This document shows, one piece after another, positions 1 to 64,000 of a stretch of DNA of 64,000 bases. The stretch is from NCBI GenBank assembly GCA_030295235.1, contig AP026169.1, forward strand, positions 372,001-436,000, given 5' to 3'. Below the pieces are notes generated by a model. The model made no database searches, was not told the origin of the DNA, and saw only the letters and a program-made list of their open reading frames with translations. The stretch's first letter is position 1; the number at the start of each line of letters is the position of its first letter. Made by a program: the position numbers and the translations under genes. The DNA comes from Fistulifera solaris. Lineage: Eukaryota; Bacillariophyta; Bacillariophyceae; Naviculales; Stauroneidaceae.

Positions 1-2681
1 GACGGAAGAAGAAATCTATGCCGATAGTATGAAGCCATCGCAAAACTTTATCTTCCTTAAATCCTATCTGGCCCCGACTTCAAAGGAAGTTGAGAAGATG
101 GATGCGCCTATAGCTGTGTCTCAGTTGTTTGGGTCACCACAAGAAGACGCACGTATTGGTGCTCTCAGGGTTGAGGTACTGGGATGCATCGCTCTGCCAC
201 GGACAAAGCCGGATATAGCGGTGTATATGGTTTGCGGCGATGCAGCTTTCGCCTCTGACGTTCTTTCAGGCTACCGCTCACCTATCTGGCCGTCGCTTTC
301 CAGACGAGCAGCGGTCTTTCCGCTGCACCACGCGTTTGCTCAACTTTATGTTGGAGTTTTTGATGTGCGAGCGAACAAGAATAAAGAGAATGACGTGTTT
401 TGCGGGAGGGTTTCACTTGATATTGCTGCTTTGAGATCAGACACGGAGTACGACGTGACATTCCCTCTTCGTGCGTCTACTTTTGTTTACGATAGAAGAA
501 AGCGAGGAGTAATTCGGTTACGATTTTCGGTTCATTGGTTTAGTGAGAGGGCTGCACTCGTTTCTTATTTCAAGAAACCAAAAAGTCTGACCTCTTGTGC
601 GCCTTTGTATCACGGAAGTCCAACTATTCCCTGCGCAGACCCGAAGACTTTCCGCAATGTTGCTTTCACTGTATACGGCCAAGATCTTCCAGGAAAGTAT
701 TCTCGAAATGCTTTCAAGTCAACAATGCGAGAATACACTCTCTACCAGCAGAACACAACTTTGCTGGCCCAAATGCTAGCTTTGGATGCAATTTTCTATG
801 AGCGACCGCACATCTCTTTATATCTCTTTCTCTCTGGCATGTACTGTATTTCGTCGAATTCTATAAGTCTGGTACCCGCTGTATTTGTTGGGTACATCAT
901 CATTTTGTTCATTGAGAACTACATGCATTACATCGACGGAACAAAATTCAATATGGGATACAGACCCCACACCTTGCAAGAAATTCTAAATGGTTTAATT
1001 GGCCATGCTTCCGGAGCTGGTGGATTTTTCGAACCGGCGCTGGTAGAGAAGAAAACGAAAAGGAAACGTGGGTACGAGTGCGACGCGAAAGACGACAAAG
1101 ACGAGGTTGAAATCGAGCCATTGGATCACCGCGAGTTTCCCTTCTCTGACCGCGATGCATATCCCAAATGGTCTGTTGAAGACGCTCTGGCACCAAGCTC
1201 AAATAAGAAAAATGGTAAGTGCATGAGCGGAAGCTTTGGTTGAATATTCTTTCTTTCATCTCAATCTCACCGCCTCGGATCTACCAACAGGAGGAAACAC
1301 GAGGCTTCACGGACGTCTGTCGGTATATTACACTGCTGCCCCACCAACAGGAGGAGACAAAGCTCGGGGCGAGGACGAGGACGATGCGAGTGAAGATAGC
1401 GAAAACGACGATGAAACTATTGACACAACAGACACCATGTTCAATCTTGATTATGACGTCGACGACGACCTTGACGAATCTGAGCACGAAACTCTGCACA
1501 ACGCTTACCAACACCAAGACAATCTTTTGAATCCAACCGTAACGAAAACTCGGTACAAACTTGGCCCGCCGCAGGACGTAGATAAAAGAGGAGCCAAGGT
1601 ACCCCCACAACTCCAGCTGCAAAAAACTGAACGAAGGATACACGACTATTCCTTCAAAATTGCGGTAGAGCCAATTTTCGCTCCTACAAATATTGAAACC
1701 GGCTTAGACGTCGGTATCACCAAAAACACTACAGTTGAAAGTCGAGAGATGATGATGTTGAACGATCAGAATTCCGCTTTGAAGAAGCGAAAAGCAGTCT
1801 ACGACGAATTCGATAAACTTCTTGGGTTGAAAAGTCGCTCTGCGAATCCATTGAATCGAATCATGTCGTCATTTCTTGGACCGCTAATGCGAATGTGCCG
1901 TATCAGTCTCTATGCATTCCGAATCTCCTACCATACCTTTAGCTGGAGAGATCCATTCTTCTCTTTCTGGTCTTGGTGGCGCTTTGCGCAGTTTGCCTTA
2001 TTTTGGTCGCCTTCCCGTGGCGACAGTTCTTTTCTTGATAGTGCTTGGAGCACTCGGCCCTCAGGTACGTCCGTTTCTTGACAGAAATGTAAGCTCAAAT
2101 ACTCGTAAATGTCCTCTAACTTATCGTGCTATCACAGAATATCTTTGTCAGACGATATCTTGAGAAAAGGCTAAAAGAAAAAAGCTCTCAAGGCCATTGA
2201 GGAAGAGGAAAATTTTTCTTTAATCGAAAGTAAGGACAGTATATCGAGTCGCCATAACGCATCGGTAAACGACATAACCTCGGTCGATGAAATGAGAAAA
2301 AGTGCGTGGTTCGCGACAAGTACAAAGCACAAAAAGAAGCAAAAGAACGAAGCGGAAGCTGAGCTTGTGGACGAGAGACCGCCTTTTCTTCCAAATCATC
2401 ACGCCAACGCTTCAAAGAAGGTCCAGCCGCGTTCGGTCGTTATACCATACAGTCGACTGAAAAAAGATCGTTTTTACGATTGGCCTCCGGATCCTACCGT
2501 CTCCAAAGCTACTCCACTATCCTTTCGCACGGAATCTAAATCAAATACAAAATTGCTGGCTCGTTCCGATAGTAACGATTCGAAGGGACCCCTAATTGAA
2601 GCTTCAACTCCAGATGATGATTTAGTGCCAAAGGACTCCGTCGTCGCCCGCAACCGACTATACAAAGCGAGCTTCCAATGA
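1..2681 (+). CDS. C2-domain / PRT_C-like membrane protein, 5' end outside window
   Basis: The reading frame is open to the left edge, so the ATG at 29 need not be the start. The first exon carries a C2-like beta domain (about residues 45-170) and a hydrophobic pair near 800-930. An intron at 1215-1290 (gtaagt...caacag) leads into a very acidic linker (1370-1500) and then a segment with FSWRDP followed by a long hydrophobic helix and LGALGPQ. That layout resembles the C-terminal region of plant MCTP proteins (Pfam PRT_C), which tether ER to plasma membrane. A second intron is 2065-2137. A basic Ser-rich tail ends at 2681. Between about 1955 and 2185 the similarity moves between frames three times, once in an A6 run; I read this as assembly indels or decay. 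Family assignment is inferred and moderate; any lipid or calcium binding is untested. Confidence 0.6.
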
Positions 2682-2976
2682 ACCTATACCTCTAGCCTCT
2701 ATCTACAACGCACATCAATTGCTTGGTGTCATCAGTCCTTCAAAGTTTTAAACGTCAGCTTGGGTGCACTTAGTAGCAGGTGCGCTCAGTTTAAGCTAGG
2801 AAGGGAATTATGTCCTTGAATTATATGCATAGGACGTGGAACCCGACTCGTGATTTAACCTTCACTCGTGATCTACTCATAGCCATCGTGGCGCAGCGAA
2901 GTCGTCTCTCGATCACCCATCTTTCATCGCAATTCAAATTAACTCTTGCCAATCACCTTTCGCGACATGTCAAATA
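2682..2976. other. intergenic spacer
   Basis: Spacer between two co-directional genes. I see no coding signal or repeat; it must hold the 3' end of the upstream gene and the promoter of the release factor gene. Confidence 0.5.
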
Positions 2977-4429
2977 ATGGTTACCATATCAGTAAGCGCT
3001 AACGGCATCCGAATGGGATACAAAGTGTGCGCTAGGCAGATACCCAAAGTTGTGTCGTCCTCAGTCAACAAACAATGTTGTGTGTCAGCCATTTTTCACC
3101 GGCACTTCAAATACTTCTCCATGATTTCAGCTGCTGTTGAAGGAAGATTACAGAGTATGAAGTCACGGCATGACGAGATTATGGAGGAAATGAAAAGCGC
3201 GGGGCACACTTCTCCTGCCATTGGGAAGGAGTTATCAAAATTGATGCCGGTGGTGAATTTAATGGAAAAATGGGAGGCCCTTGTTGCCGAGGAAGCTTCG
3301 CTCCGTGATTTGCTTGCTGAATTGAAAGAAGATGAAATCGAAATGAAGAGCGAGTGTTTAGAAGAACTGGATCTGATTCATCAAAAACAAGCAATGCTTA
3401 CAGAACTCATGATGGACGCGGCAATCCCTCAGGATGAGGACGAAAGTGACTCGGATGCCATCGTTGAAGTTCGAGCCGGAACCGGCGGTGATGAGGCCTC
3501 TCTTTTCGCCGCGGAGCTCGTTGCGTGCTACATAAATGCGGCGAAATTGTTAAGCTGGAAAGTGGAAGTTTTGAGTGAAAGCAGGACAGATATCGGTGGC
3601 TTGCGAGAAGCGTCACTTTCTATAGTTGCAGGGAATGGACCACCCTATCGCCTAGCTCGAAAAAGCGATGATGAAGTCCCATTAGATGATGGCTCAGAGA
3701 CTTTTTTTACTTCGCTAGGTCCCTACGGTACATTCAAGTTTGAGAGTGGGGTCCATCGTGTTCAGCGCGTCCCGGTAAATGATTCAAGGATTCACACTAG
3801 TGCATGCTCCGTTGCGGTCCTACCATCGTTACCAGATGACAGTAAAGAAACAGATCTTCTACCAATGTCGGAATTAAAAATTGAAACGATGCGAGCGTCT
3901 GGGGCTGGTGGGCAGCATGTAAATGTATGTACAATCTTTGTTGTTGTCGTTGGAATAATTGATTGGCCGAGATGGTTGCCATCTTAATCCAGCAATGATC
4001 GTGATTATTTCTTCTGCCGATACTGATATCCTTTTCTTGCAGACTACAGACAGCGCCGTTCGTATTACTCATTTACCCACCAAAATTACGGCGTCTATCC
4101 AAGACGAGCGCAGTCAGCATAAAAATAAGGAAAAGGCACTTCGCCTCGTTGCTGCTCGTGTCCGTGACTTTCGAAAGTCGACAGAGGAAAAGGCTCGAGG
4201 AGAGACTCGTAGTAGCTTAATGGGTGGCGGAGATCGAAGCGAGCGTATTCGTACGTACAATTTCCCCCAAGACCGAGTGACAGACCACAGATCAAAGGAA
4301 TCTCACTTTGGAATCAATGCTTTACTCAATACTGAAGCCAACATTGTCTTGGCATTTCTTCCCTTACTTCATAAACTTCACAGAGAAGAGAAAATTGAAC
4401 GATTAGGGGAGACTAATACTAGCGCTTAA
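2977..4429 (+). CDS. Organellar peptide chain release factor 1
   Basis: Class I release factor that hydrolyses peptidyl-tRNA at stop codons in an organelle ribosome. The exons are 2977-3924 and 4043-4429, joined by a 118-nt intron (gtatgt...ttgcag) that splits the gene directly after GGQHVN; the joined frame gives 444 residues. The catalytic GGQ motif lies near residue 310 in the context [11 protein letters not shown], preceded by the domain signature [17 protein letters not shown]. An N-terminal extension of about 50 residues, rich in basic and hydroxylated residues before the helical domain, suggests import into mitochondrion or plastid; no ASAF-type motif is visible, so mitochondrion is the better guess. 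The C-terminus has the family ending FGINALLN. The family call is secure, the compartment is not. Confidence 0.93.
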
Positions 4430-4578
4430 TAACATCGCAAACACACCAGGTACTTTTCGCAAGGTGAACAAAATAGACTCGAGAATAAAGAAGAATGAAC
4501 GACCCCAAAAAACGTCAGGTGTCGACGATTCCCGTCTCGATAGAATATATGCCATAAACATTAGGTTATCTAGTTAAG

Positions 4579-6867
<2,289 letters not shown>

Positions 6868-7289
6868 TTTCTTTTGATAAATATTGATGCTTGATTATCT
6901 TTGCTAATTGATGCTTCTGTTATTGTTGTTGTCTTGCTTTTGCACCTCGTTTCGGACTTCAAGGATGCTTTTTCTGCGAAAGGATGAATGGAGGAAGATC
7001 GAGTGCCGAGTATGCTGAGAGCTGAGACCCGTTTGTGCATAGTACCTGCTACCAGGTACCGGTACCGTACCGGTACTGCGCGCAGGTACCGTATCTGGTA
7101 CCGGTAGGATAATTTCGCCGCGAGCCATATAAAGTACCGTCTGTCATGCACCCCTTTGGAAGTTACCGCTTTACTACAACCAAAGTCACCCCCTCGTCGC
7201 TGGACATTCAACGAAGAGATGTTACATCGTTGTGTGCTACCGAAATTGTCTCGATCGCTGCTATATAACAAGGAATACAAACAATCAAG
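6868..7289. promoter_or_regulatory. Divergent promoter region DHX15 / RPS18
   Basis: The 422-bp space between the starts of two oppositely transcribed housekeeping genes must hold both promoters. It contains the palindrome cluster listed separately and a 'tatataac' stretch at 7262-7269 about 25 bases before the RPS18 start codon. No other motif is claimed. Confidence 0.55.
7041..7108. repeat. GGTACC/GTACCGGTAC palindrome cluster
   Basis: Dense overlapping palindromes: GGTACCGGTACC near 7055, GTACCGGTAC near 7067, then a GCGCGC centre at 7078-7083 flanked by an imperfect inverted repeat (TACCGGTACT / AGGTACCGTA), and another GGTACCGGTA near 7098. It lies in the divergent promoter of DHX15 and RPS18. 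It could form a cruciform or be an array of sites for a dimeric factor; function is unknown. Confidence 0.75.
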
Positions 7290-7957
7290 ATGTGAGTCAA
7301 CTTAACATTAAGATGAAGAGGATTTTTACTAGCGACGAAACAGCCGACTACTAGTATACAGCTGACGTTCTTTAGGAACGTTTGGAGGATACCGCCGACC
7401 TATGTCCTTCAATGCCATGGCGTGTTGTTCGTTTATTTTTTCGTAGTTGAGGGGATTGAAAGCTGTTAATATTCAAAACGACGTATCTCATTTTATTTAA
7501 CTCTTTTTTTCGTAACAACAGGTCGACTTCGTTGATGCAAGGACCGGAGTTCCAGCACATTTTGCGTATTCTAAACACAAACGTGGAAGGAAAGCGCAAT
7601 GTTGTGTTTGGTTTGACCAAGATTCCCGGTATTGGGCGCCGTTTCTCCGATTTGATCTGCAAAAAGGCTGAAGTGGATGTCAACAAACGTGCTGGTGAAC
7701 TGACCGCCGATGAAATTGAAAAAGTCGTTGCCGTTATTTCGAATCCTCGTCAATTCAAGATCCCTCTCTGGTTCTTGAATCGGCAAAAGGATTTCAAGAC
7801 AGGAAAATACTCGCAAGTTTTCGCTCAAAACATTGCCGCCAAATTGCGTGATGATATCGAACGCTTGAAGAAAATCCGTGCCCACCGCGGTTTGCGTCAC
7901 TGGTGGAACGTTCGTGTTCGTGGACAGCACACTTGCTCCACAGGACGTCGTAAATAA
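7290..7957 (+). CDS. RPS18: 40S ribosomal protein S18 (uS13)
   Basis: Cytosolic small-subunit protein of the head, contacting the 60S subunit and P-site tRNA. The large exon 7522-7957 encodes the full family: [29 protein letters not shown] and the basic end [14 protein letters not shown]. The start lies in a tiny first exon. 'AT' at 7290-7291 is followed by gtgagt at 7292, and the acceptor aacag ends at 7521, so the ATG codon is completed only after splicing (AT|G), giving [11 protein letters not shown] and about 145 residues. Animal and plant orthologues start MSLVIPEKFQHIL, which supports this start. The 230-nt intron is the longest of the simple introns here. No frame disturbance was seen. 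Confidence 0.96.
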
Positions 7958-8224
7958 ATATAAAAACTTGTTGACCCATAGTCTAGCGCTACATTCATGC
8001 CTTAGTTATTTTAATCCTTGCCACAGTATAACATAGTAATAAAGTTTCCTGAGACATAAACCACCGTGATCCGTGATGGACTAAGCCTCCGTGATTGCCA
8101 ATCAACTGGCTTATGAGTTATGAAACACTTTGATTTAGTTAAAGATTAGTTTATTCGCGTCAAATGTTGTAAACTACAATTTCGCACAACAGACACCGTG
8201 AAACTAGCTTCTCCCGGCTGCAAT

Positions 8225-8620
8225 TTATTTCTTTTTCTTCGACCGAGCACCGGAACCCTTTTTTGGCGGCCCTTTCCTTGTCGTCTCCGTTGCACTAGCT
8301 TCGCCTGTTGCCGTTCTTCTAATTCCGTCATGAATCCTGGTATTGCCTGTAAAATTTGTTATGTGATGCGTGAGAAACCGACAAATCTTATCATCGCTCC
8401 GCCTATGATTGTGCTACAAGTAACTTACTTGTCGCGCGGACTTGGCGATCGGATCTGTATAATATTGATTCAAATATACACCTGTCAATTGTTTCTTGGC
8501 GAATTGATAGCCTGTGCGTTCCTGTAGTTGAGGAACATGGCCCAAAACGTCACGCTTGACTTGCGCAATACCCTTGCGAATTGCCGGTGAGAATGAAATC
8601 GATTTGCTCAGGCTACTCAT
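8225..8620 (-). CDS. Mitochondrial small ribosomal subunit protein mS33
   Basis: Homologue of MRPS33 / yeast Rsm27, a small protein of the mitoribosome head. Exon 1 (8620-8429) begins MSSLSKS, close to the human start MSSLSEY, and carries TGVYLNQYYTDPI. The intron 8347-8428 is 82 nt. Exon 2 encodes IPGFMTELEERQ and the lysine-rich end GPPKKGSGARSKKKK, the family hallmark. To reach this end the frame must shift by one base at the GGG run near 8270; otherwise the protein runs on into unrelated sequence, so I infer an assembly indel. The frame is also open upstream of 8620 to about 8755, so a longer N-terminus cannot be excluded. Confidence 0.82.
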
Positions 8621-9459
8621 CCCGTCAAATTTTCTTCTTTTCAATAAACTCGGGTAGGAGGAACTTAGACGACTGGTTTCAATAAACGGCGTTGAAAATG
8701 GTTTTGAGTTGCTGGCTTTGCTGCTCGAAGGTGCGGGAAATTGTGCAACTTTCACGTCGGCCCCCGTAGCTTCTAAAAGTTACCTAGCTGTCTTACCAGT
8801 TCTTATCTCGCCTAATATAAAACCTCCATCTACTATGGACTTACGGAACTAAGGAAAGAACTCCAGAAGAGGAATTCGGCTGGAATTTGGAACCCAGTTT
8901 CTTTAAGTTCAACTCCTACTAAAGAAAGAATGAAGAAAGGTTAGTACCTAGTACCTGGTTCTGTGTCGTATCGGGTAGAAGACTTCAATGACTGTCTACC
9001 AATAAGATAAAAACCAATTTCAAAGCAGCCAATCAAAATGGTTACCAAAGTTCAATTGGTGGCAGATGCCAACTATCTTCACTATTGTGCGCTGTCACCT
9101 CTCGAACGATATTCTGGCTGATAACACCCATACGTCACTACCTCGGTACTACTATACTATAGAAATTTTTGGTCCTTTTCTGCCTTTCGATTTCCCCAAG
9201 TTCTGACGACTTCGTGCTACTTTTTATTCCACTAAACGTTGCTCCTCCGCAATGACATTTTCGGCTGAAGGTTAGCGAGCAACCAGCCAATCATCGCCTG
9301 CAAGTGTGCAAGGGATGTTCGAAGTCGAAGCCAGATGGGCTGTACCAAGCGGCGTACGAGTCTACGCCCACAAATCCGAGCAATCGCAGATGGGCCGTTT
9401 CGATTGTATTTTGAGACCCCCCTCACCCTGTTTTTTCAATCATTCGAACATAAGTTACG
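8621..9459. other. intergenic, divergent mS33 / HSF
   Basis: About 840 bp. The part to 8755 is open in frame with mS33 and may be its 5' leader or an upstream exon. I see no further gene, repeat or RNA. Confidence 0.45.
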
Positions 9460-10398
9460 ATGAAAGGATACAAAGATCAAGCTAACGATACGATCACCGA
9501 GGGTCGTAGTCGTGCCAACACATGGTTTGTGAATCGGCTCTTCGACATGCTTGAAAACACTGACGCCGACGGCATCTCCGATATTATTTCGTGGCAACCC
9601 CACGGTCGTTGCTTCATCATGCGAGATCAATCCAAATTGCAAGAGATACTTCCCAACTTTTTTAAGCAAACGAAGACTTCTTCATTCCTTCGCCAGCTCA
9701 ACATATACGGCTTTTGTCGGATTGCTCGAGGCCGAGATCGCGGTGGATATTATCACGAACTGTTTTTGCAAAACAGACGCCATCTGGCACAAAAGATCAC
9801 TCCCATCAAAATGAAAGGAACCGGCGTGCGTACGAAAGGACCACAAGAGCCCAACTTTTGGGAAATGGAGTGGGTCAACATGCCGAATAAAGCGGATGAA
9901 GTACTCCCTTCGAAGGCCATGACACGATCGATGTCAATAGTGTCACATGACACGAAAGAGGTAGAAGACGCAACCACGAGCACCGAAGAAGAGAGGGAAT
10001 CGTCTGAACAGGAGTGCACTACAGTGGCTCCTACTGTCGTCAAGATCAAGAAGTTTCATGAGGTGGCGTCACCTCTTTCAGCACCCCAAGCAATTGCAGA
10101 TGATATGGAAGACTTATTTGAAATGGTCGGATCGAAGCCCTTTCTTCATGAATTTGTGTTAAATGGGAATGGGGTGTTTTTACTGGATCACGGTTTAGAT
10201 TCTGTGCTCGATCGTGATATCACAGCTTCGGATCCTTCGACAAGTCAAGAAGTAGATCATGACGACAACGCTTTCATTGTTGCTGCTCCTGAACTTAACG
10301 ACAACGACTTGGAGCTTGTTATGCATGACTTTCAAGATGAGTCGGTGGGACTCGGATTCGACGCTTTTCTTCAGTCCTACGATGAAGAAAGGTATTGA
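9460..10398 (+). CDS. Heat shock factor-type transcription factor (first of three)
   Basis: Single-exon protein of 312 residues with an HSF DNA-binding domain at about residues 14-120: WFVNRLFDML, then ISWQPHGRCFIM, FFKQTKTSSFLRQLNIYGF (recognition helix) and RDRGGYYHELFLQNR. It would bind heat-shock elements in the nucleus. After the domain comes the basic TPIKMKGTGVRTK and QEPNFWEMEW, a block shared in modified form by the two other HSFs here. The C-terminal half is acidic and disordered, compatible with an activation region; no clear HR-A/B coiled coil is visible. Diatoms have greatly expanded HSF families and most members have no known target, so a role in heat stress should not be assumed. 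Confidence 0.93.
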   Translation: MKGYKDQANDTITEGRSRANTWFVNRLFDMLENTDADGISDIISWQPHGRCFIMRDQSKLQEILPNFFKQTKTSSFLRQLNIYGFCRIARGRDRGGYYHELFLQNRRHLAQKITPIKMKGTGVRTKGPQEPNFWEMEWVNMPNKADEVLPSKAMTRSMSIVSHDTKEVEDATTSTEEERESSEQECTTVAPTVVKIKKFHEVASPLSAPQAIADDMEDLFEMVGSKPFLHEFVLNGNGVFLLDHGLDSVLDRDITASDPSTSQEVDHDDNAFIVAAPELNDNDLELVMHDFQDESVGLGFDAFLQSYDEERY

Positions 10399-11162
10399 AA
10401 CTGTACATAAAATTTTGAAAACACTATATCAAGGTCGAGCGACCGAACAAGCCCGCAAAGCAACCAACTGTTATTCGACTGACCTGCTGATAGCACAAAA
10501 TGTTTAATTATCAGCCGCTATTAATCCACAATATACTAGTTGAATCCTATATTTGAGCATGATAGTCTTGAAGACCACGTAGTCACTTTCAATTGAAGGT
10601 GTCAGAAATTCGTAAAGCAAGTGTGGTTATAGCCTGCGCAGCACATAGATCAGTAAATTAGCTCATGCAATGTATTAAGATCTCTTAAAAGGTGCAGACA
10701 GGAATACTACGCTTTACCTGATTCGGAGTATTTTTGCTATCGGGATGGCGGGACTTACTGAAAAGACAAAGCTAACCAGATTCATTCACTCGCCATACTA
10801 TCAATAAAACTGATCAAGTGAAGTACTTATCGTATCAGTTAAATTAATTAATATAATTGCTAGGTTCTCGTGCAAGAGCATTACGAGGAGATTGTTGGAC
10901 TTGTTTGCAATGAAAAGTTTAGCACGATAGATTTAGTCGTCCGGCGCCCAACTGTCACTGCGAGTGGCGCACTTGACGTCATCGGGCTCTGGATACATTG
11001 AAGTTGAACGTCACACAAATTTACGCTCACCTCTTTCCGTGTTCCGGGTTGTCCACCGATGAGATTGATTGTTTGAGCCATAAACGATCGTTCGAACATC
11101 CTTTTTCTTCACAGGCTGCTCGTAAATAAGAAGGAATTGTAGCCATTCTTCTTCGTTCAAAA
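10399..11162. other. intergenic between HSF and UROD
   Basis: 764 bp, AT-rich in the middle. No gene, tRNA or clear repeat recognised. Confidence 0.45.
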
Positions 11163-12521
11163 ATGAGATTTCTCTTGCTCACCACAGTTTCGTTGGCGTA
11201 CGCATTCACTCGCCCATCACTGCCGATCCGACCCGCTTCGGTACGATCCCCCCTTGTTTGCGGTCAGCCCCGAAGAAGATCTTGAAATGACAATTAAAAT
11301 CATCATGGGTAGCCTCGAGAAACAGAATAATAATGACATCGAGACTCCGGTGACAGCTCCAGTTGTGACGAAGACGTACAAACAACCAGCCATTGAGGAT
11401 CGTCCGCGAAATGACTTGATGATGCGTGCCGCGATGGGCGAAGTCACCGAAAAGACTCCCTTGTGGTTGTTCCGTCAAGCAGGCCGTCATTTACCGGAGT
11501 ATCGTGAATACAAAGACAAGACGGGAAAGAACTTTCTCGAGTTGCTGTCAGATCCTTTGTGCGTCGCCGAGTGTACCCTGCAGCCGATCAGACGTTACCC
11601 AGTGGATGCTGCCATTTTGTTTTCCGATATTCTGGTGATTGCGGAAGCGCTGGGAATTGAAGTGACGATGCCGGGTGGAGTGGGCATTCAGGTACCTCAT
11701 CCCTTGAAGGACGCCAGGGAAGTCGACACTCGTCTTCCTGGTGTATCGGAAATTTCACCAGCATTCATTGAAGATAAACTAGGTCACGTCGTGGAAGCAG
11801 TCCGCGAAATTCGCCGACAAATGAAAAAGAAGATATTTCCATTCCGTTGATTGGCTTTTCAGCGGCTCCCTGGACGTTGTTGTTTTACATGGTAGGAGGC
11901 TCATCCAAGAAGAACACCGCGAGTGGCGTGCAGTGGCTGGAACAAAACACGGATGCGTCAAAAAAGTTACTACAGTTGCTGACCAAAGTCGTCATTGAGT
12001 ACATGTCGGCCCAAGTGGAAGCGGGATGTCACATGTTGCAAATATTTGAAGCCATGGGCATGATGATCGACGACGCAAACTTTGAAAAATTTGCTTTGCC
12101 CTGTTTGGAAGAGATGGGCCGAACACTCAAGCAACGTTTCCCCGACACACCCCTCATGGTATTCTGTCGAGGAAAGTGCTCTGCGAACGACAAAGTCGCT
12201 GCATTGGGGTATTTTGATGTAATAACGATTGACGGATCGGTGGATCGCAAGTCCGTTCGATCGTTTGTCGGAGACAAAGTCACTCTACAAGGAAACTACG
12301 ATCCGCGTGAGCTGATTCCAAACGCAGAAAACACGAAAACGCCCGAAACGGTACGGGAAACGGTTAGAGAAATGCTGGAAGCGTTGGGACCTAACAGACT
12401 GATTGCTAATCTTGGAGAGGGTCTGGGTGGAAACGAGAGTCCCGAACTTGTACAGGCGTTTGTGGACGCCATACACGAAGAAAGCGCGCTGATGATGGAA
12501 AAGAAAAACTATTTCTTCTAG
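11163..12521 (+). CDS. Plastid uroporphyrinogen III decarboxylase
   Basis: Converts uroporphyrinogen III to coproporphyrinogen III in haem and chlorophyll synthesis. The ATG at 11163 gives a signal peptide [19 protein letters not shown] with the diatom cleavage site A-F, followed by a basic/hydroxylated transit stretch, so the protein is predicted to be imported into the complex plastid. Family motifs: [15 protein letters not shown] (substrate-binding Arg), [11 protein letters not shown] (Asp) and [16 protein letters not shown]. Near the end: [24 protein letters not shown]. About 450 residues. Two one-base frame changes occur, in a C6 run at 11248-11253 and in the A-rich stretch near 11822. 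Both reading segments match the family on either side, so these are probably sequence errors, though a decayed extra copy is possible. Confidence 0.92.
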
Positions 12522-12572
12522 AATCTCCAGTTTCGCTACACCTAGTCTCTCCATGACGCTTTAACATCGTAG

Positions 12573-13981
12573 TTAGTCATTAGCGATATTGTCGTTGGTG
12601 TTAACGTTCTCGTCGTTATCACGATTGATCTCTTCACGCACAACCGTCTCAATATGTTTGTTCTCGTAGAGCCACGTGCCAAATGCAAATACACTGTGAA
12701 AAAAGGACCCCCAAAGACCAAAATAAGCATTGCTCAACCCATTGATAACCCCATCCACACCACTGTACTCCAGAATCGCCCAAAACTTGGCACCCATCGA
12801 GACGAGAATGATGATACCTTCGATTTGTCGCCATCCAAATTCGAAACGAAACATACTTTGCTCGCGTCGAAAACGACAGGGAAAGTGCCATAGGATCAAG
12901 TACACTTCGTTGAGAGCAACGGTCAAGCAGCAAAGTGCCACTTCAGACCAAATTACGGAAAGAATGAGAATCCAGTCCTCATCCGTCAAGGTCAAACGCT
13001 CTCCACGAAACCGTAATCTCACGAGTTCCCTGTTGTAGTAAATGTCGGTAGCAGCACCCGCAAAAATGCTAGAGCAAATGCCAGTCCAGATCCAATTATA
13101 AGTCGTTTCACGATGGAATTGGTTTATCATTGTTTCTGTGGTGACCAGTCCTGCCGAATCACGCCACACTCCATAATTCAAAACCATAGCCGCAAAGCCG
13201 ATCCATGACGTGAAGTAGACGTTGGGTTGATATTCGCCCACCGAAAGAACACTGGTGGATACATGCAAAGCGGCTATCCAAACAATTAGCAAGAAAAGAA
13301 TCCAGTTCCGTTCCGCCAGACTCCCATCTCGAAATACCGCGATCCATAACGTGGGAAAAATCACCGTGTCAAAGTGCACGAGCAATGTGCCGAAACTCAA
13401 CGCCACAGCCCCCGCTGAAAGGTAAATAGCTGCCCACAGCTTCCATCGGAAAACAAGACCGGTAGCTGTACTGTAATACTTGTCGGGTTCGATTCCGGAT
13501 TCGGTGGCAGAAGAGGATGGGTCCAGTTGTTCAATCTCGTTACGATAAAATCTGAGAAAAGAAGACAAATGAGCGATCCGGGAGATAGGGCGGAAGCTAG
13601 CTAAGGCACGTTGACTCACTGAAAAACCGAGACTAGCATGACCGCGCCGGTCGTCATGGCAAAAAGGTAACCCATGAGACGCGGAGATGCTCGAATGTCA
13701 TCGGAGGAGAGTCGACGCGTACTTTCGCCTGGTGTAGATGCCACACTACGATCGAAATTGAATTCATCTTTGAGTTCTGCGGATGCAGCTTCTCGTAGCA
13801 AGGATGAAGGAAAAGTGACAACAGAGCGTTTTCGAGATGATTTTCTCCTTGCTGTCGACAAGGACGGCCGCGTCGTTCTTGCCGAAAGTTCCTCGGACTG
13901 ATCGAGAACTGCAGATCTTCGGCTAGTCGACGCCGTTGGCGTTCGAGCGGCGGCTTTATTTAGAACTATCTTTGTAGGCAT
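12573..13981 (-). CDS. Polytopic membrane protein of unknown family
   Basis: Two exons, 13981-13620 and 13551-12573, with a 68-nt intron (gtgagt...ctcag); the joined frame is exact and gives 446 residues. The first about 95 residues are a basic, Ser/Arg-rich cytosolic tail with possible phospho-sites. There follow about eight hydrophobic helices (for example MGYLFAMTTGAVMLVSVF, LWAAIYLSAGAVALSFGTLL, WILFLLIVWIAALHVSTSVL), with a conserved-looking HRETTYNWIW loop and a short acidic Asn-rich C-terminus. I do not recognise the family. The spread of Trp and charged residues inside helices suggests a transporter or sensor rather than an enzyme, but that is a guess. It is convergent with UROD, with 51 bp between the stop codons. 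Confidence 0.85.
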
Positions 13982-14635
13982 CTATACACTAAGATGACGA
14001 TAAGAAAAAGTCAGATTTTTAAATGAACTTCTACAGGTAGTTTCAACTTTCGATGCACTGCTGGAAAGGACGTTAAAATTATGCCTCTCGTACAAGATTC
14101 TACGTAGCATCCACGACGTGGCAGAATTTTAACGCCGTTTCCTACTGGATGAATTAAAAACCGTTGTGTCCGTACCGGTAAGATAGTGGCTTCTTTTTAA
14201 TTCATTCGGGACAAGATTGAGACACGAGAAGAACGTGCAGTAGCCAGTAGCATTAGCATCGGAATGGAAACGGAATGCAGTGCGCCACAAAAGGACAAAA
14301 CAAAAGAACACGGTTCGCATTTCGTGGCATTTTTACGCCATTTCTCCGCATCTACTTCAATTGAGTTCACATTTAGGCTGTTTGGGGATATAGGCCCTTA
14401 CTCTGTTATCGTTTCGAAGCAAGCAGCGAATGTAACATCTGCCGCGTCGCTTTCTAGCTTTCCGATGTTGATACCACAACATCATGCACGTCAGATGCAT
14501 CAGCGAGAATTAGTGGCACCAATCCGAACCGGAAGAGTTTGCTTTGAGGTGCTTTCGCCCGATCTTTTCATAAATTAACTATTTTTTCAAGAGCGTAAAC
14601 CCAAAATCAGACATAATTAAGTTGCAGTCGCCACA
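13982..14635. other. intergenic, divergent 8-TM protein / HSF
   Basis: 654 bp between two divergent starts. An open frame at 14264-14578 has no recognisable protein features and is not called. Nothing else seen. Confidence 0.45.
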
Positions 14636-15685
14636 ATGTGCCGCCCACCAGTGATTGCATCGTCGATCAGAACGAGGTCGACAACAGATTTGGCTTCGCT
14701 TTCCGATATATTCGCTCTGATTGATGAGGCCACCGAAGAATTGCAACAGGCCGTCGTCACCAACAAACAAAGTCAACCCAGCATATCTGCCGAGGCCAAT
14801 TTACATCGATCAAACCCACGTCTTGTCTCTTCCGATGACGTAAGGTCAGCAGTATTCTCGTCCAACAAGCGAGGACGTCATCAACGCAGACGCAACAGTT
14901 CATCACATCGTCGCAAGGAATATCACGAGCACGGTACCGTACAGCATTTGTATCATGATTATTCACGGGTATCTCCCGAAGCACAAGACTTCTTTGCGTT
15001 ACCTCTCAAAGGAGCGCACGGTGGGACCACGATTGCATTTCCAGTCGTTCTTCACCGTTTACTCACCGACGCTACCGAGGAAGGTTTTGAAGAAATCGTA
15101 GCATGGCAACCACACGGTCGAGCGTTTCTAGTTCATGATCACCATCGCTTTGTGGACGAGGTCATGCCTAAGTATTTTCGGCAAACTCGCTTTTCTAGTT
15201 TCCAACGCCAACTTAGCCTATACGGCTTCCTTCGATTGACCAAAGGCGCCGACAGTGGAGCCTATTACAACGAATGGTTCCTTCGGGGGTTGCCTCATTT
15301 GTGTGCACATATGCAGCGAACACGAGTGAAAGGCTACGGAGTCCGCCAGTCTTCCTCACCGGAAACAGAACCGGACTTTTACGGGATGGATGCTGTGAGT
15401 GCTCCTCAACAGGGACTACACACAGGAACGATACCAAGTAACTCGGTTGGAAGCACAACTTTCGTGCCGGCTCCGAAACTTTCGATCGAAGACTTTCCAT
15501 TCGAGAGTCTAGAACTTTACCCCGCTACCATAGATAATACTTTCGAAGAACAAGAAGCAATGGCAGATTTTCTATCCGATGTTGACCTTGACGACGAAGA
15601 CTCTTATTACTCGAGTCAGCCTTACGAGGGCGAAGATAGGTTTGCCAAGATCTACAATCACGTTATATATGCACATCCCGTTTGA
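14636..15685 (+). CDS. Heat shock factor-type transcription factor (second of three)
   Basis: Single exon, 349 residues. A long N-terminal region (about 125 residues) is Ser/Arg/His-rich with a basic RGRHQRRRNSSSHRR patch that could be a nuclear localisation signal. The HSF domain spans about residues 130-225: TIAFPVVLHRLL, IVAWQPHGRAFLV, YFRQTRFSSFQRQLSLYGF, DSGAYYNEWFLRG. Then come RTRVKGYGVRQ and EPDFYGMD, the same post-domain block as in the neighbouring HSFs. The C-terminal tail is acidic (LSDVDLDDEDSYY). It is the only one of the three with a Gln in place of Leu in FQRQL, a change also found in the third gene, so genes two and three are probably closer relatives. Target genes are unknown. 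Confidence 0.93.
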   Translation: MCRPPVIASSIRTRSTTDLASLSDIFALIDEATEELQQAVVTNKQSQPSISAEANLHRSNPRLVSSDDVRSAVFSSNKRGRHQRRRNSSSHRRKEYHEHGTVQHLYHDYSRVSPEAQDFFALPLKGAHGGTTIAFPVVLHRLLTDATEEGFEEIVAWQPHGRAFLVHDHHRFVDEVMPKYFRQTRFSSFQRQLSLYGFLRLTKGADSGAYYNEWFLRGLPHLCAHMQRTRVKGYGVRQSSSPETEPDFYGMDAVSAPQQGLHTGTIPSNSVGSTTFVPAPKLSIEDFPFESLELYPATIDNTFEEQEAMADFLSDVDLDDEDSYYSSQPYEGEDRFAKIYNHVIYAHPV

Positions 15686-16028
15686 AAAAATATAAATTAG
15701 AACACGTTCATGCATCTAAATCAAGTGTGTCGAATATGTCTTTCTGGTACGAGGGTTGGCATGTACGGGGTACACCCTAGTCAAATTCTTAAAGTAATTT
15801 TCGTGGGTCAATCGATGGTTCGACGAGTCTTTTGGTTCATGGTTCAAGATAGACATGGACCAAGGACAATAGATGTAAGGCTCAGGCTCTAGCTTGAAGT
15901 ATCTAGACTAAAATGACAACGATTGTTTGTTGCTTTTGTCTGTGAATTCCTAGTTGCAACTCCTAACCTTACTGCAACTCCTCCTTATTATGAGAAACAA
16001 GTAAATCAATGTAAAAACTTTGACGTTT
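15686..16028. other. intergenic between HSF and recombinase element
   Basis: 343 bp; no gene or motif recognised before the inverted-repeat site at 16029. Confidence 0.4.
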
Positions 16029-16047
16029 GCCGGACAAGTTGTCCTGC
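16029..16047. repeat. Left inverted-repeat site of recombinase element
   Basis: GCCGGACA and TGTCCTGC face each other across AGT. This is the layout of a tyrosine-recombinase core site, two half-sites around a crossover spacer, though the spacer is shorter than the usual 6-8 nt. Confidence 0.6.
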
Positions 16048-16384
16048 GTTTCCTACGACGTCCGTATTGCAACCGGTTACACAAAAGCAAAAATTCTTAA
16101 ACCGTAACCATATTGGTTCACATTGTAAGGAAATTACTGCTACGACGACTCATAAAGTATCCAAGTCATCTCAAAGTGCCTATAGTAACCTTCCAATCAG
16201 CATAATACACCTCCGAGTATTTCAGCCTTTACCATTGCGGAGAAGCACGCTTATTCACTTTGACAGATTGAAGACGCAGTACCCCGTAGTGAGAAGAGGC
16301 CACAAAACACTTAGGTGTATTGAATTAGGGCTAGGGCCAACCATATTATGACTCTCCCTTTTGACTGATCGGAAACTTTACGTA

Positions 16385-16508
16385 TTAGGAATTTCTGGAG
16401 ATGCAACTTTAGGCGTTAAGAATTTCTGGATATGCAACTTTAAGTCTTCAGAAAATCTGGAGACGCAACGATACGTGTTGAGAACTTCTGGGTGGAACGC
16501 TCCTCTTT
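16385..16508. repeat. 31-bp tandem repeat, four diverged copies
   Basis: Four consecutive 31-bp units start at 16385, 16416, 16447 and 16478, sharing the core AATTTCTGGAGATGCAAC in varying form. They lie inside the recombinase element between its left site and the end of its coding region. Copies differ at many bases, so the array is old. Confidence 0.75.
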
Positions 16509-16614
16509 TGGTAGAGTGCATGAGACTCATCCTCCAGCGGAGACAAGACATTTCCCGTTCAAAAAAAATCATTTCAATTCATTCATTTAGTCAGTTACAT
16601 TTCCTACATTTACA

Positions 16615-19600
16615 TTACTCCTTTGCATTTTTGCATGCAAAGGAACAGTACATGTTTAACTCGTTGTTGTCACTTGTAAGCCCAGCTCCCTGCGCGCACA
16701 AATTGTGCACGAACTTTGAACATGTGTCGTTGTAACATGGATGATCTGCGACGAGATTGTCGAACGCACAATTTTCGATTGGGCAAAAGCCTTTCTCTCT
16801 TCTTGTGAAAGCTCTGTCAAGCAACTGCGAATATTGTTGTCTTTCAATCAACGAGTTGCATCCGTGGTTCTGTCGCGTGCCACGTTGAGCGTTGTTGATA
16901 AATAAACCAGAATTTCTGGAGGAGGTACGAGCATCACTTCTTTCATGTCCCTGGAGATCTTCCACGGCCTGTATTGCAAGCTGTGTTTGCAGCTCTTCGT
17001 CTCTAAGTGCCTGGGTGACTGTCTTCTCAATTTGGAGTGGAACATCTCGAAAAACTTCTTGAAACGACGGACCGACAATATCAGCTCTTTCAACAGCTCT
17101 CTGGCTTTGACGTCGTGAGCGTGTTTGGCTTGTTGTCTTTGTCTGTCGAGTGCGAGAACTTGTTGTAGCGGATCTTCTTGCAGTGTGTGTGTGTGAGGTT
17201 CTTCTATTCAAGGCGTGCAATCACTGGATTATTGACTGTCACCACTGGAGCTGGCTGTCGATGTGGAATCTGTCCAGCCGGAGCATTTTGCTTAGCTGGA
17301 TCTTGTGTTTGACTGGGACTATTGCTGAGCTCATTCTCATTGCGCCTGCGCACTTTGTTGCGAATCTGTCGAACAAGTGTCCGCCATTTCCATTGTTCGA
17401 ATCGTGGTGAGCTTGGAAAGTATTGTGTTTTCCATGATGACGTAACCGCTTTGAAAGCCATCATCATGTTTGCATTATTGATCTCGGTAAAACCATGATG
17501 GAGGCGGGCTAGGTCCTCAATGTGCGTGCAGATATACTTTACGTCTGAAAATGTTTTCCTCGTAGGGCGTCGGCTTTCCGTCAGATGCTTTTCACGGCGG
17601 CACTCTCCTTCCGATAATGGCATTTCGTCGATAAATGAAAAGTCTTCGCTTGTGAGGTTCTTCAAAGGTGGTACTGCCCTTGAAGCGTTACCAACATTCC
17701 ACTGCGTCCAGACGTCGAGGATTGTTTGGGAAGGAAATTGATAGTTGGAAGGCAAGCTTGTTGCTGTTATGGTGTTTACTGTTTGTTCTACTGCCACGCC
17801 CCGTCCCAGTCTGCTCAATCCTGAATGAACGGAACAATTCGTTAAAGTGCTGCTGCATGCCAGCCCTTGCTGTAGCTGTGGCCTCTACAATAAGCTCCTT
17901 TAGTCGTTCTTCTGTTATTTCCCCTCCTCCTATCGCCGCGTTTCAAAGTAGTGCTTTGTACTCTCCATTATTCTGTTAAAGAGTTCTTCTGCCGACGTCT
18001 TAAGCTGTTCCTTGAGCTCCGCAAGGTCGGTAAGTTCTTTGACGTGCGGGGGTACACCTGAAATGTGGTTTGTAGTCTCCCACATGTTATCTACGCCGGA
18101 TCGAATTGGAAGCTGTTTCTAGAATTTGAACGTTTCGGAAGATGCTGATACAGTGTCTAGCAGGGTGATTTGGTTCAAAATTCAGCACTATGTTTCGATG
18201 ATGGACCAGACTAGCTAGACACTGCTTTAGAATTCGATTCATGCCTTGCAGCTCATAAAAGCATGGGAAGTTTGCAGCTATGCAGCTATTGATGAACTCT
18301 GTGGACACAACATCCATATCAAAGTAAGCAGGTGACTTTGCAAAATCACTGGACATGAAATTCAGCATTGATAAAGAGCGACCAACAAACTCGTCACCTG
18401 ACTGCAGCTGCTGAAAATAAATGTCGAGCACCTTGCCTGTGCTCCAGCCAGCCCTGTGACAAATTGCAACGGAGATGGCCCAGCAGGCATCGATCCGAGA
18501 TAAGATGCCGCTTCTTTCGAATAGAATGCAAACCAATGTCGTCTAATTTGTCATATCCCATGCCGATGACTTCCTGCTCATGTAGGCGTAGAATCTTATG
18601 CATTGTGTCCCGTACACGCTTTGTTGTTGCTTGGTGGCTTCCGGGAAACAAGTGGTAACCGCCTCCTTGTTCTGATGTCATCGTGAAAGAGAATGACAAA
18701 TAAAGGCCTAGAAGAAATGGGAAGTCAACGTAATACTCATTGACATTAGAGTAAAGGTTTCTTTGCTTCCGCTTGTCCTTCCCTTCGGCATCTGTCTTTG
18801 TATGGCGGAAATTGATTTGCATGCAATCAAATTTTGTCCACGACATGTGGCTAAATTGCAGCTCTGCTGTGTTGTGGCTCCGACAAGCCAAATTCCAGGT
18901 GAGGCAAATAAAGCAGGCAGAAGCAATACTCTCCTTTGAACCATAATCAACAAGCCATTTGCATACAGAACGATACAGTTGTGGTGACATGGCAACTTTT
19001 CCTTCTTTGAAGTCATCGCTGTCATCTTCTTCTTGGCCGACATTGTCCTCGACATTATCTGGTCCGCGCTATGCCGGGTTTGTCAAGCGGCTGAACCCTT
19101 TCCATAATGTGTTCATCTGTTGCAAGTATTCCTCTTCAGGGCCCTTCCCGTTATGACAACGGCACAGATGAAAGATTGCCGCTCGCTTGCCGTTGTAGCC
19201 ATCCATTGATAACTGCTGGCCAGTTCTTTGATTGGCGGATGAAGCAATGTATTCCATTACAGCACTTGCATCAATGCGATCAACATGGATGAGTGGTTCA
19301 GTTTGTGCTAGTGGGAGACAATGAAGCCAAACAGCCTTGATCCTTGCACGGCGTTCTTTTTTCCGACTTCGCCTTCGATTGTTTTATCGGTAGATTTAAC
19401 TGTTTCCTTTCCAAGTTCTGTAAGCCAAGGTAGGGCTAAATCAACGTCGTGATCAAGCACCCAATTCATAAAATGAATGATTTCATTGCAATACCTTTCA
19501 TAGACAGATTTCTTGACAACACCATCCCGCATCTCTTTGACAGTCACAGGGACAGAAAGGGTCTTACGCTTCTTTGAAGGACGTTCGGGTTCAGCAGAAG

Positions 19601-19685
19601 GCTCTGCGTTATATTCCTCTTCCATTTCTGCACGATTATCCTCTTCCACTCTTGCCAATTTGAATGTTGCTCGTAAGTTCAACAA
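16615..19685 (-). pseudogene. Tyrosine recombinase with PHD-like finger, frame-broken
   Basis: Read from 19685 downward. An acidic start with a KKRK nuclear signal is followed by a SAM-like core-binding segment (SVYERYCNEIIHFMNWVL, 19530-19450), GYNGKRAAIFHLCRCHNGKG (near 19190) and the catalytic domain. Catalytic residues can be seen: Arg in WNLACRSHNT (near 18890), HSIRK (near 18530), ICHRAGWSTGK with His and Trp (near 18470), and Tyr in LDIYF (near 18430). The downstream part includes the segment 17818-17204. At 16790-16630 there is a Cys-rich end C-x4-C...C-x4-C-x3-H-x2-C...C-x3-C, like a PHD finger. The frame changes about five or six times, so this copy is inactive unless the changes are sequence errors, as host genes in this window suggest for some. 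Exact joins are not claimed. Confidence 0.75.
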
Positions 19686-19898
19686 AGAGACGTTTGATCA
19701 AAGTACGCTTTAGTAACAACAGCGGTAGATGTTTACTGCTTACTTAATGACTGCGGTCTAGAGCGCTCGTAGAAATACTACCAGGCAAATGCTGTCCTGC
19801 AAACGTTTCTGGTGTTGGTTGAAATTTCAAATGATCAAAAAATGTCTGGTCTAGTAAAGTTGAATCATTTTCCGTTGACTAGCCAAGAAAAAACATTT

Positions 19899-19918
19899 GC
19901 CGGACAGAAATGTCCTGC
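19899..19918. repeat. Right inverted-repeat site of recombinase element
   Basis: GCCGGACA-GAAA-TGTCCTGC, matching the left site in both half-sites with one extra spacer base. It lies 214 bp upstream of the first recognisable codon of the recombinase. Confidence 0.6.
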
Positions 19919-20618
19919 AAAAGAGGCTGCGTATGTAGAAAATGTACTGTCTATATTTAGTCACGAACTTCTTGTCCTGCAAAAGTAGAACACTGTCTAA
20001 TGTCTAGTAGGAAGTAGCTTGAAGAACGTTTTCTTCGGAACTGTTTGGACATTCCACGGTTTAGGGCTATAATATGATTAGTCAGTCACGAGTTGCCGTT
20101 CCCAAATAGTACAAGCAGTGCCGAGTGCCAACCATCAACCATTCACATGGTGTACATTAACAACCGCTATACTGAATGGTTTGACCCGTGACTTGCTATT
20201 GTGTGCCGTGTGAGTCTCACTATATAAATTAAAGTAGTGGTCGGAGTAACGCGTCAAAGTCACCATCGTCACGTCGGTCATTCCATGAATTTCTGAACAA
20301 CCGTCACCCAGACGTACTCTATCCTATCAAGCCTGACACGAACCTTCGAACGCTTCGAGCCTCCGAGTCCAAAGAGTGAACTGCAGAACACAAAGCGGCA
20401 ATCAGCAATTTGCAATCCCATCCTTTTGGGTTCGCGACGAGGAACGTAGAAGCTCTACTTTTCGATATCTTTCGAGCGGAACGTGATGAATGAGGATTTC
20501 GATGTTATCTTCCGGAGGCGAATTTTAATTTGTGATTTCGGTAGGCACACAATTATTTGACTTTTGAGTGCCATGATTTATGGAATCTTGATCAAATGCG
20601 ACATTGGCATCAATAACC
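19919..20618. other. intergenic upstream of third HSF
   Basis: 700 bp. It holds one more TGTCCTGC half-site (19973-19980) and a 'tatataaatt' stretch at 20221-20230 that could be a core promoter element. No gene seen. Confidence 0.45.
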
Positions 20619-21742
20619 ATGAACGAAGAATCCTTTGAAAGTTTGAGCTCGCCCACAACAAGGTCCTCTCGACGACGAGGATCTATTGAGACACATCATC
20701 GCCATGTCAGTCCAGCTAGGCGAGTGTTGGTGGATCACACTTACACCGATCACATGCACGATTCTATCGCCCCTAGTATCGAGACGATTGACATTCATGA
20801 TGGCAAGAACGCCCCCAAAAGGACCTCGCGGGGGCGTTACAGTAGCTCTTCCAGAAAAGCTTCACCAAATGTTGTCACAAATTGAAGAGGAAGGATTGTC
20901 TCATGTCGTTTCGTGGCAGCCCCATGGGCGTTGCTTTCTCGTCCACAGGAAGAGAGAATTCATCGATGATATTATGCCTAGGTGAGCAATAACCTTACAA
21001 AGTAACATTTGGCTTATTGGTTTCGCGGTTTCGACTCACATTTATCGGATTTAGACATTTCAATCAGTCAAAACTGACAAGCTTTCAGCGGCAATTGAAT
21101 TTATACGGCTTTGTCAGACTAACTGCAGGCCGTGATAGAGGCGGGTAAGTCTCTATTGCTGGTTGAAGCCCGATTACTGAAGTGCGATCCCATTTCTAAT
21201 ACAAAATGTTGTTTCTTTTAGATACTATCACGAACTCTTCATCCGTGGTCGGCCCGACTTGTGTCGTAGAATGGTACGGACGCGTGTCAAAGGAAATGGC
21301 ATGAAAGCAGCTTCGAATCCGCAGAATGAACCTAACTTCTATGCGATGGAAGAGTGCAAGTCGACCTATGAGTACGAAAACGCACCGGTTACGATGTGTA
21401 CGGAAAGTCTCGACAAGACTCTACTCGATATTGACAAGCCACCGGAAATGAGTTCCCCCGTTCAAAAAGCCAATTGTGACTCCTATTCAATCGCCACGAC
21501 AGTCACTTTCTTTGGTACACAATCCCCCCGAAAGCATCATGATGCTAGAACTCGGTGAGCCCCCGAAAGTAATGGACTTTATAGACGACATGTTCTTGGG
21601 ATCTGTTGTGAGTGAAGACAACGAGCCGCACAATGGAGACGAAATATTTTTTGAGGGGCACAAGTTTTGTTACCTTGACCATATGGAACCGGAAGAGACG
21701 TACGACACCACGATGCTTGGGGTTCCCGACAACATCATTTGA
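20619..21742 (+). CDS. Heat shock factor-type transcription factor (third of three)
   Basis: Three exons: 20619-20981, 21055-21144, 21222-21742; introns of 73 and 77 nt (GT-AG) interrupt the DNA-binding domain, unlike the two intronless neighbours. The domain reads VALPEKLHQML, VVSWQPHGRCFLV, HFNQSKLTSFQRQLNLYGF and DRGGYYHELFIRG, followed by RTRVKGNGMK and EPNFYAMEE. The N-terminus is Ser/Arg-rich, the C-terminus acidic. The ATG at 20619 is preferred; upstream in-frame codons lack a Met. Two one-base changes of frame lie in homopolymers (C5A4 at 20812-20820 and C6 at 21524-21529), and similarity resumes after each; I treat them as assembly indels. Nuclear regulator with unknown targets. Confidence 0.88.
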
Positions 21743-21891
21743 GGACATGGAAGGCACTACATCTTTGCATAGATCATACATACCATACTTGTCGAATTAG
21801 TGATAACTTAGCGATTAATGTTATACATGTAGCAGATAGCTTGGAGGAATGGAGACGAATAAAGTGTATTTTGAGCTCACGATTGCTGCCC

Positions 21892-22410
21892 TCACCAAGT
21901 AATTTCGAGATTCGGATTGATCGGATACTCTACTCCAATCAACTTATCTTTTTCTACGTAATACAGTAACTCACTCTCCTCCCCGTGTGGATTTCCCGGA
22001 CCCTTTCCACCGCCAACTTGACGACTCCCGTAAGATAAGCTCTTCGGGTCTATCAACGCGTGAACAACCACATCATCTTCTGTGAGACCTGGGAAACGAT
22101 TCTCTTCGTCTACAACAAACTCCACCGAGGTCCCATAGACAGGCTCGTCCGACCAAGCGGAAACGGGTGCCAGCGTCCCATCTTCCTGCAAAGCGCCTAT
22201 TCGTTTACGTTCCAAATCGTCTTTTTTCGAGAAAATTACAACATCCATGTCCATCAGTGAGTTGAATTCAATAGCAAAAAGATGGGGGTCGTTTCTCTGG
22301 TGATAAGATGGAATCGTTGTAGACTGCGTGTGCCTTGCTATAGCACTAGGCCGAAATGCCGAGGCCATACAACCGGAAGATACAATAATTTTCATCACCA
22401 AAACTACCAT
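21892..22410 (-). CDS. Predicted plastid-imported protein, unknown function
   Basis: 172 residues from the ATG at 22410. The start MVVLVMKIIVSSGCMASAFRPS is a signal peptide ending in a textbook ASAF-type plastid site (A-F-R-P). The mature part is small and soluble, with no membrane helix: NSLMDMDVVIFSKKDD, a middle with many acidic residues (VEFVVDEENRFPGLTEDD), a Gly-rich GGGKGPGNPHG loop and LLYYVEKDKLIGVEYPI at the end. I do not recognise the family. It is convergent with the third HSF gene (149 bp between stops). Confidence 0.82.
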   Translation of the reverse strand: MVVLVMKIIVSSGCMASAFRPSAIARHTQSTTIPSYHQRNDPHLFAIEFNSLMDMDVVIFSKKDDLERKRIGALQEDGTLAPVSAWSDEPVYGTSVEFVVDEENRFPGLTEDDVVVHALIDPKSLSYGSRQVGGGKGPGNPHGEESELLYYVEKDKLIGVEYPINPNLEITW

Positions 22411-22803
22411 TTTGCAGTAGGTTATCACAATTGATCTTTCCTTACAGCTTGCTAAAGATCGATTACTTTGAGATTTAACATGATACAATAATCAAGAATT
22501 CTTTTCATTCTGCTTGTGTGAAAACGGGTTCGTTGTGTTTCGTATGTGCTGCTTGCGATGTACTGTTGGGAGCAAAACGTGCTCTTGTCGTAACAAAAAG
22601 CTGTGAAACGCTGTGAGCTACTGCGAGCAGAGCGCCCGACAAGCTTTTTCAATGACCTATGACGATCCCTGAGTGGGCAACAAGCTAAGCTTACTGGTAC
22701 GGTTTCGTTAGAATGTTTCATCTACCGGTTGACAAAAGTTTATTTTATGGTCTACAGCAACAGGAAATCCACAACAAAAGAAACCGGGCCCCATTCCACC
22801 GTT

Positions 22804-24521
22804 TCAATAAGGACGAAAAGAAGGGGCGGAATTTGGGGTTTCGTCGATTGACAAATCAGGGAGCTCCCGTGATGGCTCTGATTTGCTGCGTGTCAGTGCA
22901 CTTCGCGTACTCGCTGCCAAGTTGCGGATCTTGGAAGCAAGGCCTATGCGTTTCTTTCGTTTCTGCAAGGATTCCAAAGCTTGACTTCGCAGTTGAACAT
23001 CATGTACCGAAATCGCGGTGGATGGTACGGGAGGCATTTTCTGAAATCCATCGACAGTGTCGTCAAAGGACAGTTCATTGTCGGATGTTAAAAAAGTCGA
23101 CGTGCCCGCCCTCTCATCGAACGCTCCTAAAAGCATAACTACCGTAGCGGAGTCGGATAGAACTTGATATCCTGGTTCCGGAGTTTCCATCAAAAACGGC
23201 CTCCCCAGTGCGATTGAACCGTTTCTTGCATTTGTAGCACAATTTCTTTCCTCTCTTGATGTGAGGACTTTTTATAACGTTCCATTTGCATGCTCATGTA
23301 AATATTCAGTCGATTGTTTCCTGTGTGTTGCTGCATAGAAAACAACGTTGACTTTGGTTGACGCTGATCAACATTCTGAAAAATGACGTCTAAGGGTTCG
23401 GCCGTGGTCACCACATTGCTTCTCGGGGCTTCAAATGAATCTGATCGCTTCAGAAAGCTTGTGAATGAGTCATGTCTACCTGACCTTCGTTTTTCCCGGA
23501 GTGGATTTATGCTACTCTCACTCTTCGATAATATTTCGTCGAGAAAGGGATCCTCGGTTTCCAAAGACTCCTGTTCTGCTTCTAGCAGATCGAAGAATGA
23601 AGACACAGAAAAGGCATTGTGATCCATGAGTGAGTGTTTTCGTAAAGATTTCTTGTGGTCGAAATCGAAACTATCGGTGGAACTCGCATTACTTAATAAC
23701 AACGATTCCGAAGCCGAACGTCGCAGTAAAGATGAGCGCCGTCGCCGTTTCTTTTCGCCATCTCCGTCAATAATGGTAATATTTTCTCCAATCGGCACTG
23801 GTTCAAGTGCCAGGAGCAAATCCTCATCGTCTTCTAAATTCAACGCGTGGGTCGCATTCACCATAGCGGGCATGCTATTACGAAAATCGATATGGGTGGG
23901 CGTTACTGGCAGTGCGCTCACAGCGGGCAACATGTTCTGCATACTGCTTCGCATGCCATAGTGTGACGGATTATAGACATGCATTGGAACAGAAGGACCA
24001 TCCATCGAGGAGTGCAGGTAGGTGGAAGAAGGACCCGGAGTCAGTGTTGCCTGCGCCGGTGCATGGCTCGGCACTGGCGGAGGCGCGGGAGGTGCTAAAA
24101 TTTCTTGAATGGAAGATTTAGGTTTGTTTTCATCCATGATAGCATTCAGTTGTCGCTGCACAAACACTTTGGCATTCTCTCTCGACAAGACTATCCAATT
24201 TGAATGATTCTTGACCAGAAATCTCCCGTTGGGCACAACTTGGCGACACACAATGTCAATGATTCGGTCGACGACCGGGTCGCTTTGCGCGCCCATTTTT
24301 ACATTTTCGGCGTATTGTTTCGCGTTCATTGTTACAAGCACTTGAAAGCGGTTGTTGCCGACGTGCATTCTATCTTGCAGTAGACAAACATTGTGCGCAC
24401 TGTCGCCTGTCAACAAGACATCGAAGTTGCCTATGTTGGTGGTCGTTTCAAATTCCAGAAAATGACCAGCGTCGCTTCCGTTGCTACCAAAATCAAACGA
24501 CGAAACAGCTAAGGGATTCAT
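22804..24521 (-). CDS. Protein with two DUF6824-like domains
   Basis: About 570 residues. Near the N-terminus (residues 33-125) a globular segment reads NFDVLLTGDSAHN, HVGNNRFQVLVTMNAKQY, IDIVCRQVVPNGRFLV and ENAKVFVQRQL. This matches the pattern of the DUF6824 family, common in diatoms (DVL-G...H-GN-F..., GRFL, W-V, A..K). A second partial copy follows at the C-terminus: QQHTGNNRLNIYMSMQMERYK, IVLQMQETVQSHWGGRF, then YQVLSDSATVVMLLGAF. Between them lies a long disordered Ser/Pro-rich linker with several RRxS-type sites (RRRSSLLRRSASES). The frame changes by one base in an A5 run at 23192-23196, in the middle of the second domain, so the two reading segments are one gene. Function unknown; such proteins are often thought regulatory. 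Confidence 0.75.
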
Positions 24522-25152
24522 CTTCTCATTATTTTAGTGAAAAAGTAAATTTATTTAATAGTCTGGCGTCAAGCGAAAGAAAAGACTGTGTGACGAGGTT
24601 GAGAAAAAGGTTTCAAGCTTTCAACCAGAACGGCGAAGGCGTTGTCGTGTGTCGCGCTGAACGCCGCGAACGCCGAACGCCGAAGGCATTCTACGGATAG
24701 AGAGTACTGTAAAAATTCAAGTTTGAATAGCGACAACTGTACAACGACTTTGACAATACAATTCTAGTCATAAAGGTCGGGACTCGGGACACGGGACTCC
24801 AATAAAAGCTCGCTTCGAGCAAGCCTATTCTCGAACAGGACGGCAACATTTGTATACAAAATTGATGTATTTCGATTGCAATTCAAGCACCTGTAAGCAT
24901 GTAATGATATTTGATCACACAAACCATTCAACATTCAATACTGCGTTGCGTGGTCTTTTTTGGTTGGTTTTGAATGTCTTCCAAGATCTCAGATCCTACT
25001 TAAAGAAAGAAGCTCATCTACACAACGAGGAACGAGGAGTAAACATTAAGCGCCATCTAGCGGTGTAAATAGTTGGGACCGCTCTCATCTCGATGTTAAA
25101 GAAAAGTTTCCTGAAAACAGTTGGGTGATGTAGCGACATGAGCCCTGGTTCC
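24522..25152. other. intergenic, 5' side
   Basis: 631 bp upstream of the DUF6824 gene and downstream of the tRNA. It includes a short GAACGCCG-type repetition near 24660-24680. No gene recognised. Confidence 0.4.
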
Positions 25153-25156
25153 AAAA
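25153..25156 (-). terminator. Pol III terminator of tRNA-Arg
   Basis: A T4 run on the minus strand, nine bases after the discriminator base of the tRNA, as expected for RNA polymerase III. Confidence 0.65.
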
Positions 25157-25164
25157 TGTGACTT

Positions 25165-25250
25165 TAATCACGGAGGGACTCGAACCCTCAACCTTTGGTT
25201 AAATCCTCACGGTTCCGAAGACCAATGCTCTACCATTGAGCCACGTGATC
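25165..25250 (-). tRNA. tRNA-Arg(UCG) with a 14-nt intron
   Basis: Reads CGA codons. The acceptor stem GATCACG/CGTGATT closes (first pair G-U), then come T8 and a D arm GCTC-AATGGTA-GAGC. The anticodon stem TTGGT/ACCAA is perfect only if 14 nt (25201-25214) are removed after position 37; the loop is then CTTCGGA with anticodon TCG at 25216-25218. The variable loop AGGTT and T arm GAGGG-TTCGAGT-CCCTC are standard, discriminator A. The intron sits at the canonical eukaryotic position. Without splicing the arm would look like a long variable arm, but that leaves mismatches. No CCA is encoded. Confidence 0.93.
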
Positions 25251-25701
25251 AATGTGATTGTGTTGCGGATAATATGATAAACAAAAGCAGTTAATTATCG
25301 GGACATCGCTTTCGAATGTTTTATCACGAATTTACTTGTAGGGCGGTTACCAGTAGGCTAAGAAAAGGGAAAATGAGGTAAATCAAACAATCTAGGGTCT
25401 AGCTGCTTACCACGGAGAACGGGTCATTTAAAATGTCAAAATCTTTGTACTACTTACAAATAGCCCATTCACAAACAACTGGGCAAGTATTCTGAATCAT
25501 CATCTGAAATACCAGGTACTCAGAAAAGTCCCTAGCTAGAGACACAAAGATGGGTCGAAAAATCCTCAAGTACGGCATGTGAAAAACAATAAATGCGTAT
25601 CGACCAAAAATCAAACACGATTATTTGGACTGCAAAAGTAATATCCCCTATCCCCTATCTTTGAAAAATCCATCATAGAACGTCTTTATTCGTAAAAATA
25701 C
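25251..25701. other. intergenic upstream of tRNA
   Basis: 451 bp between the tRNA and the stop of the RRM gene. No feature recognised. Confidence 0.4.
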
Positions 25702-27175
25702 TCAATAAGGGCGATCACGCCGTTGGAAACGCTGATGATTCGCTCCACTGCCCCCGCGGCCTCTACCGCCATGTGAAAATTCTCCTCGTGCCCCACCGCC
25801 GTGTGAAAATCCTCCTCGTGCCCCGCTGCCGTGTGAAAATCCTCCTCGTGCCGCGCCGCCGTGTGAAAATCCTCCTCGTGTCCCGCCGCCTCTACCGCCG
25901 TGCGAAAATCCTCCTCGTGCTCCGCCGCGAAAATTACCCGAGTTTGGTCGGTACGAGCCATGGCCATCAGGTGCTCTAGAATCCAAATGATCGCTTGCCG
26001 AATGTCTATCATCATGTGGATATGCATAGTTCGGGTCGGCGTAATCCTGCCGTGAGTGATAAGAAGCTTCGGCCGGCTGTTGATTGTGTGAATACTCATA
26101 ATGTACTTTCCTGTCCAGCGACACCGTGTTGTCGCTGTGGATGCGAGTAGGCTTCACTAGAGTGTCTCCCTTCATAATATTCTCCTTGTTGATAATTTTC
26201 CGCCTCGCTGTATTGCCCGCCATCGTAGTATTCAACTTGTTCGTTGCTGTTCGGATAACCCTGCTCCTGATCGCCGTAACCATGATGAGAATGTTGATGA
26301 CTATATTCCTGCTCGGGATGTCCATGTGTATACTGATTGTAACCGCCAACCTCGTCGTGGGATTGCGGATAGTCCTCGTACCCTCCCGTGGGACCGTAAT
26401 GACCAGCAACAGCGTGTTGATCGGGATAATACTCGGCAGTCGGTGGATCCAGTTCGTCATAATAGCCACTATCATAACTCCGCGGATCGGACTGATAACC
26501 GTAGGGTGCATGACTATCGGGCTGAAACCGAGGGTGCCGTGGGGGACCATGCCGTGGATGTGGGGGAAACGGCCCCGCCGGATGCCCATGACGCAATCGA
26601 GGAGAAGTACCGGGTCGCAGGGGCGGCAACTCCTCCACGTTGCTTTGGACTCCGGGAGGAAGCCGCGGAGGCCGAGATTCCCTCATAGGACGTCTTCTCG
26701 TCTTGTCATTTCGCTGCAGATGAATTCTCGAAAAATTCGCAAACCGAATGCGAAAATTGTTGCGCACCGAGTATTCTTCGACGCGTCGATCGGTTTCTGC
26801 GTCCATCAAATACAAGAATCCGTATCCCATGGAAACTCCCGTCGATTTGTTGTAAATTAGTTTAACAAAACTTACGTTTCCGTACGACTGCAAGAAAAAG
26901 AACAAGTGTGCGTGACTTCAAGAAAGTGCAACGAATACGCAAGCACAACAATGACCCCTCACCTCAAAGTGCCGCCGCATTTCGAGAGCCGTTACGCTAG
27001 GTGGTAGATTGGCAAGAAAGAATTTGAATTGTTCGTTTAATGGGCCGCGCGGATGATCCATTTGGGAATCATCATCGTGAGGACCGGAACGAAACGGCGG
27101 TTTCTCGACGCTTTCTGCGCGGTTCGAAGACGGCGCTATCGCGTCCGCTTCTTCTACTTTGATTGCTTGAGACAT
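25702..27175 (-). CDS. RRM protein with Tyr/His-rich region and RGG tail
   Basis: RNA-binding protein. Exons 27175-26963 and 26887-25702; the 75-nt intron lies inside the RRM. The domain has RNP2-like FFLANLPP, then SYGNVSFVKLIYN and RNP1-like MGYGFLYLM. It is followed by an Arg/Pro-rich segment and a long low-complexity stretch rich in Tyr, Gly, His, Gln and Glu, a composition typical of phase-separating RNA-binding proteins. The tail consists of repeated GGARGGFSHG units plus RGRGG, an RGG box likely to be arginine-methylated in other systems. Around 26110 the frame changes by one base between the Tyr-rich part and the tail; both parts are compositionally continuous, so I treat them as one gene. 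Close homologues are not recognised. Confidence 0.82.
25771..25929. repeat. 30-bp coding minisatellite (RGG tail)
   Basis: Units of 30 bp start at 25771, 25801, 25831 and 25861, plus one at 25900 after a 9-bp spacer, each encoding a GGARGGFSHG-type decapeptide on the minus strand. Multiples of three keep the frame, so copy number can vary freely. Confidence 0.9.
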
Positions 27176-27891
27176 GAGCTATTCTATCTTGCGATGAATG
27201 AAAGTTCGGAACATGTTTCTCGTCGTTCGTCTCTTGTGTTGGGGTTGCAAGCGTTGCGTTGCTCGCTCATCATGTCGCATGGTTAATGGTCATTTTCTTG
27301 TTCAAGCGAAGCGCGCGCCGGCCGGGTGAACGCTACGAACGCGCGTGTACTTTCTTGCATGGTCCAATACAATATTGTAGTACAACGTATAACCACGTCA
27401 CGGCCGGTACATTCAGGCGTGACAGGTGACAGGTAATTTTGTACTATGGCGTAGGCCCCGTAGAGAAATGTAGCAAGCAGGGGTGCATTTCCACGAAACA
27501 CAGACTTTTGGAGAGAAATGTCAAACCTCGTGTCTTGCGATGGCGAGGAGCAACGAGCGGCAGACGACAGACACAACACCAGAGGGAGACTAGCTAAGAC
27601 AGACGACGAGAGCGAGAGCGAGCGCTCCAGCATGCAGCCGCACCGTTTTTACCAGTATTTTCAAAGGCGCCAAAAATGGAACTATTTGGGCATTATTGCG
27701 CAACTGTGAATCAAGTGGGTCTATTGTTTATTTCAATAGAGGAATCTTTTACTCCGTGTCGAATGCCATTATAGCCATATCCTTTTTCCTCGTTTTACAT
27801 GATCTGAGAAATGATATAGGAATTACAACGCAGCTGCATTCGCTTTTATTAGCTATCCTTTATTTACAACAACAAACGCTGTGCGGGCATT
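27176..27891. promoter_or_regulatory. Divergent intergenic region RRM gene / Smr gene
   Basis: 716 bp between divergent start codons; must contain both promoters. A GAGCGAGAGCGAGCG stretch occurs near 27608. No gene recognised. Confidence 0.45.
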
Positions 27892-29028
27892 ATGAATCAT
27901 CATCACCTCCCCGAATTGGACTTGCACGGTCTCACGAGAGAAAAGGCAATCCGTGCCGTGACCGATTTCATTGAAGACAACAAACGAAATCACGTGCGGA
28001 TCATTACAGGTACCGGAAGTCACTCAACCCATGGTCCAGTCTTACGCACCGCGGTTGAAAGTTTGTTGACACGCCGCCACATGAATTTTCAACGTGACAG
28101 TGCTGGGAGCTTTCTGGTGAATTGTGCGTCGGGAGAAACCTTTTATCCGCCAGAATCACCACAAGACACCAAAGTGGTCGTGGTCGCGTCCGCCGTTCCG
28201 CCCCCGCCCATCATGCAACGCGCGGTCTCCATCCCGCAATCGTACAGCATTCCTCCGACGCGGACACGACGCGTCGTGTCCACGACACGCATCCGCAACG
28301 TCGATGGTAGTATGGAAGAAACCACGTCCATGGAAGAGTTAATTACGGAAAGGAACAATGAGGAGGAGCAAGTGTACGCGGAATGCACGTACGCGGACGA
28401 GTCCTATTACGAGCCAACAAAAAATGCTCCGTGGTTGACGGCCGCAAAGAAGACTGGAGAATCCGACTATTACAAAGCTTTGGAGGGTTCATTGCAAGAT
28501 TATCGCCTTCAAACCAAGATGAGTGAGCAGGATTCAGATGAACTGGATCTTGTGTTGCAAATGTCGTTACAAGCGCACGAGGAACAAGAAATGAAACGAA
28601 AAAAGCAAGAACTAGCTGAAATTGAAGAAGCGATCCGATTATCCGAAAAGGTTGCCGTAGAAGAAAATCAAAAGAATATGATGGAGACTGAAGAAGACAA
28701 ATTCTTTCTTATGGCTCTCGAACGCTCCAAATCGGAAACCCAATACAAGCCTTTTGCTGCAGAGGAGGAAGACAAAGAGTTGAAGCGGATACTGGAGCTT
28801 TCGAAACAAGAAACACAAATGCTGCCTCTGGAGCAAGACGACGAAGAGGAACTGCTACAGAAAATTCTCGAAGAATCCAAGGCCCTGTCACGCAGCGAAA
28901 CACTTCCGGATCGCGAACTGGAAAAAGCCATTCGACGTGCTATGGAACAATCACTAGAAGAAGAACGAAAGCAATGGGAAGAAGAAAATGAACTGTTGCA
29001 ACAAGTGCTACGAATGAGTATGAGATAG
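27892..29028 (+). CDS. Smr-domain protein with multiple UIM-like motifs
   Basis: Intronless, 378 residues. Residues 1-80 form an Smr domain: LPELDLHGLTREKAIRAV and the loop GTGSHSTHGPVLRTAVESLL. Smr domains bind and often cut RNA or nicked DNA (MutS2, Cue2/NEMF-type mRNA nucleases). The second half has about six or seven helical motifs with the ubiquitin-interacting pattern of acidic cluster, hydrophobic, Ala/Leu and Ser: LDLVLQMSLQ, EIEEAIRLSE, FFLMALERSK, LKRILELSK, LLQKILEESK, LEKAIRRAMEQSLEEE, LLQQVLRMSM. Fusion of an Smr nuclease to ubiquitin-binding modules recalls yeast Cue2 (CUE domains + Smr), which cuts mRNA at collided ribosomes marked by ubiquitin. That role here is an inference from architecture. 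Confidence 0.85.
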   Translation: MNHHHLPELDLHGLTREKAIRAVTDFIEDNKRNHVRIITGTGSHSTHGPVLRTAVESLLTRRHMNFQRDSAGSFLVNCASGETFYPPESPQDTKVVVVASAVPPPPIMQRAVSIPQSYSIPPTRTRRVVSTTRIRNVDGSMEETTSMEELITERNNEEEQVYAECTYADESYYEPTKNAPWLTAAKKTGESDYYKALEGSLQDYRLQTKMSEQDSDELDLVLQMSLQAHEEQEMKRKKQELAEIEEAIRLSEKVAVEENQKNMMETEEDKFFLMALERSKSETQYKPFAAEEEDKELKRILELSKQETQMLPLEQDDEEELLQKILEESKALSRSETLPDRELEKAIRRAMEQSLEEERKQWEEENELLQQVLRMSMR

Positions 29029-29382
29029 CCGGCAAAACTTGCATTTTGCTAAATTCAAAATCTCATTAGTAAATAATGACAAATAGACATGTGTCTCTTG
29101 TTCAACAAGTTGTAGTCTTTTCATGTTGAGATGAATTTTATAATCGTCCCGTTGCGTTGTTGCTTATTGGAACCGCCGTGAATCGATAGTTGCAACCGGT
29201 AGCCCTAGCTCAAAACCTTACAAATTTTTGTGAAGACGCTTTGATGACGTGAATGACGACGTTGCAACGAAAAAAACGAAGCAGAAACCAACTCATTCAA
29301 AACAAAGTAACATCAAAAGAGGAAAAGAAAAAACTAATACGAATCATCTCACGTCAATCACAAAAGCTTTGTCGTTGTTAAA
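29029..29382. other. intergenic upstream of SOUL gene
   Basis: 354 bp, A-rich near the start codon. Nothing recognised. Confidence 0.4.
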
Positions 29383-30681
29383 ATGGTTCGACTGCATGTT
29401 TTATGCTGTACCTTGCTAGCGAGTGGTCTTCGCTTCCACGGCCAAGGGTTCGCGTTGGCTTTCTCTTCTTCCGTCTCATCGATCCGCTCGAACGGTGTCG
29501 CCCTTTCCGCTACTGAAACATCGCAGCAACAATTGCAAAGTAATGTTGATCAACTGAAAAAAGTATTAGCGCGAGAATATGTATCGTTCTTCAATCCAAT
29601 GGAAAGACAATACTACAGCTCGGATGTCACATTCCAGGATCCTTTGACGTCCCTGGCCGGTATTGACAAATATCAAGACAATGTCGACATGTTGTCGGGA
29701 CGAACTTTGTTAGGGTCGATTTTATTCTCCGATGCTAGCATCAATTTACACTCGGTACGAGGCGGTGAAATTTCCGTGGATCCACAGGGGACCCAGATCT
29801 CGGACATTGTCACACGGTGGACCTTGCGCTTTTGCTTTAAAGCTCTGCCCTGGAAGCCTACAGCTCGGTTTTCGGGGATTTCCGTTTATCGAGTGCGAGT
29901 CGGAGGATCTGAAGGAGTGGAGATTGTTCAACAAAACGATTATTGGGATTCCATCAACTTGCAATCCGACGGAACGTACCGAGCAGTCGACAAATCGGTG
30001 GGCTTGTCCGATTTCTTGGATCAGTTGAAACCAAGCGATATCAATGCTCCATCGGCTGGACCTGAACTACCGTTTGAGCTATTGCGACGAGGAAATGGAT
30101 ATGAGGTTCGAAGATATCCGCAATACAGTGCTGCTAAACTAGCGTATGAGAGACGCGATGAAGGATACAGTGTTTTGGGGAGCTTTTGCAAAGGTAAGAT
30201 GTTTTTTGGTCACGTAGAATCGAAATTCAGATGCTTGGCATATTCGTGCGGTGACTCACATGGCCACTTTCGTCTTTGTGAATAAGGGCTTCAACCAATG
30301 GCACCAGCCATACTTACTGTTGATTCTCAAAAGGATGAAAAATCCATGATGTGGCCCCTGACGTTTGCTCGACCAGGGCAAACGTTTGAGCTCCCGTCCA
30401 CGAACAATCGAGCAGGACGAGGTGTAGAGGTGGTGGTGATACCGTCATCCGTCGTGGCCGTAGCCCGGTTCTCCGATGCTAGTGTGGAGCCAGTGGTTCG
30501 AAAAGCGACCAACTTGCTTCGCAATGCATGCGAACGCGACGGCTTGAAGCTGTCCAGGAGTGAAGCTCTGCAGTTTTGTCAATACGATGCCATTTTTAGC
30601 ATGGGGAAGCGAAGGGGTGAAGTTTGGATCCCTCTCGATGATGACAATCCGTGGAACCAAAGCGCGGATACGTTAAAATAA
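29383..30681 (+). CDS. Plastid DUF2358-SOUL haem-binding family protein
   Basis: Exons 29383-30193 and 30287-30681; the 93-nt intron (gtaaga...aataag) restores an exact frame, 401 residues. The N-terminus is a signal peptide ending ALAFSSS (A-F cleavage), so plastid import is predicted. Residues about 50-195 form a DUF2358-like alpha/beta cone domain (VSFFNPMERQYYSSDVTFQDPL, ending YWDSINL). Residues about 220-395 form a SOUL domain: PFELLRRGNGYEVRRYPQY, LQPMAPAILTV, MMWPLTFARPG and the closing CQYDAIFSM.KRRGEVWIPL. The same two-domain order is found in plant and algal proteins linked to plastoglobules or haem/tetrapyrrole handling. The ligand is not proven by sequence. Confidence 0.88.
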
Positions 30682-30841
30682 TAGCCGTTCGAGTATTCAA
30701 AAGGACTAGGCAAACATAGTTTGTAGCAAAAATATTATAGCGAAGGGTGGCATTTATTTTCGCGAGCAAGGATCTTCGTAAGCATCGATTAAGCCACTTG
30801 ATAGTGTCGACGACGCTAGAAATTTGCGCATTAGTATCCAA

Positions 30842-31561
30842 CTACCCTCGCTGAATTCGGATGGTGTTGACCCCTCCAACTCTCTTTGAATTCCAGGAAC
30901 ACTCATTGTGCTCGTCCTCATTGTCGTATTCCTCTTCCTCTCTGTGCAGTACATTGTGTGCCACCAATAAACGAACCAGAGCCGACATAGGAAAGTCAGG
31001 AGTCCCACCCAGCTCATCAAACCCACGAACATGATGAACAGCTTTTCGCTTGTGAATGAGGACGAGCGTTGGCATGACAATAATTCCCAGTTTTTCCACC
31101 AAGAACGAAGCTCCCTTTCCATCTTCGTTGTCACAATCTTCCACATTTATCCGAACAAATCTGGATTCTAGGTGATTATGAGCAATTTTTTGTAAATGCT
31201 TGTGAAAGACGTCCGACAGAGCGGTGGATGGCCGATAAAAATGAACAATAACGCGATCGGATTCCTTCGTCACGCGAAAAAACTCTTGCGCCACGTCTCG
31301 GCTATCCTGACGCGATGCCGCCAGCTCTTCGTAGCTCCCGTGTCCAGCAGCACGCCATTGCTTCTCTTGTGAATGTTTCTGTTGAAGTTCCTGTAATCGA
31401 TTGGCACGGAATCTGGAGAGCGCTTCCTCGTCATTGAGGAGATCGTCGAATTGATCGAGCTGGTCGTCAACCGTTAACTCTTGCACTTGTGCGACTTTGA
31501 GTAGAACGGAAGCCGCTGCGCTTCCGACCCGTTGATTGGCGTTTCCGAAACCTAGATCCAT
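30842..31561 (-). CDS. TXNDC9 / phosducin-like protein 3 homologue
   Basis: 239 residues, single exon. The helical N-terminus with RFRANRLQELQQKHSQEKQWRAAGHGSYEEL precedes a thioredoxin fold: VIVHFYRPSTALSDVFHKHL, FVRINVED, LGIIVMPTLVLIHKRKAVHHVRGFDELGG. This is the TXNDC9 (PhLP3) pattern, a cytosolic co-factor of the CCT chaperonin in actin and tubulin folding. There is no CxxC redox motif (the place reads RPSTALSDV), as expected for the family. The C-terminus is extended by an acidic stretch and GGVNTIRIQRG. Tail-to-tail with the SOUL gene (160 bp). Confidence 0.9.
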   Translation of the reverse strand: MDLGFGNANQRVGSAAASVLLKVAQVQELTVDDQLDQFDDLLNDEEALSRFRANRLQELQQKHSQEKQWRAAGHGSYEELAASRQDSRDVAQEFFRVTKESDRVIVHFYRPSTALSDVFHKHLQKIAHNHLESRFVRINVEDCDNEDGKGASFLVEKLGIIVMPTLVLIHKRKAVHHVRGFDELGGTPDFPMSALVRLLVAHNVLHREEEEYDNEDEHNECSWNSKRVGGVNTIRIQRG

Positions 31562-32525
31562 TATTCATGAAAGCTGTTTGCTAAACTGTCAATGTTAAGT
31601 TGGATTGAAACACGAAACGATGAAAAAAAGGAATGTGTGTATGTGTGCGGAGTGCGGAGTGCGGAAGCGCAGTGCAAAAATTTCGTCCGTTTCTGGTCGG
31701 GGCGGTGACAAATACGGACGGTCTATAGTAGTGTTTCACTGTTGTCGTAGCAACATTAGTGAATAACTACATGGATACCGGTAAGCTTTATGGAATTGCC
31801 ACTTTTCTATCCCTTTCGGAAATTTGAACAGTGAAGAATGGCCTGCGTGCTATGTGACAGACAGCCCATCCTGGTGTGCCGGTATTTACTGTAGGCTGTA
31901 TACAACAGATTGTAACTCAATGTCCTAAATAAAAGTTGACAATGACTTTGAATGTACTTTTTCGTCCTTGTCATGACTGAACGCCGCAAAACATGATGCC
32001 CGCAGTGAATTTCCGGACGCCGCGGAGAAAGTTCACCGTGAGACACAAAAACGAAGCGCACGATCGTTCTCGAATTCCGTAAGCTGGGATAATAACGATC
32101 ACATCAGTGAAACAAGTCCAGTGCTTTGTTGAAAAGGTGCTTGCTTTGAATGGTAAACGACTGGTCGGTCTAGATTGGGAAGACAATTTTGTTTAGAGCA
32201 AAAGGTAAGCCAGTGTTGTTTGAATGACTCCAGTCCTGGTTTCTCTGTTGCTGCTCGTCCGTGGAGCTGTGCGTAATGCACACATTCGCTCAATAAACAG
32301 AATTTTTCACGCAAAATATTAAAATTGATCGCCCTTACAGTCGTAAATGCTCTTGAATTTCGGACCAAATGGAAAAGGACGAAGGGAATGTTACGTGCGG
32401 ACGCATATTGCTCTTGAAGCTTCTTCGCTGTTTGATAGTTCCCTCTCACTTACGTTCGTCGTTACATATTATTTTCCAAATGCTTACTGATCCTTTTTTG
32501 CGCCACAATTTTGATTCACCAGAAT
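31562..32525. other. intergenic, divergent TXNDC9 / RING
   Basis: 964 bp. It holds a small GCGGAGT triplication near 31650. A minus-strand open frame at 32099-32449 begins with GTG and has no recognised family; not called as a gene. Confidence 0.45.
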
Positions 32526-33923
32526 ATGGAAAACACAAGTGCGCAACGACTTTTACCGGCTAATTTTCCATCTCCGCAATCTATGAGCGTTCCTGAGCTG
32601 ACTCTCAGCACTCTTATGGCGACTAACGTGCACCACCGCGATCCTTCTAGTTCGCAATTTTTCTCACAACTAATGGCTTCACAAACACGCTCGTCGCTCC
32701 AACGAGCGTCGTCTCTAACATCCACGACAGGAGTCGCGCCCCTCCAGCGATCGGCATCCTTTACTTCGACGTCTGGTGTCGAGCCCCATTCGACTGTAGC
32801 TTCTTCGCCATCCACACCGCTTTCCGATGCACCTAGATTCAGTTCCAATCGTCTTAGCTTCGCCACACATCAGTTGAATCAATATGGCGCATTTTCGCCG
32901 GGTGATTCTATCATCCCTTCGCCGAATGCTCTTCAAAGCTTCCTTCCCGCGCGTGGATTGCAGAATGGCTTTACAGCGTCCGCTTCTGTGAGCTCATCAA
33001 CACCACTTCGTCGATCACGTCGATTAGCTCGCACAGAAGACACCCCTCACGACGAAGTTGATCCTTCTCCTGCTACAAGCTTGCCTCGCAAACGCAAACC
33101 AGCAACAAGTTCTAAGAAGACGTCGACTCGAAAGCGCCAAAAGGTTCTGAAAGAACCTCCCTCAAGCTCACCTCATTCGCTCGACTATTTAGACAAGAAG
33201 CCTTCAGCAGTTGAGAGCACGTGTACTATTTGTTTGTGTGAACCTGACAAAGAGGAGGTCTCTGCTCTTGATGGTTGCAACCACTTTTTTTGCTTTTCTT
33301 GTATTGAAAAATGGTCAGAACGGGAGAACTCGTGTCCCCTCTGCAAGTGCCGCTTCTCTCGTATCACGCGGATGAACCCACCGCGGCGGCGCAAAGGTGC
33401 ATCCACCCGAAATACGAAGAAAGTCAAGACACGCGATCAGCGCGCCGACATGCCGACTAGCGCGGCTATAGAAGGATTGCTGGCGAGCTTGGCTCAAGGG
33501 TCTGCATTCCCTGGTTCGACTCGACTAGGGCGAATGTTTGCTACACAACTTTCTGTTCCCGTCGTTCGAAGTCGCACGTCGCGCGCAAATGCTTCTTCAA
33601 GTGCTGGTAGGTTTGGAGTGACTATGATTCATCCTTCGATGAATTTGGAAGATGATGAAGATACTAGTCTGCTTGGCTTCATGCAAGCGGTTCTCCGATC
33701 ACACCGTGAAGGCCATCATGGCGACATTCCAGGCGAGTTACACGTCTTTCCTGCGGGGGGAAGTGTGTTTTCCGGCTTTGGAGTGACAAGCTCGTCCTCT
33801 TTCGCGAGAACCGCCCGTTCCCATGCCTCGAATGAAAACGATGTTTCGGCTGGTCGAGCCCCTGACAATCCCTTGGAGATTGACGATAGCGACGACGAAG
33901 TGGAGTTAATTCATATCTCATGA
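32526..33923 (+). CDS. RING-finger protein, probable E3 ubiquitin ligase
   Basis: 465 residues from the ATG at 32526. The first 230 residues are Ser/Thr-rich and disordered with a basic bipartite KRKPATSSKKTSTRKRQK, a likely nuclear signal. The C3HC4 RING spans about residues 233-273: CTICLC, DGCNHFFCFSCIEKW, NSCPLCK. It is followed by a basic RMNPPRRRKGAS. The C-terminal third includes INLEDD-type acidic patches and ends NPLEIDDSDDEVELIHIS, which looks like a SUMO-interacting core (hydrophobic VELIHI next to acidic DDSDDE). RING plus SIM would suggest a SUMO-targeted ligase, but this is inferred from one motif. Confidence 0.85.
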   Translation: MENTSAQRLLPANFPSPQSMSVPELTLSTLMATNVHHRDPSSSQFFSQLMASQTRSSLQRASSLTSTTGVAPLQRSASFTSTSGVEPHSTVASSPSTPLSDAPRFSSNRLSFATHQLNQYGAFSPGDSIIPSPNALQSFLPARGLQNGFTASASVSSSTPLRRSRRLARTEDTPHDEVDPSPATSLPRKRKPATSSKKTSTRKRQKVLKEPPSSSPHSLDYLDKKPSAVESTCTICLCEPDKEEVSALDGCNHFFCFSCIEKWSERENSCPLCKCRFSRITRMNPPRRRKGASTRNTKKVKTRDQRADMPTSAAIEGLLASLAQGSAFPGSTRLGRMFATQLSVPVVRSRTSRANASSSAGRFGVTMIHPSMNLEDDEDTSLLGFMQAVLRSHREGHHGDIPGELHVFPAGGSVFSGFGVTSSSSFARTARSHASNENDVSAGRAPDNPLEIDDSDDEVELIHIS

Positions 33924-34306
33924 GGAAGGTGGATAGATGAAGCCGTGCTGCACTCGTTGTTTGGCATCCATGGAAGAACCAGATGCGTGCGTGAGATGTG
34001 AGAAGCAGTGTGGGGTCAACGACTTCACACGTAATGCTATAACCCAAAGCTTTTGTTAGTTTTACTTTTGAAACTTGTTCTTTAGAGTTTCTTCTTTACT
34101 TGTCAGTGACGGAGGAACGGCTATTAGTCCAGTCTTATCAGGTAAGCTGTAAGCTCAGACGGAAGATCGCGAATATTAAGAATTTGGTAAGTAGATAGAT
34201 AGACGATAGACTAGCACCATCTAACCGAAGCGGATGAGAGCTAAGGGGCAAACCGCTACGTGGGCTGAGGAATTTTAGTTTTACTAGCAATGGTTACTTG
34301 CTTAAC
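33924..34306. other. intergenic, convergent RING / MTHFR
   Basis: 383 bp between two stop codons; nothing recognised. Confidence 0.4.
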
Positions 34307-35678
34307 TTAGAAAATCTTTGTGTACTGGCCTTTCTGCAAATAGGCAACTGGTTTCTGGCCTCCTGCCATGATCCATTTGTTTAACTCGATTTTCGCAACC
34401 CCGGTGCTGGCGATTTGTTCTACAACGACACCTTCTCCATACTGGGTGCTGACCTTATCTCCTACCCGCGCCCAAGCACTTCCTTTGGCGATTTGACTGT
34501 GCGCATCTGCTTCGTCAGCTGCGGCCAGAGCGTTCTGAGTGACGCCCATTTTGTCGAGAATTCCATACACGACTTTCTCCAGATTTAAAGTGTAAAAATG
34601 AAGAACGGGTGTGGTTTTAGAATCTATCAAACCTTGACACATTTCGGCACCGAATGTGACGCCAAATTCTTTCACCGCTTCAGCGTCATCTTTGATGGCT
34701 TCCATCTTTTCGTCCAAGGATTGCGGAACGCGAGTCTTGCAAAATTGTGTCATCTTTCGGAAGCCAGCATAAGCGTTGATGCACATGATCCCGGGGACAA
34801 TCGGACACTGGATTCCCCATTTGCGGCAGTCGGCAACGAAAGTTGTAAAAATGGTGACATCAAAGAACATTTGTGTGATTATGAAATCTGGAAATGGGTC
34901 GGAATAATGGTGAGTGTTTCTGTATTCATGAAGTACTTGGATACAAATTTGATAATTTGCTACTAACCTGCTCCCGCATCAACTTTCTGCTTCAAATAAT
35001 CCATCTCTTTCTTGTAGTCAGCTTCTAGGCAGCAGTATGTTTTCCCATCAAAATGGCTCGACCGGGCTAATTCTTCCGGTGTCAATGTCGACGGGTCGGC
35101 GATTTCGGTAATAGCATTTGGGTGACCTTCCGGATACCCAGCTACAGAAATACCGAAGTCATCTCCAAACTTCTCCCGAATAAACTTCACCAGATCCAAG
35201 GCACAGTTAAAACCTCCTTCGGCCGCTTTCCATTCGGTCTCGCCGGCCGGTGGGTCTCCGCGCAAAGCCACAATATTCCGGATACCACCATCCTTCGCCT
35301 TCTGCAACGCTTTGTAAATAGCTTCCTTCGGATCGACATTTTCACCCAAATTGGTGCAGGTCATGTGTAGATTCGCCAAATGGCCCGTGTTTTGTGCATG
35401 AAGAGCGAGATCGAGACTGAGTTCCGCCGTGCTTCCGCCGGCACCCCACGTCATATCGGTAAATGCAGGACTCAATACATTCTTCATACGATCCATACGA
35501 CTGTGTAGATTCTAAGGGAACAGAGAAAATCGTGAGAACATATTATGAATGTAGTAGGCCCTCGTACAATGATGCAACCCACCTGGACACCGACATCGCT
35601 TCGCGGCGGAAAATATTCTAAAGAAATCAAAGGCTTATCACCGTCGTGGTTTGTAAGAATGTCAATAATCTTTGTCAT
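34307..35678 (-). CDS. Methylenetetrahydrofolate reductase, short form
   Basis: Reduces 5,10-methylene- to 5-methyl-tetrahydrofolate for methionine synthesis. Three exons (35678-35583, 35511-34968, 34887-34307) with introns of 71 and 80 nt and an exact frame, 406 residues. Family blocks: ISLEYFPPRSD with the catalytic Glu, FTDMTWGAGGST, NLHMTCTN, IVALRGDPP, ISVAGYPEGHP, DFIITQMFFD, PIVPGIMCI and TPVLHFYTLN. Animal, yeast and plant enzymes are about 600 residues with a C-terminal regulatory domain. That domain is absent; instead the last 55 residues (RVGDKVSTQYGEGVVVEQI...GQYTKIF) look like a small beta-barrel of SH3/KOW type. Allosteric control by S-adenosylmethionine should therefore be absent or different. 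Confidence 0.93.
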
Positions 35679-36078
35679 GGTAGTTATTTAGCTTCCTGTG
35701 TTTTCAGTCAAAGAATAGATGGATGGATTGAATGAAATGGTTGATCCTTTGGTCGAATGTCCAATGCCGGTAGAAAGGAAAAAAATGGGGAACACTCGTC
35801 GTCTTCAATCATCGTGAGGGTTATGCGTGTGAGCTCGCGGTAGTCTGTCTTCCACTCAAAATGTACAATCTGCACTATTGCACGTTCCAAGCCGAAACCC
35901 GGATATGGATATCATGCTCGTGAATGAACTATCAGTCGTGGGTGGAACGTATTTCGCCTACGTATTGTGAACGCGCATCCATCATAGTGAAAAACACTGA
36001 CTCCCAGATGATGCATCAAGAAATTGTAAAATACTCCAAATTACTTTCGACATGAAGTCTCGTATTCTTCTAAGTATC
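35679..36078. other. intergenic, MTHFR upstream / P5CR downstream
   Basis: 400 bp; nothing recognised beyond the expected MTHFR promoter. Confidence 0.4.
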
Positions 36079-37727
36079 TTATCTTGAATCAAACGGCAAA
36101 GAGCCGTCCGATTTTCCTTGAATTCTTGACAGAATCGCTTTTTGAACTTGATCGTAGGCATCCAACGCACCCAATGCTTCCAGATTTTGTAAGCCTTGTT
36201 CATTGAGTCCTCCCGGAGTTTGTTCGGCAATGAGTTGATCAAACCCATTGGGGTCCTTTTGTACTTGCACGGCATCCTGTACCATCGAGTCGTATAAACG
36301 ACCCACGAGGAAACTCGCTTGATCGCGAGCAATGCCCTGACGAACCAAAAACTCCCGATTGTTTCGCAAGACGCCGTAAAGGATCCCATCAGGCACGTCG
36401 TGACCATGAGAGCCGACATTTGTTGCGCATCACTCGCCTGTACACAACCACCGAGTGCTTCGCACAGGTCCGTCAGAACCGGTGGATCTTTTTGTGTGGG
36501 AGTCAATAAAATACATATACCATTGCATCGGGCGACAGCAGGCAAACAAATCATTTTGAACACGCGTTCCGTAGGCAACTGGGCGTCACGGCAGAGGTCT
36601 TCGATGGTGGATGTGGAAACGAGCGACACGAGAATGTGTCGATTGGCATCGAATTTCAACTTTTGTAACACAGAAGAAGTTTGCTCCGGCAAGACACAAA
36701 GAAAGATGATATCAGCCGTGTCGACGACTTGTTGATTGTCATCGTGAATCGACACCAAATCAGGGAACGATTTTTGCAGTGCCGAAGAACGTTTCTCGGA
36801 TCTTCGCGAAACGGCCAAATGAGATATCGGTACACAGTGTTGTGTCGCTAAACCTGTAGCGATTAGAGGTGTGGCTTTTTCACTAGAACTAGTCACTTCA
36901 CTAGAGTTGAAAATTTCACTTTTTCACTTCACTCACTTTTTACTCCACTTGATTCACTAGAAGTGTACCATGTCTACGTAACGCCTACGTGTGACATGAA
37001 CGGTGCAAAAAACTATGGCAACATGACACAAATGGAATAAGAAGCGATAGCAAATAATAGCTACTTATCTAGTAACTTAAATTGCTTCGCCTATTTTCAC
37101 CAATGGTCAGTCCACAGGGTGCCAGGTTATACTTCAATTTCAGCTGAGTCTCCAGTGTGGTCCCTTTCAATTTTGTGCGAGCTTCAAAGCAAGGCCACAA
37201 CTCGAGAACACTCTCTCCGAAGCTGTTGATGTAGCGCAAACACCTAGCCATTTCCTAGCAACCATTGAGAGGAGGGAACTCTTTCCTATTACTCCCGGGA
37301 GTATCGTGCATCCGGTGTCAGGACACAGCTAATGACTTGTACACTTTACACTATACAGATATCAGTACCACTTTTCACTTTTTCACTTTTCACTTCACTA
37401 GAATGACTTGGCTCACTAGTCACTTCACTAGAGTCCATTTTTACCTCTAGCCACACCTCTAGTAGCGATAGCGGAAGCAATCGTTCCAAAGCCCACAAAG
37501 CCGATCCGCTGAGGTGAGGTGCTTTCGCTGTCGTCGGACGGTGAATGATATAGGGTTGTGAATTCCGCTTCAGGAGGAGACATTTGTGGACGAGGTAAGG
37601 TTCGTGTATGGATGTGAAAGGCTTCTTGTTGAGGGATGAATGATGCTAACAAAATTACCAGAAAAGCGCACGATGAGCTTATCAGAGGAGTCATGGTCGA
37701 AACGAAACGAATCGAAGTCTTCTGCAT
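36079..37727 (-). CDS. Plastid pyrroline-5-carboxylate reductase, split by a MITE
   Basis: Last step of proline synthesis (P5C to proline with NAD(P)H). The ATG at 37727 gives a signal-type start with QQEAFHI (A-F site), suggesting plastid import. The Rossmann motif RIGFVGFGTIASAIAT ends exactly where a 598-bp transposon (36864-37461) enters; after it the enzyme resumes with GLATQHCVPISHLAVSRRSEKR, FLCVLPEQ, RVFKMICLPAVARCNG and the C-terminal dimer region (RQGIARDQASFLVGRLYDSMVQDA, EQTPGGLNEQGLQNLEA). One further base change lies at an AAA run near 36378, likely an indel error. Removing one target duplication restores ATGLATQ. Either the allele is null or the transposon is spliced; see findings. 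Confidence 0.85.
36864..37461. mobile_element. hAT-type MITE with 8-bp target duplication
   Basis: 598 bp. Perfect 13-bp terminal inverted repeats, TAGAGGTGTGGCT at 36864-36876 and its complement at 37449-37461. They are flanked by the direct 8-mer GTAGCGAT (36856-36863 and 37462-37469). An 8-bp duplication and a YARAGG-like end are typical of the hAT superfamily. There is no transposase. Near both ends the motif CTAGTCACTTCACTAGAG occurs in the same orientation (36889 and 37417) among many CACTTTTTCACTT-like words, possible transposase-binding subterminal repeats. Confidence 0.93.
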
Positions 37728-37952
37728 TGTTATTCTCTTTTTCGATTTTTTCAATTCGAGGGTTTTGGGGGAGGCGAAAAGTTGAAGTTCCCATGTCGGA
37801 TACTATCGCTCGTACCGGCACTCGACAAAGAAGTTCAGCTTTGTTGTTTGTTGACATAGAACCCCTATTTCTAGCCCACCAAGAACAGTGTATGGGAATT
37901 CTATTTTACAAATTATGAGTGGCAGTGAAAATCATAAAGACTGAGAAGCTCT

Positions 37953-38996
37953 TCAATCTTGACTTTCCGTGAAGCGCTGGAATTCCAGCTCTTTGGGGAG
38001 CAGGCGATTGGCTCCTCGTTCCGCTAGGTACTTGCACCAATCGCCATACTGTGCAGGACGCGCATAGTCCAACGGTGTGAACCCTCTCTTGTCTTTTGTG
38101 TATAATAAATCGGGGCAAGCGTCGAGTAGCTCATCAATCACTTGAAAGTTGGGACTCGAAGTCCAGCACGCATCGTGCAAGGAGGTTCTTCCGTAATCAC
38201 AACACACTTTGCAGCTGAGACCGGCCTCCTTCAAAAGAAATTGAACGATTTCCAGGCAGCCTCTCCGACAAGCCGTGTGAATAATCGAATCGCCAAATTT
38301 GTTCGCACATTGCAACTGTCGACCCGCATTGTAAAAGTCTCGCAAGGTCTGAAGATCGTTCTCGCGCAGAGCTTTTATCACATCCATTTCGTAAGCTTTG
38401 ACCACATCCTCCGTTACTTCGACAAAAAAGCCTTTCATATTGAGAGCCTCAAACGTTTCGTACACGTAACCCGCCTGCTCTATCATTGCTTTGAGTACAG
38501 AATCGGGCTTGGGTGCGGTGTTTGTTGGAGCGCTCGAGCGTGGAGATTGGTGTATGCAGGTAAGGCCGTCGCTGATTTTGGGCATGGATGTTGTGAGTCT
38601 GGAGCTTTTAAAAGCATGTAGTTTTGCGCGATGTGCTATAGCCGCAGATTCGGAGGCGAGTGAAGCAGTAGAAGCGCTATGACTGACTTTTCTTGAGGCT
38701 AGCTCGATGGCTCGGTTCAACTCGCTTTGGGGTACAGCAACGCCAAAGTTGGCTCTTTCCAGAGCTTGGGAAGCCATGTTTTCGGCTTCTCCTTCTGAAC
38801 TACTCGTATCTGATTCATCAGAGAGGGATGAACCGCACGATGAGGTATCGGCCCGAGGCTGCTTACGTCTCATGTTTTCCACCAATTGCTCGACAGCCAG
38901 TCGTCTCTTGCGAGCCGCCACGGAAGAATTCATCGATGTACCAGTTATTATTGCGCCAGGCTGGAATTCGGGTAGACTAGCATTGCGATACATCAT
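37953..38996 (-). CDS. Ankyrin-repeat protein
   Basis: 347 residues from the ATG at 38996. The N-terminal half is disordered, with a basic AARKRRLAVEQ patch, a Ser/acidic run (SSSEGEAEN) and Ala-rich helices. The C-terminal half (from about residue 195) holds three to four ankyrin repeats: DVIKALRENDLQTLRDFYNAG, FGDSIIHTACRRGCLEIVQFLL, YGRTSLHDACW...VIDELLDACPD and RGFTPLDYARPAQYGDWCKYL. It is a protein-interaction module; no catalytic domain. Similar ankyrin proteins are abundant in diatoms; partner unknown. Confidence 0.85.
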   Translation of the reverse strand: MMYRNASLPEFQPGAIITGTSMNSSVAARKRRLAVEQLVENMRRKQPRADTSSCGSSLSDESDTSSSEGEAENMASQALERANFGVAVPQSELNRAIELASRKVSHSASTASLASESAAIAHRAKLHAFKSSRLTTSMPKISDGLTCIHQSPRSSAPTNTAPKPDSVLKAMIEQAGYVYETFEALNMKGFFVEVTEDVVKAYEMDVIKALRENDLQTLRDFYNAGRQLQCANKFGDSIIHTACRRGCLEIVQFLLKEAGLSCKVCCDYGRTSLHDACWTSSPNFQVIDELLDACPDLLYTKDKRGFTPLDYARPAQYGDWCKYLAERGANRLLPKELEFQRFTESQD

Positions 38997-39605
38997 TCGC
39001 AATAGATTATGGTTTCGCTATTCTGTTTTCCAGCAGCAATGGTGAAGCTGAGTACGCAAGTCATGGAGTAAAACAATTAAACGGCGTATGTCAAGACCGA
39101 GTGCGCGTGGTGTGCTGTCTGACATGTGGCATGGAACACGTAGCTCACAAATTATGGAACTCTGCTTTGAACTGTACAAAAACGTTTGGCTCTTCACTTT
39201 GCTGCTGGATCGACCGCCGAACGGGCCGAACGCCGACACGGCAATTGACAGATGGTTGTACTACACCGAAATTGATAGCCTAATTAACACTATGCAGTGG
39301 AAAGAGAAAATTGCCGAACCAGATGTAAGACTGATGTTAAAGTTCCCTACGAAACATTCTGCATTCTGTCAATGGGTCTGCAGTCTACAGTCAGCATTCA
39401 GTAGTAGTTGTAGAAGACCCCGAGAGAAAAGCTAAATGATAGAGCGTATCATCTATTGCCCTCAGGCTGTAGAGACGAATGACGACGAGCACGTCAAACT
39501 TCGGGGGGGCCATAATCCATGAAGCGAAGTTTCCCACGTAAGCAACCTTTCTTTGTTGCGGATCGTAGATTGGTCTGACGTCAACCAAGCAAATGACTTA
39601 AACGC
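38997..39605. other. intergenic left of the LTR element
   Basis: 609 bp ending in AACGC (39601-39605), the left copy of the retrotransposon target duplication. A plus-strand open frame at 39088-39435 shows no family features and is not called. Confidence 0.45.
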
Positions 39606-39827
39606 TGCCGTGCCCTACGATAAGGACAATTGCGAAATGAAAATTGTAAGCTAAAGATGAGTTACTCTATTTGACGAGCGGATCCAGGAGGATTCGCTAG
39701 GAACAATGAAGATTCATGCAAGTCTGGAGCCTTCGCTTGTTCCCGTGCTTCCAAGACTAATACGTAGAGATGACGTCAGCAACTCATGGAGACAGAAAAG
39801 GTTAGGGATGAGCCGTAGGCCAGCGCA
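39606..39827 (-). repeat. 3' LTR of the gypsy element
   Basis: 222 bp, TGCCG...GCGCA; direct copy of 46226-46449. Because the element reads on the minus strand this is its downstream LTR. Confidence 0.93.
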
Positions 39828-39894
39828 TACTGCCTCTCAAGGGGGGTCTGAGATGAAACGGGAGCAGAGGAACCTTGTAAATAGGAGAAAACCT

Positions 39895-42800
39895 CTACTG
39901 TCGATATGGTTTAACGCGACGAATGGAAATTCGTTCGATCGTAAAGGCATTTCGTCGAATGCTGATGGTACCATTGGTATGGACTTGGACAATCGTAAAT
40001 GGTCCGTACGCACGAGGCTTAAGTTTAGAAGGATTGTCGGCTAATTTTAGCACTTTATCACCAATACGATAATCGTACGAAAATCTTTTGCGATTAGCTA
40101 GAATCATACGCTTGTCAATAAGTTGTTGACGATGTTGTTGGATATTAATCCAATCTGCAACGACCGGTAGGTCGAGAAGCATGTCCCGGCCAAAAACAAG
40201 TGACCCAGGTGTTGCTTTTAAACCGCTGTGCAACGAAGCGCGTATTGCATACATGCAATTGGCCAAGGCAGTGTCGACCATTTGTTTACCACTGGTAATG
40301 CCTGTGGAAGTGGCTAAGCGCGTCATGGTGCGAAGGGTGTTACCGACGACCTGATGCATGCGCTCACAAATTGAATTCCCTTGGGGATTTTTGACCGTAG
40401 TAGGACGTGGAGTGATATGATTTTCCGCAAGTAGTGTTTGAAAACCGTTACCGGTAAATTCAGTACCGTTGTCGTAAGTAACACTTACTGGTTTTGGATA
40501 GCGTGATAACCACACGTTATTGAATTGCATAGCAACGTGGTCTGACGTTTTATTGTCGAGTCGGACGAGCTCCGTCAGATGTGTGACTGGGTCGATCATT
40601 GTCAACGCAATAAATGTTTCATCGTAACCATGAAGATTGAGAGTCCACGGACCAATCAGGTCAACGTGAACTTCACGCCATGGATGGGCGGAGGCTTCGC
40701 GGGGCGCAGTTTCGCCATAGCCACGGAAGGCGGTTTAGCCATTTGGCATTCGTCACACTTGGCAACAATTTGCTCGATGACATCACGAAGTTTCGTGTTG
40801 TACAAGTGGATGCCGATGGTGTCTTCAAGACGCCGCTGGCCAAGATGACCAAGAGTGTGATGATACCACTCGACTGCCGGACGAAGTAATTCGTCTGGAA
40901 GGTAAACCTTCCAAGGTTCTGAGGGTGCTGGGATGTAACAGCAGAGCTCGAGGTCAGGGGCAAGTTGATTCATCAGAAATTTTTCTGGATGTTTTTCGCG
41001 CAGAAGGTTTAGCCGGGCGTCCCTCAGCTGTGCTTCGCGGATTGTTCGGTAGTCGACTACGAACGGAACCACCTCGGTGGGTGGTAGGTTGACAAAACAA
41101 TCTAAAAGATCAGAGTCGCCGAGTGCCATGGAACTTTGTGTGTCTCGCGCAGGCAAGTCTGCGCCGGAACCGGGATTTTTGTTTTCATCGAATGAAAGCC
41201 GTGACAATGCATCAGCAAGAGGGTTATCAATGCCCTTTATGTGATGGAGTTTGATACCAAACTCTTCCAAGAAGAGTCCCCAGCGAATTACTCGCTGGGA
41301 TTGTGTTGACAAATCGGATGAACCGACGTTGTTGAGGTGGTCTGTATAGACATGGAGGTCAGGGCAACCGTAGAGCATAGTTTTAAATTCTTTAAGAACT
41401 TCAACAACTGATAGTAACTCTTTTCACCAACGGTGTAGTTGCGTTGAGCTGCATTGAGCTTCTTTGACCAGTAGGCGACTGGAGCGCCTTCTTGCATGAT
41501 AACAGCACCCATTTGGGTGTCGCTGGCATCTGTATAGATGTGAAATGGTTTGTTATGATCCGGGTATCGGAGGAATGCATCTTTGGCGAGAAGAGCTTTT
41601 ATCTGCGCCGAATGATTTGTTCATTGCTTCCGGTCCAGATGAGTTTTGCGTTACCGCTAGAAACAGCAGTTAATGGAGCCAGAACTCCAGAGCGTTGTCG
41701 CCACATGTCGCGATAAAAGTTTACCGCGCCGAGGAAAGAGCGGAGTGCTTTCTTTGTTTTTGGTTTGTTGATCGCGAGGATCGCATTGATTTTCTTACGC
41801 CAAGGCTTGAGCCCTGTCGGAGTAAGCCAGTAACCTAGCCAGTCGGTTTCTTGAACCCCCACTCACATTTGAGTGGATTCACAGTGAAGTTATTATCTTG
41901 TAAGATAGTTAAGACTTTATCAAGCGATTTGATATGATCAGTCCAGGAATTGGAAAAGCAGCCTACATCGTCGATGTAGCAGTTGACTTCGTCGAGTTGA
42001 CGGAAGAGATCTTCCATGACTTCTTGAGCGATGTCAGGGGCCATTGATATGCCCATCGGTAGACGATTATATCTATAGTTGCCGAAAGGCGTGCAGATGA
42101 CGCAAAGGTCCTTGCTTTCTTCGGTGAGTTCGAAGGTGTAGTAATGCATTGAGACATCAATTTTGGAGAAAAAACTGTAGCCCGATCGTTGCGACAAAAT
42201 GTCGGTTATTTTTGGGATAGGATAAACCTTTCGTTTAATAACTTTATTAAGTTCTCTGAAATCAGAAATCCAGCGAACGCGACCGTCCTTTTTGGTATAA
42301 TAAAGGATGGAGCGAGCCATTCGTTTGCTCCGCAAGGAGACAAGACGCCAATTTGGACGAGCCGTTCGATTTCGGCTTTGAACGTTTTCAAATGATAACG
42401 AGAAACGCCGTAAGGTCGTTTTGCGACGGGTGTTGCGCCGGGTTGGAGTTCGAGATGAACTTTTTGCGATGATATTTACCGAGCTGTCCGGAGAAAAGCT
42501 TTTTATATTTTGAAAATAGTTGCGCGAGGTCCTGCCTCTGTGAAGGTGTGAGATGTTTTTGTTGCAAAGCAACGGAAGTCGGATCGACTGATTCGTATTT
42601 AGATTCAAGAATATCTTTGGATTTATATCCTGCCTCTCGGGCAATCTGTTCACGAAAGGTGAGGCGATCGTTAAAGGATCATCGGCGTGTTCGGAAACGA
42701 ACGACGCGGAAGGTTGATTTGCGAAATAATCGGCAGGCCGAAATGGTATCATTTCGTCGAGCCATCGCACAGTGAGAGTAGAACTCAAAATGTCTATACC

Positions 42801-43685
42801 CAATGGGATAAGAACGTCATTACCTAGAATGATATCGTAGATAGAAGTATCATTATTGAAAACTGTGGCTTTGATATTGCCGTTTATTTTCAACGAAGTT
42901 GAGAATTCAGGAAGCATCATTTCTGATAAAATGACTTCGTGGCGATGTACTTCAGTACCGTGAATGCCCTGGACTTTACGTCCGGGGACCGTAGTTGGTT
43001 GTGTACCCTTAGGTAAAGCGCGACGGTTGATAAATGTTTTATCGGAACCTGAGTCAAAAAGAATTCGAAGAATTCGCTGATTCGGTAGATTTTGAATTGT
43101 TTTACAATACATAGTGGTGATTGGACGGACAGTCGTTGAGATGTAGTTGATACTACCAGTGTTAGGCATTAGACTAATGTCGGAAGTACCCGAATGGTAC
43201 ATTGTGTCACATAGTGCAGCGAAGTCCGGGTGGACCTTTTTGTCATTTTCCTCGCTAGGAGGCGGAGCCATTTGATTGGCTGAGGAATAGGACAGAAAAA
43301 TTTGTTCACTCGAGGTGAGGAAAGCATGCTCATTCGACGACACGTCTGAAAGGCTGGTGATGATATGCGCGCCGAAATCGGCTGCATTGGAGTAAGTTGA
43401 TCCATAAGGGTCGATAAAGACTCGTTGGTCGATTGATGAGGCGTGGATAACATCGTTATCGCGAGGGATGAATGACGATTCCCACGTTGAGGTGGCGATG
43501 TCCCAACCAGTTAATCTGGCCACGACATGCGCCGTGTCGGTCGCAACGTTTGTTGCATTAATGAAATTATTGGACAAAAACGTTCCATGAATATCCACTA
43601 ATGTGGAGGGAGGGGCATTATTATGCTGATGCGCGACGTTATTGTTCGATGCTCGCGACTGAGTTGCAAACGAAGCTGTCGACAA
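39895..43685 (-). pseudogene. pol region of the gypsy element (fossil)
   Basis: Protease, reverse transcriptase, RNase H and integrase can each be recognised by family signatures, in the Ty3/gypsy order. The end of the integrase part resembles the usual GPY-type C-terminal module (RAYGPFTIV); I see no chromodomain. The region is broken and is treated as a fossil. Confidence 0.85.
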
Positions 43686-44370
43686 TGCGATTTTTGTCGA
43701 ATCGCGTCGACTCGTTTTCTTTTAACATTGTTAAAGTTGTGCCCTTTAAGGTGCTTTTTAGTTCGAATAATATTCTTTTGATTTTTGTGTTTATTTGTAT
43801 ATTTGTTTGTAAGTTTACGGTGACCGTGTTTTGCTTTTGATTTGAAACGAAGTTTGTGATGATGCGGTTCTGTCGCGAGAACGGATGAACAAGGAGAAAA
43901 ATACTCCGCAATGAAGCAATCAATAGTGTTGTTGAACGATTCAACGGATGTTGAGGGCTGGTTGTCCACAATGGAATGCCAAGTGCGATTGAGGTTCGAA
44001 GCGGAACCAGAGTGCGAGGAAAGACCTCGAAAAGCCGATCCAATGGATGCGACTGGAACAACGGACGTGATAGTCGCGAGAAATTCGATTGATGTGATCC
44101 ATCAAGGTTTCAGAATTGACTGGTTGGTCCATAATAAGAGGAAATTCGCGTTCATAGGACGTCTTGTTGATTGTGAACCGAATGTTCTGGGTGATCTCCA
44201 TCGGGGAGGCGTCGTCGTGAAGACTGTTGTTGATGTTTGGTACATGTTCAAAGAACGATGTGTTCATTGTAGAACCGTTGTTGGTCTGTGAAAGACTTTC
44301 TTTGTTTATGCTGTTCATCGCGGAACGGGGGATATTTCTCATGTTAGAGATGAATGTTTTGAAAAAAAAA

Positions 44371-44793
44371 TGACAGATTTTGGGAAAGAATGAGTACTGC
44401 ACTACTGGTACTCAATGTTTTCAATGGTAATTTCTCAGTGGTACTCAGTGAGACATTTCCGGTTCATGTTTGAATATCTCAGTCTTGGATACTTTTGGAT
44501 GAGAATTTCAGTGCCACATCATGTTCTTCTCTTGCCACGTCGACAGAAAGGCAGATGGCACGAGTTCAAATCCTACGTGTTCAGTACATTCTGATTTTCT
44601 TCTCTTCTGGTTCATGTGAAACAAGCAAAATCACCGTAGTGCTCACAATAATAGAATAATGAAATTGAATTGAGTTCCATCCTCTTTTTTGGTTTCTTTC
44701 TACCATTACATTCTGCCCCATCAAAGGCAGAGTGTGCACAAAGCTTTTTATTTCATTCCGGGTGAGCTATCTGTGCGCTCCCGGAATTTGTCA
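44371..44793 (+). repeat. 5' LTR of nested element
   Basis: 423 bp, direct copy of 45781-46201. Confidence 0.92.
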
Positions 44794-45780
44794 GTTTAAC
44801 AGTCGCAAGTCTCTTGTGTGATTGTTGATTGTTTGTTGCTTGTCATCATTGGTGTTGTGTTTGTCAAGCTTCTTGTTTGTGGTTTGTGAACAATTTCGCA
44901 CCGGTCCGTGCTTGTGTCACAAATGTTGTTTCCGGTACTCCCACCTTCCGCCGCAATGGCTGCATTCGACCACGTCATTGATAATGTACTGCTTGGTCCT
45001 GATAATGACAGTACGTTAAAGATGTCACTTCTTTCCGTTGGTCGTACTGATATCTACGCGCTGCTTTCGATGACATCGTCAGAAATAGATGCTCTTCTTC
45101 CAGTCAAACGGGGAGAGAAGAAATTGCTGACGTGTTTTCTACGTTTCGTCGTTGCACGCCACTCCGATAATGACCCGATTGGAAATGACTGGTTTTCGAT
45201 TACTATGGAGCAGTTCGACAACTTCCGTTGTCGTTCTGTTAAGCCCTTCGTCCGTAGTACTTCCTACCATGTTCTTCAGCAGGAACCATTCGATACTATG
45301 GCCCCTCCTCTCTCTACGACCTTCCAGTTGAGAGTGTATCACCGATAGATGTCATTTCTGTTAACGATCCTAATCCTTCCAAAGAAAGTGTACACGACAA
45401 TTCAATCCATGTTCCTGTTGTTGTATTCAACAATTCTTATCCGGACGGCGATGATACTGAAGTTGTTTTCGATGAAACATGCTCCGATAACATTGTGGTC
45501 TTGGATACTTGTTCTTCGGATACGGATACTTGTTCTTTGGCTTACAGTCATCGTTCTCTTGGTTTCTTGAGTACTGAGTCAGTTGTTTCTTTCTTGGATG
45601 ACGTTTTACCTGACTGTACTGGATATTGTACGCCAGTTGTCTTGCCTCCCGGGGAGCCTCCGCCAGTTATGTTTACTACTGTTGGAAAGTCTGTTGGTAC
45701 TGATTTCAACAATATTCTTTGTGGACGGGGAGATGCAGTGAAAGCAAAAGTGTACAACGTGCCTGCGAGAAGACGGGGAG

Positions 45781-46201
45781 TGACAGATTTTGGGAAAGAA
45801 TGAGTACTGCACTACTGGTACTCAATGTTTTCAATGGTAATTTCTCAGTGGTACTCAGTGAGACATTTCCGGTTCATGTTTGAATATCTCAGTCTTGGAT
45901 ACTTTTGGATGAGAATTTCAGTGCCACATCATGTTCTTCTCTTGCCACGTCGACAGAAAGGCAGATGGCACGAGTTCAAATCCTACGTGTTCAGTACATT
46001 CTGATTTTCTTCTCTTCTGGTTCATGTGAAACAAGCAAAATCACCGTAGTGCTCACAATAATAGAATAATGAAATTGAATTGAGTTCCATCCTCTTTTTG
46101 GTTTCTTTCTACCATTACATTCTGCCCCATCAAAGGCAGAGTGTGCACAAAGCTTTTATTTCATTCCGGGTGAGCTATCTGTGCGCTCCCGGAATTTGTC
46201 A
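45781..46201 (+). repeat. 3' LTR of nested element
   Basis: 421 bp, preceded by a purine-rich tract and followed by the target duplication AAAAA. Confidence 0.92.
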
Positions 46202-46225
46202 AAAAATTTCAGCGAGTGATCACTA

Positions 46226-46449
46226 TGCCGTGCCCTACGATAAGGACAATTCGCGAAATGAAAATTGTAAGCTAAAGATGAGTTACTCTATTTGACGAAG
46301 CGGATCCAGGAGGATTCGCTAGGAACAATGAAGATTCATGCAAGTCTGGAACCTTCGCTTGTTCCCGTGCTTCCAAGACTAATACGTAGAGATGACGTCA
46401 GCAACTCATGGAGACAGAAAAGGTTAGGGATGAGCCGTAGGCCAGCGCA
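46226..46449 (-). repeat. 5' LTR of the gypsy element
   Basis: 224 bp, followed by AACGC (46450-46454). Only 19 bp separate it from the nested insertion's right target duplication, so the nested element landed in the leader next to the primer-binding region. Confidence 0.93.
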
Positions 46450-46454
46450 AACGC

Positions 46455-46856
46455 AGAAGCAAGATCAAGATTCCTCCGCGATGCGACCAGGCGAATTCCG
46501 ACGGAGGGAGAATACCAGGTACAGTACAAGTACTCCTGCAGGGTTGAAACGGAACGCCCACAACGAAAAACTAGGATGGCTAAGAGACCTAATTACAAAG
46601 ATATTTATTTAGCCTTGAATTACACTGGAACTTCCATGACAGTAAGCATTAACGGCTCGCGTCTCGTAGCATTCGGTGCTCCAGATTACTCACAGTGTGG
46701 ATATAGTACCAGTAGGGCAAAAAAAGCAGCAAGGCAAATGATGTAACTCATGTTAAACTGCTTCTTAGTCGTTTGCGTCGAAACTTGCGAGTACTATTAA
46801 TTGCATTTTCTAAATAACTCCTCTCTAATAGTCATTACGTGAAAACGAAACGTTAA
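46455..46856. other. intergenic right of the LTR element
   Basis: 402 bp downstream of the MIF gene; no feature recognised. Confidence 0.4.
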
Positions 46857-47515
46857 CTAACCGGCAAACGTACGACGACTCCAGCCAACGTTGGCGCGAG
46901 GCATATCGAAAAAGTTGATGTAAATTCGAGCTTCGTCCACGCCGAAAGGCGCCAGGAGATCTGTAACAGCCGCCGTAATCTGTCCGTTGGACTCCACACC
47001 GATGGCACCGATGCTGTAGAGACATCCTAAAGCGGTGGGGGCATCCGATCCCCCAAAGATGACATCTGCCTTGTCGGTGATCGAAACGGCTGCAAGGCAG
47101 TACAAGAATCCAATATGGGTTGATTTAAGGAAATAAGATAATTAAATTTGAATTGAAGAAAGGCCGACATACACTTACCAATGTAAGATTCTGGCTTTCC
47201 AGTGCTGACGCAAATGGCTTTTGAACATGCTACAGAGAAGATAATGAAGCGATGAGAGGTGAACACAAAAGGGAAAATAGCCGACTCTTTAATTATCTAA
47301 CCTTTCATAATTTCCATCTTCTTATCTCCAAGGTCAACGTTAGTGGTCAAAATGAGCGAAGGGTCTCCTGGAAGTAAGCAGAACGGATGAGGTTCGTTGG
47401 AGCTTGAAGGAGCCATGGCGAGAGACGTAGAATATTCTTGGACGGCGTTCACAATGAAGGAATGAGCGTTTATAAAAGTAAATGCAAGAACGAGAAGTGA
47501 TTGCCAAGCCCACAT
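46857..47515 (-). CDS. MIF/D-dopachrome tautomerase homologue with N-terminal presequence
   Basis: Three exons (47515-47302, 47229-47179, 47089-46857) joined in exact frame, 165 residues. The core is a complete MIF fold: PSLILTTNVDLGDKKMEIM, CSKAICVSTGKPESYI, DVIFGGSDAPTALGCLYSIG, LLAPFGVDEARIYINFFDM and NVGWSRRTFAG. In MIF the catalytic residue is the N-terminal Pro after Met removal; here that Pro lies about 55 residues inside, after a hydrophobic signal-like start MWAWQSLLVLAFTFINAHSF and a Ser-rich spacer. So it is either cleaved on import or secretion to expose Pro, or it works without tautomerase activity. Compartment uncertain; A-H-S-F could act as a plastid-type site. Confidence 0.88.
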
Positions 47516-47832
47516 AATGGAAATGGTCTTTCTTAGGCCTCGTCGAAGCGTGTGAGTTGTGTGTGAAAAAGATCTGAAACTGTTTCGATCTTTGAACACT
47601 TACTATAGCGAAGAATAGTACGCTTGTTCTGTCGCGGCGAATGATTGCAATCGTACGTACTCATGACTGCGGTAAAGCAAAAGCTAAACAGACATAGTTG
47701 CGCAAATATGCGCTATTACTTCTAAAACTAAATCATTCGGCTAAAGCCCTTTCCCAAAGCAAAGCGGCATTATATGAGTTTCGAAGCGTTCATGCGCCGT
47801 CATGATAAAAACCTAAATAAGAAAATTCTGGT
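47516..47832. other. intergenic, MIF upstream / AGM downstream
   Basis: 317 bp; contains the MIF promoter by position. Nothing recognised. Confidence 0.4.
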
Positions 47833-49536
47833 TCAGCCAAAGACAGGAGCCTCTCCAATACCGTCGCACAGGCGAAACACAATTTCGGCGGCTTTCGTTG
47901 CCAGCTGATTTGCCAAAGCGCGAGTAGGTGCTTCGGCATATACGCGGACTACATCTTCCGTTCCACTGGGACGAATGAACGCACGGCCCTTTACTTCCGC
48001 CATGGCGATTTCGAGTTCTTCTTGTACTTGAACTGGTGATAAGCACTTGGTTTCGTTTTCATTCGTCTGGATGATATTGCGGTCTTTGACCAAGACCTTG
48101 GCTTGGCGCGATGGCAAGTCCGTGTAGATGGCATCCCAATCGGGCGGTGACCACCCCTGGATTTGCAAAATGGCGTCGACGAGTAGCAAATCTGAGAGGG
48201 CGTCGCCGACGGCTTGGTTGACCAAAGCTGGTAAAACGGACAATCGCTGAAGTGCTACGGAACCACGGCATCTCTTTCCTCGCAAAACAGTATCTGCTTG
48301 AGCCATGCATTCATAAAATGCCGGTCCAAACAGGACTGTCCCGTGTCCATTCGCTTCAAAGTAGACACCAACATCAAAATGCTCCGCGGCCGCGTGGTGC
48401 ACGTATTTCACTCCCGTTTTGGCGATGACAATCCCTTCCGGACCCAGGACCTGTTCCAAGTAGTGTGTCGACGCTCCGTTGGCATACGCGGTTTGAACCA
48501 CACCCAAGCGAATCGGGGGAAGACTCGGTGCATCGGCTTGTAACGCCTGATACTCCGCTTGCAAGAATCGACACAATAGACAAGCAATTTTGTCTCCATC
48601 TTGCAATCGCATTTGATCGTCTCTCACGTTAAAAAAGACAATCCGATCGGCATCTCCATCCAACGAGGCACAGTACTGCGTCGATAGATCGGCGGTGGCA
48701 TCGTAAAAGGTCGGCGGTTGCAAGGCTTTCTGCACATGCTCCGAGCCGCACTTTTCATTAAGTGGTCCGGTTCCCGGTGCATTGAGGACAAGGAGTGGTC
48801 GATGGGTGGGATCGAGATCTTGAATGGCTTGGTGCAAGGTTTGAGCGTGGGCGTATCCGACACCACAGGCTGCGTCTACTACCAAGGGCGCACGGCGGTC
48901 TCTTGCGGTATGAGAAGTCGCCAAGAGCGCGTGATACGATTGCGCCAACAGAGAAAAGTAACCGGTGACATCGGGACGTGGAGGAATCAAGAGTGGCAAA
49001 TACTCCCGATTCCCGTGCAAGACAGCATGATGGAGCATGGGGGTGGTAATGATGCCGTGATCGATTATGGCACTGCCCATGGCCCGCGCGGTTTGCACTA
49101 CCAAATCACAAAGTGCGGGAGAGTGTGTGCGCGTATCGCGTCCCACATGAATGATCGGAACAAAGTCACTCTTCGTTTTGAACTGCTCAATTTTCTGCAA
49201 CAGGCGTTGGATATCACGTTCATTCGCCATTTCGACCGCCAGCGTTTCGCCATCACTGGTCATCATCCCTCCGTCCGGATCCGCTATTTTGACACCGTTA
49301 TAGGACTCATCATTGTGCGAAGCCGTCACCATGACTCCCACCGGAGCTTGTTTTTGCCAGGAACGCAATGTGGCGACGATTCCGACGCGCACCATAATGG
49401 GCGATAGAATCGCGGCATCGTAACGGAATCCGGCCGTTCCATAATTTAGAAAGGTATCACCCGGTGGGTGTTCCTGCAGGAGTTGTAAAAGCTTCTCGGG
49501 GGATACTTCAGGTGGTAATTTCGTAGGAAGGTGCAT
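47833..49536 (-). CDS. Phosphoacetylglucosamine mutase
   Basis: Interconverts GlcNAc-6-P and GlcNAc-1-P on the way to UDP-GlcNAc (N-glycans, chitin-type polymers). 567 residues, intronless and undisturbed in frame. The catalytic phosphoserine loop is VTASHN (Ser near residue 73), the metal loop SLDGDADR near 292-298, the sugar-binding loop FEANGHGT near residue 400, and the phosphate loop RPSGTEDVVRVYAEA near the C-terminus. The start at 49536 gives MHLPTKLPPEV, shortly before the family's FLNYGTAGFR block, so it is well placed. Cytosolic by lack of any presequence. Confidence 0.95.
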   Translation of the reverse strand: MHLPTKLPPEVSPEKLLQLLQEHPPGDTFLNYGTAGFRYDAAILSPIMVRVGIVATLRSWQKQAPVGVMVTASHNDESYNGVKIADPDGGMMTSDGETLAVEMANERDIQRLLQKIEQFKTKSDFVPIIHVGRDTRTHSPALCDLVVQTARAMGSAIIDHGIITTPMLHHAVLHGNREYLPLLIPPRPDVTGYFSLLAQSYHALLATSHTARDRRAPLVVDAACGVGYAHAQTLHQAIQDLDPTHRPLLVLNAPGTGPLNEKCGSEHVQKALQPPTFYDATADLSTQYCASLDGDADRIVFFNVRDDQMRLQDGDKIACLLCRFLQAEYQALQADAPSLPPIRLGVVQTAYANGASTHYLEQVLGPEGIVIAKTGVKYVHHAAAEHFDVGVYFEANGHGTVLFGPAFYECMAQADTVLRGKRCRGSVALQRLSVLPALVNQAVGDALSDLLLVDAILQIQGWSPPDWDAIYTDLPSRQAKVLVKDRNIIQTNENETKCLSPVQVQEELEIAMAEVKGRAFIRPSGTEDVVRVYAEAPTRALANQLATKAAEIVFRLCDGIGEAPVFG

Positions 49537-49993
49537 GATGTTGCTGCTTTCTATCTTGACTTGGATACAATTAACGATGTCGATGTCTATTGCCTATTGC
49601 AAATTTTGCAAGGCAGGCAAGATGGATGCACGAATTTTTGGCGGACGCGCGAAATAATAGGTGAGGCACAAAACGATCGAAATGACCAAATACCGGATCG
49701 ACACACACTATTTCCACAGTACTTCTTGGTTTTCATTCCCGCCAAATGTCCCTTCACGGTCTTGCATGTTGACTGAATGAATCATGAACGAGTGTGTACT
49801 TTTTCCAGCACAAACGGAGAACATACCCGTCGCAATAACAAAAGGAAGGATGGTAAAGGATGATGATATTCATGTTCATTATACTTTCTCTTCATTCATC
49901 ACCTCGAAGGACATGAGAGCACTCTTGCTCTAGGAAAACACAACAATTATCATTTCATAGGCGGAACGGCTCTACTTTTCGGACCGCGGAAAA
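49537..49993. other. divergent intergenic region AGM / Arg-Ser protein
   Basis: 457 bp with no recognised gene; holds both promoters by position. Confidence 0.4.
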
Positions 49994-52900
49994 ATGATCA
50001 AAAATTGGCAGGGCATGCTCAGCCCCTCCAAAAAGAAGCGTTCATTTCAACCCGACCAGCATTCCGTCGTCGATGAATATTCGCGAACTGCTGAAAACAA
50101 TACACCGGAGGATCGAAAAAATGGGAGATTGATGCGAATGAATGTTCTTAAATCACCTCCGATCGACGCAGAAGTAGAAGACTCGTCATCGCCGGGGGTA
50201 TTTGCGAGGAGACGGAGGTCTATCACGGGGGACGAGCCCCAAATAGGAGCGTCACCTTCGTATGAAGATGCGGAAAAGAAAGCTGGATTAAAACAAAATA
50301 TTCGTGGCTTTTTTTACGCGAAAGAAATCCATGTCGAAAAAGGAAAGTGAAGAAATGATGGTGCATTCACCCAGCAACATGGTGGATGACGATGATAGTG
50401 AAAATGATATCGAACAAAGCTACCTCGAAGAGATTTTCAAGCGGAAACAAGCCGCCATGCATTCGTTGGATCAGGAGGAAATATCCGAGAGTCAATACAG
50501 TGCGGCGGAAAGTAATGTCGTGGGCGACAACAAGTCACGGCGCGGAAGGAGAAGGTCGGTGACCAAGTTGATGGCCGAAGCACGCCGGCGTGACGAAGAA
50601 AAAAAGTGCTTTGGACGGCATCTCTCCTGGGGGTGGGTTGCCGGTCGTATTAGACAATGTATCGCGGAGACGTCGAAGATCATTGCATGCTCGACCATTG
50701 GACGCACCTTCTGGTAGAGAGGCCACTGACGCGATGGATGGACGAAAGGAGCCGAACATGGTGCGACCACTCAAAGCTAGCGTTTCGTCTGTAGATAATG
50801 CTACCGCGGAAGCTACTGAGAAAAGGACGTACACGTATCGTGGATCAGCAGACGTTCAAGCTAGTTCTAATCGGAAAAGCCATACGACAGAAGATGTTGA
50901 CGAGAGAAAAGGGGTGAGAGGGCGTGAATCACAAATTAGCCGCAATGATGATGAAAATGATGTATTGAAGAATGACAGGAGAAAAAGTCACAGTGAAAAA
51001 GTAATTCGCGATTCTGGTGACAATTATCCGTATTCTGAAAGCGAAGCGAAAAGAAAATCAAATGTATCACGTAAAACAGAACAGCAAAGGATGTCTCCTG
51101 AAGACAAACGGATGAGAGACAGCGGCGACAACTTCACGAAATCCCGTGGAGATGGACATGAACAAAGGCGGAACAGTGTCGTCAGTGATAAAGGAATAAG
51201 GAAAGACCGTTATGCAAGGGACCGCTCTCGGAGCCCGGCCTCTGGACCGAAAGGTCGTTCACGATCGAAAGGTCGAAATCATGCCAGGTCACCCACACGC
51301 CATAGGTCCAAGAGTAGAAGAAGGAGGCCGGAGTTTGACGAATTTCGCGAGAGAAGGCGGTCGAAAAGTAGACATCGTTCTTCACTGGTTTCCCCGAAAA
51401 ACAATGATGATGGACATAGACGGCGCGGAAGTAGCAGCAATATGAATAGAGACCCGGATGGAGCCAGGGAACGCGGTATTGGTGATAAAGAGAAAAAGCT
51501 AAAGCGTGATTCTCACAACGTCAGGGAGGGTACTAAAGGGAAAGATCATGATCGACAGCATGAAAGAGACCGTGAAGAAAATAGGAGAAGCCCCAAGGAT
51601 GACCGCGTCCCGAGAGATCCACACGGTAGGGGAGTCAGCGAAGGGGGTCAGACGATCTCGTCGAGCCAACGATGACCACTCCTCTGCGCGTTCGTTCTTA
51701 TCGGACTCTGCGTCTTCTTTCGATTCTTTTTCGCAGCAAAGTAGGAATGGGTCGACGTCTAGCAATAGGGAGGAAATAATCAGGGGTGGGCACACGTCAC
51801 CACGTCGCAAGATGTCGAGAAGCAAGGACAAGCTAAAAAGCTACCTTCCGTCTGATGAGAGGACTAGGTCCAAGCAGAGTCGTGATTTAAGGTCACCGTC
51901 CACTATCAGCAGCAAACAAAAGATTGACTTACGCAAATCCAGAACTGAGGGCAGTGGAAAACATACGAAATCGTGGACGGAGAAGGATTTGTCTGAGGCA
52001 CAAAGTCATCACTCCCGCAATTCTGAGGCATGTAACGAATCATTTTCAGAAAAAACTGGTGCCGCTGTGGCGAAAAATGTGATTCTTCCCGAAAAGACCC
52101 AAGAGGAGAGTAAAAATGAAGCATCCAATGCGATTATCTCTGTGGCTGCGGAACCTTCTTCGGAGACGGGTCGTTTAGTTGCCCAAGATAAGAATGGGGC
52201 AATAGGCGGAGCGGAAAGGGCCAATGATGAACACGTCGTTTCTGGTCCTGATCCTCCTTCAAATGGGAAGCGCTCACGTAATCGACGTGTTGCGCTGACC
52301 TCAATACTCTGACAGCGACGTCGGAGGGGGAGCGAGAGGCGGACATACTGTCACTTTGCTCATCTTACAGCAAACCTTTGGTGCCTGCACGGACTTCGTA
52401 TCACTCTGAACTGTTTATTAAGGTACCTGACGATTGCAGTAACATGATAAGTTCAGATCGGCATGATTTAATTTACGATGATAGTGGGACGGGTGTTCCT
52501 TGGTTGCACCATTTGGAACAAGTCGTGCCAAATTCATCTGTTGACAAGCCACAAGAATGTCGCAACACTGCAAATGACTCGTCATCATCGTTTAATCACG
52601 ACGAGATAACTGTCACGAAGCAAATAAATGAGACCGATCATAACCATGAATATCATGATGAAAACGTTACGGTGGTGATGCAGGCGGATTATTGTGAACC
52701 AGCCTTTTTTGATGTTGCTGATGATGAGGCCAAAGTGAATCTTGTTCGAGATGGAACATCAAACAAGGTATTACAGTCACACGAAATTGATTCGCAAGCG
52801 AAGCAATATTATTATGAGAACGACAAATTGAGTGCTAATTCAGAAACATTTGATGATGCCTTGTCGATTGGGGCGAAGAACCTCTGTTGGCCGTGAAGGA

Positions 52901-53902
52901 AACAGAGCAGAGTGAGATGACTGCATCTTTTAAAGAGGACAAACCTGAAAAAGGTCAAACTGGCACGAGCCCTCCTCCCGCAAACCTCGGTGCGGATAAA
53001 GATATGGACAATCCACGCGACTGGGAAAAGATGCAACAGGATTATCATAGTGTCGATTTCGAGGGGCAAGTGAATCCAGACAAGTCGTCAAACCAATCGT
53101 ATATGACAAATCGCTTAGTGCATGATGACAAGTCAGAAAAGTCACTTGAGCTCGAGCTGCCTTCGGAGACGAAGATTAGACTTGAGGGTCCTGATGATAG
53201 TACTCATGATGTCTCCTCGACAAGAGATGTTGGCATCACGTCCAGTGCTACCCACCCCGTAAGCAAAGAAACAATTTGGCGACAACAGCTATCGATTCAG
53301 CGAATCAAGAATCGACGTCCATAGTAGATTGGTCTCGCGACAAAAGTCACGAGTCGGCTGGAGCCTGGATAAGCTGCGAAGTAACACCCAGCGAACCATC
53401 TCAGAATTCTATTTTGTCTTCTCCCGTGTCTAGCCGAGGCCGCGACAGATCGAGGAAGTCGGTGAAGGGATCGTCAAAGAAGGGTGACGAACATAAGCGA
53501 ACAAATCTACGGAACAAACAAGACCACCACGATGCATCCGACAATCGCAGTCTCTCGCCCATACGAAGAAACTCAGAAAACAGAGTTTCCAGTGATGCCA
53601 GTTCACGTGATAGTAAGATTTCTTCGTGGAGACCCCCCAAACCAAATGAGATGGGCACCGATGAAAGCAACAAGACTTTACAGATGCGAAGGAGGCGCTC
53701 ATCTCGCCGAATGGATAGTCATCGCGAAGTAAATAAGAACGACGCGACCTCTGTTGAGTATGACGAAGAGGATGTTTTCACACTATACAAATGGTCAGGG
53801 AATCGGCAAGATGAAAGTAAGATTCGAGGAGAGAGACTTGCTTTGAGAAAGTCGATAAAGGCGCTGTCTTTTTTAAGTGCTTTCGAGACCGTTGGTATTT
53901 AA
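49994..53902 (+). CDS. Large disordered Arg/Ser-rich protein
   Basis: About 1,300 residues if read as one gene. It is dominated by Arg, Ser, Asp, Glu and Lys. The region 51190-51430 holds RS-type repeats (RDRSRSPASGPKGRSRSKGR, RHRSKSRRRR) like SR splicing proteins, but no RRM is visible. The remainder has many RRxS and SP sites, likely phosphorylated. The C-terminus ends with a more ordered FTLYKWSGNRQDESKIRGERLALRKSIKALSFLSAF. Composition continues across about six frame changes (for example T7 near 50316 and A7 near 50600), so I read them as indels in one gene, though two or more adjacent genes cannot be ruled out. Role in RNA or chromatin is a guess from composition. Confidence 0.6.
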
Positions 53903-53986
53903 AGGAATGAGACTAAGGTACTAAACATGCACCAGATATTGACCAATACTTTCTCGCTTTTATCCAGGCTACATTTACAGTATTAT

Positions 53987-55970
53987 TCAGTTTTCCAGCA
54001 TTACATCGTCACCGTTGTTTTCGCTACTCGGTTCGTCACATAATCCAAAGATCCCACCACCGCTACTACTCGATCTCATAAAACTAGCATGAGCAGCTGT
54101 GAAAAAGCTCCGCTTCTTTCGTGTGTCCGATTTCAGCATTAGCTCTACCCCGTCGCTACTAAAACTCCGTTGAACGTCACGAAGTTTGCGACCAATCTGA
54201 CTAAACCGTGATTTTATCCCGTGTTCTGGCCGAACTTGCCGATCCTGATCGGTCGCGTCATCCTCGTGCTCCAAGTTACCGGCATCAGACTCTTCGAAGT
54301 TTATTGCTGCACTTTCACCCAGATCATACACTGGTAAGTGTGGCACATCGCTTTCTGCTACAGCTCTTGCCAATCTCAAGGTGCTCTCGCTTTCAACATT
54401 ATGATCCTTGGACAATTCTTGAACAAATCCTTTCTCGTTCAATGTAAACTGCATGAACGTGGCCGCAACCGCATTTGTGTCGTGTGACGACGTATCAGAA
54501 GCTGAGCTCAGCGATTTTCTTGATGCGCCATAATCCAGCGCCGATACATCGGTGGAACCACTTCTGTTAAGATAAGACCTTTTGGATCGAGGCGAAACTC
54601 TTGCCTTATGAGACCTACTAGTCGTAGGTGGGGGCTTGTTTGCATGATTTCTTCGCCCCCGTCTTGTGGGTCTTACTTCCAAACCGGAATCTTCCGAAAT
54701 TCGACTGTCAGCAAGGCTTACTTGCGCGGAACCCAGTGTACGTCGGTGTATGGAATCATCAATGGCTCTTGGAAGGAAGTTCGCCAGAGGATCGATGCTA
54801 AAATCATCGCTATTGCTGAATACCGTACTTGTAAGTTGAACATTGCCGATGCTGTTATCGTCGTCGGCGCTCCGTTCCGAGTCGGAATGAGATCTTGTAA
54901 AATAGCGATCCGTTGAATCACTGGGACCTTTCAGTGGCTGTTTGATAGAATGGTCCTTATTTTTCTTCTCTCCAGAAACGCGACGTGGTGTAACACTATC
55001 ACTTTTGCTGCTTTCATTCGGATGGTTCTTTTCACCCGAGGTCCGTCGTGGTGTAGCTCCCTGCTCGCGATTTTTATCGCTAGAGGTCTGCCGCGGCGTG
55101 TTGCTCTCACTGTTGCTGATTTTCAAGTTATCTTTTTCTCCCGATGTCCGTCGTGGCGCAGCAGTCTCCGTTTTGCTTTTACCCAAGTTGTTCTTTTCTC
55201 CCGAGCTCCGTCGCGGAGCAGTAGTCTCACTTTTGATATTTCCTACATTGTTCTTTTTCTCCCGAAATCCGTCGCGGCGCAGCAGTCTCCGTTTTGCTGT
55301 TGCTCGGATTGTTCTTTTCTCCCGAGGTCCGCCGCGGAAGAGCCCCTAACTCCGTTTGCCCCGTTTCTCCGGACGTACGTCGTTGGGTTGCTTTCTCTAG
55401 TTTGTTGCTCATACCACTGTTTTCTCCCGAACGCAGCGCTGTTCCATTGTTTCGATCCACTTTTTCTCCCCGAACTACGTCGTTTCGTTGGGCTGGTTTC
55501 GTTTCGTTTTATTATTCGTTCTGGCATGGCGGGTTGGAGAGCATTATCTTTCATAATTACATCCTTTGTTGAATCCACCGGAACGGCTGTTGCTATTTCC
55601 TCATTCAACGATTCAATACCCGTGACGATATTCATTCTCTCCTTGCCATGACTGAAGGGAGTATCGAATACAATAGTCCAAGTAATACCGGCACGTTCCC
55701 CTTGCAAGGACTTTCGAGCCAGAATATTCCGCGAAAGGGGGAGACCCCGCTGCCGGACGTTTCACAGCCTTTGCAGCCGGTGGATCCTCTTTACGTGTCG
55801 TCGGTCGACTATCATCCCTGCTCCGAGACCGTCGCCGCGGGGAAGCATCCGCCGGTGCTCGCAGATTACTTGTGCTGCGTCGTGGCGGTGAAGCCCTCGC
55901 GACTCTCCGTCGCCGTCCGGGAATAACAGGAGAGGCTGTGTATGGATTCGACTCCCCTCATGGTGTTCAT
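53987..55970 (-). CDS. Disordered protein with repeated RRTSGEK phospho-motifs
   Basis: About 650 residues if read as one gene; tail-to-tail with the preceding gene (84 bp). A basic SR-like start (PRRRSRSRDDSR) and an acidic linker are followed, from about 55480 to 54970, by seven or eight degenerate repeats of roughly 20-28 residues built around (A/T)PRR(T/I/V)SGEK. Each is an R-R-x-S site, the consensus of PKA and related AGC kinases. A Ser-rich middle follows and a C-terminal part with FMQFTLNEKGFVQEL, RFSQIGRKLRDVQRSFSSDG and FFTAAHASFMRSSSSGGGIFG. Frame changes near 55955, 55650, 55480 and 55250 are bridged by the same repeat, so one gene is likely. No enzyme domain seen; family not recognised. 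Confidence 0.62.
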
Positions 55971-56502
55971 TGCAATAAAGTTGACAGCCTACGTTCTTAT
56001 CTTTCTTCTTGCATCTTCATGCTCTCTAGTTGTTTATTATCACTATTCGTCCGGAAGTTCATTGTTGTCGTCGTGTTTTGCTGGCACTATCCGTTCGTGA
56101 CTTGCAAGTCGGGAAGTATTCTTTTGTATCCGCGGCTTTTGCAGTTTGGCGCACTCCGTAGGTCATGGTCATAGAACGTTCCATAAGTCATACCAGTAGA
56201 GTTGTTCCTACTAAATGTCTTCTGTAGTACTGTACGTGTGGCCAGAACCAATAAGGCCTTTCATGCACGCTGGTTCCCATATACATACCTGTCTCTCCGT
56301 TACTCATTTGACTCGACATTGAATAATGGAAATTTGAAAATGCCAATTTCCCGGCATTTTAAGTTTACCTACATTTCTCACTCGATATAGGAAGCCCACA
56401 TGAAATAATGAAGTTGGCAACAAGCAACCAACACCTTAGAAAGAGCAACAATTTGTTTCAAACGTCATTTAAACCTCAATTTTCTTTGGAAACCCTGGAA
56501 CA
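55971..56502. other. divergent intergenic region
   Basis: 532 bp between divergent starts; nothing recognised. Confidence 0.4.
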
Positions 56503-57561
56503 ATGATCGGAGACACGACGAGTGAGTCTCATTCACCGAGAAAGACAAAACGAAGGACTATCTTTGGTTCGTTATTCGCTATTGCAGCTTTCTCGTCATG
56601 TCGGTTACGAGACACCTTTACCCGTGGAAACTTCGTCGACTTTTTATCCGAACCAGAAAACAAACGATCCCCTTTCTTCGGAGCTTTCCCGAATGTTGAG
56701 ACTGCCGAAAAACTCCACAACTTTTCCGATTTATCCGATCTCGTACAATTACAAAATCTGCCCGTACCTCACAATCTCAATATTCTATTCATGGGAGACT
56801 CTTTGACTCGGTATCAGTACCTTGACTTGGTTTATTTCTTATCCCACAATGGCACGTGGCCATCACCGGACGATACTCCGAATATGGTGCTGGAGAATAC
56901 GCACAAAAACGGCTGGGTCCAATTTTTCAATTTTACGAATGCAGCGTTACGACCGTATGAACAGTGCGATTGTTTTCGTCTCCACTCGGCCATCAAGGCC
57001 GTTGAGAATCGGTACTTTTATGATCCCGAACGCAACAACTCTGTAACATATTTGCAAAAGTTCGGAATGTATCCGTTCAAAAGTTCGTGGCATGTCACGG
57101 ATGTATACAAGGAACATGAGTTGGTACAACTGCCGTTGGCATTGTCGTTTGTACACAAAGACTTGGACTGGGCAGACGCCATTCGGGATTTCGTTTGTCA
57201 CATGTCTCCCAAACCGTCGGTATTCATTTTTAATGCGGGCATTTGGGCCGACCATGATTTGGTGAATGTTCAAATGCAAGAAAGGATTGTCGAGGCGCTC
57301 CAAGAATGCCAAATCGTGAGCATGTATAAGACCACCACCAAAATGAGTGATCAACTCAATCAGACTTGGGATGAGTACGAGCAACAGTTGTGCAATCTCA
57401 CGGACTATTGCATGGACTTGAGATGGACCGCAATCATTCCCGAGGAACATTTTTGGGATACGAAACACTTCCGTGAACCTATATATTCGATGATGAATAT
57501 TCAGCTGCTATCATTGCTCACTTCCAGCAACCTCATCGAATCCTTTGAAACGGTATCATGA
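56503..57561 (+). CDS. SGNH/TBL-like putative O-acyltransferase of the secretory pathway
   Basis: 352 residues. A basic N-terminus KTKRR is followed by a hydrophobic anchor IFGSLFAIAAFSSC (type II membrane protein). The catalytic part begins with NILFMGDSLTRYQYLDLVYFL, a GDS nucleophile block as in trichome-birefringence-like/PC-esterase enzymes, and closes with FWDTKHFREPIYSMMN, where D-x-x-H supplies the other catalytic residues. The SVFIFNAGIWADH segment matches the SGNH block around Asn. Such enzymes acetylate cell-wall or secreted polysaccharides in the Golgi. The neighbours are glycosyltransferases, consistent with a polysaccharide role. Substrate unknown. Confidence 0.78.
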   Translation: MIGDTTSESHSPRKTKRRTIFGSLFAIAAFSSCRLRDTFTRGNFVDFLSEPENKRSPFFGAFPNVETAEKLHNFSDLSDLVQLQNLPVPHNLNILFMGDSLTRYQYLDLVYFLSHNGTWPSPDDTPNMVLENTHKNGWVQFFNFTNAALRPYEQCDCFRLHSAIKAVENRYFYDPERNNSVTYLQKFGMYPFKSSWHVTDVYKEHELVQLPLALSFVHKDLDWADAIRDFVCHMSPKPSVFIFNAGIWADHDLVNVQMQERIVEALQECQIVSMYKTTTKMSDQLNQTWDEYEQQLCNLTDYCMDLRWTAIIPEEHFWDTKHFREPIYSMMNIQLLSLLTSSNLIESFETVS

Positions 57562-58021
57562 AGCCTCAAGTTGCTTGAAAGAAATCAAACCACCGTAGCT
57601 GAGGTTTTTTATCCTATCTTAGACGCCAAAAACTTGCTTCGCACGACGCACAGACGTTTCTTGATCAAGTTGCTAAAACTAGCTAGGTTTATCACCAGAC
57701 AAAGCGAAAGAATTACTCGATATACTTCATCATGCATGAATTCATGACTCATCAACATGTGACTTGACGGGTTATAATTATTTTTTGATCGCATTGCCGA
57801 CAGTTTTGTCCTACCGAAACTCACCCAATGCACATCGTCAATCAAAAAAAGTCGTCGCCGTCGTCAAACAATTGCGGGCAAGCGAAACAATGAACTATAT
57901 TTTGACTTCTAATATCTTTAAGTATACACCAAAACTGCTTTTCCTCCCATTGCTGCGATGACATAAAGTAAACATTTCTTTCTTCAATCCTGCATACCAA
58001 CACAACCGCCATTCGCTCCGA
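57562..58021. other. convergent intergenic region
   Basis: 460 bp between two stop codons; nothing recognised. Confidence 0.4.
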
Positions 58022-59320
58022 TTATTCCTCTTGTACTGAGATCCCATGCAAACCGTCCACATAGTGCAACCAAGGAGCCCAGTGCTCATCATGGAAGAGT
58101 GTAACGAAACCCTCATCGTTCTTGGCATACGCTTGTGGGAAGTTGTGGAAATCAAAGTTATCCGGGGCACTAAAACTGAGCCGATCCTGGTGCATCACTG
58201 CGGGCACAGGACGAGGAGAAAAGAAATCTTTCCATTCTTTCCAGTGACCTTGTGTGGTGGGGATTAATAAAGCGCCTTTATTGCGGAGAGCATGTGGCTT
58301 ATACAATGGATTGAGAAAGCCGTGCTGGTATACCTCGTGGTGAATTTGGGGTCGCACCAAAACTTTGGACCGTCCTTTCCAGGATGGACACTGCGTTCCA
58401 CCTGGGAAACACTGATTGGGCGGACAAGGCGGCAGTCCCTTGGCACTTGTACAAAACGAACCGGCAGTGTACGAGTACACTTCTAGACCAAACAAACCCG
58501 ATTGCGGATCTCGAATAGGTACTCGTGTCGATCGGGGCAATTCGTTCAACGATAGAGGAACTTGGTGATCAAAGGTGTGCATAAACTTTCCCAAACTGAT
58601 CGAATTGTAGTCTTGATGCTCCCAAAGAAACTGCTTTAGCGTCTGATTCCGAGACAGCCACAAATACTCATCTACGTCCAACGGGAGAGCCCATGTGAAA
58701 TCTTGAGCATGATCACGCAAACATTCCTTTTCGACTTGATTCTGCCCATAATGTGTTCCTCGGGTCGAATTGGCCTTGATATGACCGGTATACAGGCTCA
58801 CTGTGACGTACGACAGGGCAATAAAGTCAGCCCAGGCCGCCGACTGCGTCACGGGCCAATCGGACAAATACCAGAAGAAGAAATGATCGACACCTAGGGC
58901 ACGGTAATACTCCATCCACAACAAAGCCTTGTTCAAGGAAAAGGAACCAAACATTGTTTTGTAACATATCGCAATCGAAATGTCTTCTGGGTGCTCATCG
59001 CGGGCAAATGTTGCGTTGGCAAGGCGTTCTTCCATGGTGTTACCGTAGACGACCTGCCGTTCGAGAGTCTGTCGACGCTGCAGATGTGCAGGCTTTCGTG
59101 TGATTACTGGATGCTTGCCGGTCGCTCCGGTAAAGTCGTTATCGCTGCGTTTGTATTGAATGCTTTGCAAGATATTCAAAATGGTGAATACAGCCGATAC
59201 TAAGACGCAGCAGACTACGCAGTACTTGCTAGCGGTACGAAGGAAGCGGAAAGAAAGGGGACTATCATTTGCGTTTTGGAAGGAATCTTTCCTTTCGATT
59301 TGGATATTGCTTTGGATCAT
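58022..59320 (-). CDS. Glycosyltransferase family 92-like protein
   Basis: 432 residues from the ATG at 59320 (the frame is open further upstream but without Met). A type II anchor FLRTASKYCVVCCVLVSAVFTILNIL is near residue 30-55. The catalytic part shows ISIAICYKTMFG, LLWMEYYRALGVDHFFFWYLSD, then DFTWALPLDVDEYLWL with a DxD-type metal motif, a Cys-rich loop (CTSAKGLPPCPPNQCFPGGTQC) and IHHEVYQHG. This matches GT92/DUF23 enzymes, Golgi transferases adding galactose-like residues in animals and plants. Several N-x-S/T sites lie in the luminal part. Acceptor unknown. Confidence 0.82.
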   Translation of the reverse strand: MIQSNIQIERKDSFQNANDSPLSFRFLRTASKYCVVCCVLVSAVFTILNILQSIQYKRSDNDFTGATGKHPVITRKPAHLQRRQTLERQVVYGNTMEERLANATFARDEHPEDISIAICYKTMFGSFSLNKALLWMEYYRALGVDHFFFWYLSDWPVTQSAAWADFIALSYVTVSLYTGHIKANSTRGTHYGQNQVEKECLRDHAQDFTWALPLDVDEYLWLSRNQTLKQFLWEHQDYNSISLGKFMHTFDHQVPLSLNELPRSTRVPIRDPQSGLFGLEVYSYTAGSFCTSAKGLPPCPPNQCFPGGTQCPSWKGRSKVLVRPQIHHEVYQHGFLNPLYKPHALRNKGALLIPTTQGHWKEWKDFFSPRPVPAVMHQDRLSFSAPDNFDFHNFPQAYAKNDEGFVTLFHDEHWAPWLHYVDGLHGISVQEE

Positions 59321-60308
59321 GGCTTGACGAAGCGTACCAGGTAAAGAGGGAAAAAGCGTGTTAATTTGTGAAAAATTGGGTGAACTAATTTCAAAGAAAT
59401 TGAATCGCTCCGCTCTTTCAAGTTTACCGTTTTTGTGGGATGTGAGACGGGTTGAACGGTTTTTGGTGCGAGGCAATACAATACTAGCCCAGATCCCAGA
59501 GAGCAGTCATTCTCGCCTGCGCAAGCTCGCAAGTCGCTTTTAAAAAGCATGATCGGCCCTATGGTCCTAATGGTGTATAGCTGCGAGATGTACGATGTAC
59601 CTGGTCGGCTGGTAGTTGGAGAGGTTGCAGGCGAGCTTATAAATTATAAAGCTAATTTTATTGTATCACTAGTCGAATATCGATATTTGTCGAACTATAG
59701 TTATCGCCCACAACAAACAAGAGACATGCACTTCGTAGATCATACTGCGTATTAATTATCAACTCCCCTTTAATCCCTACTGTAGCTGTTACCCGTTTCT
59801 TCGATTTTTCTCTTCAAGCTTAAAGCATTGTTCTGTAGATTGGACATGGGACATTGTAGCACAGAAATCAGAAACAATGCATAGTCACACCCGTGTTCAT
59901 TCAATCAAAAACCATACCGATAATTATTGGTGTGGCGTTTTTCATTTGATGGCAACGCTAAAGACTAAAGACGCTAAGGCTACCTGACATTTGACAACAA
60001 AGTATAAACCACGGATGCCGAATGTCCAACTAACGCGTAACGCCCTACACCTCCTCTTGCTGTGTCCTTCGAAATACGAACTGCGAGAAGCGAGACGCAT
60101 GACACCTTCCTTCATGCATGATGCATGATGCATGATCCAAGTGCTTCTTAGAGCCCACTTCCTAAGACTAGAGAGTAGAGAGGTATTTCGCACTTCGTTG
60201 TTCTTATCTCCAACCTCATCGTTTCTTTTGTATAAGGTCTACGGTGAAGTTTTCGTTTGGTCCTTTGGCCTTTTCGGTACTTGATTAAAGTACCAAAAGC
60301 CAAAAACG
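59321..60308. promoter_or_regulatory. Divergent intergenic region of two glycosyltransferases
   Basis: 988 bp between divergent starts. It includes GCATGAT repeated three times at 60114-60134 (CATG-rich, partly palindromic). No gene recognised. Shared control of the two transferases is possible. Confidence 0.45.
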
Positions 60309-62744
60309 ATGAGTGCACGGTCCGAAGTCTTTGAAAATAATGTTAGCATGAATGTTATCTTTGTTTCTTTCATCATGAGTCGCTTAAGATTGACGGAAAC
60401 CAAAGGACGACGGTGGGTTTTTGCCGGCTTGTTGTTAATTGTTTTGGTTGTTTCCTTTGGATTGCAATTGTGGCATGCATCTCGTGTAACAATTCGAACA
60501 AATGCATCGACAACCAGCGCCGACCGCACCATTCCGTTGGTGGAAAACCTCGCGACACGCCTTCCGTCGGTCGACACTGCACATCTCCTACCAAAAGATG
60601 CCCAGGAAACTTCTCCCGCAGCTCTCATCTTCGACATTTTAAGCATAGGTTCACTGTCGCGTCCTGACTTTTGCAAGCACAACGCGAAACGATGGGACGA
60701 TATGCACGTCTCTTCGTTGGTGTCACTGAAGAAGACGATCATAGTGAACCGAATTGTTTGCTTACAAGAGAAGATGCTGAACAAATTACAACGTTCTGCA
60801 AAGTGGGTCGAAACAGTGTCCGAAATCTTCCACTGGATCAACCATATACAGCCTTGTATATAAAGAGACAAAATTATGGTGGTAACTTGAGCAAAAGAAT
60901 AACCCGGGAGGATGGTTGTGTGCCCAGAAGCGTGCGAATGATGGATTACAAATTGTTTTGCAGAAATTGCGACAATCGACGCTTCCCGATTACCTTGTGA
61001 TGATCGACGACGACACATTTGTGGATCTACCCCAACTTTCACACCACTTACAAACCATATATCCCGACTCATCAAAACCAGTCGTGATGGCAGGATGTTT
61101 GATACGATTCGGAGAAACATTTACCGTTCCGATTGGTGGTTCCGGGGTAATTCTGTCCAAAGGTGCCCTGATACGATTGTTGAAACCCATCTTGTGCACC
61201 AATACAACCTCCAGCAACGACGATGAGTTTCTACAAAATGCTTGTTTTCGTCTGCAGCAAAACTTATTCGGAGAGCGACAGTATTTTCGCGAAAACATGT
61301 CATTGGCTGACCTTATGCACGCCTACGTGTCCACCAATCGATTCGCCAACCACGCATCGTGGACAAAGGAATCATCATTCTGTCTCCATAGTGATTGGAT
61401 CTGGGGCATCTTTTTAATTTCTACAACGTTGGCGATGCGCTGGATCATCCCAGGCACCCGCAACCATACAATCGCATTACTTCGTATCGATTATCTGAGG
61501 ATAACTTCCGAGACCTCCCAAATGCGCAAACTCGGCCACTGCTAGGCCAATGTCGGTACGTGAGATCATGTCCACCGGAAGCTCATATATGTCATTATGT
61601 TACAGCCGATCAGATTCGTCAGGAAGGAAAACGCACCTTTACCGAACCGAAGTGGGTCAAACTTGATGCCCAAACACCAATTTTCGTTTTCTTGTATCCC
61701 GTTTTGAATCACACACTAGAGCAGAAGCAATTTCTCCATGACGGCATTCAAGAATCATCCCAGCTCACGCTGACTGACGATCCTTCGGAAGCGTCCTTTT
61801 GGATGGTCGATGTTCATCAGGCCGGATTGAATTTGCAACCTCTTTGCAACGATTTCCTCCAACTTGTACGGTCTGTCAACAGAGAAAAACGCGCCGTCAT
61901 TTTTGTCTACTGGAGCGATGAGCCCGTGGATTATTTCTGGGATTGCTATCAAGCCACGCGATTACTCGATAGTACCACGGTCTTTCGTTACAAGCGGTCC
62001 ATTGTGCAAGGACGACAGTGGAACGAGACGTTGCAGTTTGTGGAAAACGGGTCAATAATCAAGTTTGGCAATTGGAGGGACCATTCGGGCGGCCCAGTTC
62101 GACACATTGGATACGGGGTACGATCGGATCTTGTGCAAGGTCTGGAGTCCATATTGGACCATGCTAGTGTCTGGGGAGTCGAGCGGTCGGTGGATCTTTC
62201 CCATTTCTGGCCCTTACCGGAACCTAACGTTACAGGCAACAGGATGTATGAGCTGCGATTTGCAGTTAGTCAAGTCATTCATGACAAACTCTCCCCGACG
62301 CAAACAGTATTTGTAGGAGTGACTGAACCAACCAACGAAACGGACCCTGCTACAGCCCAGCCATCCTACTTGCGTCAACTCTTGCAATCAAAGATTGTTG
62401 TGGTTTCTCAAACCGATAGCTGGGAAGATAATTACCGCCTCATGGAAGCTCTTGTCTCGGGTGCTATGGTGATGACAGATCCTATGCTGACATTGCCCGT
62501 CGAACTTCAAGAGGACGTTTCAGTCGTCTACTACCGCAACCTTGATGAGCTAGTGACAAAGGCTCAACATTATTTGAATCATGAAAACGAGAGGATAGCA
62601 ATAGCCATGGCTGGATACAACGTTGCTATGAACCATCACCGGAGTTGGCATCTGGTCGAGCGAATGGTGTCAGAAGTGCGCGGAGTATTAACCGAGCGCA
62701 AAGCGCTCAATTCGTTGGATGCTTTTGTTACTGCTTCGCTTTAA
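60309..62744 (+). CDS. Two-domain glycosyltransferase (fringe/GT31-like + CgeB-like)
   Basis: About 810 residues. Type II anchor RWVFAGLLLIVLVVSFGLQL. The first domain reads RYARLFVGVTEED, DYLVMIDDDTFVDLPQL (metal-binding DDD), PVVMAGCLIRFG and GGSGVILSKGALIRLL, then DWIWG.F; this is the fringe/GT31 pattern. The second domain (61550-62744) contains PIFVFLYPVLNHTLEQKQFLHDG, VIFVYWSDEP, LLQSKIVVVSQTDSWEDNYRLMEALVSGAMVMTDPM and VVYYRNLDELVTKAQHYL. This is the donor-binding C-terminal pattern of GT-B enzymes of the CgeB/Glyco_trans_1_2 type. Three one-base frame changes (near 60690, 60920, 61430) are crossed by continuous similarity. It could build alternating sugars. Secretory pathway. Confidence 0.75.
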
Positions 62745-63050
62745 AGTGTTTTCTTTGCATTTTTGAAACTTAAAATCAAGCATTGGACACAGTAATACAA
62801 TAAGGATGAACAAAAATATACTCGTACGTAGTAGTATAATGCTGAGGATGTCACGGAGAGATTTCGCATATTTTTATTTATGTCGCAACGCGAATGAAGA
62901 CGTTTCGCTGTAGCGTTCCAAGTGGAACGTTTCGACGATGACAACGACAACCGCTCGCATACATTGCGCTGACACAAAAGCCGATGCACTATTATTCTTA
63001 TTCGACCGACAAAGAGCGGTGAATAAGTGCAAAAGAAAAGTCGTCAGGAT
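62745..63050. other. intergenic
   Basis: 306 bp; nothing recognised. Confidence 0.4.
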
Positions 63051-63907
63051 ATGAAGAGGTCAATAAACTGTTGCGTCTTGATTGTAGCGAGTCTCTTGGT
63101 ATCGAGCTCTGCTTTTTCGACGCCGCAACGTCCTATCGGCGCGTTTTCCGCACAGCAAACACGTCGTTCGCATCTCTTTGCCAAACAATACACAAAAGAG
63201 CGTCCAAAACTATTCTCTCGTGTCTCGAAATCGTTCCGGCGGAGATGCAAACTGACGGGGGCTTCACTGTTGTTCGCGGCGAGTGTCTTTTGGCTCCACC
63301 CAAACCGGCTCACGCATCGGTAGCACCATCAGTCGTGTTGGAGAGTATCTTGGAAAAGACTTCGCCCTCTTTGGATACCATCATTGATCGTTATGTGAAG
63401 GAACACATGTTCAACGACGATACCTATGATCCCATCGAATCGGCCTACCGCGAAGCGTACGATGATGCGGTCCACGGGACGTATCCCCAAGCGTTGCGCG
63501 AAGTCACCGGAGTCGGCGCCGCATCCATGGAAACGACGACGAGCAATAATCCTGTATCCAACTGGTTATCCAAGATCGATCTAAGTGCCTTAGTGACGTC
63601 CATGTTGACTTTCATTCAAAACAAATTGCAGTTGAATGAAACTTCCGCCATTATGGTATTGGCGGCCATTTTTGTGGTGGGTGGACCGTTCGCCTTTTTG
63701 TTCACGGGTATGGTGATTGGTGGCATGTCCAAACGAAACATGAATCGTTTGATGAAGAAGCGTTACGGAGACTCGTACACGTTAGACGCCACCATGAAAA
63801 CGGAAGAGACGATCGAGGCACCCGACGACGATGACGATGAGGAGGATGGAGACGGCGAGAATGACAGCGCAAACGACGACGACGATGATGATGACGACGA
63901 CGAATAA
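63051..63907 (+). CDS. Plastid-targeted membrane protein with acidic tail
   Basis: About 284 residues from the ATG at 63051. MKRSINCCVLIVASLLVSSSAFSTP is a signal peptide with a clear SSAF plastid site, followed by a transit stretch rich in Arg, Gln and Ser (SAQQTRRSHLFAKQ). The mature part has a conserved-looking helix region (DTIIDRYVKEHMFNDD, AYREAYDDAVHGTYPQALREV) and two hydrophobic helices (about LVTSMLTFIQNKL and MVLAAIFVVGGPFAFLFTGMVIGGM). A basic loop MSKRNMNRLMKKRYGD follows, then a tail of almost pure Asp/Glu. One base change of frame at the TTTT run near 63280 joins the presequence to the body. Family not recognised. Confidence 0.75.
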
Positions 63908-64000
63908 GAAAATAATTTGCTATGTTTGAAACAAAACAAATGGAACGCTGTGTTATTGGATGATCAAAGAATGAATAATGTATGCATTTACGATGATAAT

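Follow-up and report, generated by a model that had tools for sequence, protein, structure and literature searches.

Subterminal palindromes and short outer cores at the ends of a probable Crypton-type element in Fistulifera solaris

Introduction

In a 64,000-nucleotide stretch of the Fistulifera solaris genome (contig AP026169.1, positions 372,001 to 436,000; hereafter the window), two palindromes with the same arms bracket a candidate tyrosine recombinase gene, which raises the question of whether they are the sites at which the recombinase acts. F. solaris is described as allodiploid (PMC13276009, PMC5935921), and its 51.7-Mb assembly contains pairs of homoeologous contigs. The boundaries of Cryptons, the class of element suspected here, are said in PMC3212892 to be hard to characterise. 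An initial annotation had proposed a Crypton-like element with the palindromes as its recombination sites. Our comparisons support the presence of such an element and make the motif pair a part of it, and they place its ends elsewhere.

Results

The palindromes are rare and recur at the ends of copies

Both palindromes, beginning at 16029 and 19899, and two additional half-sites, at 19793 and 19973, lie where the initial annotation had put them (Table 1). With a gap of 0–12 bases allowed between the arms, the window contains two matches, compared with none in each of 100 dinucleotide shuffles; across the 51,715,745-base assembly the same pattern matches four times and its reversed control not at all, which bears out the earlier view that such a pair is unlikely by chance. 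Two of the four places are in the window; the third is at 463.5 kb on contig C20 and the fourth at 1.2 kb on C41, close to telomere-like repeats. A relaxed pattern (either base at the variable position, gap of 2–6) returned the same four places. All four are ends of copies of the window element, so the suggested link between motif and element holds for the exact motif, which recurs at copy ends alone.

We rejected the half-site by itself as a marker of the element, with 12 of its 19 genomic matches outside known copies. In the window, TGTCCTGC occurs five times (1.6 expected), once outside the element at 3581; genome-wide, TTTGCMGGACAAG occurs 19 times (3 for the reversed control), with seven occurrences within known element copies. 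None of the remaining 12 loci, each scanned over 271 bp, contains a second exact half-site, and a single half-site is thus not diagnostic. CAATG, the left core described below, is present in four of the 12, at a distance of 103–134 bp and never at the 17-bp place. By eye, some of these 12 matches lie within apparent coding stretches.

Table 1. Coordinates of the element and its features within the window
Feature	Position	Strand	Basis or remark
Whole element, core to core	16007..20002	- (recombinase gene strand)	Empty homoeologous C23 and other copies with common ends
Left core CAATG	16007..16011	+	Present in empty C23 and, for the left flank, in the empty counterpart of C41
Left imperfect terminal inverted repeat, 27 bp	16012..16038	+	18/27 ungapped matches to right end
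Left palindrome, GCCGGACA-AGT-TGTCCTGC	16029..16047	.	17 bp inside left core; also in C41; degenerate in C7 and C31
Conserved left-end block after palindrome	16060..16075	+	Near-identical in 4 aligned left ends
31-bp minisatellite inside left end	16374..16491	+	Repeat seen in window sequence
C-terminal ORF, Cys/His-rich PHD-like end	16615..17220	-	Weak match only, E 0.049, below cut-off
ORF in C-terminal part of element	17204..17884	-	No family match above cut-off
Recombinase ORF piece with GWS...Y and following segment, another frame	18087..18542	-	Frame listing, alignment
Recombinase ORF piece with catalytic Arg (ACRSHNT) and HSIR	18394..19068	-	Frame listing, alignment to sister copies
N-terminal recombinase ORF piece	19308..19697	-	By eye like the N-terminus of the C33 380-aa ORF; automatic alignment did not match it
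Third right-end half-site, TGTCCTGC	19793..19800	.	197 bp inside right core
Right palindrome, GCCGGACA-GAAA-TGTCCTGC	19899..19918	.	Half-sites 91 and 79 bp inside right core; C20 has it at the same position; degenerate forms in C7, C31 and C33
Conserved right-end block after palindrome	19930..19948	+	Largely kept in 5 aligned sequences
Right imperfect terminal inverted repeat, 27 bp	19971..19997	+	Same comparison, 18/27
Terminal half-site, TGTCCTGC	19973..19980	.	17 bp inside right core
Right core TAATG	19998..20002	+	One mismatch to CAATG; end and direct-repeat comparison

Empty sites place the ends outside the palindromes

We compared four insertions with element-free sites, comprising two homoeologous loci, one subtelomere (one side only) and one dispersed repeat. 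The window copy and its homoeologue C23 share both flanks at 83–90% identity (80–82% in short pieces), and the element is absent from C23. The empty site reads AGTT-CAATG-TGTAAG; in the window the left junction is AAAT-CAATG-TAAAAAC and the right junction ACTGTC-TAATG-TCTAG. No exact direct repeat longer than AATGT (16008–16012 and 19999–20003) was found at these junctions; with one mismatch it extends to CAATGT/TAATGT. For C41, which lacks a right end, the comparison covers the left flank alone: its junction GAAA-CAATG-TAAAAAC corresponds to GAAA-CAATG-AAGATT in the C33 subtelomere (element orientation).

The insertion on C20 has CATTT on its left and CATTA on its right, 118 bp apart, at a place where the homoeologue C19 reads CAACTCATTTTTTTC. 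C31 is inserted within a repeat with 40 further matches listed, other members of which read TTTTCCACTTTTC; its left junction is TTTTCCA-GATAATC and its right junction TTAA-CCACTTTTC, with three bases, CCA, in common with the target. The C31 right flank is identical over 60/60 bases to two of the three repeat loci fetched, and the third locus, with two copies, soon diverges from it (33/60 and 12/20).

Because these four comparisons set the ends outside the palindromes, we take the recombination point to be a short core that lies beyond them. Element DNA runs 17 bp past the left motif and 79 bp past the right one before reaching CAATG and TAATG, which contradicts the proposal that the motif pair itself marks the recombination points. 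Nor did the empty sites carry one motif, as the initial annotation expected, with no exact half-site in any empty or counterpart locus fetched (L023, L043–L049), the seven empty or repeat counterparts of the window copy, C41, C20 and C31 (L023, L043–L048) among them. Both empty sites of the window subfamily have CAATG at the left junction, which argues that the core is matched between element and target; all three left ends of that form (window, C41 and C7) have it too. The weaker matches elsewhere (TAATG, CATTT/CATTA and CCA, with no CAATG seen at the C7 right end) show that core identity is not strict or has decayed. An empty site for C7 from the homoeologue C8 was set aside as not clean, the two loci differing over more than the element.

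The ends share an ordered layout of half-sites

The outermost 27 bp of the two ends form imperfect inverted repeats with 18/27 matches; among the 27-mers on the two strands of the 64-kb window, one unrelated position matches the right end equally well. The corresponding repeats of C7 agree at 20/27 positions. Within these repeats a half-site lies 17 bp from the core at each end of the window copy, a spacing also seen on the left of C41 and C7; in C20 it is 19 bp (left) and 17 bp (right). On the right, the terminal half-site lies 13 bp from the core in C31 and C33 and 17 bp from it in C20 and C7, the C7 value not being independent in that its right core was placed by analogy.

Farther in, C31 and C33 have a half-site at 97 bp with a degenerate partner in place of the right palindrome. 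The third right-end half-site recurs in the same orientation at 207 bp in C7 and at 201–202 bp in C31 and C33, and C7 has one extra half-site at 133 bp. The right-end half-sites follow the same order in C7, C33 and C31, and C20 retains the palindrome and the terminal half-site. Each 9.9-kb locus of C33 and C31 contains three exact half-sites, all in the right end, and the C31 left end has none. At E 1e-3, blastn detects no right-end similarity between the window and C33/C31 subfamilies. On the left, the window copy, C41, C7 and C31 all have the palindrome and the 16-bp block that follows it, the half-sites being degenerate in C7 and C31. The relative of ~67% identity keeps most of the layout, with degenerate palindromes, which supports the earlier reading in part. 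The repeated motifs are probably recombinase-binding sites.

A putative tyrosine recombinase gene split by frame

The catalytic residues reported earlier between the motifs are visible on the minus strand, but not in one reading frame of the window copy, whose recombinase gene is split over several frames and its catalytic tetrad over two. The tetrad R-HxxR-W-Y is clearest in the C33 sister copy, where a 380-aa open frame contains ACRSNN, LHSLRK, CGWS and VLDIY in canonical order. Its W and Y are nine residues apart, which is usual in known tyrosine recombinases. The C33 frame matches two phage-integrase families weakly (PHROG; E 6e-4 and 1.1e-3), within residues 189–374; in the C31 copy, L replaces the second catalytic Arg.

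We regard the gene as a putative tyrosine recombinase mainly on its catalytic pattern and the mobile behaviour of the element, because the window read-through had no PHROG match and the Pfam Phage_integrase profile found nothing across the genome at E up to 10, the same profile being found in 14 of 14 control genomes. Searches of Pfam, NCBIfam and PDB named no recombinase, and the structure model is poor (mean pLDDT 38). Relatives gave no match in viral contigs; in prokaryote genomes there were 16 pattern matches, of which none was confirmed. The uroporphyrinogen decarboxylase gene in the window is also split by frame with contiguous profile coverage (2–136, then 135–345), which points to residual insertion or deletion errors in the assembly. 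Given this similar split in another gene of the window, we do not call the window recombinase gene inactive. The other element frames yielded no named transposase, reverse transcriptase or peptidase, and no element frame matched GCR1_C or another Pfam family above the cut-off.

Copies range from near-identical ends to a 118-bp mini-element

A DNA search with window positions 15700–20300 returned 18 matches, the window itself included. On C41 the first 440 bp of the left end, counted from the core, are present with one difference (439/440 bases), followed by subtelomeric repeats. C20 retains 106 bp from the right end, again with one difference (105/106 bases), as a 118-bp mini-element with no gene. 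This agreement with two other insertions, together with the empty homoeologue, suggests that the element was probably active recently. C7 has both ends, at 79–81% identity, around 1,960 bp with no listed frame longer than 112 aa. C33 and C31 are relatives that share 98.5% identity over 3.0 kb; in the recombinase region their DNA is ~67% identical to that of the window copy. The left part is missing from C33, and C31 retains both ends, separated by 3,816 bp. On C37 one recombinase piece is present as three tandem fossils. Fragments found on C16, C4 and C46 were not accepted as copies: they match the left-end non-coding part or its minisatellite only and contain no exact half-site.

The left margin of C20 is unlike the usual left end, its right junction is like those of other copies and it has a CATT core on both sides. 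On the strength of the junction and the cores, a single palindrome plus a single terminal half-site, as in the C20 right-end block, may suffice for mobilisation in trans; in view of the unusual left margin, another origin is possible.

Alternative readings of the sites and the element

Arms of ~9–11 bp around a short spacer are the general form of a tyrosine-recombinase site, and both palindromes are rare in the genome, which would suit a crossover between 16029 and 19899 that excises the intervening segment. This reading is nevertheless highly improbable. The element-specific sequence common to C41, C7 and C20 extends past the palindromes in the direction of the CAATG/TAATG cores, the empty sites have the core and no motif, the two spacers differ in length (3 bp left, 4 bp right) and in sequence, and the C20 mini-element lacks the left part expected from a palindrome-to-palindrome deletion of the window copy. 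We rejected the palindromes as crossover points on the empty-site comparisons, which contradict that role. The inner palindromes and half-sites might instead be purely regulatory, serving as operator or promoter with no part in recombination, and the right-end cluster does lie immediately upstream of the recombinase frame, the first piece of which starts from ~19697 on the minus strand. We consider this unlikely, as the left end also has a palindrome, far from the start of the gene, the terminal half-sites are symmetric about the core and the gene-less C20 mini-element kept the sites. By sequence comparison, then, the palindromes are genuine and element-borne but subterminal, and they are not crossover sites.

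Other movers could also be imagined for the element as a whole. A DDE transposase that acts on the 27-bp repeats and duplicates a 5-bp target, with the tyrosine recombinase as a passenger, would fit the imperfect inverted repeats at the ends and the direct repeat of 5 bp, and PMC3212892 describes a mariner–Crypton fusion, MarCry-1_FO. No DDE transposase or reverse transcriptase matched in any of the eight window frames of at least 120 aa that overlap the element or in eight of the nine C31 gene-strand frames of at least 80 aa; a transposase in trans is possible, but the same CAATG stands in two independent targets, unlike a random 5-bp duplication, and C31 has just three shared bases, and we judge a DDE mover very unlikely. 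DIRS- and Ngaro-like retrotransposons also encode tyrosine recombinases (PMC3212892), and the element might be a decayed one reduced to its recombinase. C24 (3,991 bp) and C31 (3,816 bp), however, the two relatives that have both ends and recombinase frames, gave no reverse-transcriptase match in the frames scanned, and we give this origin almost no weight.

Discussion

Building on the observed ends, the core in empty targets, the site layout and its recurrence in copies, and the catalytic residues, we propose that 16007–20002 is a DNA transposon of the Crypton type, nearest to CryptonS, that moves by way of a circular intermediate, inserts at a core and carries subterminal binding sites. We consider this reading likely. 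Unequal cores count against the Crypton model, namely TAATG at the window right end, CATTT/CATTA in C20, CCA alone in C31 and no CAATG at the C7 right end. So do the extra C7 half-site, the lack of an exact half-site at the C31 left end, the terminal inverted repeats, the negative profile searches, the missing circle joint and the split window gene.

The circle, the binding, the order of steps and the regulation form a model that we infer from the layout. The recombinase would bind the inverted terminal arms and pair both ends, then cut and exchange strands at the 5-bp core. The element would close to a circle whose joint consists of a half-site, 17 bp, the core, 17 bp and a half-site, and the circle would recombine into a new place with a matching short core (CAATG-like for the window subfamily). 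A circle model for Cryptons was proposed by Goodwin et al., as told in PMC3212892. A pattern for the circle or tandem joint has no match in the assembly, which need not hold circles. The terminal half-sites would be part of the core site and the inner ones accessory (arm-like) sites, which might also act as an operator controlling a recombinase promoter placed at the right end.

Kojima and Jurka (2011, PMC3212892) reported CryptonS elements from seven oomycetes and Phaeodactylum tricornutum, with terminal direct repeats of 5–6 bp, TATGG termini in most and a C-terminal region that is conserved. Judged by this published description, the window element resembles them in its stramenopile-type host, its few copies and a tyrosine recombinase as the sole recognised enzyme. 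The tetrad R-H-R-Y is in one open frame in C33, although split over two in the window, and CAATGT/TAATGT resembles the 5–6-bp direct repeats with one mismatch, a feature that is weaker in C20 (CATT) and C31 (CCA) and not seen in C7. The TATGG termini of most CryptonS are absent, the window core being CATTG in gene orientation; because PMC3212892 gives TATGG as a majority feature, its absence does not exclude membership. The imperfect 27-bp terminal inverted repeats and the repeated inner sites of the window element also set it apart, and the available text of PMC3212892 contains no description of such an end architecture for CryptonS. Cryptons are described as having no terminal inverted repeats (PMC3212892; PMC3627910), whereas the window and C7 copies have them at 18/27 and 20/27; the absence of reverse transcriptase and other transposases agrees with the superfamily in the frames scanned. 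C7 (1,960 bp) and C20 (118 bp), with Crypton ends and no recombinase gene, resemble the non-autonomous Cryptons CryptonI-1N1_RPro, CryptonA-1N1_OL and CryptonA-1N2_OL (PMC3212892). CryptonI-1N1 retains 438 and 260 bp of its ends according to PMC3212892, and C20 retains ~106 bp of its right end alone.

The layout also recalls that of phage integration. Phage-type att sites, such as those used by lambda Int, have a short core with inverted arms and more binding sites some distance inside. The window element likewise has a core with inverted arms and further sites inside, but a single motif appears to serve for its putative arm sites and core sites alike.

The element is of an already known kind, and its end architecture is a useful new detail. 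The 118-bp C20 mini-element, with the right-end block alone and an empty homoeologue, suggests which of the sites are sufficient for movement. A stronger version, in which the right-end block (~106 bp) is a self-sufficient mobile module that moves without a normal left end, the inner palindrome replacing the left-end site, is a tentative idea that we think somewhat doubtful. If true, recombination in this group of Cryptons would rely on a compact module of two sites, together with repeated accessory sites, of which the accessible portion of PMC3212892 contains no description. Two diverged subfamilies, four empty-site comparisons and the 118-bp mini-element jointly give a core, an arm spacing and a minimal candidate substrate, and with these in hand the binding and excision of a eukaryotic tyrosine-recombinase transposon would be directly testable.

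Element ends and isolated half-sites

Beyond the half-site motifs, each end of the window element carries one more conserved block (positions 16060-16075 and 19930-19948), and alignments of the ends show that both blocks are kept across the diverged subfamilies. The 13-base half-site TTTGCMGGACAAG occurs outside known element copies at 12 places genome-wide (L050-L061), compared with three for the reversed-motif control, and no paired sites were found at any of these 12 places. Fragments resembling the non-coding part of the element's left end or its minisatellite lie on three further contigs (L031 4389-5793, L032 4937-5095 and L033 4816-4939); none was found to contain an exact half-site. In the fragment on contig C16, homology to the element is broken by ~0.9 kb.

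Genes surrounding the element

Genes for HSF-type DNA-binding proteins lie close to the window element. A Pfam search of frame 21181-21558, within the HSF-like gene to its right, returned no match.

HSF-type genes near the window element
Feature	Window position	Basis
HSF-type DNA-binding gene	9454-10398	Pfam match
HSF-type DNA-binding gene	14621-15685	Pfam match
HSF-like gene right of element	20800-21558	likeness by eye only

A frame change also splits a uroporphyrinogen decarboxylase gene (11167-12521). With profile coverage contiguous across the split, this suggests that the assembly retains insertion/deletion errors.

Surroundings of related copies

On contig C37, a 2.8-kb unit is repeated in tandem (L027 1769-9901) at ~99% identity; it places a fossil recombinase piece next to a frame whose match to Pyr_redox_2 narrowly clears the cut-off. 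The related C31 element is inserted within one copy of a short dispersed repeat (L030 7191-7263), which is also present at L043-L045 and has 40 further matches listed genome-wide. A frame for a DUF285 repeat protein (L030 7220-8191) immediately adjoins this element copy, close to a telomere.
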